Positions 1 through 64,000 of a DNA stretch of 64,000 nucleotides are shown here, in pieces. Made by a program: the position numbers and the translations under genes. Every line of letters starts with the position of its first letter. Positions within the stretch are counted from its first letter, which is position 1. The notes under the pieces are model-generated. The model did not search any database. It was not told where the DNA came from and worked only from the letters and a program-made list of their open reading frames with translations. This DNA comes from Leptobrachium leishanense (Eukaryota > Chordata > Amphibia > Anura > Megophryidae), in assembly GCA_009667805.1 (NCBI GenBank), contig CM019068.1:8930182-8994181 (forward strand), in the 5' to 3' direction.

Positions 1-232
1 GAAATAAGGGTTAAAATAAAAATGAAAAATTCCTTCAAATATCGTGCCTAGGAGGTCCCCATAATCTGCCCGTGAAGTGGCGGATTTCTAGGATGTATAG
101 AAATATGTAAAAACCAAAAAATGACATTTCAAATGACGGTAAATGGGAATGCTTTTCCTTTAATCTATCCATAAACAATTGCTTGGGGCGGCAGTCTGTA
201 TGAAAAGAGGAGACATTTTCGGACACGCAGAA

Positions 233-405
233 AAAGTTTACAGATTTTTTGGCGATGAAAAGCAGGAGAATGGAAACTTCTAGACCAAAAAGCCGATTTG
301 GAAAGTGAGATAAATGGGAGAATTTTTCTGGTTTGGCTATTTTGACCTAGAATTTTCACTTCTCCAGTTATTCTCCTGCTTTTCACCGCTCTCTGAATAA
401 CCCTG
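233..405. repeat. MITE-like hairpin ending in a GGGTTATTC terminal repeat
   Basis: The segments near 245-283 and 349-388 are imperfect inverted copies of each other (shared core aaaagcaggagaat). The right edge reads gaataaccctg (395-405), the reverse complement of the cagggttattc terminus found on other elements here (50920, 55538, 990, 2322). The left terminus is not found and may lie before the window. A non-autonomous DNA transposon end is the best reading; no coding capacity is seen. Confidence 0.45.
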
Positions 406-649
406 TGAATGTTTAATCCCGAGGTGAAAAATAACATTGCTTTAGATTTTTTCAAACACCAGTTAAATTCAGCATATTAGGATGTTTTAGGGAAATTAAT
501 TCTCAAATCTCAGTCAGAAGCAGACACCACCCCACCCTCAGTATATTGTACAATGTATCAAATTGATTACCAGACTAAAAACACCTGGTGTTATGCCCGT
601 TTGTGAACAGAGGTCATTTAGAGTTGATAATCTTTCCACGTACACATTA
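406..649. other. Unassigned non-coding DNA
   Basis: No open frame with family resemblance, no tandem repeat and no clear terminal repeat was recognised here. Confidence 0.5.
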
Positions 650-770
650 GTTTTTAATTCAATATTTAATAAACCGTTGCTTATAATATTCTGCAGTAAA
701 GAGTCTCTTTATTGCTAGACTTTTTAGTATTTTTTTAAGCATTTCCCATACTTTTTTCAAAATTTCTTTT
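650..770. repeat. AT-rich internal fragment of the GGGTTATTC MITE family
   Basis: This stretch matches the AT-rich middle of the element at 990-2322 (about 1780-1900) and, reversed, 55200-55260 and 51340-51420. Shared landmarks are aataaaccgtt, ttctgcagtaaagagtctc and the run of T after gcatttcc. It is a partial copy with no visible terminus of its own. Confidence 0.5.
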
Positions 771-882
771 TTTTTTCGAACCCGAAACGAACATGAACAA
801 AAAGTTCGAAATTCGTGAACATTCGAACTGCCGAAGTTCGGGTCGAACTCCGAACCGTCCGAACCCGAACAGCTCATCCCTA
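771..882. repeat. hAT-like MITE end, CG-rich gaacccgaac type
   Basis: The segment is dominated by ttcgaac/gttcggg words and ends gctcatccctaat. The reverse complement starts TAGGGATGAGC, which fits the hAT-type terminus of the complete element at 2477. No left terminus or 8-bp target duplication could be identified, so it is a truncated copy. Confidence 0.45.
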
Positions 883-989
883 ATGAGGAGGTGAAACACC
901 AGCTAGACCTGCATGAGTGACCTACGAGGCTCTTACATTGGAGGATGGCCAACACCAAAAAATGCCATGTCCTTACTGCGTTTATTTTA

Positions 990-2322
990 GGGGTTATTCA
1001 GAGCGAGACGATCTGGCCCCAAAATGTAACCAGGTGCTGAAATTCAGCTTATTGTGAAATTCCGTGGCCGTTCGGTCATTAAGACAGCAGGCAATTTGCC
1101 AAATTTTGGCGACCTGCCTGCAAGTACGGTGCCTGTTCGACGGCAGTGAAATACGGTGCCTGTTCGATGGCAGTGAAATATGGTGCCTGTTCGACGGCAG
1201 TGAAATACGGCGCCTGTTCGACGGCAGTGAAATACGGCACTTGTTCGGTGGCAGTGAAATACGGTGCCTGTTTGACAGCAGTGAAATACGGTGCCTGTTC
1301 GACGGCAGTGAAATATGGTGCCTATTTGACAGCAGTGAAATATGGTGCTGTTCGGCGGCATTGAAATACGGTGCTGTTCGACGGGCAGTGAAATATGGTG
1401 CCTGTTTGACAGCAGTGAAATACGGTGTCTGTTCGGCGGCAGTGAAATACGGTGTCTGTTCCGCGGCAGTGAAATACGGTGTCTGTTTGATGGCAGAGAA
1501 ATATGGTGCTGTTTGGCGTCAGTGAAATACGGTGCTGTTCGGCGGCAGTGAAATGCAGTGCCTGTTCGGCTGCAGTGAAATACGGTGCCTGTTCGACGGC
1601 AGTGAAATAGGGTGCCTGTTCGGCGGCAGTGAAATCCCCCATAGAGAAGCAATGGTTAATCTATTCACATTGAACAGCAGAGAAATGTCAGTGAAATGCC
1701 CTGCCATTCAGTGGTTTCATTCGGCAGGTTTATTCAGGAGAATCCCATAGGCTTCAGTGTTAAAAATATTCCAGTTTTAATTTAATATCTAATAAACCAT
1801 TTATTATTTTAATCTGCAGCGAAAAGCCTCTTTATTTATAGATTTTTTTTGTCTCTTTTAGGCATTTTTCAGGATTTTTTGCAAAAATGTTTCTGTTTTT
1901 TCTTTTTAAATTGTTTTTCTTGTTTTCTGTAACAGACCTGTTTATTATCATTCATTGGATCTTTATATGTAAATTACAGCCATTTTTGTTCAGTAGTTTT
2001 TTTACAAACAGCGTTTCAATTTTGACACTCTCAATCATATTGTTTTTTTGTTATTTTTTTACCCATCCAGCGGCTTGTCAGCTGTGTTTGGCGGCTTTCA
2101 GGCGGGATTGCAGCAGATGTTCAGCGGGTGTGCGATGGATGTTCAACGTGTTTGGCGGCGGCGGGGTCTGCGGTGGCGTTCGGCGGCCGATTCACTGCAA
2201 TTCGGGGACCCTGTGGTGAATGGTGAATTCACCGCAGGGTGGAGAACTTTGATTCCCCGAAGTGCAGGGAATAAGAGAGCACCGAAATGTTGGCGATATT
2301 TCGGTGCTCGCTGAATAACCCC
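990..2322. mobile_element. Non-autonomous DNA transposon, GGGGTTATTC termini, carrying a 27-bp array
   Basis: The left edge reads ggggttattcagagcg (990) and the right edge cgctgaataacccc (2322), matching inverted termini. The body is collinear, in opposite orientation, with the element at 50920-55538: the same order of cggcaatttgcc-like end, gtgcctgttcga units, cataggcttcagtgttaaaaatatt, AT-rich middle and a ttcaccgcagggt stretch near the other end. About 510 bases are a tandem array absent from the other copy; without it both are near 830-850 bp. No transposase is encoded. The superfamily is not identified, and no convincing target duplication is seen at this copy. Confidence 0.65.
1128..1640. 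repeat. 27-bp minisatellite inside the MITE
   Basis: About 19 tandem copies of a 27-bp unit beginning gtgcctgttcgacggcagtg, with substitutions (tgttcgg, tgtttgac) and occasional 1-3 base length changes. Nine-codon repeats appear in several frames on both strands simply because 27 is a multiple of three. The related MITE at 55380-55440 carries only about one and a half units, so this is a local expansion. Confidence 0.85.
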
Positions 2323-2476
2323 CTTTGCCACAGATTGGGGAACACAAGCTGCTCAGAACAGGCATTTGTGCTGGTTATGATGCTGATATGATATTCCCTG
2401 CCCGAGACATTAATCCCATAGAAAGTCACCCTCCTGTCACTGACACTAGAGTTTGTAAGTATAAACCTCTTTCCAT

Positions 2477-3354
2477 TAGGGATGTGCGTTTCGGGTTTCG
2501 GAATTTTAGAATTTTCACGAAATTTCCCGATTCATGTCTTCGGATTCGCCGATTTTCCGAATCGGATCGGACCCGAAAACCGACAGATCCGAAAAGTTTT
2601 CCGAGCTGAAAGGAAAAATTTTTGGAGTTTTCGAATGGACTTGAAATGTGTCAAATCGAAATTTATTTTCGCTCTATTCATGATCTCGGTTCCATTTCGG
2701 TAATTCTGGAAATCGTATATTTAACTATTATCGGTTATATCGCTAATTCTGTAAATTTTGTATTTGTAAATGCGTATTTTTGATCAACTATTTTTCCGTT
2801 TTAAAACCTTTTGTTCTGGTTTTTATTTTTAAAGTCAGACCATTTGGGTCAGTTTAGCGTTTTTTAAATGGTTTTGTTCATTTTTTTTGTTCCTTGGCTT
2901 TCATACCATTTTAATATGATTAAATAAAGTTGTGAAATGTATATTCATAAGAAAAAAAGGATCTTTATTTAATAAAAAAAAAAAACACGATAGAATCGCA
3001 AGAATTATCGTATCGACAGAATGAATTATCGGATCCGAAAAACAAACCAATAATTAATTATTTAAAAAAATATAAAGTATAAAAAAAGTAAACCATAGTA
3101 GTTTACGTCAAAACGAATAGAGTTAGACACTTTGAAACGAGGAGAACAGACGTTCCCAAAAAAACGAAAATTTCCGAAATCACGAAAAGTCGATACAAAA
3201 AGAAAAATGGTCGATATTCCGAAAAAAAAATGTACTCGAAAAACGAGCTGAACCGAACCGAATCGAAACAGAAATCGGTCGAAATGAGCCAAATCGAAAA
3301 TTTTAAACATCCGAACGAATCGAACCGAAAAAAAAAAATCGGTGCACAAGTCTA
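2477..3354. mobile_element. hAT MITE with perfect 8-bp target duplication
   Basis: The 878-bp element begins tagggatgtgcgtttcggg and ends ggtgcacaagtcta. It is flanked by identical octamers ctttccat at 2469-2476 and 3355-3362. An 8-bp duplication and a TAGGGATG-type end are characteristic of hAT elements. The interior is rich in ttcgga/cgaaa words near both ends and AT-rich in the middle, with no transposase frame. It belongs with the reverse-oriented copy at 27978-28745. Confidence 0.85.
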
Positions 3355-3362
3355 CTTTCCAT

Positions 3363-3939
3363 AGATATATAGATTGTTTAGTGATATATTGTTCCTTTAT
3401 TTCTATTTACTATGTTGTGCCCTGAAGCTATAGAAAACATTTTGTTATATTGTTTCCCTGCGAGGAAATCTCTTTTTGTGTTATTTAGTAACTGCACAAC
3501 AATTTAACACCAAAGCGCTTTCTTTGTCGCTGTTACAATGTGATTTGTTACAATGTATTTTGTTACATTGTATTTTGAATCACTTTGCGGCTGATCAAAA
3601 CTATAATTTCTGTACATTATAGTTAGAAGAAAAAAGGTTTTTGGTATTTTTTTACAGAGAACTATAAAAGCTTCAAAATACTCGCTTCTGTGCGTTTCTA
3701 CAAACCCAATATTAGCACATATTTACATAACAAAGAACATAGTGGAGAAATGGCTGGAGGTGTGAGTGTGTGAATGTGTGGGGAGAACACGGATTCACAG
3801 AAACATGGTCTGAACGCAGGGAGAGATTGTTCTGGAATTCCTCATTCGAGTCTTTATCGAGCGATCTCACAAAAAGTGAAAGTCCTGCTCAACTCAGACC
3901 TGCTTTGACGTCATTTGTTCAGAGGGGAGCGCGGCCATT
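3363..3939. other. Unassigned non-coding DNA
   Basis: AT-rich sequence with a few short local repeats (tgttacaatgta near 3540-3570). No gene or element end was recognised. Confidence 0.5.
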
Positions 3940-4086
3940 AATATACAGAATGCACCTGTAAACATGTAACACAGTGACTATATACAGAATGCTCCTGTAA
4001 ACATGTAGCACAGTGACTATATACAGAATGCTCCTGCAAACATGTAACACAGTGACTATATACAGAATGCACCTGTAAACATGTAA
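3940..4086 (+). repeat. 39-bp minisatellite, block 1
   Basis: Roughly four copies of a 39-bp unit starting acctgtaaacatgtaacaca and containing gtgactatatacagaatgc. The block stops in an (AT)n stretch at 4087-4097, next to an interspersed repeat. Confidence 0.85.
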
Positions 4087-4097
4087 TATATATATAT

Positions 4098-4263
4098 ATA
4101 TTTTTTTTGTGAAAGGATTTTACCAGGAAGGATACATTGAGATTTCTCTTGTTTTCAAGTATGTCCTGGGTGGCGAGTATGTACCGTTAGGTGTCTTGCC
4201 AAGGACACTTACTGGAGAGGTTGCTCGCTGGGATCGAACCCATGACTCCACAGGCTCTCTCCT
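4098..4263. repeat. Interspersed repeat splitting the minisatellite
   Basis: The left part (ttttaccaggaaggatacat) is a fragment of a dispersed family also seen at 23609-23692, reversed at 4500-4570, and tandemly amplified at 28258-28464. The right part (taccgttaggtgtcttgcc ... gggatcgaaccc) matches the SINE-like sequence in the inverted repeat at 29803-30682 and includes a tRNA B-box-like gatcgaaccc. The 39-bp units resume immediately afterwards. Confidence 0.6.
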
Positions 4264-4392
4264 AGTGACTATATACAGAATGCACCTGTAAACATGTAAC
4301 GCAGTGACTATATACAGAATGCTCCTGTAAACATGTAACATAGTGACTATATACAGAATGCACCTGTAAACATGTAACATAGTGACTATATT
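4264..4392 (+). repeat. 39-bp minisatellite, block 2
   Basis: About three units of the same 39-bp repeat as block 1, same orientation, fading into unique sequence at 4392. Confidence 0.85.
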
Positions 4393-4627
4393 TCCTACAT
4401 ATTTATTTTCTGGGTTAATCTGTATATTTGTGTTTTTAATATCTTGCATTTTATTACTTTGTGTTTCTGTAACAATTCAATGTTCTTGAAAACAGGACAA
4501 ACTGAAATAAGAGAAATCGCAATGTATCCTTCCTGGGAAAATACTTTATAAATAAAATAAATTAATAAAGTGTTTCAAATACTTTCTTGTGTTCACGTGT
4601 CTCTGTTTCGGCTGCTGAAACAAATGC
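4393..4627 (-). repeat. Unique sequence with a reversed interspersed repeat tail
   Basis: The right portion (about 4480-4570) read in reverse contains tttataaagtatttt, caggaaggatacatt and ttgttttcaag-like words, the same dispersed family as 23609-23692. The ttaatttattttatttata edge looks like the microsatellite tail of a LINE or SINE. No coding sequence is seen. Confidence 0.45.
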
Positions 4628-4645
4628 AAGCCCATAAGATCTATC

Positions 4646-4908
4646 ACCTGTAAACATGTAACATAGTGACTATATACAGAATGCGTCTGTAAACATGTAA
4701 CACAGTGACTATATACAGAATGCACCTGTAAACATGTAACACAGTGACTATATACAGAATGCACCTGTAAACATGTAACACAGTGACTATATACAGAATG
4801 TACCTGTAAACATGTAACATAGTGACTATATACAGAATGCACCTGTAAACATGTAACACAGTGACTATATACAGAATGCACCTGTAAACATGTAACATAG
4901 TGACTATA
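4646..4908 (+). repeat. 39-bp minisatellite, block 3 (forward arm)
   Basis: About seven forward units. The block is preceded by the unique tag aagcccataagatctatcac (4629-4648), which appears reversed at 5078-5097 in the next block. Blocks 3 and 4 therefore form an inverted duplication whose axis lies near 4909. Confidence 0.9.
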
Positions 4909-4910
4909 CA

Positions 4911-6035
4911 CATGTTTACAGGTGCATTCTGTGTATAGTCACTGTGTTACATGTTTACAGGCACATTCTGTATATAGTCACTATGTTACATGTTTACAGG
5001 TGCATTCTGTATATAGTCACTGTGTTACATGTTTACAGACGCATTCTGTATATAGTCACCGTGTTACATGTTTACAGGTGATAGATCTTATGGGCTTACA
5101 AACACATTCTGTATATAATCACTGTGTTACATGTTTACAGGTGCGTTATGTATATATTCACTGTGTTACATGTTTACATGTTCATTCTGTATATAGTCAC
5201 TATGTTACATGTTTACAGGTGCATTCTGTATATAGTCACTATGTTACATGTTTACAGGTGCACTCTGTATATAGTCACTGTGTTACATGTTTACAAACAC
5301 ATTCTGTATATAGTCACTGTGTTACATGTTTACAGGTGCGTTATGTATATAGTCACTGTGTTACATGTTTACATGTTCATTCTGTATATAGTCACTGTGT
5401 TACATGTTTACAGGTGCATTCTGTATATAGTCACTATGTTACATGTTTACAGGCGCATTCTGTATATAGTCACTATGTTACATGTTTACAGGTGCATTCT
5501 GTATATAGTCACTGTGTTACATGTTTACAGACGCATTCTGTATATAGTCACCGTGTTACATGTTTACAGGTGATAGATCTTATGGGCTTACAAACACATT
5601 CTGTATATAATCACTGTGTTACATGTTTACAGGTGCGTTATGTATATATTCACTGTGTTACATGTTTACATGTTCATTCTGTATATAGTCACTATGTTAC
5701 ATGTTTACAGGTGCATTCTGTATATAGTCACTATGTTACATGTTTACAGGTGCACTCTGTATATAGTCACTGTGTTACATGTTTACAAACACATTCTGTA
5801 TATAGTCACTGTGTTACATGTTTACAGGTGCATTCTGTGTACAGTCACTATGTTACATGTTTACAGCTGCATTCTGTATATAGTCACTGTGTTACATGTT
5901 TACAGGTGCATTCTGTATATAGTCACTGTGTTACATGTTTACAGGTGCATTCTGTATATAGTCACTGTGTTACATGTTTACAGGTGCATTCTGTATATAG
6001 TCACTGTGTTACATGTTTACAGGTGCATTCTGTAT
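4911..6035 (-). repeat. 39-bp minisatellite, block 4 (reverse arm) with a 492-bp higher-order repeat
   Basis: About 29 units in the opposite orientation to blocks 1-3. A distinctive segment (cgcattctg ... gtcaccgtgttac, then the tag gatagatcttatgggcttac) occurs at 5039 and again at 5531. The spacing is 492 bases and the order of variant units that follows is the same. Because 39 is a multiple of three, a 402-codon open frame crosses the block; it is a by-product of the repeat, not a gene. Confidence 0.9.
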
Positions 6036-6800
6036 TGAGGTATGTTGATGGAGATCTCCTGAGTGACATTAGACTGGGGGAAGATTTGATGGCGTCTGGG
6101 AGGTTGTTCCATATTTGCGGTGCTCTGTAGGAAAATGAGGATAGAGTCACTTTCTTTTTGTATTGTGGTATTGCAAGTAAGGTGCAGGTCCTGGATCGGA
6201 GGTTATAGGATGAAGGAACTGCTGGGGGAAGCAGCCTATTCAGGTAGGGTGGTAGCTTCCCAGAAAAACTCTTAAACACCAGGTTGGAAAGGTGAAGGGT
6301 GCGTTTAGACTCCAGCGATGGCCAGTTTAGCTCTTTTAACATGTCACAATGGTGTGTCATGTAGTTACATTGTAGCACAAAGTGACAGAATGAGTTATAC
6401 AATGTAGTAAGTTTAAGAAGGTGTGTTTGCGGGGCGGCTGCATACACTACATCTCCGTATTCAACACCTGGCATAAACATTTGTTGTACAATCTGCTTTG
6501 TTACCGCGGGGCTCAGGCAGGATTTGTTTCTGTACAGGGCACCTAGTTTGGGATAAAGTTTAGATGAGAGTTTTTTGATGTGGGGGCCAAAGGATAGATT
6601 TGGGTCTAATCAAATACCTAGATATTTGAGAGAAGTGACTGTGGTCAACGTGTCATTTGATTTTGTCCTGACACATAGATGGGGAGTTTGTAATTTGTGT
6701 AGTTTAGGTGCTTTTCCAGAGAGCATTGTGTCAGTTTTGTCAGTATTTAGGAACAGTATTATTGCTACAATAAGGTATTGCAGAATAGACGTGGCTGCCC
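6036..6800 (-). pseudogene. LINE reverse transcriptase C-terminal remnant (L2/CR1-like)
   Basis: Read on the minus strand this encodes the end of a non-LTR reverse transcriptase. A YLGI-type block near 6620 is followed by VEYGDVVYAAAP, a NWPSLESKR block, and then the typical APQIWNNLPDAI ending. At least one stop interrupts the frame near 6610. The fragment is 5'-truncated near 6800, and its C-terminal end (YLNTEC) runs straight into the 39-bp minisatellite, so the normal 3' tail is missing or replaced. The family is a non-LTR RT of the L2/CR1/Jockey type; the exact clade is not certain. It is a dead copy with no EN domain. Confidence 0.75.
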
Positions 6801-7539
6801 GGGCTGTCCGTGACGCTGGAAAAGCTTAAAAATTGTGCCTAGAACTTGTAGAGGACCTAATGCTAAACTCAGACAGTGTCAGTGAACGTGCTGAGGAACG
6901 AGGGATGCACAGGTACATTTTACAGCGATGACTCAGCCGGTCAAAGTGTGGGAAACTGTCCCTTTCATATCTGGGCATCGATGCCAAGCCAATAAAATCT
7001 GATCTTATGATAGATTTGTTACAGAAAGGAGAAACCAGCCCAGGTGCAGGTGCCCTGTGTGTGAAGCGTTACACGGCCACATAAACATTGTTTGCCCATT
7101 ATTTCAGATTAACAGATAAAGTGATACATTACTTTACCCTGTGAACACATTCTGTATCGGATTATTTACAAAGTTCTTATATTTCATTTATTATATTTTC
7201 ATAAACCTCTCAATAAAGGGACAATCTGGGAAGAGACACCCACATTAATGCAGGACAAAATAAAACCTGGTTCCAGGTTGGATGTGCTCGAGCTCCTGTA
7301 ATAAACCTGTAGAACATGCTAGTTGATCCTTTGACAGGAGAGAGCTGAGGGATGTAGGAGATACTTGGTCACACGTTTGGTTAAAAATGTACAATTAAAA
7401 ATGTGCAAAAATTCTATTATTTTATACTTTGGACTTTATTGCCAGAGTTTGCAGCATCGTAAGGATCTCGTTAAGGCTGATCGTTCTCTCATTCTTTGTA
7501 TTAGTTCGCCAGTCCAGAGTTTCCTATGTGTAGCCCTAT
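6801..7539. other. Unassigned non-coding DNA
   Basis: Mixed-composition sequence without a recognisable gene, tandem repeat or element terminus. Confidence 0.5.
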
Positions 7540-7690
7540 TAATAGTGTTAATTTTTATTTATAAAGCACCAGCATACTCCGCAGCGCTGTGTTCGATACA
7601 GATCTGGCAGCAACGGGGACAAGGAGGTAAAACACAGCAGATATGTGCAGGGTTTTGCATGTTTCCATGGAATCCTATGGACGCCAGGAG
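7540..7690 (-). repeat. L2-like LINE/SINE 3' end
   Basis: Contains tttatttataaagcaccagc and ccgcagcgctgtg, the same 3'-terminal motif as the longer copy at 26673-27055. On the minus strand it ends in a gcgctttataaataaa-type tail. Only the last about 150 bases of the family are present. Confidence 0.6.
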
Positions 7691-7882
7691 CTGATGCATT
7701 TCGCTGTAATTCGGTGCGATTCGGCGGCACTGAAACTGTTCCATACAGAGCTAATGATGCGTCTATTCCCAGAAAGCCAAATTGCACCAATAATTGCAGC
7801 AAAATGCCCTGATTTGTGATTTCAATTAAACAGGTTTAAACAGGTCAATCTAATACATTTTACAGTAATAAATGTAACATAT
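7691..7882. repeat. Left half of a degraded GGGTTATTC-family MITE (ERV target)
   Basis: Landmarks of the MITE at 990-2322 recur in the same order but diverged: ttcggcggcactgaaa, ccatacagagc, aaatgccctg, ttaaacaggttta, then aataaatg. The provirus interrupts at atat (7879-7882). The sequence after the provirus (22586 onward, atatctttaaaacgctattt) resembles the next MITE segment (atatctaataaaccattt at 1785). The provirus therefore appears to have landed in an older copy of this family. Confidence 0.5.
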
Positions 7883-7975
7883 TGTTACCGGAATCTGCTA
7901 GGTTCACTCGGGACGAAGCCGGACCGGACACGAGCAAGGATTGTCTGAACACGAGTCTCTCCAGGAAAGGCAAAC

Positions 7976-7981
7976 TTTATT
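7976..7981 (-). promoter_or_regulatory. AATAAA polyadenylation signal in the 3' LTR
   Basis: The plus strand reads tttatt, AATAAA on the coding strand, about 72 bases downstream of the TATA box. The equivalent place in the 5' LTR (near 22005) lacks four bases and has no AATAAA. Confidence 0.6.
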
Positions 7982-8052
7982 TGTGTCGTCACACAATGCT
8001 CACACAGGATTAAATCACAAAGAGTGAGCCCCGATCTCACCCCGACGAGGGG

Positions 8053-8059
8053 TTTTATA
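8053..8059 (-). promoter_or_regulatory. TATA box of the ERV 3' LTR
   Basis: The plus strand reads ttttata, i.e. TATAAAA on the minus strand, preceded by CGGGG. The same element is conserved at 22080-22086 in the 5' LTR, where it would drive proviral transcription toward lower coordinates. Confidence 0.6.
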
Positions 8060-8558
8060 CCCCGAATACATAATTAGGCACATCCCAATTAGCCCACCTC
8101 CTGGTGACACTTATCCCACCCCACGTGGGTCAGTACCTCCCCTGGTTAATAACAAAGGCATTCCATACATTGGCCGTAAATTGGCAAACTTCATGTTAGT
8201 CTGACAGTTCGTGATTTGCTGCGGCACTCAATCCGGGCCGTGCCCACCTCCCTAGAGGCTATGTTTATTTGTCACAGATAAGACATGGTCTGGTTTCTAC
8301 GCTCTCTTTGTCTCTCTGCAGGCCTTTGTGACCTTGATGTATCCATTCGTCATCCTGTCTCTCCGTGCCAAGAGCAGCCCGGATCTTCCTCCATTTTAAT
8401 TACTTCTCTGTTAATCTAACACATTCCTAAGATTCTATGTAAGCTTCATTCTAGTTTCTACTGAAATCTACCTAGTTATATTCAAGTGAACCAATATTCT
8501 AAACAAGATGGCCGGCTGGCTCATTATGGCGACCATCTCCCAGCCTGATTCCACTTCA

Positions 8559-8568
8559 TTCCCCCCTT
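8559..8568 (-). promoter_or_regulatory. ERV polypurine tract
   Basis: The plus strand reads ttccccccttgg directly after the LTR edge, i.e. CCAAGGGGGGAA immediately before TGAAGTGG on the minus strand. This is the expected plus-strand primer site at the U3 boundary. Confidence 0.85.
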
Positions 8569-8607
8569 GGCTCAAGCCTCAGGTTCTTTTCCTGATGCTT
8601 GTAGCCA

Positions 8608-10436
8608 TCACACCCCACTAGTGTTATTCTTGAGTTCCTCATACTTTAGGGGACCTATTTTCGTTGGGAACATGTCCTGTGGGATTATCAGTGGTATCTT
8701 TTGTGTCTGTGTGGGTGTCAGTGCTCTCTTGCATAGTGGCCATAGACATAGCCCTATGCGGTACATTAGTGTCCCTACGACCAAGATCACCACTATCATC
8801 AGAATCATGGATCCAATCTGTGAGATAAATCTCAGGATGGATCCGAACCACTCTCCGATTGCTCCGAACCCACGGAGTGGATTCCAGCCTTCAGCAGCAA
8901 TCCTCCTTGCTGTGTTCTGCAACTGTGCTACCTTCTCCTGGTGATCTTGGATTACCTGGTAATAGTCAGGGACGTCATGTGTGGTGTTCCTGATGAAGGT
9001 GCAACATTCGTAATGCATTGTCATTTCACACAATCCATTCAAGGCCGCACTGATTTGTTCTAGGGCCATATCCTGTATCATCTGCACCTTCCGTATCTCA
9101 CGCACCTCCAGATTCAGCAACTGAATGTCCATACTAGTCTTATTCAAAATTTCATCCATCAGACTGGCATAACTGTTCATTCTTAACATCAACTCTCTTC
9201 CCCATCCAGTCCATGCCGGCAACCATGACCATGTTCGATCCACCTTTTTGAACAACTCTCTCTTCTGTCTTTCAAACACCATTGGGTACCTAGGGTGAAG
9301 TGTTGTGTCTGAATTAGTGTCTTCTCCCCTCACCCTCTGGATTGGGATCAATTTAGCCAAATAACATTCCCGTTACTGTAGGTGGTACCCATGTGTAACA
9401 CACCCTTTCACAGCACACCTGGTACCCTCCTTTCACTATAAATGGTGACAAATGTAGTGTTCCCTTTGATATTTCTATCATCAGTTGTCTCAGTCGTTTC
9501 ATCATATCCAGTTGCACTCTGCCTCCCATTCGTCACATTCGCAATCACCTCCTCCTGTTCGCTTGTGAGCTTTCTACATCGTATGTATAGAAAATTTGAC
9601 TGCTCCTTTGTGTCAAATGTGCAGATATATGATGTCCAGTTAAATTTGCTTGAATAACATAACCCACCCCCGTTATTTGTTTCTTTATCTGTTCCTAGTT
9701 GAAAACACCATTCTGGTGGGTACACTGGTCCTGTTATGGGGTACCCGGGACTGAATACTTCTGTTTTTTCTCGTGGTGCATCGAAAGCATATATTGTGAC
9801 ATTTCCTGATGCAAACATACTCAAATTCATTGGAACAGAGGCAAATGGTATGTGAATTGTCTCTGGGTGCAGTCTACTACACACCCAGCATACAATTTGC
9901 CCAGACTTTTTAGCACAGTCATATTTAAATTGCACAAATAAGTATCCTCTTGGCATAATCTCGGATATCGCCTCTCGCTTTTGTCTCCACATGGTACGGT
10001 TCTCCATCACCGGGTGCGTACCATTCCAGGTTTTGGTGGTGCTTGAGCACTTGGGGCATGCTCCACTTGACAGTCCATAAATCAAATTTGCGAGATATAA
10101 AATCAGTACCACAAATGCCCCAAATGTCAAAATCCCTTGGGCAATTCTTTTCACAGTCACATAAACCCAATTCCTCCCCACCGGAATTTCAAAAATAAAA
10201 GACATTTCCGGATGATCGAGGGTGGGGGCTGGGCCCCTAAAAAACACCCTTGGGGTATCCCCCGGGGGATCCCTTTGTTCCCCTGTTGGTGGATGGTCAG
10301 GCCTTATTGTGTCCATCAAAACACCCACTTGTGAAATCATTTGGGTGCTTTCAGTTGGATCATTCAGATGCTCACGGCTGTGGTCTTTGTCAGCTTTAGC
10401 CTCAGTGGATTGGTCTCGTTGGTGACGACCTTCCAT
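8608..10436 (-). pseudogene. env: ERV env, SU and TM, broken
   Basis: Envelope glycoprotein gene, responsible in retroviruses for receptor binding and fusion; here inactivated. The first frame (10436-9408, 342 codons) starts inside the integrase C-terminus, an overlap usual for gamma-type viruses. It has a long N-terminal region of about 100 residues, one membrane segment at residues about 101-121, a furin-type RQKR at 151-154, then CWVC at 183-186 and several N-glycosylation sequons. The TM part (9360-8608) has a second RQKR near its start, a C-x7-CC cluster around residues 111-120 and a hydrophobic anchor near residues 180-205. SU and TM are separated by a stop and frame change at about 9410-9360. 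The pre-CWVC membrane segment followed by RQKR resembles a cleaved leader peptide more than an ordinary signal peptide. Confidence 0.88.
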
Positions 10437-11595
10437 GCTGGTTCAGGACTGGCTGCAGCTTCTTTCAGTCTGGAGTGATGTATCCACGGGACCACCTCGG
10501 CAACCTTTACTGCTGTAGGGGTTGATAACAGGACAAGGTAAGGACCTCTCAACTTTGGGCCTAGTGGGTCATTTTCCACTCTTTCACCCATACTGAATCA
10601 CCTGGACAATACTCATGCAGTGGGGGATATAAAAAGTGAGGTATATTATCTCCCACCCAAGTATTCAGTTTCTGCATTGATTTACCTAACAGTACAACCT
10701 GATCATTTAGTTTAGTTTCTCCCAATGCCCGAAGGTCCCCCCTTAGTCCACTAATCAGAGGGGTAGGCCGTCCAAACATGAGTTCGTATGGACTTAGCTT
10801 CAATAAGGGGGTTGGCCTGCACCTAATGTGCAAGAGGACTATCGGCAGCACATCCAACCAGCCTAGCAACGTCTCTTGGCACAATTTGGACATCAAAGTC
10901 TTTAGGGTACGGTTCATTCTCTCGACTTTTCCCGAGCTTTGGGGCCTGTAGGCAGTATGTAGCTTCCAGGTGATGCCCAACAGGCGGGCTAGCTGTTGTA
11001 AACAGTTCTGTATAAATGCAGGGCCATTGTCCGACCCTATTTCAAGAGGAAGTCCATAACATGGTATTATTTCTCTCATCAGACTCTTCACCACTTCCAC
11101 AGTCTTTTCTGTTCTTGTTGGGAAGGCTTCCACCCATCCTGTCAAAGTACACACCATTACCAGTAGATATTTGTATCCTTTGCAGGGCGGCAGCACTGTG
11201 AAGTCTATCTGTAACGATGCCATTGGGGATAGCCCGATTGGCTGCTTCCCTGGAGGTTGAGATGGGCCTGTTCTTGGGTTATTTTTGGCACATGTCACGC
11301 ACTGCTGGGCTATTGCTTTGCAGACTACTGACAGTCCTGGTACGTAGAAATGTGGCTCCAATTGCTGTTCCATCATTTCTCTCCCTCCATGGGTACTTGC
11401 GTGGAGCGTTCTTACAATCTCAGGAGCCAATGTTGCTGGTAGGACTATTTGACCATTCTTCAACTGGAACCATCCGTCTTCTCCATATCCGCCTTGTTCT
11501 TCTGACAGACATTTCTTCTCTTTCTCTGAATATACAGGTGTCCATTCACTCAGTGGCGCCAGTAGGAGTGCAGCCACCACTGGTTTCCCTTTGTA
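10364..11595 (-). pseudogene. pol (IN): ERV integrase
   Basis: Integrase region of pol, which inserts viral DNA into the host genome. The main frame (11580-10561, 339 codons) has an HHCC zinc-binding region (H60, H64, C94, C97 of that frame) and a complete D,D-35-E triad: D126 in QIDFTVLP, D184 in GSDNGPAF and E220 in SSGKVERMNR. The C-terminal domain (GPYLVLLSTPTAVKV, PWIHHSRLK) is in another frame (10591-10364), so a frameshift lies at about 10570. Upstream, the frame reads back through KGKPVVAALLL to a TGA at 11596-11598 and then into the OGFr-like segment. The env start codon at 10436 lies within it. Confidence 0.92.
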
Positions 11596-12222
11596 TCATG
11601 CCAATTCTCCACGGTTTCCCCAGACAAATTCTTCTTTTGGGAAATAGTATCGCCATGCGAAGAACAGCAGATCTTGTCTGTCTTGTGAATTTCTTACTGC
11701 TGGTATGAAAAAGTTCATTGCACTTTTCTTCATTCTTGGCAGCTTGTTTTTGATAAGGATCTCCTTGAGGAAGAACCTCACCAACGGGGCTTGGTATTCT
11801 TCTGCTCCCAACTCTCTCAGATTTAGCAGTATTCGTGTAATCCGCAGATTATTATGAGGGTTGTTGTTAAATTTTCGAAATGTTCGGCGAAATTTTCTGC
11901 TCGTTCAACTTCGGTTACTTTTGTATCTTCTTCACACTCCCCCATTAATTTTACGCTGAAGAATTTCAGCATCATTTTATATACTCTGGAGTCTTTGCTG
12001 AACTTCTGAGGTGTTAATCATAAGACGTGTCTCTGGAGGGTCCAGAGGAGTGGAGTAGAAATTTCGGCCTTGGGACCGGGTTGGGAAGAGCCATTGGATA
12101 TAATCATGATTGAGTTCTAATAGTTCGTAGTCATTGTTCCATTTGTGCAAAATAATTTCAATAAATTCGCCTCCAGGTTCAAATTTTCTCCAATTCATGT
12201 AGAATGCGTAGTTTGGCATGGC
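11596..12222 (-). pseudogene. OGFr_N-like domain captured in ERV pol, frameshifted
   Basis: This about 208-codon stretch sits between RNase H and integrase. On the minus strand it contains the hallmark words of the opioid growth factor receptor conserved N-terminal domain: NWRKFEPGGEFIE, NDYELLELNHDYIQWLFP, then (other frame) RVYKMMLKFFSVKLMG, ERAENFAEHFENL, and finally HNNLRITRILLNLRELG, EEYQAPLVRFFLKE and FFAWRYYFPKEEFVWG. These occur in the family order and cover nearly the whole domain. Frame changes lie at about 11988-11995 and about 11868; the second looks like a single-base loss in an aac run. Its end is in the integrase frame, separated only by a TGA. Its start overlaps the end of the RNase H frame in a different frame. 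No introns, poly(A) or obvious target duplication surround it. In host OGFR proteins the domain's molecular role is poorly defined. A domain acquired by the retrovirus is favoured over a processed pseudogene inserted later. Confidence 0.8.
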
Positions 12223-13246
12223 AGGGTTGGTCCTCTTGCTTGCAGAGCAGGACTTTGGCTTGATCAGTTGTTAGCAATGGTTTTGCAGCCGCTTTTGCGG
12301 CCTGGTCAGCGCGCCTGTTGCCTTTTGGGATTTCATCATGACCTTTCTGGTGGCCACGACAGTGCATGATACTGACAGCACTTGGTTTCCATACAGCTTC
12401 TAGGAGAGCCGCGATTTCAGCTGCATACTTGATTTGTTGTCCTGTGGAAGTGAGCAGGCCTCTTTCTTTGTAGAGTGCACCATGTGCATGGACCGTCATG
12501 AAGGCGTACTTGGAGTCAGTGTAGATATTCACTCTTTTGCCTTCAGAGGTTTCTAGAGCTCTGGTTAGGGCTGTTATTTCAGCCAGTTGTGCAGATGTAT
12601 GGCCTGGTAGTGGATTTGCTTCAATAATCTCTTCTGCTGAGACAATTGCATAGCCGGAGACTTTCTTCCCATCATCCATGTAGCTGCTACCATCAGTGAA
12701 CAACTGTAGATCGTATTTGTCTAGGGGTACGTCTTTCAAATCTGGTCTGCTACTGAACACTTCTTCCATGACTTGGACGTATTCATGATCTGGATCCTTC
12801 ACAGTCAGGCAGTAAAGTAGCAGGGTTCAAGGTAGCGATGAGGTCCAAATGAACCCGTGGATTCTCACACATCATAGCTTGGTACTTCGTCATCCGGCTG
12901 TTGCTGAACCAGTAGCTTCCTTTCACATCCAGCAGGACTTTGACAGCATGGGGCACCTTGACATGAAGAACTTGTCCAAGGGTCAGCTTGTCTGCTTCTG
13001 CTATCAGCATTGCGGTGGCTGCCACGGCTTTCAGGCATGGGAGTAGGCCACAGGGTCAAGTTGCTTGGAGAGATAGGCCACAGGCCTTAGCCAAGAGCCA
13101 AAACTTTGAATCAGCACTCCTGTTGCTGTTTGATTGTGTTCATGCACGTACCGTTGGAAAGGCTTGCTGTGATCTGGCCGTCCCAGTGCAGGAGCTTCCA
13201 TTAACAAAGTCTTTAATTTCAGGAAATTTGCTGTTTGCTCTTCTTC
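12223..13246 (-). pseudogene. pol (RT-RH): ERV RT connection and RNase H
   Basis: The RNase H frame (12802-12179) has the catalytic-type blocks LFTDGSSY, AEITALTRALE, TDSKYAF and the HCRGHQKGHDEI / NRRADQAAK ending. These are the DEDD residues and histidine loop expected for gammaretroviral RNase H, which degrades RNA in RNA-DNA hybrids. The connection region just upstream (13025-12783) includes LLDVKGSYWFSNSRMTKYQAM in a different frame, and 13246-13025 is further broken by frameshifts. The RNase H frame runs through ADQAAKAAAKPLL and then overlaps the start of the OGFr-like segment. Confidence 0.88.
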
Positions 13247-13634
13247 TCAGAGGAAAGGGTCCTGTTCTCCCCCCTTTGTGGCCTGATGAAGGGGCTTGGC
13301 AATATCTGCGAAGTTGGGGATCCACAGGCGGCAGAAGCCTGCAGCTCCCAGAAACTCACGGACTTGTCTTAAGTACTTTACACTCTGTTTGCATATTTGT
13401 GCTTTCTTTCTTGACACTCTGTAACCTGCTTGGCATAATAGATGTAGCAGGGCTTTTGTGGCAGATAAACAGTCTTTTTCTGTGGGAGAAGCCAGTAATA
13501 AATCATCTACATACTGTAGTAAGACAACTCTGTCTGGCTGAGCGTTGAAGGAGAGGAGGTCTTGGCTGAGCGCGCATCCGAAGATCGTGGGCGAGTTTTT
13601 GAAACCTTGAGGGAGGCGTGTCCAGGTCATTTGA
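13247..13634 (-). pseudogene. pol (RT): ERV RT palm, downstream of the Gypsy insertion
   Basis: The frame contains [20 protein letters not shown], the active-site motif [10 protein letters not shown] (YVDD), [12 protein letters not shown] and [16 protein letters not shown]. This is the second half of a gammaretrovirus-type RT polymerase domain. It begins at the 5-bp duplication tttga (13630-13634); the first half of RT is at 19651-20357, on the other side of the Gypsy element. Confidence 0.93.
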
Positions 13635-14495
13635 TGTCAGGTTCGTGTTTGTGGAGTTCAGGATGCGGGACAAGCCGTTTTGGGGGAAAGTCTGGGTGTG
13701 ATAAGGTGTATAGTGGATAACGTAAGGCTCAGTACCTTGCAGGGTTTCCAGAAGAGAGTAGTCGATGATACAAGCTGAGGTTCGGTACACGGAGAAGCTG
13801 ATGGAGGGTAGTCGGTGGTACAAGCAGAGGTTTGGCACACGGTAAATCTGATCGAGGGTAGTCGGTGGTACAAGCGGAGGTTCGGCACACGGTAAATCTG
13901 ATCGAGGGTAGTCGGTGGTACAGCGGAGGTTCGGCACACGGTAAATCTGATCGAGGGTAGTCGGTGGTACAAGCGGAGGTTCGGCACACGGTAAATCTGA
14001 TCGAGGGTAGTCGGTGGTACAAGCGGAGGTTCGGCACACGGTAAATCAGGTCGGAAGGTCATAGGCAGGTATGCTCAGGTGAGGGAGGTTAAAGGGAAGG
14101 AACAGGACAACCAAGCAATGAGTTTTGGAGAGGCTGGGATTTAAATAGGGCGCCTGTGGGAATTGGGCCAATCAGGAGAGAAGTGTATCTGGTTACCTGG
14201 GGATACTGGATTCTGATTGGTTGGTGACGCCATCTTGGAGGAACCACGTGGGACGCCGAGACGCGTGGCAGCCGACGCCGGGGGTGAGTTGCTGCAGGGG
14301 GAATCCGTGGTGTCGCGGGGGTGCGTGGCTGATTGAAGGGGTCCCTGGTATGGAGCGCCGACACCGGGGGCCACCGTGCCGCGGGGACAGCCCTCACCAC
14401 CGCCAAGGAAACCGCAGGGGGTCCGGAGTCGCGGCGCGGGGTTGCGGCTCGGGGCTCGGCGGTGGGGGAGCCCGTGGGTCTGCTGAGACCTGACA
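13635..14495 (-). repeat. Gypsy 3' LTR
   Basis: Begins tgtcaggttcgtg and ends gagacctgaca on the plus strand. Contains a block of 50-bp tandem units (about 13811-14046) and a CG-rich half (14220-14495). Minus-strand reading has a ctatttaaatccc TATA-like word near 14140. It differs from the other LTR by a one-base deletion and two substitutions in the third tandem unit, and one CpG-type change near 14430. Confidence 0.95.
13811..14046. repeat. 50-bp tandem repeat in the Gypsy 3' LTR
   Basis: Just under five units starting tcgagggtagtcggtggtac. The first carries the agaggtttgg variant, the rest gaggttcgg; the third has lost one base. The matching array in the 5' LTR is at 18960-19196. Confidence 0.9.
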
Positions 14496-17400
14496 GTACC
14501 CCCCTCCTAGGACGACCCCTCTGGGGGCGTAACGGGCCAGGTTTGGAGGCCCGTACCCGAGAAGGGGCATGGATTTGGGTCGCGGGTTCCCATGAATTCT
14601 CCTCAGGTCCATATCCCTTCCACTGGATGAGATATTCTAACTTATTGTAGCGAGAACGGGAATCTAGAATACGTTGGACTTCGAATTCCTGAAGTCCCTC
14701 TATGGTGATCGGGTCTGGAGGAGGGGGTGAGCGCTGGGGAAAGTGGTCCTCGGTCCAGGGCTTTAGAAGGGAGACATGAAAAACTGGATGGACTTTAAGT
14801 GAGGGAGGGAGTTGGAGGCGGACAGCGACAGGGGAGATGATGGAGACGATAGGATAGGGGCCTACGTATTTAGGACCTAATTTTTTAGTTGGACACGACA
14901 GTTTGAGATTTTTGGTGGATAGCCATACTTTCTGTGACGGTTGATAAGCAGGGGCTGCTTTGCGATGTAGGTCGGCATATTTCTTGTAGGTGTTTTGGGA
15001 TTCTAATAGGGTGTTCTTCGCGAGGATGAACCCTCGTTGTAGATTCCGAATATGGTCGTTGACCATAGGCAAGGGACTTTGGGGTGGAGTGTCTGGAAGG
15101 ACTGAGGGATGAAACCCATAGTTAATGAAAAAAGGGGATTGTTTGATAGAGGCGTGTGTTTGGGAGTTATACGCAAATTCCGCTGAGGTGAGGAGGTCGG
15201 ACCAATCGTCTTGTAGATATGAGGTATAGCAACGCAAGTATTGTTCTAGGGTTTGATTCGTTCTTTCGGTCTGCCCATTGGAGTGGGGGTGGAAGGCAGT
15301 GGACAGACAGACGGATATTTGTAACAGCGTACAGAAGGCTTTCCAGAACCTTGAGGTAAATTGGGGGCCACGATCTGAGATGACGGTTTCTGGGGTGCCA
15401 TGGAGTCTGAAAACATGGTGAAAAAAAAGGTCGGCGGTGCTCTTGGCGGAGGGTAATCCTTGGGTAGGGATGAAATGGGCCATTTTAGAAAGTCGGTCTA
15501 CTACCACCATAATAGTGGTATGTTTTCGGGACGGGGGTAGGTCGACAATGAAGTCAACGGAAATACTAGACCATGGGCGAAGCGGGACGGGTAGAGGTTG
15601 GAGGAGTCCCGTTACTTTAGATCTAGGGACCTTACAACGGTTGCAGGTATCACAAGCCTTGACGTATTTCTGAACATCAAAGGAGACAGAGGGCCACCAA
15701 AAGTGTCGACGGATAAGGTCTAGTGTTTTTCTGATGCCTCCGTGTCCTGCCGTGGGGGCATCGTGATTGAGGCGTAGGATTTCTAATCGTTTGGCAGGTG
15801 GTACGAATAAGCGTCCGGAGTTGTGGGGTGTGGTGGTATCACGGTCTTGGAGGTCTTTGAGAAGGTGGGTCTGAGTGGCAAGGAAATGTCCCTGATGTAG
15901 AACGGTGTCTTCTTCGTCTGTGGATGTTGGGATTTCTTCTGACAGGCGGGAAAGGGCATCGGCCTTTCCGTTTTTGCTTCCTGGGCGATAGGTTATGTGA
16001 AAGGAAAAACGAGAAAAAAACAAGGCCCAGCGGGCAAGTCTAGGGCATAGTCGGCGTGCCGATCTCAGGTACTCTAGATTTTTATGATCTGTGAAGATGG
16101 TTGTGGGGTGAAGGGTGCCTTCCAGGAGATGCCTCCATTCTTCAAGGGCATTTTTTATGGCCAGGAGTTCTCTGTCGCCCACGTTGTAGTTGATTTCGGC
16201 TGGTGATAGTTTGCGGGAAAAAAAAGCTACGGGGTGTAGACGATCATTGTTTTCGTCTCGCTGGGAGAGGACGGCTCCGGTGGCGATTCCTGATGCATCC
16301 ACCTCCAGGGAATAGGGTTTAGAGGGGTCAGGTAGTAGCAGGATGGGTGCGGTGGTGAAGCGGGTGCGTAAGCTATCAAACGCTTCTTGGGTTTCTTCTG
16401 TCCATAGGAAGGGGATGTCTTTCCTGGTTAGTTGGGTGAGGGGATGGGCTAACTTGGAAAAATTACGAATGAATTTGCGGTAAAAATTAGCAAACCCAAT
16501 AAAGCTTTGCACTTCTTTTTTTGTACGAGGGCGTGGCCACTTGGTGACGGCTTCGATTTTCCGGGGGTCCATTTCTATACGACCCGGGGTGATTATGAAC
16601 CCTAGAAATTCGATTCGGGGAGCGTTGAATATACATTTCTCGATTTTGACGTACAGATTGTGGGACCGTAGGCGGGCAAGGACGGTATTAACATGTTGGT
16701 GGTGGTGTGTCAAGGACTCGGAGTAAATAAGGATATCGTCCAGGTAGGCGACTACGTATACATCCAGTAGATCGCGTAGGATATCGTTTATGAAATGTTG
16801 GAAGGCAGCTGGGGCGTTACATAGCCCATATGGCATAACAAGATACTCAAAATGGCCATATCTAGTGCGGAAGGCCGTCTTCCACTCATCCCCTTCACGT
16901 ATGCGCAATAAATTGTACGCTCCCCTAAGGTCAAGTTTCGTGAAAACGGTGGCCGTCTTTAATTGGTCTAGAAGTTCGGGTATAAGTGGTAAGGGGTACT
17001 TGTTCTTTACGGTGATCTTGTTTAATTCTCGATAGTCCACACACGGGCGAAGACCCCCATCCTTTTTTTCAACGAAAAAGATGCCCGCTCCTGCAGGGGA
17101 AGAGGAAGGTCGGATAAAGTTCTTCTCTAGATTTTCCTGAATGTACCCCTTTAGTACCCGTAGTTCCGGTCCCGACAACGGGTAAATGCAGCCATAGGGT
17201 ATGGCAGCTCCAGGGAGGAGGTCAATGGGGCAGTCGTATACACGAGGGGGGGGGAGTTTTTCTACCCCTTTTTTGCAGAAGACGTCTGCGTAGTCCGCGT
17301 ACACTTGTGGTAGGGTCACCTGAGGGGTTTTCAAGTTCTGATCAAGGATAGACAGGATGGTACCAGTGGTGTGTGCGAGACATTGAGTCCGGCAGTGGGG

Positions 17401-18333
17401 AGAAGAGAAGGTGAGACGACTAGTGGTCCAGGAGATTGTGGGGTCGTGTTTTACCAACCAGGGTAACCCTAGGATGATGGGGAACAGGGGTGATTTGACC
17501 AGATCGAATCGTAAGGTTTCTTTGTGCCGGTCACCTATATATATCGTAAGGGATATGGTTTCAGTGGTAACGGGACCGGATATCAAGGGAGACCCATCAA
17601 CACTTTGGATGCTTAAGGGTTTAATTTTATTTTGGTGAGGTATACATAGAAGAGTTGCCAGGGTAGTGTCCATAAAGCAGCCGCTTGCGCCGGAATCGAT
17701 CATAGCGGGAAGGGTCACTGAGTGTTTATCCCACTGTAATAGAATAAATATAGACAAATGTTGAGGTTCGACAGGGTGCAAATCTTCTAGACGCGGATTA
17801 TCGGGTATTTTATGGTCGTTACCTCGATGGAACTTGACCTTGTCGGGGCATTCACGGGCCATGTGGTTGGGTTTACCACAATAGAGACACAGATGATGGT
17901 TTCGTCGTCTTGCGAGTTCTTCAGGTGGTAGGTGCCCCTTCACTAGCCCGATTTGCATGGCTTCTTCGACGGGTGCTGAAGTAGTAGGAGGGGAGGTGAC
18001 GGGAGTGGGTGTGGAAAAGAAAGGTCGCCTTGTGGGCGGAGTTGGGGTTTGGGCGACTCGTTCCCTTCTCCGTTCTCGTAGGCGTCGGTCTATGTTGGTG
18101 ACCAACTGTATAAGAGGTTCGAGGGAGAGAGGGGCTCGGACGTGGGACAGGTCATCTTTTACCTCGCTGGACAATCCGACCTTGAATTGACAGACCAGTG
18201 CGGTTTCGTTCCAACCTGTCTCTATGGACAGAGTCTTGAATTCAGCGATATAGTCCTCCACCGGGCGTTTCCCTTGTCTAAGGTCTCGTATGGAGGTCTG
18301 GGCTGACTCAAAACGATATGGGTCATCATACAA
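14089..18333 (-). CDS. pol: Gypsy gag C-terminus and pol polyprotein with chromodomain
   Basis: A 1414-codon open frame. Residues 1-90 are capsid-type gag. A CCHC knuckle (CLYCGKPNHMARECP) lies at about 149-163. The protease DSGASG is at 213. RT spans about 380-600 with the active site YLDD at 530-533. RNase H begins with EVDASG near 677 and has TDH near 748. The integrase zinc region is about 857-900, and the D,D-35-E residues are D927, D987 (ISDRGPQF) and E1023 (GQTERTNQ). A chromodomain lies at about 1216-1256 (FEVQRILDSR, YLIQWKGYG, NSWEP). Chromodomains in such integrases direct insertion toward particular chromatin. The last 135 or so codons lie inside the 3' LTR. The first methionine of this frame is not the true start: homology continues upstream in another frame, into the gag entry. 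Confidence 0.93.
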   Translation of the reverse strand: MYDDPYRFESAQTSIRDLRQGKRPVEDYIAEFKTLSIETGWNETALVCQFKVGLSSEVKDDLSHVRAPLSLEPLIQLVTNIDRRLRERRRERVAQTPTPPTRRPFFSTPTPVTSPPTTSAPVEEAMQIGLVKGHLPPEELARRRNHHLCLYCGKPNHMARECPDKVKFHRGNDHKIPDNPRLEDLHPVEPQHLSIFILLQWDKHSVTLPAMIDSGASGCFMDTTLATLLCIPHQNKIKPLSIQSVDGSPLISGPVTTETISLTIYIGDRHKETLRFDLVKSPLFPIILGLPWLVKHDPTISWTTSRLTFSSPHCRTQCLAHTTGTILSILDQNLKTPQVTLPQVYADYADVFCKKGVEKLPPPRVYDCPIDLLPGAAIPYGCIYPLSGPELRVLKGYIQENLEKNFIRPSSSPAGAGIFFVEKKDGGLRPCVDYRELNKITVKNKYPLPLIPELLDQLKTATVFTKLDLRGAYNLLRIREGDEWKTAFRTRYGHFEYLVMPYGLCNAPAAFQHFINDILRDLLDVYVVAYLDDILIYSESLTHHHQHVNTVLARLRSHNLYVKIEKCIFNAPRIEFLGFIITPGRIEMDPRKIEAVTKWPRPRTKKEVQSFIGFANFYRKFIRNFSKLAHPLTQLTRKDIPFLWTEETQEAFDSLRTRFTTAPILLLPDPSKPYSLEVDASGIATGAVLSQRDENNDRLHPVAFFSRKLSPAEINYNVGDRELLAIKNALEEWRHLLEGTLHPTTIFTDHKNLEYLRSARRLCPRLARWALFFSRFSFHITYRPGSKNGKADALSRLSEEIPTSTDEEDTVLHQGHFLATQTHLLKDLQDRDTTTPHNSGRLFVPPAKRLEILRLNHDAPTAGHGGIRKTLDLIRRHFWWPSVSFDVQKYVKACDTCNRCKVPRSKVTGLLQPLPVPLRPWSSISVDFIVDLPPSRKHTTIMVVVDRLSKMAHFIPTQGLPSAKSTADLFFHHVFRLHGTPETVISDRGPQFTSRFWKAFCTLLQISVCLSTAFHPHSNGQTERTNQTLEQYLRCYTSYLQDDWSDLLTSAEFAYNSQTHASIKQSPFFINYGFHPSVLPDTPPQSPLPMVNDHIRNLQRGFILAKNTLLESQNTYKKYADLHRKAAPAYQPSQKVWLSTKNLKLSCPTKKLGPKYVGPYPIVSIISPVAVRLQLPPSLKVHPVFHVSLLKPWTEDHFPQRSPPPPDPITIEGLQEFEVQRILDSRSRYNKLEYLIQWKGYGPEENSWEPATQIHAPSRVRASKPGPLRPQRGRPRRGVLSGLSRPTGSPTAEPRAATPRRDSGPPAVSLAVVRAVPAARWPPVSALHTRDPFNQPRTPATPRIPPAATHPRRRLPRVSASHVVPPRWRHQPIRIQYPQVTRYTSLLIGPIPTGALFKSQPLQNSLLGCPVPSL
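14499..14508 (-). promoter_or_regulatory. Gypsy polypurine tract
   Basis: The plus strand cccccctcct sits three bases from the LTR edge, reading AGGAGGGGGG on the minus strand just before TGTCAGG. This is the expected plus-strand priming site. It overlaps the coding frame that continues into the LTR. Confidence 0.7.
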
Positions 18334-18763
18334 GTCGTCCAGTGCAGTGACAAAGGCTTCCCAGGATGCAAGAGCGGGGTCGTTGCTGGTTATGGTGAGC
18401 CCATAGTCGAGGTTCGCCTTGTAACAGCGATATCACGGTTTTGATTCGGACGTCCTCAGAGTGGTAGGTTCGGGGCTTTAGGGAAAACAGAAGCTGACAG
18501 TCCGTGAGAAACACCCGATATTTATTCCGGTCACCGGAAAAGCGGTCTGGCAACGGTACAAGGGGTTCAGGAGCCATAGCATCAACCAAGGGTAGATGTG
18601 TTGGTAGGTTGGGGATAGGGAGGGGCGAGGCGGAGGCCATAAGGTCTGAGACCTGGTTCTGGAGTTGAGCCTGTCCGGTTTGTAAATCTTGGACGGTCTG
18701 GTTTAGATTCCCAATCTGGCGGGACATTGTGTTGAGGGCTTCGGCTATATCCGCGAGCTCCAT
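18326..18763 (-). pseudogene. gag: Gypsy gag N-terminal part, frameshifted
   Basis: The frame starts with ATG at 18763, only about 20 bases inside the 5' LTR edge. The N-terminus (MELADIAEALNTMSRQI) is coiled-coil-like with Q/L/N heptads, followed by a proline-rich stretch and a capsid-type LPDRFSGDRNKYRVFLTDC block typical of Ty3/Gypsy gag. Near 18395 (after LWAH) the homologous reading moves to the frame that continues into the pol polyprotein; this frame ends about 25 codons later. One base gained or lost explains it. The position in mid-capsid argues against a programmed frameshift. Confidence 0.85.
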
Positions 18764-18783
18764 TCTGCAGGCTTGGTTGTATC

Positions 18784-19645
18784 TGTCAGGTTCGTGTTTG
18801 TGGAGTTCAGGATGCGGGACAAGCCGTTTTGGGGGAAAGTCTGGGTGTGATAAGGTGTATAGTGGATAACGTAAGGCTCAGTACCTTGCAGGGTTTCCAG
18901 AAGAGAGTAGTCGATGATACAAGCTGAGGTTCGGTACACGGAGAAGCTGATGGAGGGTAGTCGGTGGTACAAGCAGAGGTTTGGCACACGGTAAATCTGA
19001 TCGAGGGTAGTCGGTGGTACAAGCGGAGGTTCGGCACACGGTAAATCTGATCGAGGGTAGTCGGTGGTACAAGCAGAGGTTTGGCACACGGTAAATCTGA
19101 TCGAGGGTAGTCGGTGGTACAAGCGGAGGTTCGGCACACGGTAAATCTGATCGAGGGTAGTCGGTGGTACAAGCGGAGGTTCGGCACACGGTAAATCAGG
19201 TCGGAAGGTCATAGGCAGGTATGCTCAGGTGAGGGAGGTTAAAGGGAAGGAACAGGACAACCAAGCAATGAGTTTTGGAGAGGCTGGGATTTAAATAGGG
19301 CGCCTGTGGGAATTGGGCCAATCAGGAGAGAAGTGTATCTGGTTACCTGGGGATACTGGATTCTGATTGGTTGGTGACGCCATCTTGGAGGAACCACGTG
19401 GGACGCCGAGACGCGTGGCAGCCGACGCCGGGGGTGAGTTGCTGCAGGGGGAATCCGTGGTGTCGCGGGGGTGCGTGGCTGATTGAAGGGGTCCCTGGTA
19501 TGGAGCGCCGACACCGGGGGCCACCGTGCCGCGGGGACAGCCCTCACCACCGCCAAGGAAACCGCAGGGGGTCCGGAGTCACGGCGCGGGGTTGCGGCTC
19601 GGGGCTCGGCGGTGGGGGAGCCCGTGGGTCTGCTGAGACCTGACA
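18784..19645 (-). repeat. Gypsy 5' LTR
   Basis: An 862-bp partner of the 13635-14495 LTR, with the same tgtcagg/cctgaca ends and 50-bp tandem units at about 18960-19196. It is followed on the minus strand by a 20-base leader and then the gag ATG. No clear match to a standard tRNA primer-binding site was recognised in that leader. Confidence 0.95.
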
Positions 19646-19650
19646 TTTGA

Positions 19651-20357
19651 TGGCGCGCTCCCGTGGTAGATTCCTCCCACTGAAATGCAAAAAGGGGCTG
19701 GCTTGCTGGAGCCAGTTGGATGCAAAAGAAAGCGTCTTTTAAATCAAGCACCATGTAATATTTTGTATCTCCGGGAATTAATGCCAATAAATTGTATGGA
19801 TTGGGAACCACAGGGTGTAGAGTTACTGTGGCTTCGTTGACGGCTCATAAATCTTGGACTGGGCGATACTCTTGTGTGCCCTCTTTCAGTACTGGCAACA
19901 GGGGTGTGTTCCACGGTGACACGCAGAATTTCAATATACCGTGGTCTTTAAGTCTCTGTAAAGGTGTCTGGATATTCTGCTTGGCTTTTTGTGGGATATG
20001 ATATTGTCTTAAAGTAACAGGCGCTGCACCAGGTTTTAAATCAACGTACACTGGGGGAATATTTACAGCTATTCCGGGCGGATTTTCCTCCGTCCACACC
20101 CCAGGAATTCCGAGGAGTAGTGTGTGCGGGTCCGGGGCCGCCGGCAGAGTTGGTGCTGTGCGCCATTCTTCCTCTCTTGGCATAATCACTGCAATTTTTA
20201 CAGATTGGGTGTGCTGGTTGGCTGGGCTGTACTGCCGTGTAGAGCTGCCACTCTCAGGCAGTTCTAATCGAGCATGTCCCCCGGGAAGAAATGTAATTTG
20301 GGCTTGCAATTTGCAAAGGATATCCCACCCCAGGAGCTGGATGGGACATTCGGGCAT
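19651..20357 (-). pseudogene. pol (PR-RT): ERV protease C-terminus and RT N-terminal half
   Basis: It starts with the protease C-terminal signature ECPIQLLGWDILCKLQAQI (gammaretroviral proteases end CPxPLLGRDLL-like). The RT N-terminus follows: YVDLKPGAAPVTLRQYHIP, LKDHGILKFCVSPWNTPLLP, EYRPVQDL, then in a shifted frame VVPNPYNLLALIP and VLDLKDAFFCIQL (the first catalytic aspartate region), ending at FQWEE next to the Gypsy insertion. The shift lies near 19845. The protease active-site half is missing. Confidence 0.92.
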
Positions 20358-20813
20358 ATACTAAAATTCATGTTCAACATTATGCCCACCCACACTACAT
20401 TTTCGAGAAGCAAGGAAAGGATACTTAGCAGACACCCCCATTGCTCCCATAATATCAACTTCATTATTTGGGGGTACCTGCTTCTTGTTTTGTCCTGCCA
20501 TCATTATAAAATTACTTTTATCTTTTACACAATACCTCAATATATCTATATACGGGTACTGTTCAGGATGTCCGCATTTCCCGGTGACTTGGGAATGCAC
20601 TCTCTGTATTAGCTCCGGGTCCATTGACCCCTGCTCTGGCCACTCTGGAACTAACAGTGGCCATACAATTGTACACATTAATGTTAGTTTCTCCTTAGTT
20701 AACTCTACACCATAATCATGCGTTGCATATAGCGCTTCAAAATTCCGCACCATATATCCTAAGGGCGTCTCACCCTTCTTTACCTTCTTGGGTTTGGATG
20801 ACCCGTGACCCAT
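20358..20813 (-). pseudogene. gag: ERV gag matrix fused to a protease remnant
   Basis: An ATG at 20813 opens MGHGSSKPKK, a myristoylation-type N-terminus (glycine 2, serine 6) with a basic patch, as in retroviral matrix. Matrix homology (GYMVRNFEALYATHDYGVEL, WPLLVPEWPEQG) runs to about residue 130. The last dozen residues (GGHNVEHEF) look like protease sequence, followed by an in-frame TAG and then MPECPIQLL. Capsid, nucleocapsid and the protease active site (DTG) are absent, so an internal deletion joins matrix to the protease C-terminus near 20390. Confidence 0.8.
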
Positions 20814-21890
20814 TGTTACTCTTTTAAGGGCAGTAACCTTTTTACAATACAGATATTACTTTTCAGCAAAAACACTTGAAATTTACTGTCTGGTACTTCA
20901 GTCAACAATTCATATATATCGGATTCGCTTCCTTCATCAGTAGCCGGACTGCAGTCACCTGAGCCGGAAACGTACCTTGGGAGTCCACTCTCAAGTTTGC
21001 TTTCTCGCTAGGCGAGTAGGCGCTCGATCTCTCACAGCACTCAAATCACTCACAGCACATACTGTACCAGATACTTTCAGTACAAAACAATACATAGACA
21101 ATTCAACTCTTTCTACTAGCCGAGGGCACACCGTCCCTCCTTTTGGCTCCTTATACCCCGTTAATTGAACTCTAACTCTTGACTGCTTGTGACTATGTGC
21201 ACCCCGTTCTATAACTACACTTCCGTCTGCAATTCCAATTTGCCTATGGGTAATCTACCCACCCAGCACCACTGTCTCTGCAGCTACCACTGGCCCCAAC
21301 GAGCCCTCTTCACTACACGACGTACACACTAGCACTGACTCAGGGCTCTCAGCCCAGTCAAAGAAATCCCTCCTCCTTTCCTTGTCCACGTGCAGAAGCT
21401 CTGTTTACAAACACTGACTATGACTATGCAACTCCACGTGGCTACTCTCTCCCTCTCTTACAGAACTACCATTTGGTTAACATCCGATCCCCCGGGTCCA
21501 GACATGCGCTAGCCACTCTGGCTCCTTTGCTTGTCCGTGCTATCGGCGGCGGGTTCGGTATGTCAACGAGACCGTGGCCGCGGGTCTCCTTATTCAACTA
21601 TGGTCGGACATTTCCCTTTATACCGGTATCTCTGATACACATACAAACATAGAAGACACTTTACCTATCGCCACGCTGCTCGCTGTATCCTCAGACTCGG
21701 TGGTGTGCCAGTGTTCCCGGGCCGGGGGTCCGTTTGGGACGAGACGAGGTCCACTGAACAGGAAATCCTGCTTGGCGCCTGCAGATGTCAGCTCACCTTC
21801 AACGGACGCCCAACCAACGGGATCACTCGCACCTGCAGTCAACCGCTACAGTGTTCAGCAGTCGTTGCCGTGCCAGCAAGGGCCCATTTC
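20814..21890 (-). other. ERV 5' leader
   Basis: About 1.1 kb between the PBS-like site and the matrix ATG, long for a gamma-type leader. It should hold the packaging signal and splice donor, but no specific site could be assigned by eye. No conserved frame was recognised. Confidence 0.5.
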
Positions 21891-21908
21891 CCGGCTCACG
21901 GGCCCCCA
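21891..21908 (-). promoter_or_regulatory. ERV primer-binding site, tRNA-Pro-like
   Basis: Five bases inside the 5' LTR the minus strand reads TGGGGGCCCGTGAGCCGG. The first eleven bases match a proline-tRNA PBS at all but one position; the rest differs, consistent with a three-base insertion (GAG). The position is correct, but the primer identity is tentative. Confidence 0.5.
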
Positions 21909-21913
21909 AGAAA

Positions 21914-22585
21914 TGTTACCGGAATCTGCTAGGTTCACTCGGGACGAAGCCGGACCGGACAAGAGCAAGGATTGTCTGAACACGAGTCTCTTCAGGAAAG
22001 GCAAACTTTGTGTCATCACACAATGCTCACACAGGATTAAATCGCAAAGAGTGAGCCCCGATCTCACCCTGACGAGGGGTTTTATACCCCGAATACATAA
22101 TTAGGTACATCCCAATTAGCCCACCTCCCGGTGACACTTATCCCACCCCACGTGGGTCAGTACCTCCCTTGGTTAATAACAAAGGCATTCCATACATTGG
22201 CCATAAATTGGCAAACTTCATGTTAGTCTGACAGTTCGTGATTTGCTGCGGCACTCAATCCGGGCCGTGCCCACCTCCCTAGAGGCTATGTTTATTTGTC
22301 ACAGATAAGACATGGTCTGGTTTCTACGCTCTCTTTGTCTCTCTGCAGGCCTTTGTGACCTTGATGTATCCATTCGTCCTCCTGTCTCTCCGTGCCAAGA
22401 GCGGCCCGGATCTTCCTCCATTTTAATTACTTCTCTGTTAATCTAACACATTCCTAAAATTCTATGTAAGCTTCATTCTAGTTTCTACTGAAATCTACCT
22501 AGTTATATTCAAGTGAACCAATATTCTGAACAAGATGGGCGCCTGGCTCATAATGGCGACCATCTCCCAGCCTGATTCCACTTCA
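21914..22585 (-). repeat. ERV 5' LTR
   Basis: Partner of 7883-8558, flanked on the right by the target duplication atat (22586-22589). TATA box at 22080-22086. A four-base gap relative to the other LTR (near 22005) removes the AATAAA. Sixteen substitutions separate the two copies by hand count. Confidence 0.92.
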
Positions 22586-22790
22586 ATATCTTTAAAACGC
22601 TATTTATTATTTTTATTAATTTTTTTACAAAAAAAATCTTTTTTAAAACACCCTTTTTGCTGTTTTAATTTTTTAAAAGATTTTTTCAGGCTTTTTTATT
22701 ATTTTTTAAAGGACCTTTTTTATTGTTTTGATTCTTTTACTACATTTTAATCTATTTAAACTCTTATTAGGAGATACTGATACCGTTGAT
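22586..22790. repeat. Right half of the MITE split by the ERV
   Basis: T-rich sequence starting atatctttaaaacgctattt, resembling atatctaataaaccattt and the following T-rich block of the MITE at 1785-1920. It continues the segment at 7691-7882 across the provirus. The match is diverged and the far terminus is not identified. Confidence 0.45.
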
Positions 22791-22867
22791 TGTGCGAGTT
22801 CTTATACAGATGCCGGACGTCAGCACTGGGCTGGCTTGCCGGGCTATATGTGAGCGCTGGGGCAGTT

Positions 22868-22896
22868 GGCAGAATGCTTTTACAGCATTCTGCCAG
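22868..22896. repeat. Short perfect hairpin
   Basis: tggcagaatgct and agcattctgcca are inverted copies separated by five bases (tttac). No run of T follows and there is no gene nearby, so a terminator role is not inferred. Confidence 0.6.
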
Positions 22897-22907
22897 GCCC
22901 CACCGGC

Positions 22908-23339
22908 TAAGGCTGGGGTCAGACCAGCGCACTTTTAATGTGCGTTCTGGCGCACATAATTACGGCTGCACTAGCAGCAGATGACGGGCAATGACGGACA
23001 ATATATGATGTACGGCCGCACAAAAGTCCGGCCGTGCAACGCAAGTGGAAAATTAACGCATTTTTCTGAGAACGCTGAACCGCTAGTACTGACGTACTGA
23101 GTGCGCAGCTGCAGCATAGCGGCGTGTTTGCGTGATTAGGAGATGTCAGACTCTGCTAATGTTCAGCCTACATAACGTCCAGACGCAAAAAGAGTTTTTT
23201 TGACGATCCGTACAAAATCACGTCCGACAATGCGCATCGTCTGACCGTTTTTGCCCATTCGTGAAAAAATACGTCAATGCGTTCGGACACGCTTTTTCAC
23301 GCTCGCGGGGAAAAATGCTTTCGTCTGACCCTAGCCTTA
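22908..23339. mobile_element. Harbinger-like MITE, copy 1
   Basis: 432 bp between taaggctggggtcagac and gtctgaccctagcctta, inverted termini. It is about 90% similar over its length to 57998-58430. The TTA/TAA at both edges fits the three-base target duplication of PIF/Harbinger elements. The interior is CpG-rich and non-coding. Confidence 0.75.
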
Positions 23340-23598
23340 TTCAGCGCTTTTTGCCAATTACAATAAATGCTTCAGCAACTCCATTTCTGCAAAATACGGT
23401 GAACATTTGATAGATAGTGAATTCACTGAATTTTCAACTAAACGGAATTACCGATGTAAGTTGAAATTCGGCAAAATGAAAATTGAGTTTAATGTTGTTG
23501 CTTTGGGAACAGACCCCATGGTCAGCAGTGGAATAAACTGCTAGTTTGTCTCCGGAGTTGTATCTGTCGAGTTAACATCAAAGCATTGCGATGTTACA
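23340..23598. other. Unassigned non-coding DNA
   Basis: It holds short words shared with the MITE family (gaattcact, ggtgaacatttg) but no alignable copy. Confidence 0.4.
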
Positions 23599-23692
23599 AA
23601 TGTTTATTTATTTATTTATAAAGTATTTTACCAGGAAGGATACATTAAGATTTCTCTTGTTTTCAAGAATGTCCTGGGTTTGTGACAGGTAG
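23599..23692. repeat. Interspersed repeat tail (ttttaccaggaaggatacat family)
   Basis: A (ttta)n run followed by taaagtattttaccaggaag, gatttctcttgttttcaag and gtcctggg, the same family as 4098-4190. It appears to be the 3' end of a non-LTR element, with the A/T microsatellite as its tail. Confidence 0.55.
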
Positions 23693-25600
23693 GAGAATAA
23701 ATTATATTTGAGGGGAACATCAACACCCAATAATTCATGCAGCGAACTGGAAATATCAGAATACAATAAGAATCATTGTTCCTGAAACAGCAACTGGGGT
23801 TTACTGGTCTCCAGATTGAGGACCAGACTCAAACCTGTTACAGAGTCCGTCCCTTCTCTTCAGTCAAGCTGATCCGCAGCAACTTTCCTTCTCATAACCC
23901 TTAGCCAGAACTTCATGGAGTGCTGTATCTTTCTATGCATTGCTCCCCAAACATCAGACACTGCTTAATGCAGGGGAATGAATATGCTTTATTTGCAAAT
24001 GGGTCCAGTTATATGGGAAACAGGGAGGGGGAGGTAACATAACACAATCAGCATCATACACTGTCTACATGAGGGGGTGTGAATTCCTTCAGAAGAGGAA
24101 GAAACCTAATTAGTTACACTAGATGGGATTAACAGACAGAGAATCAAATCAATCTAAGGACAAACAGATAGCAACAACAATATGTCTAGATTGTATCTCT
24201 AACACCAACTACAAACAGCTTCAAGATAGAAATACATTTAACTCATTAACCCTTAGATGGCCCTTATGCCCATTGTCCTTGAGAGATGGCTTTGCCAAAT
24301 TGGTCCACGATCTCTTGGCAGATGGCCAGCATCCACACATCTCCAACAGGCACAGAGGGCATGTATAATGTGGGCAAGGGTGCCAAGCAGGGTGAAGGCA
24401 CAAACATAGAAGGAGCTTTGGTTGCAGTTCCACACCTGGGTTAAAAAAAAACATGCCATTTTTTTATTCCACGATTCAAACAAGACATAATATCGTGAGG
24501 ATAAATAGTTCAATCTATTCAGCCGCATCTCATTTAGCGCAGACTGCGACATTGTATCAAACAAGACAATTTTGCGTTGAATGCATTTGGCTTTTTTTGT
24601 TGCAGCCAGAACATCTCAATGAGAAACCGGGAACGAGACACCTTTTCTATTGTTGGAGAATAAGGCAAAGAGGTTTTCATTATTCCTACTAATAAACCGG
24701 AGAGACGAGGCGGCGCAAGATGAAAAGTGATGTGTTATTATGACAGCGTTTTATGATTTAATAGTTTGAATCATATGCCCATGCTAGGAATCTATTTCCA
24801 AGCCCTCGCTCTGTTCAGATGAGATTTCCTCGGCTAATATCGGTTTATTTTGACTCCTATTCGCTCGGTGTGTTATACAATCACAGCACACAAGGTAATG
24901 CTTGTAGAAAAATAGGCATTTTTGTAAAATAATGGTAAATGAAACGAGAGAGACTTCTTGCTACATTCAGTTTAAGAACTTTATTATCAGTCACAATAAT
25001 TTAGGTGGAATAAAAGATTAGTCTGACCTTCCAATCCTCCTTATCTCTATTGTTGATACAAACAAAGGCAAACACACAAAAACCACAACATATGCCAATT
25101 GCTCCAAAAAGGGAAGATAATTCTTTCAGGATTCTAGAACAACATTAAACAAAAACTGTTGCAGCTGATTCCACTACTGTTAGAAAAAGAACTAAAACTC
25201 TATCTGGACACACGAGTAGCAACAACATTAACTAAGCCCAAAAAAATTAAATAATCAACAGTTCAAACTTGTTTATTTTGGTACAAACGGAGATATAATC
25301 TTTAATTTCATGTAAACCACTACTGGTATCACGCGTAATGTGACAATATGTGACAGGGAAACAATCTCTGAAAAATCACAGGAGACAATGGGATTAACCC
25401 CAAAAATCTGCCTTATTAGGCAAAACCCGTATCGGGACTAATTTAAAAATCTAGATACTATGTAGCACTGGTGAGAAATTTCTTTACAGTTCTATTGATC
25501 CTCTAAGCTCACTTCTGAAGCCAAACCTTTAGTGCTGCTGAGTTACGATGCACAGGTATATGTATTCAAGTACACCATTTTTTCATTTTCTGAATTTCAT
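23693..25600. other. Unassigned non-coding DNA
   Basis: Nearly 2 kb in which I found no family-like protein, tandem array or paired termini. It may be unique intergenic DNA or old repeats beyond recognition by eye. Confidence 0.5.
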
Positions 25601-25629
25601 GTCTTGTAGTCCGCTTCTACTCTTTTTAG

Positions 25630-25940
25630 TAGACATGTGCATGGCAAAAAAAACCTTTCATTTTGGATCGATCCATTACATTTTTTAGTTCAGTTCGGTG
25701 CGTTCGTTATGTTACTGCAATTCGTATTTTGGGTTGATTCATATTTTGTTTTTATTATTTCTGAAAGTGAAATGGATTAATTTATTTACTTAGATTAGGG
25801 TAAAAAAAAGATACATAATCCCCCTGTCCTTAGTGCTAAAATATATTTCAGCACTAAGGACAGCAGCATTAGTACTACAATGAAAATACAAAAAAAAAGG
25901 AAATAACAGCCAGTACTAAAGGAAAATACCAGCCTGCACT
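25630..25940. repeat. hAT-like left end, right end missing
   Basis: Starts tagacatgtgcatgg, the same terminus as the complete element at 39388, preceded by ctttttag. The interior is AT-rich and includes a strong hairpin at 25826-25865 (tgtccttagtgct and agcactaaggaca). No matching right terminus was found before the 33-bp array. Confidence 0.5.
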
Positions 25941-26664
25941 ACACTGAAAATACTAAAAATAAAATACAGCCGGTGCTACAATGAAAATACCAGCCATAAA
26001 AAATAAAATACAGCCGGTGCAGGACAGCGGACTCTGGAGATCCTGCGAGGTGCAGGGCAGCGGACTCTGGAGATCCTGCGAGGTGCAGGGCAGCGGACTC
26101 TGGAGATCCTGCGAGGTGCAGGGCAGCGGACTCTGGAGATCCTGCGAGGTGCAGGGCAGCGGACTCTGGAGATCCTGCGAGGTGCAGGGCAGCGGACTCT
26201 GGAGATCCTGCGAGGTGCAGGGCAGCGGACTCTGGAGATCCTGCGAGGTGCAGGGCAGCGGACTCTGGGCATTGGGGTTCAGAGTTTTCAGACAGACGAG
26301 AAACTGTGGGTGACATAAAGACAGTACCTATGTAGGCTGTTCTCTGGTCCGGAGTCAAGGCTTGATGGTACCGGGGAACAGCAGCTCGATGAGGCTTTCC
26401 AGCAGAACAGCAGACAGATCCAGGAACGCCAATATACCCCATTAACTTAGTGTTACGGCCTGGACCACCGTGAGGATGTCTGGCTGTCTGTTTAGGCCAT
26501 TCCCCCTCTGTTTCCACGGAACTCCACTCAGAGGAACCAGACTCCTGGTCAGAATAGTTTGGGAAGTCTTGATGGCTCGAAGTGATGGGCCTCACACTTG
26601 TAAGCAGGATTGGCTCGGTCTCCATCTGCACAACTGGATCTCGTTCTGTGGATTCCTGCTCCAT
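25939..26664 (-). pseudogene. Unrecognised 241-codon frame in a decayed LTR element, with 11-residue repeats
   Basis: The N-terminal half is acidic and serine-rich (YSDQESGSSEWSSVETEGEW); the C-terminal half is mostly the 33-bp array. It lies downstream of the zinc-knuckle gag at 27141-27661, separated by an L2-like insertion, so it may be the continuation of that element's coding region. No function is assigned, and the in-frame array makes authenticity doubtful. Confidence 0.4.
26021..26268. repeat. 33-bp minisatellite
   Basis: Seven to eight near-identical units containing ggcagcggactctggagat and cctgcgaggtgca. The 33-bp period keeps an 11-residue repeat (SPESAALHLAG) in the minus-strand frame of the neighbouring ORF. 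Confidence 0.9.
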
Positions 26665-26672
26665 GGGCTCTT

Positions 26673-27055
26673 CATTATTATTATTATTATTCTTTATTTA
26701 TAAAGCGCCAGCATATTCCGCAGCGCTGTACAATAAGCACAGTATAGACAGGGTTACAATACATTGAACAACATTTGACAAACAGTACAGGAGGAGATGA
26801 GGCCCTATTCCCGTAGGAACTCACAATCTAGGAGGGTTGGGGTTGGAAACAGGAGGAGAGGACTGTAAGGTGAGAGTGATTGATGGTTGTGTCAGTGAGT
26901 TGGGGGGTCGGCTTCCCTAAATAGGAATGTTTTAAGGGAGCGTTTGAAGGAAGAGAAGTTAGGGGAAAGTCTGACAGTACGAGGGAGAGCGTTCCAGAGA
27001 GTGGGGGCTGCGCGTGAGAAATCCTGCAGTGTATCATGGGAAGAGGTGATGCGGG
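26673..27055 (-). repeat. L2-like LINE 3' fragment with (ATT)n tail
   Basis: On the minus strand the upstream part encodes the ending of a LINE ORF2 (WNALPRTVRLSP, FKRSLKTFLF). It is followed by the 3' region and a gcgctttataaataaagaat tail running into (aat)n. It sits between the two halves of the decayed LTR element's coding region, so it is a later insertion. No convincing target duplication was found. Confidence 0.7.
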
Positions 27056-27140
27056 GAGGTGGATCCTGGTTCAGTGTACTCCATTGGGGTCTCTGATTCT
27101 TCTTCAGAGGTGGAGTCCAGCGATACCCTTCTTCTGGGCG

Positions 27141-27661
27141 TTACGGGTACAGATCTCCTGGGAGCAGGAGCGGATAGGGTTTTTTCTTGGGTGTAGGTTT
27201 TCTTGACCTGACAGTTGGTGAATTTATTTTCCGCGGGGCAGGCACCGATTTTACCAACAACTTCCTGGACAGCATTTTCTCTTTATGGGTAGGGATTCTG
27301 GACTTTTCTGGAATGTTCCCTGAGGGTTGGCTAGGCGCAGGCTTCTTAGACACAGGTACAGGAACATTTTTGGTGCCTGGCTTTGGTGGGTGCAGTGGGC
27401 AGGTCAATACTCTATGCAAATGACCCCCGCAATAGTAACAGAGGCCTTGCGTCCTTCTCCTTGCCCTTTCCTCCATGGTCAGGGGTCCTCGAACACCTTC
27501 TGGGACCGGAGTGCATACCTTAGTAGATGTGCCGATAGAATTCTGCTGCAGGTAATCCCATAACGAATGCAGGTGCTGCTGGACCTTTTGGTTGGCATTT
27601 TTCAGTCTTTGTACAAAGGCTATGATCACTGCAGCCTCACTGTTTTTAGGCTTCCTCATTC
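27141..27661 (-). pseudogene. gag: LTR-retrotransposon gag with zinc knuckle
   Basis: The ATG at about 27659 is only a few bases inside the LTR edge (27662). The frame reads MRKPKNSEAAVIIAFVQRL and later ERARRRTQGLCYYCGGHLHR with a C-x2-C-x4-H-x4-C knuckle (CYYCGGHLHRVLTC), followed by a proline/lysine-rich tail. This is a nucleocapsid-type gag end of a Ty3/Gypsy-like element; the capsid core is missing or unrecognisable. It relates structurally to the gag at 18763 in having almost no leader after the LTR. Confidence 0.7.
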
Positions 27662-27977
27662 TGTCACGAGCCTGGCCTAGCAGAGGTGCAGAAGTGTGGG
27701 TGTGAGCCCAAGGTGCAGTAACTATATCAGATAAGGCAGGATACAGGGTAACAGGGTTTATTTGTGAATACAAATAAACAGACAACAGACTAGGAATATA
27801 ACAATGGATAAGGATAACATATACTCAGGCGCAGGTACAAAATAGGAATAGGCAATAGAATAGTCAAGATTTAGCAGAGATCTGGTACACGGGTAATCAA
27901 TCATGGAAAAGCAGAGGGTACAGGGGGCAATGGAGGATACCGATAGAGAATGTCCAGAAATAGCAGAGGGTGTACAG

Positions 27978-28745
27978 TAGGCTTGTGCACCGATTTTTTT
28001 TTTTTCGTTTTGATTCGGTTCGGTTCGTTCGGATTTAGAAAATTTTTGTTTCGACTCGTTTCGGCCGATTTTCGTTTAGTTTCGGTTCGTTTCGTTTTTC
28101 GTATCTACTTTTTTTTGTGATTTCGGAAATTTTTGTGTTTTTCGGAACGTCTGTTCTCCTCGTTTCAAAGTGTCTATTCATTTTGACGTAAACTAATGGT
28201 TTTTCGGATACGATAATTATACGATACGATAATTCTGCCGATACGATAATTCTGCCATTGAGATTTCTCATGTTTTACAAGAAGGATACATTGAGATTTC
28301 TCATGTTTTACAAGAAGGATACATTGAGATTTCTCTGGTTTTACAAGAAGGATACATTGAGATTTCTCTGGTTTTACAAGAAGGATACATTGAGATTTCT
28401 CTGGTTTTACAAGAAGGATACATTGAGATTTCTCTGGTTTTACAAGAAGGATACATTGAGATGTGAATGATACAAAACTTAATTACAGAATCAGCGATAT
28501 AAATACAATGTCCGAAATTACTGAAATGGAGCCGGAATCACGAATGGAATGAAAATGAATTTCGATTTTACACATTTCTAGTCCATTCGAAAATTCCGAA
28601 AATTTTTCGTTTTGGCACGAAAATTCGTTCGGATCTGCCGTTTTCGGATCCGAAAATTTTCGGAAAATCGGTCGAATCCGAATGCACGAATCGGGAAATT
28701 TTGTGAAAATTCCGAAATTCCGAAATCCCGAAACGCACATCCCTA
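27978..28745. mobile_element. hAT MITE with perfect 8-bp target duplication, inside the LTR
   Basis: Begins taggcttgtgcaccgat and ends cgaaacgcacatcccta. It is flanked by gtgtacag at 27970-27977 and 28746-28753. It is the reverse orientation of the family at 2477-3354. The middle of the element is replaced by a 33-bp tandem array (28258-28464). Confidence 0.85.
28258..28464. repeat. 33-bp tandem array inside the hAT MITE
   Basis: About six units containing attgagatttctc and ttttacaagaaggatac. The unit resembles the dispersed ttttaccaggaaggatacat family (4098, 23609), so a piece of that repeat seems to have been inserted and then amplified. Confidence 0.85.
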
Positions 28746-29047
28746 GTGTACAGGCAGGTCTATGGATCAAGAGCAGGAGGGGTTCCAGGCAAGGATCTAT
28801 GGAAGGCAGGTCTGCACTAGCTAAGCTAGGAACTTCAATGAGGAAGCGTGGGATCAGGGGTGTAGCTTCCTCATATGCAGGATCAATTAGGGAGATGAAC
28901 GGCAGGTGTGGTTCCATGTCCATTATGCAAATTATAGTTCAAGAAGCGTATGGAGGAGAATGTCCTGGAACCTGCATATCAATGCAAAACAGGGCAAAAG
29001 GAGAACAAAAGAGGGCGCCAGAGGGTCTGGTGGTTCGGACCGTGACA

Positions 29048-29802
29048 CTATTGAATAGGTTTCGGCACCATGGATAGCAGCTTCACAGGGCTCTGGAGCC
29101 TCGAGGGGCTGCTCTCCTTGGTGCAGAATAGGTTTCATCATAGCCCAGTGTTGCTGATATATGGGTCTTGTAGTCAGCCTCTACACTTTTTAGTGTATGT
29201 ATTGTAATGCAGCCAACAAATCAGTGTGTATATATATATGACTGACTGAATTTGATAATTAGGTCGTAGCTGGTTACACTTATCTTTGCGGGTGCTGGTA
29301 TTCTGTGTTTATTTATATTTTGTGAGACATATTCACTTCTATCTATACATACTGTATGTCTTCATTGTTGTGTATTACTGTGGCCATGATTTTATGAACG
29401 GTGTGTTTGTATTTTTTAGCATTTATTTCAATTAAAGTTATGTTTTATTATCGCAGTTAGAGACGTTTGTATTTCCAGAGATTCAGGAGCGTAACTGGTG
29501 TTAGTTTTATTTCATCTTATTTATTTATTTTGTTTATTGAACATTTCCCCGAACTTTATTTCTAAAGAAGAAGAAGACCTGTTCATTGAGATAAAGGGAT
29601 TAATTTATTAATCCTGTCATTGTGGAGGAGGATTGAAAATCAACCAGGAGATTCTGAGGTGGATAAATAAAACAAAACGAATCTCCAATTCAGCAATTTG
29701 CCAGCTTTGCTCTTATGGTATAAAACTCTGCAGTTCCCATGGCGATAAACTATCTGTAATATATCATTATTAAATAAATGCCAAGATTTGGTTCCTAGTA
29801 AA
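29048..29802. other. Unassigned non-coding DNA
   Basis: AT-rich. It contains at 29165-29194 a near copy (27 of 30 bases) of 25601-25630. No gene recognised. Confidence 0.45.
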
Positions 29803-30682
29803 CCTGCTGGATGGAGTAGAGGTAACTTCACTGCTCTATAACCGTGGAGACCCAGGTTTGAATCCCAGCCAGAGCACCTCTCCAGCAAGTGTTCTTGGGT
29901 GAGACACCTAACGGTACATACTCGCCCACCACACAATATGGGCTGTGGAGGCCAGTGGTGACGTCTCTACCCTTCAACTGTAGAGAAGCAAATAAAAATC
30001 CCGTTCAGCACATCCCTCCAATACAACTGTGGAGAAGCAAGTCTGGGCTTTACGAGAAGCGGCTTCAACCCAACCACCAGGTCACTGCTCTACAGTCATG
30101 GAAAGACGACTCGATCCCGCTCAGAAGACACCACCAGCGAGTGTCCTTGGGCAAAACACCTAACGACATGGACGCACCAACCTCACAAAATACCTGTACA
30201 TCTCATATATTGTAACTTCTCTTGGGAACAGGGTCCCCCTGAATCAGGCCGTATCATCCATGTGTGATATTACAATGTATTAACCCCTTGTACACTGATC
30301 TTGAGGTTGGCGCATCCATATCGTTAGGTGTTTTGCCCAAGTACACTCGCTGGTGGCATCTTCTGAGTGGGATTGAGTCGTCTTTCCATGATTGTAGAGC
30401 AGTGACCTGGTGGTTAGGTTGAACCCGCTTCTCGTAAAGTCGAGACTTGCTTCTCCACAGTTGTATTGGAGGCATGTGCTGAATGGGATTTTGACTTTCT
30501 TCTCCACGGTCAAAGAGCTGAGACGTTACCACTGGACACCACAGCCCATATTGTGTGGTGGCGAGTATGTACCGTTAGGTGTCTCACCCAAGGACACTTA
30601 CTCGAGAGGTGCTCTGGCCGGGATTGAACCTGGGTCTCCACGGTTATAGAGCAGTGATGTTACCTCTCCTCCATCCCGCCGG
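29803..30682. repeat. Long SINE-derived inverted repeat
   Basis: Arms 29803-30185 and 30302-30682 are inverted copies of about 380 bases with a 116-base spacer and roughly 90% identity by eye. Each arm starts with a tRNA-like head (ggatggagtagaggtaac, then ccaggtttgaatcccagcc as a B-box-like word) and carries two gtgtccttgggcaaaacacc-type blocks, as in tRNA-derived SINEs. The degraded, repeated structure is not a functional tRNA gene. A transcript across it could fold into a long hairpin. Confidence 0.75.
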
Positions 30683-31490
30683 TATAATAAGTTGCAATAT
30701 TATTGTGTAAGTATAGTATGTTGCTGCTTTTTTAAATTGTGTCCAGTATGTTACAGCTTGTGTAATGAGCATGGGAGGTTCCCTTTGCATATGAAGAATG
30801 GAATTACAATGTATTTGATGTCCTGTGTTTATTGTTACAGCAATTTATGTGGAATGATACAACGAAGATACAGTATTCATGGGAAGAAGGAAAGTTACAA
30901 TGTTTGCAATGTTTTCAAACAGGTATAGTGTGTCTGTGCATTTCCACAGCTGATGTAAATAATAGAAAGATAGCAATCTGCCGTCTTGGTTGGTTCTACA
31001 AATCGGATCGTTATCTTTTCTTGGCACAGTCTGCGCATCCTTGAGGTTTATCTAGTTTCGGTGGCAGAGATCCAGGTATCACACGGTGTTTGTGTTCACA
31101 CTCGGCTGGCTTTCCTCACTTATAAAAAGGTTTCATTTGCCAATATCAATTTTGGATGAAAGTGGAAATCGTGGAATCCATGAAAAAAAATGGAAATTTG
31201 GTCATTCTCTAATGCAAAGTAAGGTTCGTCTAGATTTATATTTTCTGCTGTGTGATTTCTTTTTAACATGATAGCAGAATCTGTGTTGGCGATGGCTAAT
31301 CCTGCTGCCCCATGGGTCTCCTAGTATTTTCTACATTGGCGAGTCAGTCTTCAAGCTGCGATGGCCAAAAAAATTATATAAATGGTTTATCAAAGTGTGA
31401 GTGCTTTATTGTCAGGGGTCACCCTTTATTATTATTCTCTACCCACCTATATTTTCTGTTATTACTTTGATAAATATATTGTTGAGATGT
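30683..31490. other. Unassigned non-coding DNA
   Basis: No recognisable gene or repeat before the 23-bp array. Confidence 0.5.
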
Positions 31491-31494
31491 TTCC

Positions 31495-32446
31495 CATCAC
31501 AGTAACTCATGTAACTCCGTCACAGTAACTCATGTAACTCCGTCACAGTAACTCATGTAACTCCGTCACAGTAACTCGTGTAGCTCCGTCACAGTAACTC
31601 GTGTAGCTCCGTCACAGTAACTAGTGTAACCCCGTCACAGTAACTCTTGTAACTCCGTCACAGTAACTCGTGTACCTCCGTCACAGTAACTCATGTAACT
31701 CCGTCACAGTAACTCGTGTAACTCCGTCACAGTAACTCGTGTAGCTCCGTCACAGTAACTAGTGTAACTCCGTCACAGTAACTCGTGTAACTCCGTCACA
31801 GTAACTCGTGTAATTCCGTCACAGTAACTCGTGTAGCTCCGTCACAGTAACTAGTGTAACTCCGTCACAGTAACTCGTGTAACTCCGTCACAGTAACTAG
31901 TGTAACTCCGTCACAGTAACTAGTGTAACTCCGTCACAGTAACTCGTGTAACTCCGTCACAGTAACTCGTGTAACTCCGTCACAGTAACTCGTGTAACTC
32001 CGTCACAGTAACTAGTGTAACTCCGTCACAGTAACTCGTGTAACTCCGTCACAGTAACTCGTGTAACTCCGTCACAGTAACTCGTGTAGCTCCGTCACAG
32101 TAACTAGTGTAACTCCGTCACAGTAACTCGTGTAACTCCGTCACAGTAACTCGTGTAACTCCGTCACAGTAACTAGTCTAATTCCATCACAGTAACTCAT
32201 GTAACTCCGTCACAGTAACTCGTGTATCTCCGTCACAGTAACTCGTGTAACTCCGTCACAGTAACTAGTGTAACTCCGTCACAGTAACTCGTGTAACTCC
32301 GTCACAGTAACTCGTGTAACTCCGTCACAGTAACTAGTGTAACTCCGTCACAGTAACTCGTGTAACTCCGTCACAGTAACTCGTGTAACTCCGTCACAGT
32401 AACTCGTGTAACTCCGTCACAGTAACTCGTGTAGCTCCGTCACAGT
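31495..32446. repeat. 23-bp satellite, left block
   Basis: About 41 units of gtcacagtaactcgtgtaac plus tcc, with variants at the g/a and aac/agc/acc positions. Interrupted at 32447 by a CR1 LINE and resumed at 36757. Confidence 0.92.
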
Positions 32447-32654
32447 TACATAGTTACATAGTTATATAGGCTGAAAAAAGACATGCGTCCATCGGGTTCA
32501 ACCTCTCCCACATAACCTACTGCTGTTGATCCAAAAGAAGGCAAAAAACCCAGTCTGAATGCTTGCCAATATGCAACATACTGAGAAAAAAATCCTTCTT
32601 GACCCCAGAATGGCGTCAGATTTCTCCTTGGATCAAGAAGCTTTTACCCACATA

Positions 32655-35552
32655 TTAAATATTATAACCCTTAATATTCTGTGTCTGCAGGAAGTCATCC
32701 AGTCGTTTTTTAAAAGTCTGTACAGACTCTGACCCAACCACCTCAACAGGCAGAGAATTCCACAGCTTTATTGTTCTCACCGTAAAATAACCCTTCCTAT
32801 GCTTTAAGCTAAATTTTCTTTCTTCCAGTCTAAATGGATGACCCCTTGTCCTATGTATAGTCCTGTTAATGAATAGGTTATCAGACAATGGTTGATAATG
32901 GCCCCGTATATATTTATATAAGGTTATCAGATCCCCTCTAAGGCGCCATTTCTCTAAACTAAACAGGTTTAAGCTTGTTAGTCTTGCCTCATAACTTAAC
33001 CCTTCCATTCCCCTTATTAATTTAGTTGCCCGTCTCTGCACTTTTTCTACGCCTATAATATCTTTTTTTAAGACCGGTGCCCAAAATTGCACGGCATATT
33101 CAAGGTGCGGCCTGACCATTGATTTATACAGAGGCAAAATTATGTTTTCATCCCGTGAGTGAACTCCCCTTTTAATGCATGCCAGTACTTTGCTGGCCTT
33201 GGCGGCTGCTGTTTGACATTGCACATTGTTACTTAGTTTGAAGTCTATGATTATTCCCAAATCCTTCTCCTGCTTGGATTTCCCTAACTCCGTACCATTT
33301 AGGGTATAAATTGCTTGTGTGTTCTTCACTCCAAAGTGCATAACTTTGCATTTATCTAGATTAAATTTCATCTGCCATTTAAGTGTCCAGTCCCCCAATC
33401 TATCTAAATCCCTCTGCAGCGAAGTAACATCCTGCTCACATTGTATCACCTGCACATACTGTAACACCCTGCTCACATTGTATTTCTTTTCCTAGTTTTG
33501 TGTCATCTGCAAACACTGATACATGACTTTCAATGCCTATCTCAAGGTCATTTATAAATAAATTGAATAGTATTGGTCCTATAACAGACCCCTGAGGGAC
33601 ACCGCTTACCACTGGTGTCCATCTTGAAAATGTACCATTTATGACCACTCTCTGTACCCTATCTTTTAGCCAGTTTTCTATCCAAGAAGAAGTATTTTCA
33701 TCTAGAGCAATTTTTCTTAGTTTAAATAGTAACCTTTTGTGTGGAAACTGTGTCGAAAGCTTTGGCAAAATCTAAGTAAATCACATCCACTGCGACCCCC
33801 TGATCTATACTTCTACTTACTTCCTCATATAACGTAATTAGGTTAGTCTGACATGATCTGTGTTTCATGAAACCATGCTGATTTTTGCCAATAACATTAT
33901 ACCTCCCAATAAATTCCTGAATATTATCCCTTAGTAACCCCTCAAATACTTTCCCAGCCACAGATGTTAAGCTCACAGGTCTATAATTCCCAGGCACAAA
34001 TTTTAAACCTTTCTTAAATATAGGGACCACGTCAGCTTTTCTCCAATCCTCTGGAACGATTCCTGAAAGAAAAGAATCTTGAAAGATTAAGAACAGAGGT
34101 TTACATATTTCAACACTTAGCTCCCTCAGTACGCGCGGGTGAATTCCATCCGGCCCTGGGGCTTTATTCACATTCACATTGTTTAATTTCTGCAAAACCT
34201 TGTCCTGAGTCAACCAGTCACTTTGTATTAGTAAGTTTTTATTAATGAATTGCATGTCTCCTGTTATAGGTTTCTCTTTGATAAATACTGAAGAAAAATA
34301 ATCATTTAAAATTTCTGCCTTATCCTGATCTTCAGTTAACAATAACCCTGACTCAGATTTTAGTGAACCTACATTTTCACTCTTGGGTTTTTCAGAATTT
34401 ATGTACCTAAAGAATCTTTTAGGGTTGGTCTTGCTCTCTTTGGCTATTTCTTTTTCATTTTCTAGTTTAGCCCATCTAATCGCATTTTTACATGCTTTAT
34501 TGGCTGCCCTATATGCTTTATAGGATGCCTCAGATTTATCAGATTTAAAAGCTTTAAATGCCTTCTTTTTATTTTTCATTTCCTTAGTTACCTTCCTACT
34601 AAGCCACATTGGTTTCAGTCTGTTTCTTTTATATTTATTAACCAGTGGAATATATTGTGACGTGTACTTTTCTAGTGTTAGTTTAAAGATATTCCACTTA
34701 TCCTCAGTGTTTTTCCCGTGAAAGAGTTTCTGCCAGTCAATGACATTGAGAGCTTCCTTTATTTTAATAAAGTTGGCCTTTTTAAAATTATATATTTTAG
34801 CATGCCCCTTATGAATGTGTTTTTTTGAGTTTATTTCAAAAGTCACCATGTTATGGTCACTGTTTCCCAACTGTTCCTTTACATTAATATTTGAGAAAAG
34901 ATCCACATTATTTGTTATAACCAGGTCCAGACAGTTATCCTCTCTAGTTGGTGTTTCTACCAGTTGTGACATGAAGGTATCATTTAAAATGTTCAGAAAC
35001 CGGATTCCCTTTGCTGAATTACTAGTCCCACTATCCCAATTAATGTCCGGGTAATTAAAATCTCCAATAATTAAAGTGCTACCATGATCTGCAGCCTTCC
35101 TAATTTGCTCTAACAGTTGTTCTTCCTCATCATTAATCTATATTAGGTGGTTTATAGCATATGCCAACCAATAGTTGACTTCCCTGTTTATTCCCCAACA
35201 AAATATTTACCCATAAGGATTTCTCATTTCCCTCATCGCTTTCCAGTTATGTAATATTTGGCTTTAAATCCTGATTTACATATAAACACACTCCACCCCC
35301 TTTCTTATGTTTCCTATCCCTTCTAAACAATGTATAACCGTTTAAGTTTACAGCCCAGTCATGCGTTTCGTCCCACCACGTTTCTGTTATTCCTATAATG
35401 TCGTATTGCTTAGTGTGTGCTATTACCTCTAGTTCCTCCATCTTGTTATTAAGGCTCCTTGCATTAGCGAGCATACATTTAATGTTGTCTCTACCCACAC
35501 ATGCTGAATGCGACTTTACATTACATGCCTCCACTGTTCTGACATTACCCAT
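32655..35552 (-). pseudogene. CR1 ORF2, endonuclease and reverse transcriptase, frameshifted
   Basis: Endonuclease at 35552-35247 (MLANARSLNNKMEELEVI, GITETWW, KKGGGVCLYVN) and its end at 34972 onward (CLDLVITNN, GNSDHNMVTFEI). RT follows at 34972-33722 (KAPGPDGIHPRVLREL, VPIFKKG, NYRPVSLTSVAGKVFE, YLDFAKAFDTV), then 33768-33480 (SGVPQGSVIGPILFNLFIND, VFADDTK) and 33420-32655 (LGDWTLKWQMKFNLDKCKVM, YAVQFWAPVLKKDI, KLWNSLPVEVVG). FADD is the catalytic motif. Frames change near 35250, 33735 and 33450; at the last, a local duplication of cctgctcacattgtat (33433 and 33465) adds bases. It copies RNA at a nicked target in living relatives; this copy is inactive. Confidence 0.9.
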
Positions 35553-35646
35553 CCCCCCGACTCCACCCCCCTTAGTCTGAGCTGAAACCCTTGCGCTATC
35601 TGCTCTGTCTCCATTTTGTAAGATACTGTATCCGTCCCCCCTTCCA

Positions 35647-36324
35647 CTAGTTTAAAGTCTCCTCCAACCTTTTAACCATCCTGTCCCCTAGCACAGCAGA
35701 CCCTCTTCCATTCAGGTGCAATCTATCACAACTATACAGATTGTACCCCAGTGCAAAATGAGCCCAGTGCTCTAAAAACCCAAAGCCCTCCTTCCTGCAC
35801 CAAGCTTTAAGCCACGCATTGACCTCCCTGATCTTCTGCTGCCTTTCCACTGTAGCACGTGGCACAGGTAGGATCTCAGAAAATACTACCTTCTTCAGTT
35901 TACTTCCTAATTCCCTGAAATCATTCTTCAGGTCCTTCCATCTTCCTCTTACTTTGTCATTGGTACCAATATGGACCATGACAGCTGGGTCATCTCCAGC
36001 CCCTCCCAATAATCTATCAACTATGTCAACCACATGCCTAACACGGGCACCCGGCAGACAGCAAACTGTCCGGTTAAGGCGATCAGCGCGACAGATTACC
36101 CTGTCTACTCTCTTAATAATAGAGTCCCCTACCACCACAACCTGTCTAGGCTTACTTGCCCTCTTTATCCCTCCCTTACTTGGTGAGCTGATCCCCCGGC
36201 TGTCAGAGGGAGCAGCCTCCTCCAGTACTGCTACACCTGAGCTGCTGCACCCAACATCTTCGCTCAAAGGGGCAAATCTGTTGGTGTGCGCAAGATCAGG
36301 ACTAGCCAACCTTTTCCTCTTCAA
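35647..36324 (-). CDS. CR1 ORF1 protein with SGNH-esterase domain
   Basis: A 225-codon frame. After a basic N-terminus it shows the SGNH hydrolase blocks in order: VVVVGDSIIKRVD (catalytic serine in GDS), MVHIGTNDKVRG (the N/D block), and DRLHLNGRGSAVLG (catalytic D and H). Esterase-type ORF1 proteins are known in CR1 and L2 LINEs and are thought to act in RNP or membrane-lipid functions; the role is not settled. The frame is uninterrupted and separated from ORF2 by about 95 bases. Remnants of an upstream ORF1 N-terminal region lie at 36330-36640 in broken frames. Confidence 0.85.
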   Translation of the reverse strand: MKRKRLASPDLAHTNRFAPLSEDVGCSSSGVAVLEEAAPSDSRGISSPSKGGIKRASKPRQVVVVGDSIIKRVDRVICRADRLNRTVCCLPGARVRHVVDIVDRLLGGAGDDPAVMVHIGTNDKVRGRWKDLKNDFRELGSKLKKVVFSEILPVPRATVERQQKIREVNAWLKAWCRKEGFGFLEHWAHFALGYNLYSCDRLHLNGRGSAVLGDRMVKRLEETLN

Positions 36325-36756
36325 GGGCTCACAAGGGCTTGTTGTGGTCTACTCCTAAGTGGGCTATTTTCAAGTGGAGTTAAAAACAGGAATTCAAATA
36401 ACAGGTACAAATTGTGATATATATTTGCTCTCTTGTTGTGGGGGTGAGTGTCAGCAAGCTTGAAGGTTTGACCCAGTGCACATCCTGCTGCATGTCTGGA
36501 GGAATCCTTCCAGGGTCCATATCTCTGTAGCGAGTGTGAACGTGTAGCTCTTCTGGAAGCTCATATTGGAGATCTGGAAGCCAAATAGTAACGCTGAGGC
36601 AGATTGACAATCTTGAAAGGTGCGGCTTCTCACGGAGCAAAGTATAGTTGAGGAATCTAGGGGTGTGGGAGGAGTGGAGTTAACCGGGAACAGGTTGGTA
36701 GCTGGGTGTCAGTGACATGTGGTAGCAGGGGGGGAGGGAAGAGGAAAAGATCAGTA

Positions 36757-38722
36757 ACAGTAACTCTTGTAACTCCGTCACAGTAACTCGTGTACCTCCG
36801 TCACAGTAACTCATGTAACTCCGTCACAGTAACTCGTGTAACTCCGTCACAGTAACTCTTGTAACTCCGTCACAGTAACTCGTGTACCTCCGTCACAGTA
36901 ACTCATGTAACTCCGTCACAGTAACTCTTGTAACTCCGTCACAGTAACTCTTGTAACTCCGTCACAGTAACTCGTGTACCTCCGTCACAGTAACTCGTGT
37001 AACTCCGTCACAGTAACTCTTGTAACTCCGTCACAGTAACTCGTGTAACTCCGTCAGAAGTAACTCGTGTAACTCCGTCACAGTAACTCTTGTAACTCCG
37101 TCACAGTAACTCGTGTAGCTCCGTCACAGTAACTCTTGTAACTCCGTCACAGTAACTCGTGTAACTCCGTCACAGAAACTCGTGTAACTCCGTCACAGTA
37201 ACTCTTGTAACTCCGTCACAGTAACTCTTGTAACTCCGTCACAGTAACTCGTGTACCTCCGTCACAGTAACTCGTGTACCTCCGTCACAGTAACTCGTGT
37301 AACTCCGTCACAGTAACTAGTGTAACTCCGTCACAGTAAGTCGTGTAATTCCGTCACAGTAACTCGTGTAGCTCCGTCACAGTAACTAGTGTAACTCCGT
37401 CACAGTAACTCGTGTAACTCCGTCACAGTAACTAGTGTAACTCCGTCACAGTAACTCGTGTACCTCCGACACAGTAACTCGTGTAGCTCCGTCACAGTAA
37501 CTCGTGTAGCTCCGTCACAGTAACTAGTGTAACTCCGTCACAGTAACTCGTGTAACTCCGTCACAGTAACTAGTATAACTCCGTCACAGTAACTCTTGTA
37601 ACTCCGTCACAGTAACTCGTGTAACTCCGTCACAGTAACTAGTGTAACTCCGTCACAGTAACTCGTGTAACTCCGTCACAGTAACTCGTGTAACTCCATC
37701 AGTAACTCGTGTAACTCCGTCACAGTAACTCGTGTACCTCCGTCACAGTAACTCGTGTAACTCCGTCACAGTAACTCGTGTAACTCCGTCACAGTAACTC
37801 GTGTAGCTCCGTCACAGTAACTCGTGTAATTCCGTCACAGTAACTCGTGTAGCTCCGTCACAGTAACTCGTGTAGCTCCGTCACAGTAACTCTTGTAACT
37901 CCTTCACAGTAACTCGTGTAGCTCCGTCACAGTAACTAGTGTAACTCCGTCACAGTAACTCGTGTAACTCCGTCACAGTAACTCTTGTAACTCCGTCACA
38001 GTAACTCGTGTAACTCCGTCACAGTAACTCGTGTAACTCCGTCACAGTAACTAGTGTAACTCCGTCACAGTAACTCGTGTAACTCCGTCACAGTAACTAG
38101 TGTAACTCCGTCACAGTAACTCGTGTAGCTCCGTCACAGTAACTCTTGTAACTCCTTCACAGTAACTCGTGTAGCTCCGTCACAGTAACTCTTGTAACTC
38201 CTTCACAGTAACTCGTGTAGCTCCGTCACAGTAACTAGTGTAACTCCGTCACAGTAACTCGTGTAACTCCGTCACAGTAACTAGTGTAACTCCGTCACAG
38301 TAACTAGTGTAACTCCGTCACAGTAACTCGTGTAACTCCGTCACAGTAACTCGTGTAACTCCGTCACAGTAACTCGTGTAACTCCGTCACAGTAACTCGT
38401 GTAACTCCGTCACAGTAACTCGTGTAGCTCCTTCACAGTAACTCGTGTAGCTCCTTCACAGTAACTCGTGTAACTCCGTCACAGTAACTCTTGTAGCTCC
38501 GTCACAGTAACTAGTGTAACTCCGTCACAGTAACTCGTGTATCTCCGTCACAGTAACTCGTGTAACTCCGTCACAGTAACTAGTGTAACTCCGTCACAGT
38601 AACTCGTGTAGCTCCGTCACAGTAACTCTTGTAACTCCTTCACAGTAACTCGTGTAGCTCCGTCACAGTAACTCTTGTAACTCCTTCACAGTAACTCGTG
38701 TAACTCTGTCACAGTAACTCAT
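36757..38722. repeat. 23-bp satellite, right block
   Basis: About 85 units of the same 23-bp repeat, with more ctcttgtaac and ccttcac variants than the left block. Some variant strings recur in the same order as at 31640-31720, so longer-range duplication has occurred within the array. Confidence 0.92.
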
Positions 38723-39387
38723 TATGAATAGAAGAACTGGAACGCCTCCCGAACTGTGCAGGAGCTGCTGATGGTTTATTGCTGCACAAACAGCCAGAGA
38801 GGGGATGGGAGGATGAGGATTTATGTCACTCAGTACATGCTGCTACAGCGGGGAGCAATCAGGGCAAATTACTATAGGGGTTTATGGAGCTGCAGCTTCA
38901 GTCCCAGGCCCCTAAATAAGCCCAGAGAAAATCTGTATATCCGTCAATCCACAGGCAAGTTGTAATGAATGGTTGTATCTGGTGTCTGAAGTCTGTGAGT
39001 CGATAAAATGTGAAGTGGATTATATTGTGCAAAAAAATCCTGGATTGTAGGTTTGGCAGAAGATACCAGGTTATCATAGGCCATTAGACACACCAGTAAC
39101 ATTCCTGGTGGGCCAAAGTGGCCGTCCACTTCCATGACGTGCCAGACCCCAAACTCTGACCTCTCCAAAGTCTCCACGTTATGTCACAATAAACATAGAA
39201 GTTATCTTATATTTTTGCCAAAATCCACATATATACATAAATATATCAGGTCTGAGTGTCAGATAATAATATCTAACTGGGGGACAGAAATCTTGGCGAG
39301 TTCAATCGCTTCTTTTTCTAGGACTTGACCCCTGGATATTATATAAGGGATAAATCTGAGCAACATTGCAGAGATTAAGGTTCATAT
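38723..39387. other. Unassigned non-coding DNA
   Basis: Between satellite and MITE; no gene or repeat recognised. Confidence 0.5.
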
Positions 39388-40455
39388 TAGACATGTGCAT
39401 TCGTTTTAGTACTAAAGCGATTTAGTCCGAATTTTGGGATAATTTAGTTTTAGTATGACTCAAGAGAAACGAAACTGCTCAGTACAAAAACGAAAGAAAC
39501 TAAAATAAAATGCACTACATTTTAGTTTCAGTCCTTTTTGTGATATTACATTGAGTGAAGGAGACCAGCAATGAAGATCGCAACATCCAAAGTTCTGCAC
39601 ACTCCACATGCCAATGCAGTAGGATGTTCTATACAGAGAGTGGCATTAATTAATGCAGGAGTATGTTCTATACATTATACAGAGAGGGGTATTAATGCAG
39701 GAGGATGTTATATACATTATACAGAGAAAGGTATAAATTGAGGAGAATGTTCTATACAGAGAGGGACATTAATGCAGGAGGATGTTATCTACCTTATACA
39801 AAGAGGGGTATTAATTAATGCAGGAGGATGTTCTAAACATTATACAGAGAGGAGCCTTTTTTTTTTAGCCCTTTAAATCCAGTGGCTGTGAGCGCTGAGA
39901 TCGGCTGCTTGTTACATTATCTCTCAGTACAATGTATCAGGCTCAATTGTAACAGTAACTGACTGTAACAGCGCTCAGAGTTTCAGTAAAACAAGGAAAT
40001 AATATTGTTCTAACCTCTTATATATAAAAATATTATTTACTAGTGTTACAGAAACTCTGAGCGCTGTGATGAGCAGCAGTCAGTTTTTGTAACAGCTTTG
40101 CCTGACACGGGGCAGTATTACAATGTTGGTGCTAACTTAACCAGAGCTGTTGTAAACTGAAAACCTCCATAGGCTATAATGGCTCTGGAAGGTTACAACA
40201 GCTCTGGTTAAGTTAGCACCAACTATGTAATATGGCCCACATTGTGCTGAGAGTGAGAGATACTGTAACAAGCAGCGATCTCAGCCCTCTGAGGAGCCAC
40301 CACTACAATAGTAATTGTATCCACTGGTTTTCGGATGAACGAAATTAGTTTTCATACTAAAGAACTGAAAACGAATTTCTTTAGCAACTAAATAAATTGC
40401 ATTTTAGGACTAATCCATTAGTTCAAAACGAAATTTTGTGCTGTGCACATGTCTA
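39388..40455. mobile_element. Foldback hAT MITE with perfect 8-bp target duplication
   Basis: 1068 bp from tagacatgtgcattcgtttt to gtgcacatgtcta, flanked by gttcatat at 39380-39387 and 40456-40463. The interior folds back on itself: a perfect 30-base inverted pair at 40126-40155 and 40193-40222, a second pair (gactgtaacagcgctcagag near 39960 and 40050-40090), and a third (gctgagatcg near 39896 and 40270). A degenerate tandem block of ggatgttctatacattatac units occupies about 39607-39853. No transposase. Confidence 0.88.
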
Positions 40456-40463
40456 GTTCATAT

Positions 40464-40744
40464 CCCATTGAATGGATGCTTTTCAGAGTTTCTGGCTAAT
40501 CCCCCTCCTGTGTGAGCATCGGCATTTCCCGAGTTTGATCCATGGAGCAGGAGGTCAGGCTGACATTCTGAATCGATGGAGGCCGCCGGATACTCTGTGC
40601 CGAGGACGTCCTGGGAGGAGGAATACAATGTATCTAACTTTCATTTGGTGACTTTGCAGAGTCATTTCTGTTTGTATTTATTTCCTCCCACACGTCTCAC
40701 TTTAAATGCTTTATTTTAGTTTATTCACATTATTTCAGTGAATG
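40464..40744. other. Unassigned non-coding DNA
   Basis: Short unique stretch; nothing recognised. Confidence 0.45.
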
Positions 40745-40748
40745 ATCA

Positions 40749-41015
40749 AACACACGCACGCACGCACACACACACAGACACACACACGCACACGCACACG
40801 CACACGCGCACGCACGCACACACGCACGCACACACGCACGCACACACGCACGCACACACACACGCACACACACACGCACACACACACGCACACACATACA
40901 CGCACACACGCACACATACACACACACACACGCACACATACACACACACACGCACGCACACATGCACACTCAAGCATACACACACACGTACACACAAACA
41001 AACACACACACAGAC
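40749..41015. repeat. (CA)n/(CACG)n microsatellite
   Basis: About 265 bases of alternating purine-pyrimidine, mostly CA with interspersed CG, which could adopt Z-DNA under torsion. Open frames in it are artefacts of composition. Confidence 0.95.
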
Positions 41016-41495
41016 ACCTTACCTTTCTGGACGGTTCTGTGTCTGTTCCGATGCTTAATGTTTGTGTTTGACTGGTAGTAATTTATTATGGCAGCGTGAC
41101 ATGTTACCTGTCACCTGTTAGGGTATGAACAAGGCGCACGCGGCGGTAAAGACAGATCTCCGCTGCTGTAACAATGTGATGACGGGTGTAAAGTGACAGC
41201 GCAGCGCAGACACGTCCGTACAGATCGCTCTTTATCCCGCGTCTCCTGTGCCTCGGCGTTCAGGAATCGATACACGTGTAATTACATAATGACCTGGACG
41301 TCTTGTTACTAAGCATTTTAAAAAAAAAAGAAAAGCTTTTCTTGAAAGAATCCCCTGCCTTGAAACATCCGATTAATTGCTTGTCACCGCGAGGGTTTTG
41401 GAGACCATAAAGATCCTGACGCTAAATCCACCATAAATTATTACTGAAAAGCGCCCGTAAAGCTAAATATCAATAAACTCTGGCACTTCTGAGAC
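41016..41495. other. Unassigned non-coding DNA
   Basis: No gene or repeat recognised. Confidence 0.45.
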
Positions 41496-41952
41496 TAATG
41501 TCAGACGAGCGCAGTCTGAGCGCACTCTGCGTGATGCACAACGGACGGACGTACTGACGGAAGATACTGTAGACACCACATGGTCCATTTTTCTTGACGG
41601 ACGTAGAAAAAAAGGGAATTATGGGAAATAAAATTAATATGAAAAATGATAAAGAGTGATACATGATATGAAAAGCCATTGTGTGCGTCAAGGTGCTGGA
41701 CGTTGCAAATGCGGTCCGTCTGACATCGTTCCATCACACACAACGCTACGTGGATGTGGCGCACTCTTCGCATCCGTTCTAGCGGTTTTACGTTCTAGCC
41801 TAAATTGCGTCCTTTTGCCACGTGCGTTGTGCAGTTCGGTGCGCACGTACTTCGTGTGTGGGTCTATTGCTCATGATTCTATGCTACGACGACGGACATT
41901 AAACTGTGCAGCGGCACGGACATGATCACTGCGTTCGTCTGACACGGGCTTA
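41496..41952. mobile_element. Harbinger-like MITE, divergent member
   Basis: Left edge taatgtcagacgagcgcagt, right edge actgcgttcgtctgacacgg then gctta. The inverted termini share the GTCAGAC core and TAA/TTA edges with the elements at 22908 and 57998, but the interior differs. CpG-rich and non-coding. Confidence 0.6.
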
Positions 41953-42061
41953 AAACCGAGCACAAAGATCAGACAGAAGTCACGGAATGGCCAGAAGAAA
42001 ATTACAATATAAAGACTTGTCCCAAACGCCTTAGTATTAAGAACCAGGAGAGCTCTGCAAC

Positions 42062-42438
42062 GAGGTGAGCTATATACTAAAGGTGAACTATAAACTAAAG
42101 GTGAGCTATATGCTAGAGGTGAGCTATATACTAGAAGTGAGCTATAAACTAAAGGTGAGCTATATACTAGAAGTGAGCTATAAACTAAAGGTGAGCTATA
42201 AACTAAAGGTGAGCTATATACTAGAAGTGAGCTATAAACTAAAGGTGAGCTATATACTAGAGGTGAGCTATATACTAGAGGTGAGCTATAAACTAAAGGT
42301 GAGCTATATACTAGAAGTGAGCTATATACTAGAGGTGAGCTATAAACTAAAGGTGAGCTATATACTAGAAGTGAGCTATATACTAGAAGTGAGATATAAA
42401 CTAAAGGTGAGCTATATACTAGAGTTGAGCTATATACT
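42062..42438. repeat. 18-bp minisatellite
   Basis: About 20 units of gtgagctatatactagag, alternating irregularly with the gtgagctataaactaaag variant. Confidence 0.93.
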
Positions 42439-43057
42439 GGTGTTGCTGTAATTGCCATACACAGGCATTATGCGGCACATACAGATACAAGGTGTTGCTG
42501 TAATTGCCACACACAGGCATTATGCAGCACATACAGATACAAGGTGTTGCTGTAATTGCAATACAGGCATTATGCAGCACATACAGATACAAGGTGTTGC
42601 TGTAATTGCCACACACAGGCATTATGCAACACATACAGATACAAGGTGTTGCTGTAATTGCCACACACAGGCATTATGCAGCACATACAGATACAAGGTG
42701 TTGCTGTAATTGCCATACAGGCATTATGCAGCACATACAGATACAAGGTGTTGCTGTAATTGCCACACACAGGCATTATGCAACACATACAGATACAAGG
42801 TGTTGCTGTAATTGCCACACACAGGCATTATGCAACACATACAGATACAAGGTGTTGCTGTAATTGCCACACACAGGCATTATGCAGCACATACAGATAC
42901 AAGGTGTTGCTGTAATTGCCATACACAGGCATTATGCAGCACATACAGATACAAGGTGTTGCTATAATTGCCATACACAGGCATTATGCTGCACATACAG
43001 ATACAAGGTGTTGCTGTAATTGCCACACACAGGCATTATGCAGCACATACAGATATT
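42438..43057. repeat. 52-bp minisatellite
   Basis: About 12 units starting gtgttgctgtaattgccaca. It starts at the very base where the 18-bp array ends. Confidence 0.93.
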
Positions 43058-43096
43058 ACATTGCTAATAATCTCATTCTGATCACTACAAATACCC

Positions 43097-43455
43097 ATAA
43101 GCAGGAGATCTCACCATTTTATTATCTGTCTGCAGCACATTTACTGCATCTGCCTGTATGCTGATAATGGAGACCCAGTATAAGCAGGAGATCACACCAT
43201 TTTATTATCTGTCTGCAGCACATTTACTGCATCTGCCTGTATGCTGATAATGCAGACCCCTTGTAAGCAGGAGAGCACACCATTTTATTATCTGTCTGCA
43301 GCACATTTACTGACACATAGGCCACTTCTGCCTGTATGATGATAATGCAGACCCTGTGTAAGCAGGAGATCTCACCATTTTATTATCTGTCTGCAGCACA
43401 TTTACTGACACAAAGGCTATTTCTTCATGTATGCTGATAATGCAGACCCCGTGTG
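43097..43455. repeat. 83-96-bp tandem repeat
   Basis: Four units beginning taagcaggagatctcaccat, two of them lengthened by a gacacataggcc-type segment after ttactg. The third tandem array in a row. Confidence 0.85.
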
Positions 43456-44789
43456 ACATTGTGCCAGATAAGAGATGCCATCTTGAGTTTATAACCTTTC
43501 ATCTCAGCAATATTTCTGTAAAGGATAAATAAATAAATGAAGAATTTTAAATGAGCAAATTTACATTATGCGGGGAGGGGCAGCGGCAACCCATTCAGGT
43601 CAAAATGATTAAATGGTTAAAATGCCACATGATGGCTATCAGCAGTGACACATACAATGCTGCCTTTAACTCTTTCTCGCCACAGGATGTTCTATGCCGT
43701 CCGTGCAACCGCTGGGCCTTGAAGATGCACGGCATACAGGTAGGCCCTGCTGTCTTCAATGGGCCATCACAGTCCCTCCCCGCAGCCACAGCGTGCCACA
43801 CGTCATTGGCTGCAGAGAGACGGCCTGAACACAGGCCATCCCCCTACAGCCAATGGCGTGCACAGCACGTCAGCTGCATGGACGGGCCAAAATAGAGGCC
43901 CGTAGCAGCACCTGGCAGCGAGGTGTACTTGTGTGTTTTGCCGTCGTTAGCACCTGTCCGTTTTGAAGGGGTTAAAGCGAGCATTGCATTGATACTTTGT
44001 AGAAACATAACACTGTGGAGACGTGTGCGCTTAATGCAGATGGAATAAAGCTGCACAATAAAAGGCTCACATCTTCTGTGACAGTGCAGGAGTAAATGAA
44101 ATAAGTGCTATATGAGAATATATTCCTTTAGATCGCGGCGGGTGGGTTCAGGCCGGGTGTTTAGCGGATACTCTCGAGTCTCAATAGAAATCAGCCCTGA
44201 AATACACGGAATAAAACCTCCAATGTGATTTTCCATACCTTCAGTTGTATGAATAATGTAACGAGTTCATATACTGCCAGCACTGCTACAAAATTGTATT
44301 CAACCTTCTTTAAAACAAGCATTAAAAATGCATTTTTCAGGTTTTCCATAAAATCTAGCATTGGATTTACTTTCCTGGAGGAAATACTCTGGTGCCGAGC
44401 ACAATGGGTTAGAGGAAAATGTCGCAAAGTTCAAACATAAGGTCTCTTTATTCTACAAATATTCAGAAATAAATTCTTAATTCCTTCATTTTAATTAAGA
44501 AAGGCAACCCCCCTGGCCCCTCAGAAGACAGACGTCTGTTAATGAGGGTCACTAGGTCAGCCATATTTTCCTGGACACACATTACTATTTCAGCAGAGTG
44601 GAAGCATAGGGAAAAGTGCTGCCCTTCAACATGTATAATTCATATTATTCTGGAACTCCAGGGTCATATGCGAGAAGTAAATGTCACCTACAGGATATGA
44701 TTGAAGTCAGATAGTTTAACTCATCCCATTTTGAAGCACACAAAGTCCTTTATTGGGAAAGTAACAGCAAATAAAAAGGTGACTTGTGG
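43456..44789. other. Unassigned non-coding DNA
   Basis: About 1.3 kb, partly GC-rich (43680-43910). I see no exon-like frame with family resemblance and no terminal repeats. Confidence 0.5.
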
Positions 44790-46075
44790 GTAGATGGAGC
44801 TTCTCTGTATGCTTTGTTATGGAAGGAAGGTGGTAGAGGGAGCTTCTCTTGGCTTGGGTCTGCTTGATATGGAAGGAAGGTGGAAGAGAGAGAGCTTCTC
44901 TGTATGCTTTGTTATGGAATGAAGGTGGTAAAGGGGGCTTCTCTGTATGCTTTGCTATGGAAGGAAGGTGGTAGAGGGAGTTTCCTTGTGTCTGCTTGGT
45001 ATGGAAGTAAGGTGGGTATAGAGAGCTTCTCTTGGGTCTGCTTGGTATGGAAGGGAGGTGGGTAGAGAGAGTTTCTCTTGGGTTTGCTTGGTATGGAAGG
45101 ATGGTGGTAGAGAGAGATTCTCTTGGGTTTGCTTGGTATAGAAAGAAGGTGGGTAGAAGAGCTTTTCTATGCTTTGTTATGGAAGGAAGGCGGTAGAGAG
45201 CTTCTCTTTGGGTCTGCTTGGTATGGAAGTTAGGTGGTACAGGGAGGTTCTCTGTATGCTTTGTTATGGAAGGAAGGTGGTAGAGAGAGCTGCACTTGGG
45301 TCTGTTTGGTATAGAAATAAGGTGGTCGAGAGAGCTTTACTGTATGCTTTGTTATGGAAGGAAGTTGGTCGAGAGTGCTTTTCTGTATGTTTCGTTATAG
45401 AAGGAAGTCGGTAGAGAGAGCTTCTCTGTATGCTTTGTTACAGAAGGAAGTTGGTTGAGAGAGCTTTTCTGTATGTTTCGTTATGGAAGGAAGTTTCTAG
45501 AGAGAGCTTTTCTGTATGCTTTTTTATGGAAGGAAGTTGGTCGAGAGAGCTTTTCCGTATGTTTCGTTATGGAAGGAAGTTGGTCGAGAGTGCTTTTCTG
45601 TATGTTTCGTTATAGAAGGAAGTCGGTAGAGAGAGCTTCTCTGTATGCTTTGTTACAGAAGGAAGTTGGTCAAGAGAGCTTTTCCGTATGTTTCGTTATG
45701 GAAGGAAGTTGGTAGAGAGAGCTTTTCTGTATGCTTTTTTATGGAAGGAAGTTGGTCGAGAGAGCTTCACTGTATGTTTTGTTATGGAAGGAAGGTGGGT
45801 AGAGAGAGCTTCTCTGTATGCTTGTGTGGGTAGAGAGAGCTTCGCTTTGGGTCTGCTTTGTATGGAAATTAGGTGGTAGAGGGAGCTTCTCTGTATGTTT
45901 TATTATGGAAGGAAGGTGGTAGAGAGAGCTTCTCTTGGGTCTGCTTTGTTATGGAAATTAGGTGGTAGAGGGAGCTTCTCTGTATGTTTTATTATGGAAG
46001 GAAGGTGGTAGAGAGAGCTTCTCTTGGGTCTGCTTGGTATGGAAGTTAGGTGGGAGAGAGAGCTTCTCTGTAGTG
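44790..46075. repeat. 43-bp minisatellite
   Basis: About 30 units containing gagcttctctgtatgctttg and ttatggaaggaaggtggtag, with a second subtype (cttgggtctgcttggtatgg). Neither frame is constrained because 43 is not a multiple of three. Confidence 0.9.
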
Positions 46076-46171
46076 CACTTTCTAGAAGGAGGAAGGTAAA
46101 GCAGAATGTATCTGCCCAGTATGAACATGATGCTGCACTCACACCCCCATGGATAGACTGAAGGAAGTGAA

Positions 46172-46249
46172 GCTTTGCTTGTTTGACAATATTGACAATT
46201 GACAATTGACAATTTGACAATATTCTCAATATTGTCAAACAAGCAAAGC
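46172..46249. repeat. Perfect 24-base inverted repeat at the CR1 5' edge
   Basis: Arms 46172-46195 (gctttgcttgtttgacaata...) and 46226-46249 are exact inverted copies around a 30-base spacer made of gacaatt repeats. The right arm is part of the LINE, so the left arm looks like a snap-back copy of its 5' end. Confidence 0.9.
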
Positions 46250-46260
46250 AACAAGGGGAA

Positions 46261-46611
46261 GTGGACGTTCTAGTCCATCTAGGGACAAATGACTTGGCTA
46301 GCAATGAGGTTTCTGAGATTAAGGAAGACTTTTGTGTTCTTGGAGGTGAAATACAGCAGATTGCGTCCACTGTGTCATTCTCTGAAGTTTTGCCTGTGCA
46401 TAACATTCAGGATAGGCAGATGCGCAATAGGGAATTCAATTTGTGGCTTCGGGAATGGTGTCGGGAGCAAGGATTTGGCTTTGTGTCCCATGATAGCTCT
46501 AATTGGAGCAGAAAGGAACTGTATAAAAAAGATGGTTTGCATCTTACTCATAGGGGAACATATGTTCTCAGTGAGAAGTTCAAAGGTTTCACAAAGAAAT
46601 ATTTAAACTAG
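46261..46611 (+). pseudogene. CR1 ORF1 esterase fragment
   Basis: The frame MDVLVHLGTNDLASNEV corresponds to the middle GTND block of an SGNH hydrolase. It ends with KDGLHLTHRGTYVLSEKF, the D-x-x-H catalytic block. The N-terminal GDS block is missing because the element is truncated. The ATG used here is internal, so it is not a genuine start. Confidence 0.8.
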
Positions 46612-46673
46612 GAGGGGGGGACAAAAGGGTAAAAAACAATCTGCCCGATTGTCCCCCAAAACTAAATCGGAGG

Positions 46674-47591
46674 GTGCAAGCAACATGCGAGGTAAAAAAT
46701 GACAAGCTCAGAGTCGTGTCTATAAATGCTCGCAGTTTAGTCAATAAAATCAATGAACTGGAGACAATGATGGCAGCTGAAAAAGTAGATTTAGTGGCGG
46801 TTACTGAGACATGGTTCAGTGAGAAAAATAACTGGGACATAACAATACCGGGGTACTCATTATACAGAAAAGACAGAGAAGGTAGGAAAGGAGGAGGAGT
46901 GGCCCTGTATGTGAAAAACAACATAAAAACGAACCAAATAAAAGTGAGCGAGGTGAACATAGAGTCAGTTTGGGTTACGCTAACATTTGGCAATCATACA
47001 GTAGCTCGTGTAGGTGTGATCTATAGACCCCCTGGACAAGCAGAAGAACTAGATAATCTGCTGGTTGAGGAAATAGCCAAAATGGCAATGAAGGGGGAGG
47101 TTATTATCATGGGGGACTTTAATCTTCCTGATGTGAACTGGAAAACCAAAACAGCTGGGTGCACCAAGAGTACAAATATTCTAAACTCCCTACTGGGATT
47201 ATCTCTAACACAAGTAGTTGAGGAGCCGACCCGTAAAGAGGCCATATTGGATTTAATACTCACAAATGGAGGTTTGGTATCGGACGTTGTTGTAGGTGAA
47301 AATTTGGGATCTAGTGATCACCAGTCAGTATGGTTTAATATAAGAACAGGGATGGAGCCGCACCACACAAAAACAAAAGTTTTAGACTTTAAAAAAACAG
47401 ATTTTTCTAAAATGAGATTTTGTGTGAATGAGTCATTATCAGACTGGAGGAGTTTAAAGGGAGTCCAGGAGAAATGGGATTATTTAAAGGAAGCATTATT
47501 GAAGGACACACAGGCAATTGCATTCGGCTTTTTAGCAAAAACAAAAAAGGGAAGAAACCACTGTGGTACTCTGCAGAAGTGGCCAAAATAG
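46674..47591 (+). pseudogene. CR1 ORF2 endonuclease domain
   Basis: 305 codons with the apurinic-endonuclease blocks SINARSLVNKINELETMM, LVAVTETWFSEKN, GGGVALYVKNN, IYRPPG, IMGDFNLPDVNW and SSDHQSVWFNI, including the catalytic N, E, D and SDH residues. The frame is lost near 47540-47591; the inter-domain region continues in the frame 47474-47770 (LWYSAEVAKIVKNKK). Confidence 0.88.
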
Positions 47592-48006
47592 TGAAGAACA
47601 AGAAGATAGCATTCAATAATTATAAAAAAACTCAGAGTGAAGAAGATAGGCAAACCTATAAAATTAGGCAGAAAGAGGCAAAGCAATTTATAAGAGCTTC
47701 CAAAGCACACGCAGAAGAGAAAATAGCTCAGTCAGTAAAAAGGGGGACAAAACATTTTTTAGATACATAAACAAGAAAAGAAAAGTAAAACAAGGATTAG
47801 TTAGATTAAAAACAAAGGAAGGAAGGTATGTAGAAGAGGATAAAAGTCTCGCTGACTGCCTCAATGAATATTTTTGTTCAGTCTTTGCAGAAGAAAAGGA
47901 AGGAAAGGGACCTCAGTTAGGAGAGAACACTAAAGAGACATTTACATATCAGTTTACAGAGGAGGAGGTTCTACAGCAGCTGTCTAAAGTAAAGACAAAT
48001 AAGTCA

Positions 48007-49281
48007 ATGGGGCCTGATGGGATCCACCCTAAATTATTAAAAGAGCTCAGTGATGTAATAGCAAAACCGTTAACAGATTTATTTAACCAATCCTTGTTAA
48101 CGGGAGTCGTCCCAGAAGACTGGAAATTAGCAAATGTTGTGCCCATTTACAAGAAGGGTAGTAGGGAGGAATCTGGGAACTATAGGCCAGTTAGTCTTAC
48201 GTCAGTAGTGGGGAAATTAATGGAAACCATGTTAAAGGAAAGGATTGTTGAACATCTAAAAACACATAGATTACAGGATCAGAAACAACATGGGTTTACC
48301 TCAGGGAGATCATGCCAAACTAATCTTATTGATTTTTTTGATTGGGTAATAAAAATAATAGACACAGGTGGTGCAGTAGACATTGCTTATTTAGATTTCA
48401 GTAAGGCTTTTGATACTGTTCCGCATAGAAGGCTTATCAATAAATTGCAATCTTTGAGCTTGGATTCCAATATTGTTGACTGGATTAGGCAGTGGCTGAG
48501 TGACAGACAACAGAGGGTTGTGGTAAATGGAGTTTATTCGGCGCAAGGTCTTGTTACCAGTGGGGTACCTCAGGGGTCAGTACTTGGACCCATTCTCTTT
48601 AATATTTTTATTAGTGATATTGCAGAAGGTATTAATGGAAAAGTATGTCTTTTTGCTGATGACACAAAGATTTGCAACAGGGTTGACGTTCCTGGAGGGA
48701 TCAGCCAAATGACAAATGATTTAGGTAAACTAAAAAAATGGTCGGAGTTGTGGCAATTGAGTTTTAATGTGGATAAGTGCAAGATAATGCACCTGGGACG
48801 TAAAAACCCAAGGGCTGAATATAGAATATTTGATACAGTCCTAACCTCAACATCTGAGGAAAGGGATTTAGGGGTCATTATTTCAGAGGATCTAAGGGTA
48901 AGTAGTCAATGTAATAGAGCAGCAGGAAATGCTGGCAGAATGCTTGGAAATGCTAGCAGAATGCTTGGTTGTGTAGGGAGAGGTATTAGCAGTAGGAAAA
49001 GGGAAGTGCTCATGCCACTGTACAGAGCACTGGTGAGACCTCACTTGGAGTACTGTGTGCAGTACTGGAGACCGTATCTCCAGAAGGATATAGACATCTT
49101 AGAGAGAGTTCAGAGAAGGGCTACTAAAATGGTGTACGGCTTGAAGGAGAAAAGTTACCAGGAAAGGCTTAATGATCTTAACATGTACAGCTTGGAAAAA
49201 AGACGAGACAGAGGAGATATGATAGAAACATTTAAATATGTAAAGGGAATCCACAAGGTAGAGGAAGGGAGTATATTTTAA
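48007..49281 (+). CDS. CR1 ORF2 reverse transcriptase domain
   Basis: 424 uninterrupted codons from GPDGIHPKLLKEL through NYRPVSLTSVVGKLME, YLDFSKAFDTVPHRRL, SGVPQGSVLGPILFNIFISD and the catalytic LFADDTKI, to the thumb region (YCVQYWRPYLQKDI, RRATKMVYGL). Upstream, 47770-48006 is in another frame. After 49281 the C-terminal block (VVDTWNSLPVEVVEAKT-type, in a shifted frame) runs to about 49480. Almost intact for a LINE fragment, but not autonomous. Confidence 0.88.
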   Translation: MGPDGIHPKLLKELSDVIAKPLTDLFNQSLLTGVVPEDWKLANVVPIYKKGSREESGNYRPVSLTSVVGKLMETMLKERIVEHLKTHRLQDQKQHGFTSGRSCQTNLIDFFDWVIKIIDTGGAVDIAYLDFSKAFDTVPHRRLINKLQSLSLDSNIVDWIRQWLSDRQQRVVVNGVYSAQGLVTSGVPQGSVLGPILFNIFISDIAEGINGKVCLFADDTKICNRVDVPGGISQMTNDLGKLKKWSELWQLSFNVDKCKIMHLGRKNPRAEYRIFDTVLTSTSEERDLGVIISEDLRVSSQCNRAAGNAGRMLGNASRMLGCVGRGISSRKREVLMPLYRALVRPHLEYCVQYWRPYLQKDIDILERVQRRATKMVYGLKEKSYQERLNDLNMYSLEKRRDRGDMIETFKYVKGIHKVEEGSIF

Positions 49282-49568
49282 AGGAAACAAAGTAGCAAAA
49301 CAAGAGGACATAGTCTTAGATTAGAGGGGCAAAGGTTTAAAAGTAACATCAGAAAGCATTATTTTACTGAGAGGGTGGTGGATACATGGAACAGTCTTCC
49401 AGTTGAAGTGGTAGAGGCCAAAACAGTGATTGAATTTAAGCAGGCATGGGATAGGCATAAGGCTATCCTAAACAAAAGATAAATCCAGGTAAAGTATCCA
49501 TGTAATTGGGCGACTAGATGGGCCGAAAGGTTCTTATCTGCCGACATTTTTCTATGTTTCTATGTTTC

Positions 49569-49822
49569 TAAACAGGAAATGGAGCTGGGCTAAACTATCT
49601 ATGTGACTTAGACAGGGAGAGTGGATTCCATTATTGTATCCATTCCTCATTGTGCGGCTCGTGTAGCTGGCATTGGCAGCTCGTGGACCCCTGTAGGCGG
49701 TGCAGAAGATGGGTGTCTTATGGAGACACGCAGGTGCAACCAGACAACGTGCGGCACCACCAGAGGCAGATGAAAGAAAAAAAGAGGCAGAAGAAAGAAA
49801 GGCACAAAAGGAAAGATGCACA

Positions 49823-49859
<37 letters not shown>

Positions 49860-50049
49860 GGCACAGACCGAGCCTGACCAGTGGAGGGGTAAGATGGGCA
49901 CCGAACGACTGTGTGCGGCCCCCGTGCACGGTGTGTGTGTGTCTTTGTGCACTGTGTTTGTGTGTGTGTGTGTGTCTTTGTGCACAGTGTGTGTGTGTCC
50001 CCCCCCCCGCATTTCAACAGCTAACAATTTTTTCTAGGGGAGTGGAAGT
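49569..50049. repeat. Simple repeats, (GAAA)n and (GT)n, in unassigned DNA
   Basis: (gaaa)n at about 49825-49860 and a (gt)n block interrupted by cttgtgca-type spacers at 49929-50000, then a run of C. The rest is unassigned. Confidence 0.8.
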
Positions 50050-50089
50050 AGCTGGTCTTGCATAGGGTGCAAAATAGTCTAGCATCGGC

Positions 50090-50216
50090 CTTGCCTGCGG
50101 TGCACTTCGGGAACCTTGCGGTAAATGCTGAATTGACCGCAGGGTCGGCGAACTGAACTCACCGAAATGCACTGAATGAGAGAGTCCTGAAATTTCAGTG
50201 CTCTCTGAATAACCCC
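50090..50216. repeat. GGGTTATTC-family MITE end
   Basis: ctgaattgaccgcagggtc, ttcagtgctctctgaataacccc: the same terminal region as 2210-2322. Only one end is recognisable. Confidence 0.55.
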
Positions 50217-50269
50217 ATTTGAAAATAATACTTTCCTGTTCATAATAATTAATTCTATATATAAATAAC

Positions 50270-50919
50270 ATAGGGTGTTGTCTCCCCGCAGCAATATGAG
50301 CCAAAATGCGGATTAGACACACTCGCAGGCAATATTTAATCGTGATCCCATCTTTGACTCTTCATAAACCGCTCCTTTCAAGACTGGATCCAATCGTTAA
50401 TTTGGACCCAAATTCATGCAATCTTCAAATTCCCAATATCTGGTAAACCTCAGGGAGAAGAGTAGAGGATAGGCTAAGATGCTCCTGATGAAGTCTAAGT
50501 GACGAAACGCGTCGAGCAGAGCTGTGGGAATCGATCAGAGCCATGGAGAATTTCACAAAAGGACCCTTCCATGTTGGGCGTATGTAATTTAGAGCCGCAG
50601 TGGAAATCGGGTGCACTATGTGATATGCTCCAGTGCCTTTTAATTCATGTAAGCGCAATAAATTCTTTTTGGTGATTTATCCATTGACTATCTGCACTGT
50701 TTTTCCTATACTCTTCTCCCTGAGGTTTATTGAATCCCAGATATTAGGAATTTGAAGATTGCATGAATTTGGGGTCCAAAGTAACGATTGGATCCAGTCT
50801 TGAAGGGAGCGGTTTATGAAGAGTCAATGATACCTTGATGGGATCACAATTAAATATTGCCTGCGAGTGTGTCTAATTCGCATCTTGACTCATATTGCTG
50901 CGGGGAGACAACACCCTAT
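50270..50919. repeat. Foldback repeat with about 200-bp inverted arms
   Basis: Arms 50270-50471 and 50707-50919 are inverted copies (tagggtgttgtctccccgc at the tips, gaggtttat/taaacctc near the inner ends), about 90% or more identical with small indels. The 235-base centre holds the hammerhead-like core. The family is not certain; Penelope-like elements or related short retroelements are candidates. Confidence 0.75.
50480..50518 (+). ncRNA. Hammerhead-ribozyme-like core
   Basis: In order: tgctc (50480-50484, stem I), CTGATGA (50485-50491, core), a short stem II gtc-taagt-gac (50493-50503), GAAA (50504-50507), CGCGTC (50508-50513, minimal stem III plus the cleavage-site C), and gagca (50514-50518, closing stem I with five pairs). 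This is a type I arrangement with a tiny stem III, as described for hammerheads in Penelope-like elements and newt satellite 2, where dimers may be needed. One extra A (50492) sits between the core and stem II, so activity may be weak or absent. Confidence 0.5.
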
Positions 50920-51426
50920 CAGGGTAATTCAAAGAGAATCAAAAAGTCACTGCATGTTCGGTGACTTTTCGTTCTCTTCAATTCGGTTCGTTTTGTCGAT
51001 CCCATTTCAGCGACCCTGCGGTGTATTCAGCAAGCACCACAGGGTCCCCGAATTGCAGGGAAAGGCTGTCGCAAACCCGGCGAAAACGAACCGCAAAACC
51101 CGGCGAAAACCTGCAAAAACATCTGGATTAACCTGCCGAAAACACCGGAAAAACCTGAGCAGGAACCGATCACATACAGCGCAGCCGCCGGAAAAAGCCG
51201 ACACCGCAGACGAATGGAGTGAATAAATTAGAAAAACAGTTTGCTTGAATGGTTTAAAAGTGAAACGCTGAAACTACTGAGAGAAAATGTCTGAAATTTA
51301 CATATGAGGTCCAAGGAATGATAATAAAAAGGGCTGTTACAGAAAAAATAAGTAAATTTCAAACAAAAGAAAATCCGGAAAATGCTTAAAATATCCTAAA
51401 AAAATCTATAAATAAAGAGACTCTTT

Positions 51427-54400
51427 TTTTTTCTTCTTTATTTTCAAAAAAGGTATAGAAAATATTCCATACAATCAGTATATTATCATCAGCACTTAAA
51501 CATTACCACACCCTTTTATTTATAAACCGTACACCTTGTTTTATAATAACACGACAAATATCTTGCCTCAAGAAACCCAAAAAAAAAAAAAAAAACTAAA
51601 CATACTAACACACAACATATAAAACATACACACAAAAAAAAAAGGGGTGCCCCCACCCTCCAACATATTCAATACATCTCAATGATCTCTCATAACGTAA
51701 AAGATCACCCAGGATATACTTGTAGCCGTGCCCCCCATATCTTATGATACTTCTCATTGTACCGTGTAGTCTGGCAGATAGCTCATCCATGACTTGCACC
51801 TCTTCAATTATTTGCTTCACCCTCCCCCATAGAGGTGGTTCTGTTGAGCGCCATGATTCCGCCATGGCTTTCCGAGCGGCCAAAACAATCTTAGAAAGAA
51901 GTCTATTATGATGTTGCGATAGATCCACCACTGGACGCGCCGTAAGAAATGTCCATGGATCCACGGGCATAGTACAGGCCAGAACTCCGGAGGCCAATAT
52001 TCAAACTCTCTCCCTGAATGGCTGAATATTGGGGCATTGCCACCACATGTGGGCATGGGTACCCTTCTCACCACAATTCCTCCAGCATGTGTCAGGGACA
52101 GCTCTGTTGATCTTATTAAGGAAGGATGGGGTCACATACCATCTCATCATTGTTTTATAAGATTGTTCCTGGTCCTGGAGTACAACATTAATAGAAGATT
52201 TAGAGATAGAATCCCATATATCTTTCCAATCTTCAGTTTCCACCTGACCTAATTCGCGTTCCCAGGCTGTCATGTATGGCAATGGATCGAGACTCCTAGT
52301 GGTTGTTATAGCTTTAACCAACCGAGAAATAAGGCCTCATGGAGAGCTCCCTTTAAGAGACACGTTTGTTCCAAAAAAGTCATGGAGCTATTAGCAGCAG
52401 ACCTTATCCGAGGTATCATGACATAGGCCCGACATTGAATATATCGAAAAAAGTCAGCAGGCCGCAAATGGAAACTAGCGTTTAAGTCATCAAACATAAG
52501 AGGCTGGTCCCGATGAAACATATCTCTTATTCATATGATCCCGGCTTGTCACAGGCCCATCAAACATCGTTTGTCCATCCCCAGTGGGAAATCTATATTG
52601 CGATCCAATGGGGTCAGCGGGGAAGGTTGTTGCACCAAACCAAACTTGGTGGCCCACCGATTCCGTAAGTGGACAGTATGGAGGAGAGGCGGACATGAAG
52701 AGGAGCATGTTGGGCGATGAGGTTTAGGAAGCCATAACCACAGGCTGGGAGTATCTGGCGCCATAGTATCAGATTCAAAGTCTGCCCATCGTCTAGTGCC
52801 CCTTGGAGCATGCATTGCAACCACTTGGGCGAATTGTGCTGCCAAATAATATGTTCTGAAATCAGGGAGACCTAAACCTCCAGACCGTCGCGAGGTATGA
52901 AGAACTCTTCGAGCTATTCTATGTCTTTTATATTTCCATACGAGATTAAACACATGACTTTGAAAGTCTTTCAGGTCACCCTTTGCGAGCAGAACCGGGA
53001 GAGCCTGGAACAGGTACAAAAGACAAGGAAGAATATTCATTTTGACACTGTGGATCCTACCGATCCGCAAAATGCAATCCTTGTCCCAGGATCCCAGCTC
53101 CACCTGCAGTTTGTCATACAACAATCTATAATTATCATCATACAGAGAGTCATATGAATGCGTTAGTTTTATCCCTAGGTATGTTATACTTCGTTCAGCC
53201 ACCTTGAAGCCATAGCGGGCAGAAAGAGTCGACAGGGTAGATTCAGGAATGCTGAGGGCCAGCGCTATTGATTTATCAAAATTGATCTTATAACCTGTCT
53301 GCGTAAGAAAATAATCTAAAATAGGTTGCAGTGCGGCCAATGAAGTGTCAGGGGAAGTAAGGGACAACAATATATCGTCCGCATAAGCGGACAACACATA
53401 AGATGATCCTGCCATTTCTATCCCTCTTATCCCCGGTGTAGATCTAATTTGGGAAAGTAAGGGTTCCAGTGTCAGGGCAAAAAGTATAGGTGACAGAGGG
53501 CATCCCTGCCTTGTGCCATTTAAGATGAAAAAGGTCGCGGGGAGGTGCCAGGAACTAAAATTTGAGCCCTAGGTGAAGAATACAAGGCTTGCACCGTTTC
53601 CCGAAACTCCACAGGAAAACCCATCTCTTCAATCAACAGAAACAGGCATGGCAACTGAACTCTGTCAAAAGCCTTTTCAGCATCAAGAGAAAGAAAAAGT
53701 GAGGGGTATCCCTGAGTCGATGCATACCATATTAAATCCACCGCCCTTCTCGTGTTATCATAAGCCTGCCGACCGGGGATGAAACCCACCTGATCCACAT
53801 GTATCAAAGACGGGAGCATAGGGTTCAACCTATTAGCCATTATCTTAGCAAATAATTTAAGGTCTGTGTTAATTAAAGAGATAGGCCAGTAGTTATTAGG
53901 GAGAGTATTATCCTTTCCAGGTTTAGGAAGGACAACTACAGATGCCAGCATGTCACTATGATGAAATCGTGCACCCCCCAGCACATCATTAAACTAAGAA
54001 AGTAAATGGGGCTTTAATACTGAAAGGAATGTCTTATAATAAACCGCAGTGAGACCATCAGGACCTGGAGCTTTATGGGGCTTCAAGGAGAGAACAGCCA
54101 CTTGCAGTTCCTTGTCCGTGACAGGCATGGCTAAAGATTGAATCTGTTCTTCTCCCACCTTCTGTATACACAGAGAGTGCAAAAACTGTCTTATCCTTTG
54201 GCAATTTTCATTATCCGTTAAAGAATGAGCCGGGGAGTGGTTATAAAGACAAGTAAAACTGTTTGAAGATCCGCTGGACCTCTCCCGAGGAGTGTCAAAG
54301 AGTGCCAGCTCCATCCCGCAAGGAAATAGGGCTTGCTTTCTACCCTCTGGGACGTAAAGTGCGGGCCAACAATGTATCCATTTTATTACCTTTTTCATAA

Positions 54401-55187
54401 AAAAAACGCCTAGTCCATAAAAGTGACTTAGAAACATCTTCCACCAATAATTTAGTTACTGTATATCCTTTCTAACCGCCTGCAGCACGGCAAAAGAGTC
54501 AGGAGAAGGTGCAGCCTTGTGTGCCGATTCTAAACCTGTCAATTTGAGTTGCAGGTCAGCCAGCAATTTATACTTCATCTTTTTACTGTACGAAACATGT
54601 TTAATAAAAGCCCCCCCACCACTGCCTTATGAGCTGACCATAATGTAGCCACTGGGATCTCTGGCGATGTATTAAGTTGAAAATACTGTACAATATCCTC
54701 CCGCACTGCATCCCTAATAACCGGGTTCTGCAAGGTGGTAGGCCCCAGCCGCCATGACCAGGAGCCTTCTATATCCCGTAGAGTCAATGTCGAACCAACC
54801 TCGGCATGATCAGACCATACATTCAAAGCAATTGAGGCTGATTCCACCATAGGTAGCACGTTGGTTGAAATCTGAAAACTATCAATGCGGGAATAACAAG
54901 CGTGGGGTGCCGAATAAAATGTGTAATCTCGAGGAGATGGATGGAGCACCCTCCACACATCAGTAATACCCATAGTACGAATAAATTCTCCCAACATCCT
55001 GTCTTGTCTATTACCCAGAATACGTGGGCCACCATGCGATCTATCAATAGCCGGTGAAGGTACTGTAATAAAATCCCCCCTATCAATATCTGGCCCTCGG
55101 CATATAGGCGCACCATAGAGGTGAGGTCATCCCAAAACCCCTGTTCAGGAACATTAGGGGCATAAACATTTATTATAATATATATAT
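51427..55187 (-). mobile_element. L1-clade LINE, 5'-truncated, with 16-bp target duplication
   Basis: Flanked by identical 16-mers aataaagagactcttt (51411-51426 and 55188-55203). On the plus strand the left edge is a T-rich run (ttttttcttctttatttt), the poly(A) end of a minus-strand insertion. It starts within the endonuclease domain, the usual 5' truncation. A long 3' region is present. Confidence 0.92.
51605..55116 (-). pseudogene. L1 ORF2, endonuclease end, RT and C-terminal zinc region, broken
   Basis: Blocks on the minus strand, in order: endonuclease end (YSRIDSFQIS, NVWSDHAEV, 54997-54575); RT start (SLKPHKAPGPDGLTAVYYKTF, about 54050); RT core (NYWPISLINTDLKLFAKIMA, DQVGFIPGRQAYDNTRRAV, LDAEKAFDRV, 53984-53520); catalytic AYADDILL (53415 onward) with the thumb (GLGLPDFRTYYLAAQ); and a C-terminal cysteine region (CWRNCGEKGTHAHMWWQCP, 52321-52001) typical of L1/Tx1 ORF2. 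Frames change at about 54500, 53990, 53450 and 52500. A dead copy. Confidence 0.9.
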
Positions 55188-55541
55188 AATAAAGAGACTC
55201 TTTACCGCAGAATTTTATAATGAACGGTTTATTAGATATTGAATTAAAACGGGAATATTTTTAACATTGAAGCCTATGGGATTCTCCTGAATAAACCTGC
55301 CGAATTAAACCACCGAATGACAGGGCATTTCGGGAACCTTTCGCTGCTGGTTTTTGTTCTCTGAATAGATGAAGTATTGCTTCTCTATGGGGATTTCACT
55401 GCCCTCGAACAGGCACCGAACAGGCACCGTATGTGCAGGCAATTCGCCAGGATTTGGCGAATGCCTGCTCTCTGGATAGCCGAATGGCCAAGAAGGGTAA
55501 CCTTTCTCCAGCCATTCGGATCTCTTCGAATAACCCTGTAT

Positions 55542-56750
55542 GTTATTTATATATACTTTGCTGTATAAATCTCCCAGAATTAATTCTATGCCTGCAGTTA
55601 TTAGCTATTACAAAGTTATTCTCTAATAATGTTATTGTTTCTTAAAACCTAAAAATATCTAGCAATCAATGTCACATATGTTTTATAAACACAGAGATAT
55701 GAATCGATTGGGTAATATCTTCGATATGATGAGTTTTCGCTTCTCTTCTGTCTAAATAATAAGTGATAGTAAGTCATCCTCCCGGTACCGGCTCGTGATA
55801 ATACTCCCGTGAAAGACTTTAGTTCACTTCAGGCCCCCTAGGAAATCTACGCTGTGCTTGATACGTTTGAAGATATTGAGCTTTGTATCGATTTTCCTCT
55901 GAATTGTTTATTTAGAAGGATTTTTCTTTTAATCCTCAGTAATATACATTTATTATCTGCCGCTGATGGCTTGAAACACTACAAAGCGTCCGCTGGCAAT
56001 GGAGAGCAGCTGGAGCTGAATCCTGGCAGAGTCACCTGTCAAGGCAAGCGCTTTCATCTACAGATTTACTAAACTCGCATTGCGAATAGACCCCCCATGG
56101 GTGTGTTACATGTGAACCAACAGACAACTCAACGTGGAACTAATATAGGGAAAAACAACTTTGCATGGGATCTGCAGAGATCTCGGCCTCTGTGTGACAG
56201 AATGCATTTGCCTTTGAAGATGATCATTATTTATTGTATTATTTTTTTATTGAGTCTAGAGTAACCTTGTTTAGACTTTCACCTGGTGAAATAAAAAACA
56301 CATGAACCCCGAGGACCATTTGCAGCCCCGATTTATCAGAGCTGCTGCTTTGCTGATCCCAAGGTTAGCTCTCACAACGGACTGTCTTCTGAAATGCTGT
56401 GTGCGTTATATATTCTGTAACAAACATTGGCCATCTTGTTAGACACGCTGGGGTTTCACCCCAAAGCCCTCTGCAGGTTAGGTGGCGCCATATTCCTGCA
56501 TAACACCTGTACTCTCGGCAGAACAGATAGAGAGACTTTGTTTCCATTTGTCGTTTGTTGTCTCTTGGGAATCTCTCTTCGTTGTTTGATTTGTAACCAG
56601 CATACTCCACAGTGATTCTTCAGATCTTTCCTATCTTAGCTGAACCCACAAAGGCCTGATTCTTACCGTGACAGTCAGGGCCGGTGCTAGGCTATATTGC
56701 GCCCTAGGCCAGACCAAAAAAAAAAAACACGTGACATGTGTGAGTGTATC
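55542..56750. other. Unassigned non-coding DNA
   Basis: No gene or repeat recognised; ends in a short A-run at 56719. Confidence 0.5.
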
Positions 56751-56751
56751 A

Positions 56752-57305
56752 CAGAGCTCACACATGGGTATATACTACCCCAGCAGCTCACACATGGGTA
56801 TATACTGCCCCAGCAGCTCACACATGGGTATATACTGCCCCAGCAGCTCACACATGGATATATACTACCCCAGCAGCTCACACATGGGTATATACTACCC
56901 CAGCAGCTCACACATGGGTATATACTGCCCCAGCAGCTCACATATGTATAAATACTGCCCCAGTAGCTCACACATGGGTATATACTGCCCCAGTAGCTCA
57001 CACATGGGTATATACTGCCCCCAGTAGCTCACACATGGATATATACTGCCCCCAGCAGCTCACACATGGGTATATACTGCCCCAGTAGCTCACACATGGG
57101 TATATATTGCCCCCAGTAGCTCACACATGGGTATATACTGCCCCAGTAGCTCACACATGGGTATATACTGCCCCAGTAGCTCACACATGGGTATATACTG
57201 CCCCAGTAGCTCACACATGGGTATATATTGCCCCCAGTAGCTCACACATGGGTATATACTGCCCCAGTAGCTCACACATGGGTATATACTGCCCCCACTA
57301 GCTCA
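56752..57305. repeat. 30-bp minisatellite
   Basis: About 18 units of agctcacacatgggtatata plus ctgccccagt, with an extra C in some units. The 30-base period keeps long frames open on both strands without implying a protein. Confidence 0.93.
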
Positions 57306-57997
57306 CACATGGCTGGGTATGATGTGATGGGTCTCTCTGCCGGCCGCTGTCACGCCGCTCTATCACGTTGCACGCTTGCTCTGGCCTCTGGGCGCAGCTT
57401 GATCATGGAAGACAGCTTGCGGTGGCTGTCATGCTGAGGGGGCGGGGTTATCCCACATACCCATGTGTGAGTGTTGGTCTTTCGGCTGCACCCTAGGCGG
57501 TGCTGTGCTCTTGATTGTTTTGTCTGATTTTTTTATCATTTATTAAACATTTTTTTATTGAGGCTCACACTTTAACAAACAAAATGCCAGACAGCAGGCA
57601 CGAAATCTGGAAAAGAACGGAGTCACGCAGGACCCTACAAGTAATGACAGGTCTGATGGCAAAACTAGCGGGTGACTTTAAGAAATCGGGAGAACCAAAC
57701 ATTTTCTGTTTTTTCCAAAAAATAAAGGCACATAAATAAACTATAATCTACAGACACAAAATTACAGAAGAGAAAAATGAAAAATGAAAAAAGGTGCTCA
57801 ACAAGGTCCTCATATCAACACATGTCATATCAAATTACCAGAGGAAACAAAGGTCTTCCATCACTCCCACACGTCCTGAAAGGAGGAGATGGAGTTTGCA
57901 CCCTGTGAAACATTTCCTCATAATGGTATACATCTTCCAGGGATTATTTATCTTTATTAAAAGTTCTATTTTATCCTAGATCACATCTCTCAGCCTT
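57306..57997. other. Unassigned non-coding DNA
   Basis: No gene recognised. A ccgctgtcacgccgctct block is GC-rich; the rest is AT-rich. Confidence 0.45.
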
Positions 57998-58430
57998 TTA
58001 GGCTGGGGTCAGACCAGCGCACTTTTAACGTGCGTTCTGGCGCACATAATTACGGCCGCACTAGCAGCAGATAACGGGCAATGACGGCCAATATACGATG
58101 TACGGCCGCACAAAAGTCCGGCTGCGCAACGCAAGTGGAAAATGAACGCATTTTTCGGAGAACGCTGAACTGCTAGTACTGACGTACTGAGTGCGCAGCT
58201 GCGGCATAGCGGTGTGTGTGCGAGATTAGGAGATGTCAGACGCTGCTAATGTCCAGCCTACATAACGTCCAGACGCAACAAGAGTTTTATTGACGATCCG
58301 TACAAAATCACGCCCGAAAATGCGCGTCATCTGACCGTTTTTGCGCAGTCCGTGAAAAAATACGTCAATGCGTTCGGACGCACTTTTTCACGTTCGCGGG
58401 GAAAAATGCTTTCGTCTGACCCTAGCCTTA
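57998..58430. mobile_element. Harbinger-like MITE, copy 2
   Basis: 433 bp, ttaggctggggtcagac to gtctgaccctagcctta, with TTA on both edges. Near-collinear with 22908-23339; most differences are at CpG sites. Confidence 0.78.
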
Positions 58431-58581
58431 AATGTTGCAACTGCAACAGCTGCTGGCATTTAACAAAAAGGTGGAGATTCAGAAAGTAACAGGACAAGAT
58501 TCATTGCTGAAGCTCCTCCCGTCATCGTTTGAATGTCTCCTTTTGAATCGTTGACGTTTGTCGTCAAATATTACTAGTTAC
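58430..58581. repeat. 152-bp direct duplication, copy 1
   Basis: aaatgttgcaactgcaacag to attactagttac, matching 58868-59019 at all but about four positions. Starts at the last base of the Harbinger-like MITE. Confidence 0.92.
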
Positions 58582-58867
58582 TAGTTTCTTTTGTGAATTC
58601 TTCATTGACACAATTATTCAACCCCTTAAAGACTACCACTCTGAAGAACAGAGGTTCATTCAAGTGTTTTCAATCAGGTTTTGAAAACACCTGTGGATGT
58701 CACGGAGCAGCAATAAAGCATAATAAGCAATTAGGCAGCTTTAAAATGACTGTGATACTGAGCTCCTTCTAGACATTTACTGGTGTGGTTACAAACATGG
58801 TGAAGTCAAGAGAATGGTCCAGGAAGACAAGAGAAAAGGTGATTACTCTTCACAGGGAAAATGTATG
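58582..58867 (+). pseudogene. Tc1/mariner fragment with transposase N-terminus
   Basis: The region begins with attattcaaccccttaaagac, a Tc1-type 5' non-coding sequence. An ATG at 58797 then opens MVKSREWSRKTREKVITLHR, the start of a Tc1-like transposase DNA-binding domain, and stops at codon 24 where the second duplication starts. Only the first tenth or so of a transposase is present. Confidence 0.7.
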
Positions 58868-59019
58868 AAATGTTGCAACTGCAACAGCTGCTGGCATTTA
58901 ACAAAAAGGTGGAGATTCAGAAAGTAACAGGACAAGATTCATTGCTGAAGCTCCTCCTGTCATCGTTTGAATGTCTCCTTTTGAAACATTGACGTTTGTC
59001 GTCAAATATTACTAGTTAC
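58868..59019. repeat. 152-bp direct duplication, copy 2
   Basis: See copy 1. It interrupts the transposase frame, so the second copy arose with or after the Tc1 fragment. Confidence 0.92.
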
Positions 59020-61620
59020 CGAATCTCCGCACAGTATAAAAATGAAATCTAGAATGTTGAAGAAAATAAACATAACGTTAAAGTTCCTCTATGTGATAAC
59101 CTGTAACCAGCGTTGCTAAAAGATAATAAAACTTGTGTTTTGCAGGGTACAACAATACAAATCGAAGGTCGCTGCACTCACGGGTCTGTCAATGGGCGTT
59201 CCTGTCTCGACTCCTATCACCTGCAAAGTGATTGTATGTATGTTTGTAGCAAATGTTTTTTCCCGCAGTTGATACTCACAACGTTCATATTGACGAGCTG
59301 CCCCTGTATCTCGCAAACCACTGCACGTGTTAGATTTTAATTTCCTGTATGAATATAAATATCCTGTGTTGAAAGCCTGTTCTGATACCTGTGTTGAAAA
59401 GCCTGTTCTGATAAAATGGGCTGTGACCTCCCCTTTCTAAGTGTCGATTCTGTATGTAGATAGTTTTTTCTTCTATAGTATATGGCCTGTGGAATTTGTA
59501 GCCAGATTTCCTGTATGTCTTTGTTACATGAAGTGCAGGAAAAAGTGTGTGAACATTGTAAGCCAGAGAAAACCCATCTCTGAAGAACCATATATGGTAA
59601 TCTTTGCCAAATTCTAATGTAGAAATGTATGTGTACTGATTGACTGTTATATCACATTCCTGTGTGGGGTGGATATGAAACTTTGTCTACAACGAACGTT
59701 TTTGATTGGATGTTTGAAATCGAATAAATTGGTCTGTCTAACAAAGGGATATTCAGACATGATGCAGCTATACCTTGTGAGTGGTTGATATTACTGTCTC
59801 CGCTAGCATCAGCGCGTGTTTTATTTTTAATATTTTCAGAAACTTGCAGATGTTTATTGGAATTCCATATATGGTGATAATAAATAGGATATTGATTTGA
59901 TTAGCTAAATTTTATTATTTAACAGCTCGTTCATCTATTTCACTATACTGTGTTGGCAAAGAGGTTTGGGGGCCACTGGGGTGCGTTGTGCAATTTTTAT
60001 ACCTTTTTTATTTTTAATAAAATAATCCGTTTTGTGGAGGGAGGGAGAGGCGGAGCTCTTGGAAGCCAGCAGGAGCTGAGAACTCATGGCTTGGAATTCT
60101 GGTCTTATTCCTCATCTTTCTTTATGTGATTTCTGCAAACTCTTAAGAAATGGCTGCAATCTCCTACAAAACCCACGAAGCCCAGAGGAGATGAACTGTA
60201 ACGGTAGGCCCCCTATAGGGTGATGGGGAGCCTTTCGGCTGTGAAGTTTGAAGCCTTTAGTGCAGGTTTGTAGTTTGTTGCTGATAGCAGATTCCAGCGC
60301 ACACTGGCAGAACAAGAAACAAGGGAGATTGTGTTCTGCACTAACACAAGAGGAAGCCCTGCACTGGGTATGATTTCTCATCTAGAGACAGATTTCAGGA
60401 CTGGGGATAGACACAATGAATTCAGCAAGCTGCAGGGCAGAACTTGGTACTTGAATAACACAACAGTAAAGACTGCTGATCCTAGCACTCCCAGCCAGGG
60501 AGGTCAGACAAAGCCCTGAGTACCACTCAACACCAAATGGCTTTGTGGCCAAATGCCTGCTGAGTGAAACAAACTTAATATAAACAGACAGATAATTCCT
60601 TAAACAGATAAGGTTCATACAGAAGAGAGGTCCAAGAAGCCAAGCCAGGTCATACACGAGATATCAGAATCAGAAATACAACTTAGGGTACAGACTAGAG
60701 CATAAACCGGGAACCAAAGCCAAGGAGTCATACACAGAAATCCAGAAATCCAAAATAGCAATACAGGGAGTAGGTTAACTCAATGGATATAGGTCTATCC
60801 TGATCCAAGGATCAAGAGTACTACTGGCCCTATATATAGGGCCGAGCAGGTCATGTGACCGCAGACTATCAGCCCAATAGAGATGGTCTGCAGAGACTGG
60901 GCCTGAACGCCATCAAACAGAGGGATCCCTGCTTCCACCACCAGGGGGCAGGGCCAAAATGTGACATGAACTGAGCCTTTTCTACTGTGTGATGTCACCG
61001 AGCGCTGACATCACACACCGACATCAGCTGTGCAGGAGAGGGACTTTTCAAACATGGAGCTACGGAAAATTTCTAGCGGGTTCTGTCATCCACATATTTT
61101 GGAAACTGCTGATCGGGACTGGTCTGACATTATTTTCAGAGAAAGCTTAACATTTTGGAAATTTTCGGAGGTGGGCATGTTTATAGCCCCTTTGCATCAC
61201 CCCCATACTCCCGCCCCCTCTTCCTCTTTATCCATTACTATGGTGCATTTTATGGGGGGGGGGTAGGATTATACAGGAAGACGTGGAGGGGGCTTCAATC
61301 CCCTCCAATAGCGTAGAAGTGTTTTATGTGCAGAAACTGAGGTTGAGCCAAACCATTCTCGGGTTGTGCACGGGGCTGGTAGGACTAATGGGTCGTATTC
61401 TGAGGTGTTTGTACCAGGAGAGCTTTAATAAATCAGCAGAGTCCAGTTTGCTCGAGTAACTAGGCAAGCCCCCCCCCCATTCAACCTAATACTGGACGTT
61501 TTAAGAGGAAGGTTTTAATATTTAAAATATATTTGAAGCAGAAACGTCAAGATCTATAATCTATTTATTTTAATATCGCAGATTTTCTATTAAATGAGAG
61601 AAGATTATTAATGGAGATTT
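59020..61620. other. Unassigned non-coding DNA
   Basis: About 2.6 kb with no recognised gene. A short duplicated phrase (tgttgaaa-gcctgttctgata) occurs twice at 59366-59412. Parts around 60380-60960 look like old interspersed repeats but could not be assigned. Confidence 0.5.
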
Positions 61621-61623
61621 CTT

Positions 61624-62035
61624 GAGTGTGTGTCTGTTTGTGTGTGTGTGTGCGTATGCGTTTGTGTCTGTGTGTGCATATGTGTGTGTGTCTGTGTGTG
61701 TGTGTGTATGCGTGTGTATATGTGTGTATGCGTGTGTGTGTGTGTATGGGTATGCGTCTGTGTGTGTGTCTGTGTGCGTATGCGTGTGTGTGTGTGGGTA
61801 TGTGTCTGTGTGTGTGTGGGTGTGTTTCTGTGTGCGTGTACGTATGTGTCTGTGTGTGTATGCACGTGTGTCTGTGTGCGTATGTGTCTGTGTGTGTGCG
61901 TATGCACGTGTGTGTGCGTATGCGTGTGTGTCTGTGTGTATGTGTGTGCGTGTGTGTCTGTCTGTGTGTGTGCGTTTGTGTCTGTGTGTGCGTATACGTG
62001 TGTGTGTCTGTGTGCGTATGCGTGTGTGTGTGCGT
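61624..62035. repeat. (TG)n-rich microsatellite
   Basis: About 410 bases of tgtg with frequent tctg, tatg and cgtg interruptions. Frames within it are artefacts. Confidence 0.95.
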
Positions 62036-62084
62036 TTGCAGTGGCGTCGTAACGTGGGGGCGGGGGGTGCGGCCCGCACCAGGT

Positions 62085-62128
62085 GACACCCGCCCTTAGG
62101 GTGACACGTCACCCTAAGGGCGGGTGTC
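62085..62128. repeat. 44-bp near-perfect palindrome
   Basis: 21-base arms (gacacccgcccttagggtgac and its exact complement) around two bases. GC-rich, lying between the TG repeat and the terminal array. Confidence 0.92.
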
Positions 62129-62263
62129 TCACCCTCCGCCGCGTATTCGCTCCCTGCGAAACACGTCACCAGCCAATCACGGCTGGTCACGTGGCTCCCC
62201 CAGGCGAGCGCCCAAGCTGCGCGCCGCCGGATGCTCAGAGGGAGCGAACACGCGGCGGAGGTG

Positions 62264-64000
62264 AGCTGGGGCATATCCATGAGCTGGGGCAGTATATCCA
62301 TGAGCTTGGGGCAGTATCCATGAGCTGGCGCATATCCATGAGCTGGGGGCAGTATCCATGTGCTGGGGCAGTATCCATGAGGTGGGGCAAATCCATGAGC
62401 TGGGGCAGTATATCCATGAGCTGGGGCAAATCCATGAGCTCTCAGCTGGGGCAAATCCATGAGCTGGGGGCAGTATCCATGTGCTGGGGCATATCCATAA
62501 GCTGGGGCAATATATCCATGAACTGGGGGCAGTATCCATGTGCTGGGGGCAGTATCCATGAGCTGGGGCATATCCATGAGCTTGGGGCATATCCATGAGC
62601 TGGGGCATATCCATGAGCTGGGGCAAATTCCATTAGCTGGGGCAATATCCATGAGCTGGGGCATATCCCATGAGCTGGGGCAGTATCCATGAGCTGGGGC
62701 AGTACCCATGAGCTTGGGGCATTAACCATGAACTGGGGCATATCCATGAGCTTGGGGCATTATCCATGAGCTGAGGCATATCCATGAGCTGGGGCAGTAT
62801 CCATGAGCTGGGGGGCATATCCATGAGCTGGGGCATATCCATGAGCTGGGGGCAGTATCCATGAGCTGGGGCATATCCATGAGCTGGGGCAATATATCCA
62901 TGAGCTGGGGCATATCCATGAGCTGGGGCAATATCCATGAGCTGGGGCAATATATCCATGAGCTGGGGCAGTATCCATGTGCTGGGGCATATCCATGAGA
63001 TGGGGCATATCCATGATCTGAGGCAATATATCCATGAGTTGGGGCAATATCCATGAGCTGTGGCATATCCATGAGCTGGGGCAGTATCCATGAGCTGGGG
63101 CATATCCATGCGCTGGGGCATTATCCATGAGCTGGGGCATATCCATGAGCTGGGGCAGTATCCATGAGCTGGGGCAGTATCCATGAGCTGGGACATATCC
63201 ATGAGCTGGGGCAAATCCATGAGCTGGGGCAAATCCATGAGCTGGGGGCAGTATATCCATGAGCTGTGGCAAATCCATGAGCTGGGGGCAGTATCCATGT
63301 GCTGGGGCAGTATCCATGAGCTGGGGCAAATCCATGTGCTGGGGCAGTATATCCATGAGCTGGGGCAGTAAATTCATGTGCTGGGGCAAATCCATGAGCT
63401 GGGGCAGTATCCATGTGCTGGGGCATATCCATGAGCTGGGGCAATAGTCATGAGCTGGGGGCATTATCCATGAGCTGGGGGCAGTATCCATGTGCTGGGG
63501 CAATATCCATGAGCTGGGGCAATATATCCATGAGCTGGGGCAGTATCCATGTGCTGGGGCATATCCATGAGCTGGGGCAATATCTATGAGCTGGGGCAAT
63601 ATCCATGAGCTGGGGCAATATATCCATGTGCTGGGGCAGTATCCATGAGCTGGGGCAAAATCAATGTGCTGGGGCAGTATATCCATGAGCTGGGGCAGTG
63701 AATCCATGTGCTGGAGCAAATCCATGAGCTGGGGCAGTATCCATGAGCTGGGGAAATATCCATGAGCTGGGGGCATTATCCATGAGCTGGGGCAGTATAT
63801 CCATGAGCTGGGGGCAGTATCCATGAGCTGGGGCAAAATCAATGTGCTGGGGCAGTATATCCATGAGCTGGGGCAGTGAATCCATGTGCTGGAGCAAATC
63901 CATGAGCTGGGGCAGTATCCATGAGCTGGGGCAGTATCCATGAGCTGGGGCATTATCCATGAGCTGGGGGCAGTATCCATGAGCTGGGGCATATCCATGA
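62264..64000. repeat. 18-21-bp minisatellite, continues past the window
   Basis: About 90 units of atccatgagctggggc followed by one of several linkers (ata, agt, aatat, agtat, aa), giving lengths of 18, 19, 21 or 22. The tgtgctggggc variant recurs. Up to 412 codons stay open on the minus strand by composition only. Confidence 0.93.

What the first reader, a model, noticed from the sequence alone, without database searches (positions are those of the whole stretch)
11596..12222. OGFr_N-like domain between RNase H and integrase of an endogenous retrovirus
Seen: about 208 codons on the minus strand carry the ordered signature words of the opioid growth factor receptor conserved domain (HDYIQWLFP, HNNLRITRIL, QAPLVRFFLKE, FFAWRYYFP). 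They are spread over three frames, then run into the integrase frame past a single TGA. Known: lentiviral dUTPase of EIAV and FIV sits at exactly this pol position. Inference: an ancestral retrovirus captured an OGFR-family sequence as a pol domain, now decayed. I know of no retrovirus described with this domain.
Basis: partly seen in the sequence, partly recalled or inferred. Interest (0 to 1): 0.92.

Follow-up and report, generated by a model that had tools for sequence, protein, structure and literature searches.

The report
Retrovirus carrying an opioid-growth-factor-receptor domain
A family of recently active retroviruses in a frog genome carries, inside its enzyme polyprotein, a piece captured from a host growth-regulating gene, and it has kept that piece intact, which suggests that the virus uses it.

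Summary
Three minus-strand segments each exceed the Pfam OGFr_N cut-off and tile nearly the whole profile in order, between RNase H and integrase of a provirus with paired LTRs. The window copy is a decayed member of a large family in the same genome (3.54 Gb, probably Leptobrachium leishanense). OGFr_N lies between RNase H and integrase in 20 of 20 loci fetched through OGFr and follows RNase H in 16 of 16 loci found through RNase H. In ten of 150 listed places it sits in an open frame of 1439-1440 codons. LTR pairs of ten copies differ by 0-2.3%; three have no mismatch. dN/dS of OGFr is 0.04-0.22 in the 73 of 91 pairs that could be computed. Viral OGFr sequences form one clade (100/100) near anuran OGFR genes: one capture of spliced host mRNA fits best. 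Gag and RNase H are gammaretrovirus-like. Among database rows listed, only L. leishanense has the fusion; ten literature searches listed no description. Function is inferred: a virion-delivered Pol subunit that binds OGFR partners at the nuclear or cell-cycle stage of infection.

The parts
21914..22585 (-). 5' LTR of the provirus (672 bp)
   Evidence: alignment; 16 mismatches of 672 aligned bases to the 3' LTR
7883..8558 (-). 3' LTR of the provirus (676 bp)
7879..7882 (.). target site duplication ATAT (other copy 22586-22589)
   Evidence: flanks
20460..20819 (-). gag remnant (matches residues 8-127 of a family member's gag; later gag pieces give no hit in the window)
   Evidence: tblastn
19656..20360 (-). 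5' part of pol, separated from the rest of RT by a nested Ty3 element; ORF 19845-20360 has no Pfam match of its own
   Evidence: identified by its place in the open pol frames of other copies
13031..13636 (-). RT remainder, one in-frame stop
   Evidence: RVT_1 1.5e-16, RT_RNaseH_2 4.6e-9
12179..12826 (-). RNase H frame; best solved relatives are MLV-type RT/RNase H
   Evidence: RNase_H 1.4e-27; best E 4.7e-52
11611..12228 (-). OGFr_N domain in three segments (two internal frame changes) of this copy
   Evidence: 84-88% nt identity to main-lineage copies, 80.6% to L025, 66-73% to divergent lineages
11596..11598 (-). TGA between OGFr_N and the integrase frame
   Evidence: open frames printed run through this place
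10561..11595 (-). integrase ORF, 344 aa, open
   Evidence: rve, Integrase_H2C2
9408..10442 (-). probable envelope, surface part (named from position and by eye; no significant Pfam match)
   Evidence: tblastn to open frames in other copies
8608..9372 (-). probable envelope, transmembrane part (named from position and by eye; no significant Pfam match)
13635..19645 (-). nested Ty3/gypsy element (LTRs 13635-14495 and 18784-19645, TSD TTTGA); not part of the retrovirus

Best explanation
The window holds a decayed copy of a high-copy, recently active, gammaretrovirus-like endogenous retrovirus whose Pol polyprotein has an extra domain, OGFr_N, in frame between RNase H and integrase. The domain was captured once, most likely from spliced mRNA of a tetrapod (probably anuran) OGFR gene. 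It then diversified with the virus through several lineages while its protein sequence was held by purifying selection (shown from sequence; the donor is inferred). How it most likely works (inferred, about 0.4): Gag-Pol is made by read-through of the TGA between gag and pol, the OGFr domain is packaged with the enzymes and released by the protease free or joined to integrase, and in the newly entered cell it binds whatever the N-terminal domain of cellular OGFR binds. It would thus act at the nuclear or cell-cycle stage on which a simple retrovirus depends, much as virion-borne lentiviral dUTPase, from the same Pol position, adapts the virus to the state of the cell.
For: Domain and position: (a 903-aa stretch of one natural open frame: RNase_H 191-332, OGFr_N 354-560 at 6.7e-73, Integrase_H2C2 616-671, rve 687-781). 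Family: (5871 first-look OGFr_N places; 150 scored, all over the cut-off; by my count 133 of 150 without a stop inside), 20 of 20 loci with RNase H-OGFr-integrase, 16 of 16 RNase H-selected loci with OGFr, 17 of 20 MLVIN_C-selected loci with OGFr. Youth. Selection: dN/dS 0.04-0.22 for OGFr; 0.04-0.10 for integrase and at most 0.11 for RNase H in computable pairs. Co-inheritance: OGFr distances track integrase (r 0.85) and RNase H (r 0.87) among 15 copies, 0 of 2000 permutations as high. One clade. No intron interrupts the domain in the 19 open frames printed or in L019. The residues IQWLF are invariant in 44 viral and cellular proteins.
Against: No expression, proteolysis or binding data. The dN/dS copies were chosen for an open OGFr frame, which favours low values, and dS is saturated in 18 of 91 pairs and above 1 in many others. 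The host's own OGFR gene was not found, so the donor rests on other species; the AU test does not reject cellular anuran genes forming a clade without the virus (p 0.27) or the virus joining fish (p 0.24; 0.085). Three of 20 loci lack OGFr in the stretch read. Pol proteins are few per particle (recalled), which weighs against a stoichiometric decoy.
Confidence: 0.85

Rival explanations
1. The domain acts as a dominant-negative or ligand/partner decoy: it relieves the growth brake that cellular OGFR exerts so that infected cells divide, which gammaretroviruses need for nuclear entry.
For: Cellular OGFR is described as acting at the nucleus and inhibiting proliferation through the p16 pathway (PMC10377280, passages); alpha- and gammaretroviruses replicate mainly in dividing cells (PMC4531489, passages); the capture holds the conserved domain without the long C-terminal part seen in cellular OGFR proteins.
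Against: No partner or ligand site is mapped; Pol is made at low level (recalled); no test here separates this from the best explanation.
Confidence: 0.25
2. The domain is a structural spacer or folding aid in Pol; its host ancestry is incidental.
For: Mostly helical domain predicted with high confidence (most 10-residue blocks of the domain above 90 pLDDT); it sits at a junction where other retroviruses tolerate an insert.
Against: The most conserved residues are those that cellular OGFR conserves down to bivalves and a sponge, which a spacer would not need.
Confidence: 0.12
3. An OGFR retrocopy or gene fragment landed by chance in one provirus and is hitchhiking.
For: The window copy alone looks like this (three frames).
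Against: The domain is at the same place in the sampled lineages, in frame in many, under purifying selection.
Confidence: 0.02
4. Several retroviral lineages captured OGFR independently, or the cellular domain came from the virus.
For: Deep divergence of the lineages (OGFr of the divergent copies 55-66% identical to L009).
Against: One viral clade at 100/100 inside jawed-vertebrate OGFRs, with cellular members in bivalves and a sponge outside; same junction; distances track integrase and RNase H.
Confidence: 0.04

Closest known systems
dUTPase of non-primate lentiviruses (EIAV, FIV, CAEV, visna) between RNase H and integrase
   Same: Extra domain at the same Pol position, a product of the Gag-Pol precursor (PMC4531489, passages).
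   Different: OGFr_N is another Pfam family with no enzyme activity known to me, and the virus here is gammaretrovirus-like.
Crocodilian ERVs that captured KIT-ligand and nectin3
   Same: ERV lineages with a captured, open host mRNA and signs of purifying selection (PMC4299795, passages).
   Different: There KIT-ligand was taken up without loss of a viral domain and nectin3 replaces env; here the captured piece is a domain inside Pol, and gag, pol and probable env frames are all present in copies such as L010.
Cellular OGFR / OGFr_N family (PF04664)
   Same: Whole conserved domain, mostly 46-52% identical to cellular vertebrate OGFR-type proteins.
   Different: No N-terminal extension or C-terminal region; embedded in a retroviral polyprotein.
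Gammaretroviruses (murine leukaemia virus type)
   Same: Gag_MA and Gag_p30 in one copy, MLV-like RNase H, MLVIN_C matches in family copies, gag and pol in one frame with a stop between, 4-bp duplications in the window copy and plainly in 6 of 10 others.
   Different: Extra OGFr_N domain; TGA as the gag-pol stop in 7 of 7 copies checked; the integrase's best solved match is PFV.
Retroviruses reported as invading vertebrate genomes, one host being L. leishanense (PMC10435555)
   Same: Young ERVs with identical LTRs, this species among the hosts (passages).
   Different: The passages seen do not mention OGFR; whether those are the same family was not tested.

Membership tests
OGFr_N (PF04664) | Profile match over the curated cut-off | tested here: met
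   three segments; 150 of 150 scored; 6.7e-73, positions 5-206 of 208
OGFr_N (PF04664) | Met-enkephalin binding and growth inhibition of cellular OGFR | not testable with these tools
   needs protein experiments
Gammaretrovirus-like (class I) ERV | MLV-type gag (MA, p30) | tested here: met
   on one family member: Gag_p30 3.4e-56, Gag_MA 5.4e-11; the window copy lacks most of gag
Gammaretrovirus-like (class I) ERV | Pol of gammaretroviral type | tested here: inconclusive
   RNase H best to MLV-type; MLVIN_C found in family copies and database members but not in the window's integrase ORF, whose best solved match is PFV
Gammaretrovirus-like (class I) ERV | gag and pol in one frame separated by a stop | tested here: met
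   TGA in 7 of 7 copies, which were chosen because the two frames abut; read-through itself not tested
Gammaretrovirus-like (class I) ERV | Placement in a tree of RT with named retroviruses | not tested
   no such tree was built
Lentiviral-type dUTPase insert | dUTPase domain between RNase H and integrase | tested here: not met
   only OGFr_N matches there; same position, different domain
Host gene capture by a retrovirus | Intronless host-derived sequence, viral copies one clade among host genes | tested here: met
   the intron pattern of the host's own gene was not seen

The most novel reading that the evidence does not exclude
A gammaretrovirus-like virus has recruited the conserved domain of a host nuclear growth regulator as a fourth, virion-delivered Pol component next to integrase. 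It has kept it under selection through a long radiation and is or was very recently still invading its frog host, so that OGFR biology (nuclear envelope, cell-cycle brake) is a step of retroviral infection.
Probability: 0.5. Interest if true: 0.93.

Novelty: new variant of a known kind. Interest (0 to 1): 0.86.

Why it matters
The layout of retroviral Pol is highly conserved, and dUTPase is the known insert before integrase. A second, unrelated, host-derived insert at the same junction, kept by selection in an abundant family, would show that this junction accepts new functions. How the OGFr_N domain itself works is poorly known, and I found no solved relative; a virus that keeps only this domain points to the part and the residues that matter and gives a route to its partners. 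It also shows that protein sets of this frog contain retroviral 'OGFr' models (34 of 120 rows listed).

Full report
What is in the window. A minus-strand provirus is bounded by LTRs at 21914-22585 and 7883-8558, which differ at 16 of 672 aligned bases and are flanked by ATAT on both sides. Its pol is split by a young nested Ty3/gypsy element (LTRs 13635-14495 and 18784-19645, 3 mismatches in 861). gag is reduced to a stretch at 20460-20819. RNase H (12179-12826) and integrase (10561-11595) are open; the probable envelope is in two pieces and is named from its position, since it has no significant Pfam match. Between RNase H and integrase lie three segments that match OGFr_N at profile positions 3-82, 84-120 and 110-204 of 208, with E-values 9.9e-22, 4.7e-6 and 2e-31, each over the curated cut-off.

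It is a family, not an accident. The window's own genome (G000, 3.54 Gb) gives 5871 first-look OGFr_N places; this is a count of candidates, not of verified copies. Of the 150 scored, all pass the cut-off; by my count 133 have no stop inside and 10 lie in open frames of 1439-1440 codons. I fetched 20 of these places with flanks, chosen from that list by frame length and score. All 20 carry RNase H, OGFr_N and integrase in this order on one strand. Because that sample was chosen through OGFr_N, I drew two others. Sixteen loci, hand-spaced along 150 hits of an RNase H query (7598 first-look places; loci), all have OGFr_N after RNase H, 13 of them with integrase within the 1.2 kb read; in the other three only the first part of OGFr_N is present. 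Of 20 loci from the top 25 hits of the MLV integrase C-terminal model (three rows already were skipped and two left out for room), 17 show OGFr_N at the expected place (in two of them only its first residues fall inside the stretch) and three show protease, RT or RNase H there. RNase H running straight into integrase was not seen in these 56 loci.

The domain is in frame in young copies. One natural open frame reads RNase_H, OGFr_N (6.7e-73), the integrase zinc-binding domain and rve without a stop over the 903 residues scanned. In seven copies, chosen because the gag and pol frames abut, the codon between them is TGA; in others, such as L009, L012 and L016, the frames do not abut. LTR pairs of ten copies show 0-15 mismatches over 667-694 aligned bases (Jukes-Cantor 0 to 0.0226); three show no mismatch, one of these with a gap; 4-bp duplications are plain in 6 of 10 and not clear in the rest. 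Copies with open frames therefore exist and the family was active very recently. A survey of 2004 vertebrate genomes lists L. leishanense among species with invading retroviruses (PMC10435555, passages); I did not test whether that is this family.

Selection. Over 194-197 codons, 14 copies with an open OGFr frame give 91 pairs; 73 have a finite estimate and these range from 0.04 to 0.22 in dN/dS; 18 are saturated. Integrase gives 0.04-0.10 and RNase H at most 0.11 in the computable pairs. OGFr is held less tightly than integrase: in the pair L009-L010 dN is 0.086 against 0.026 and dN/dS 0.08 against 0.04. The copies were picked for open frames, which lowers the ratio somewhat; pairs with dS above 1 are unreliable, but those with dS 0.3-0.7 lie between 0.07 and 0.22 as well. 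Amino-acid distances of OGFr track those of integrase (r 0.85) and RNase H (r 0.87) over 15 copies; none of 2000 permutations reached these values.

Origin. In trees of the OGFr_N domain all viral rows form one clade with support 100/100 (17 rows, 21). Adding older, more host-like copies moved the clade from a weak position beside tetrapods to one among anuran cellular OGFRs (ERV plus anurans 91/76). The data do not reject cellular anuran genes forming a clade without the virus (AU p 0.27) or the virus joining fish (0.24; 0.085). The domain has no intron in the open copies read. A single capture of spliced OGFR mRNA from a tetrapod, probably a frog, is the simplest reading. The gene of the host itself was not recovered: the whole-protein query brought no match that I could assign to it, and the shorter query did not complete.

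Which animal. The best protein matches with the fusion are UniRef entries of Leptobrachium leishanense (34 of the 120 rows listed of 846 hits; 7 of the 120 listed of 404, the only listed rows there with retroviral domains). They bear automatic names such as uncharacterized protein, RNase H type-1, integrase or OGFr conserved domain-containing protein. The genome handle itself carries no name. ERVs are often masked from protein sets (recalled), so their absence from other species there is weak evidence.

How it may work. The domain is predicted with high confidence as a compact, mostly helical unit. Over 44 viral and cellular proteins the residues IQWLF are invariant and HNNLRI nearly so, down to bivalves and a sponge. 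This favours retention of a cellular partner-binding function over a mere spacer. A short motif ([KR]-[VIM]-L-x-C in most copies printed) sits before the domain and could mark a protease site; this is a guess. Cellular OGFR is described as a nuclear-membrane protein that enters the nucleus and restrains proliferation (PMC10377280, passages). Gammaretroviruses replicate mainly in dividing cells, and lentiviral dUTPase from the same Pol position matters in non-dividing cells (PMC4531489, abstract and passages). I therefore favour a virion-delivered domain acting at the nuclear or cell-cycle stage, with a decoy of host OGFR as the main sub-reading. None of this is shown.

Novelty. Capture of host mRNA by ERVs is known (PMC4299795, passages), and the positions of dUTPase in retroviruses have been described (PMC8278194, passages). 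Ten searches of open-licence PMC listed no paper on an OGFR domain in a retrovirus. The passages seen of PMC10668855 concern cellular OGFR in amphibians and lizards. I rate it a new variant of a known kind: a known process and a known position, with a new kind of domain.

Noticed in passing
window 13635-19645 (-): Very young Ty3/gypsy element nested in the ERV's RT, with an open 1447-aa frame and LTRs differing at 3 of 861 sites.
   Followed up: partly
BFVD entry A0A481YX38: A Marseillevirus (LCMAC202) also has a protein named opioid growth factor receptor that matches the model, so the family seems to have entered a giant virus as well.
   Followed up: no
P0019 (Serrasalmus), P0021 (Clarias): Fish proteins in which the OGFr-type words occur twice in tandem (by eye).
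   Followed up: no
P0044 and relatives (L. leishanense): One viral lineage has roughly 90 extra residues between RNase H and OGFr_N (by eye).
   Followed up: no
gag-pol border of L010, L011, L013, L014, L015, L017, L018: The stop between gag and pol is TGA in 7 of 7, where murine leukaemia virus has TAG (recalled).
   Followed up: no
window 25983-26301 and 28223-28486: Two arrays of 33-bp tandem repeats.
   Followed up: no
window 6001-6609 (-): End of a LINE-like reverse transcriptase ORF (by eye).
   Followed up: no
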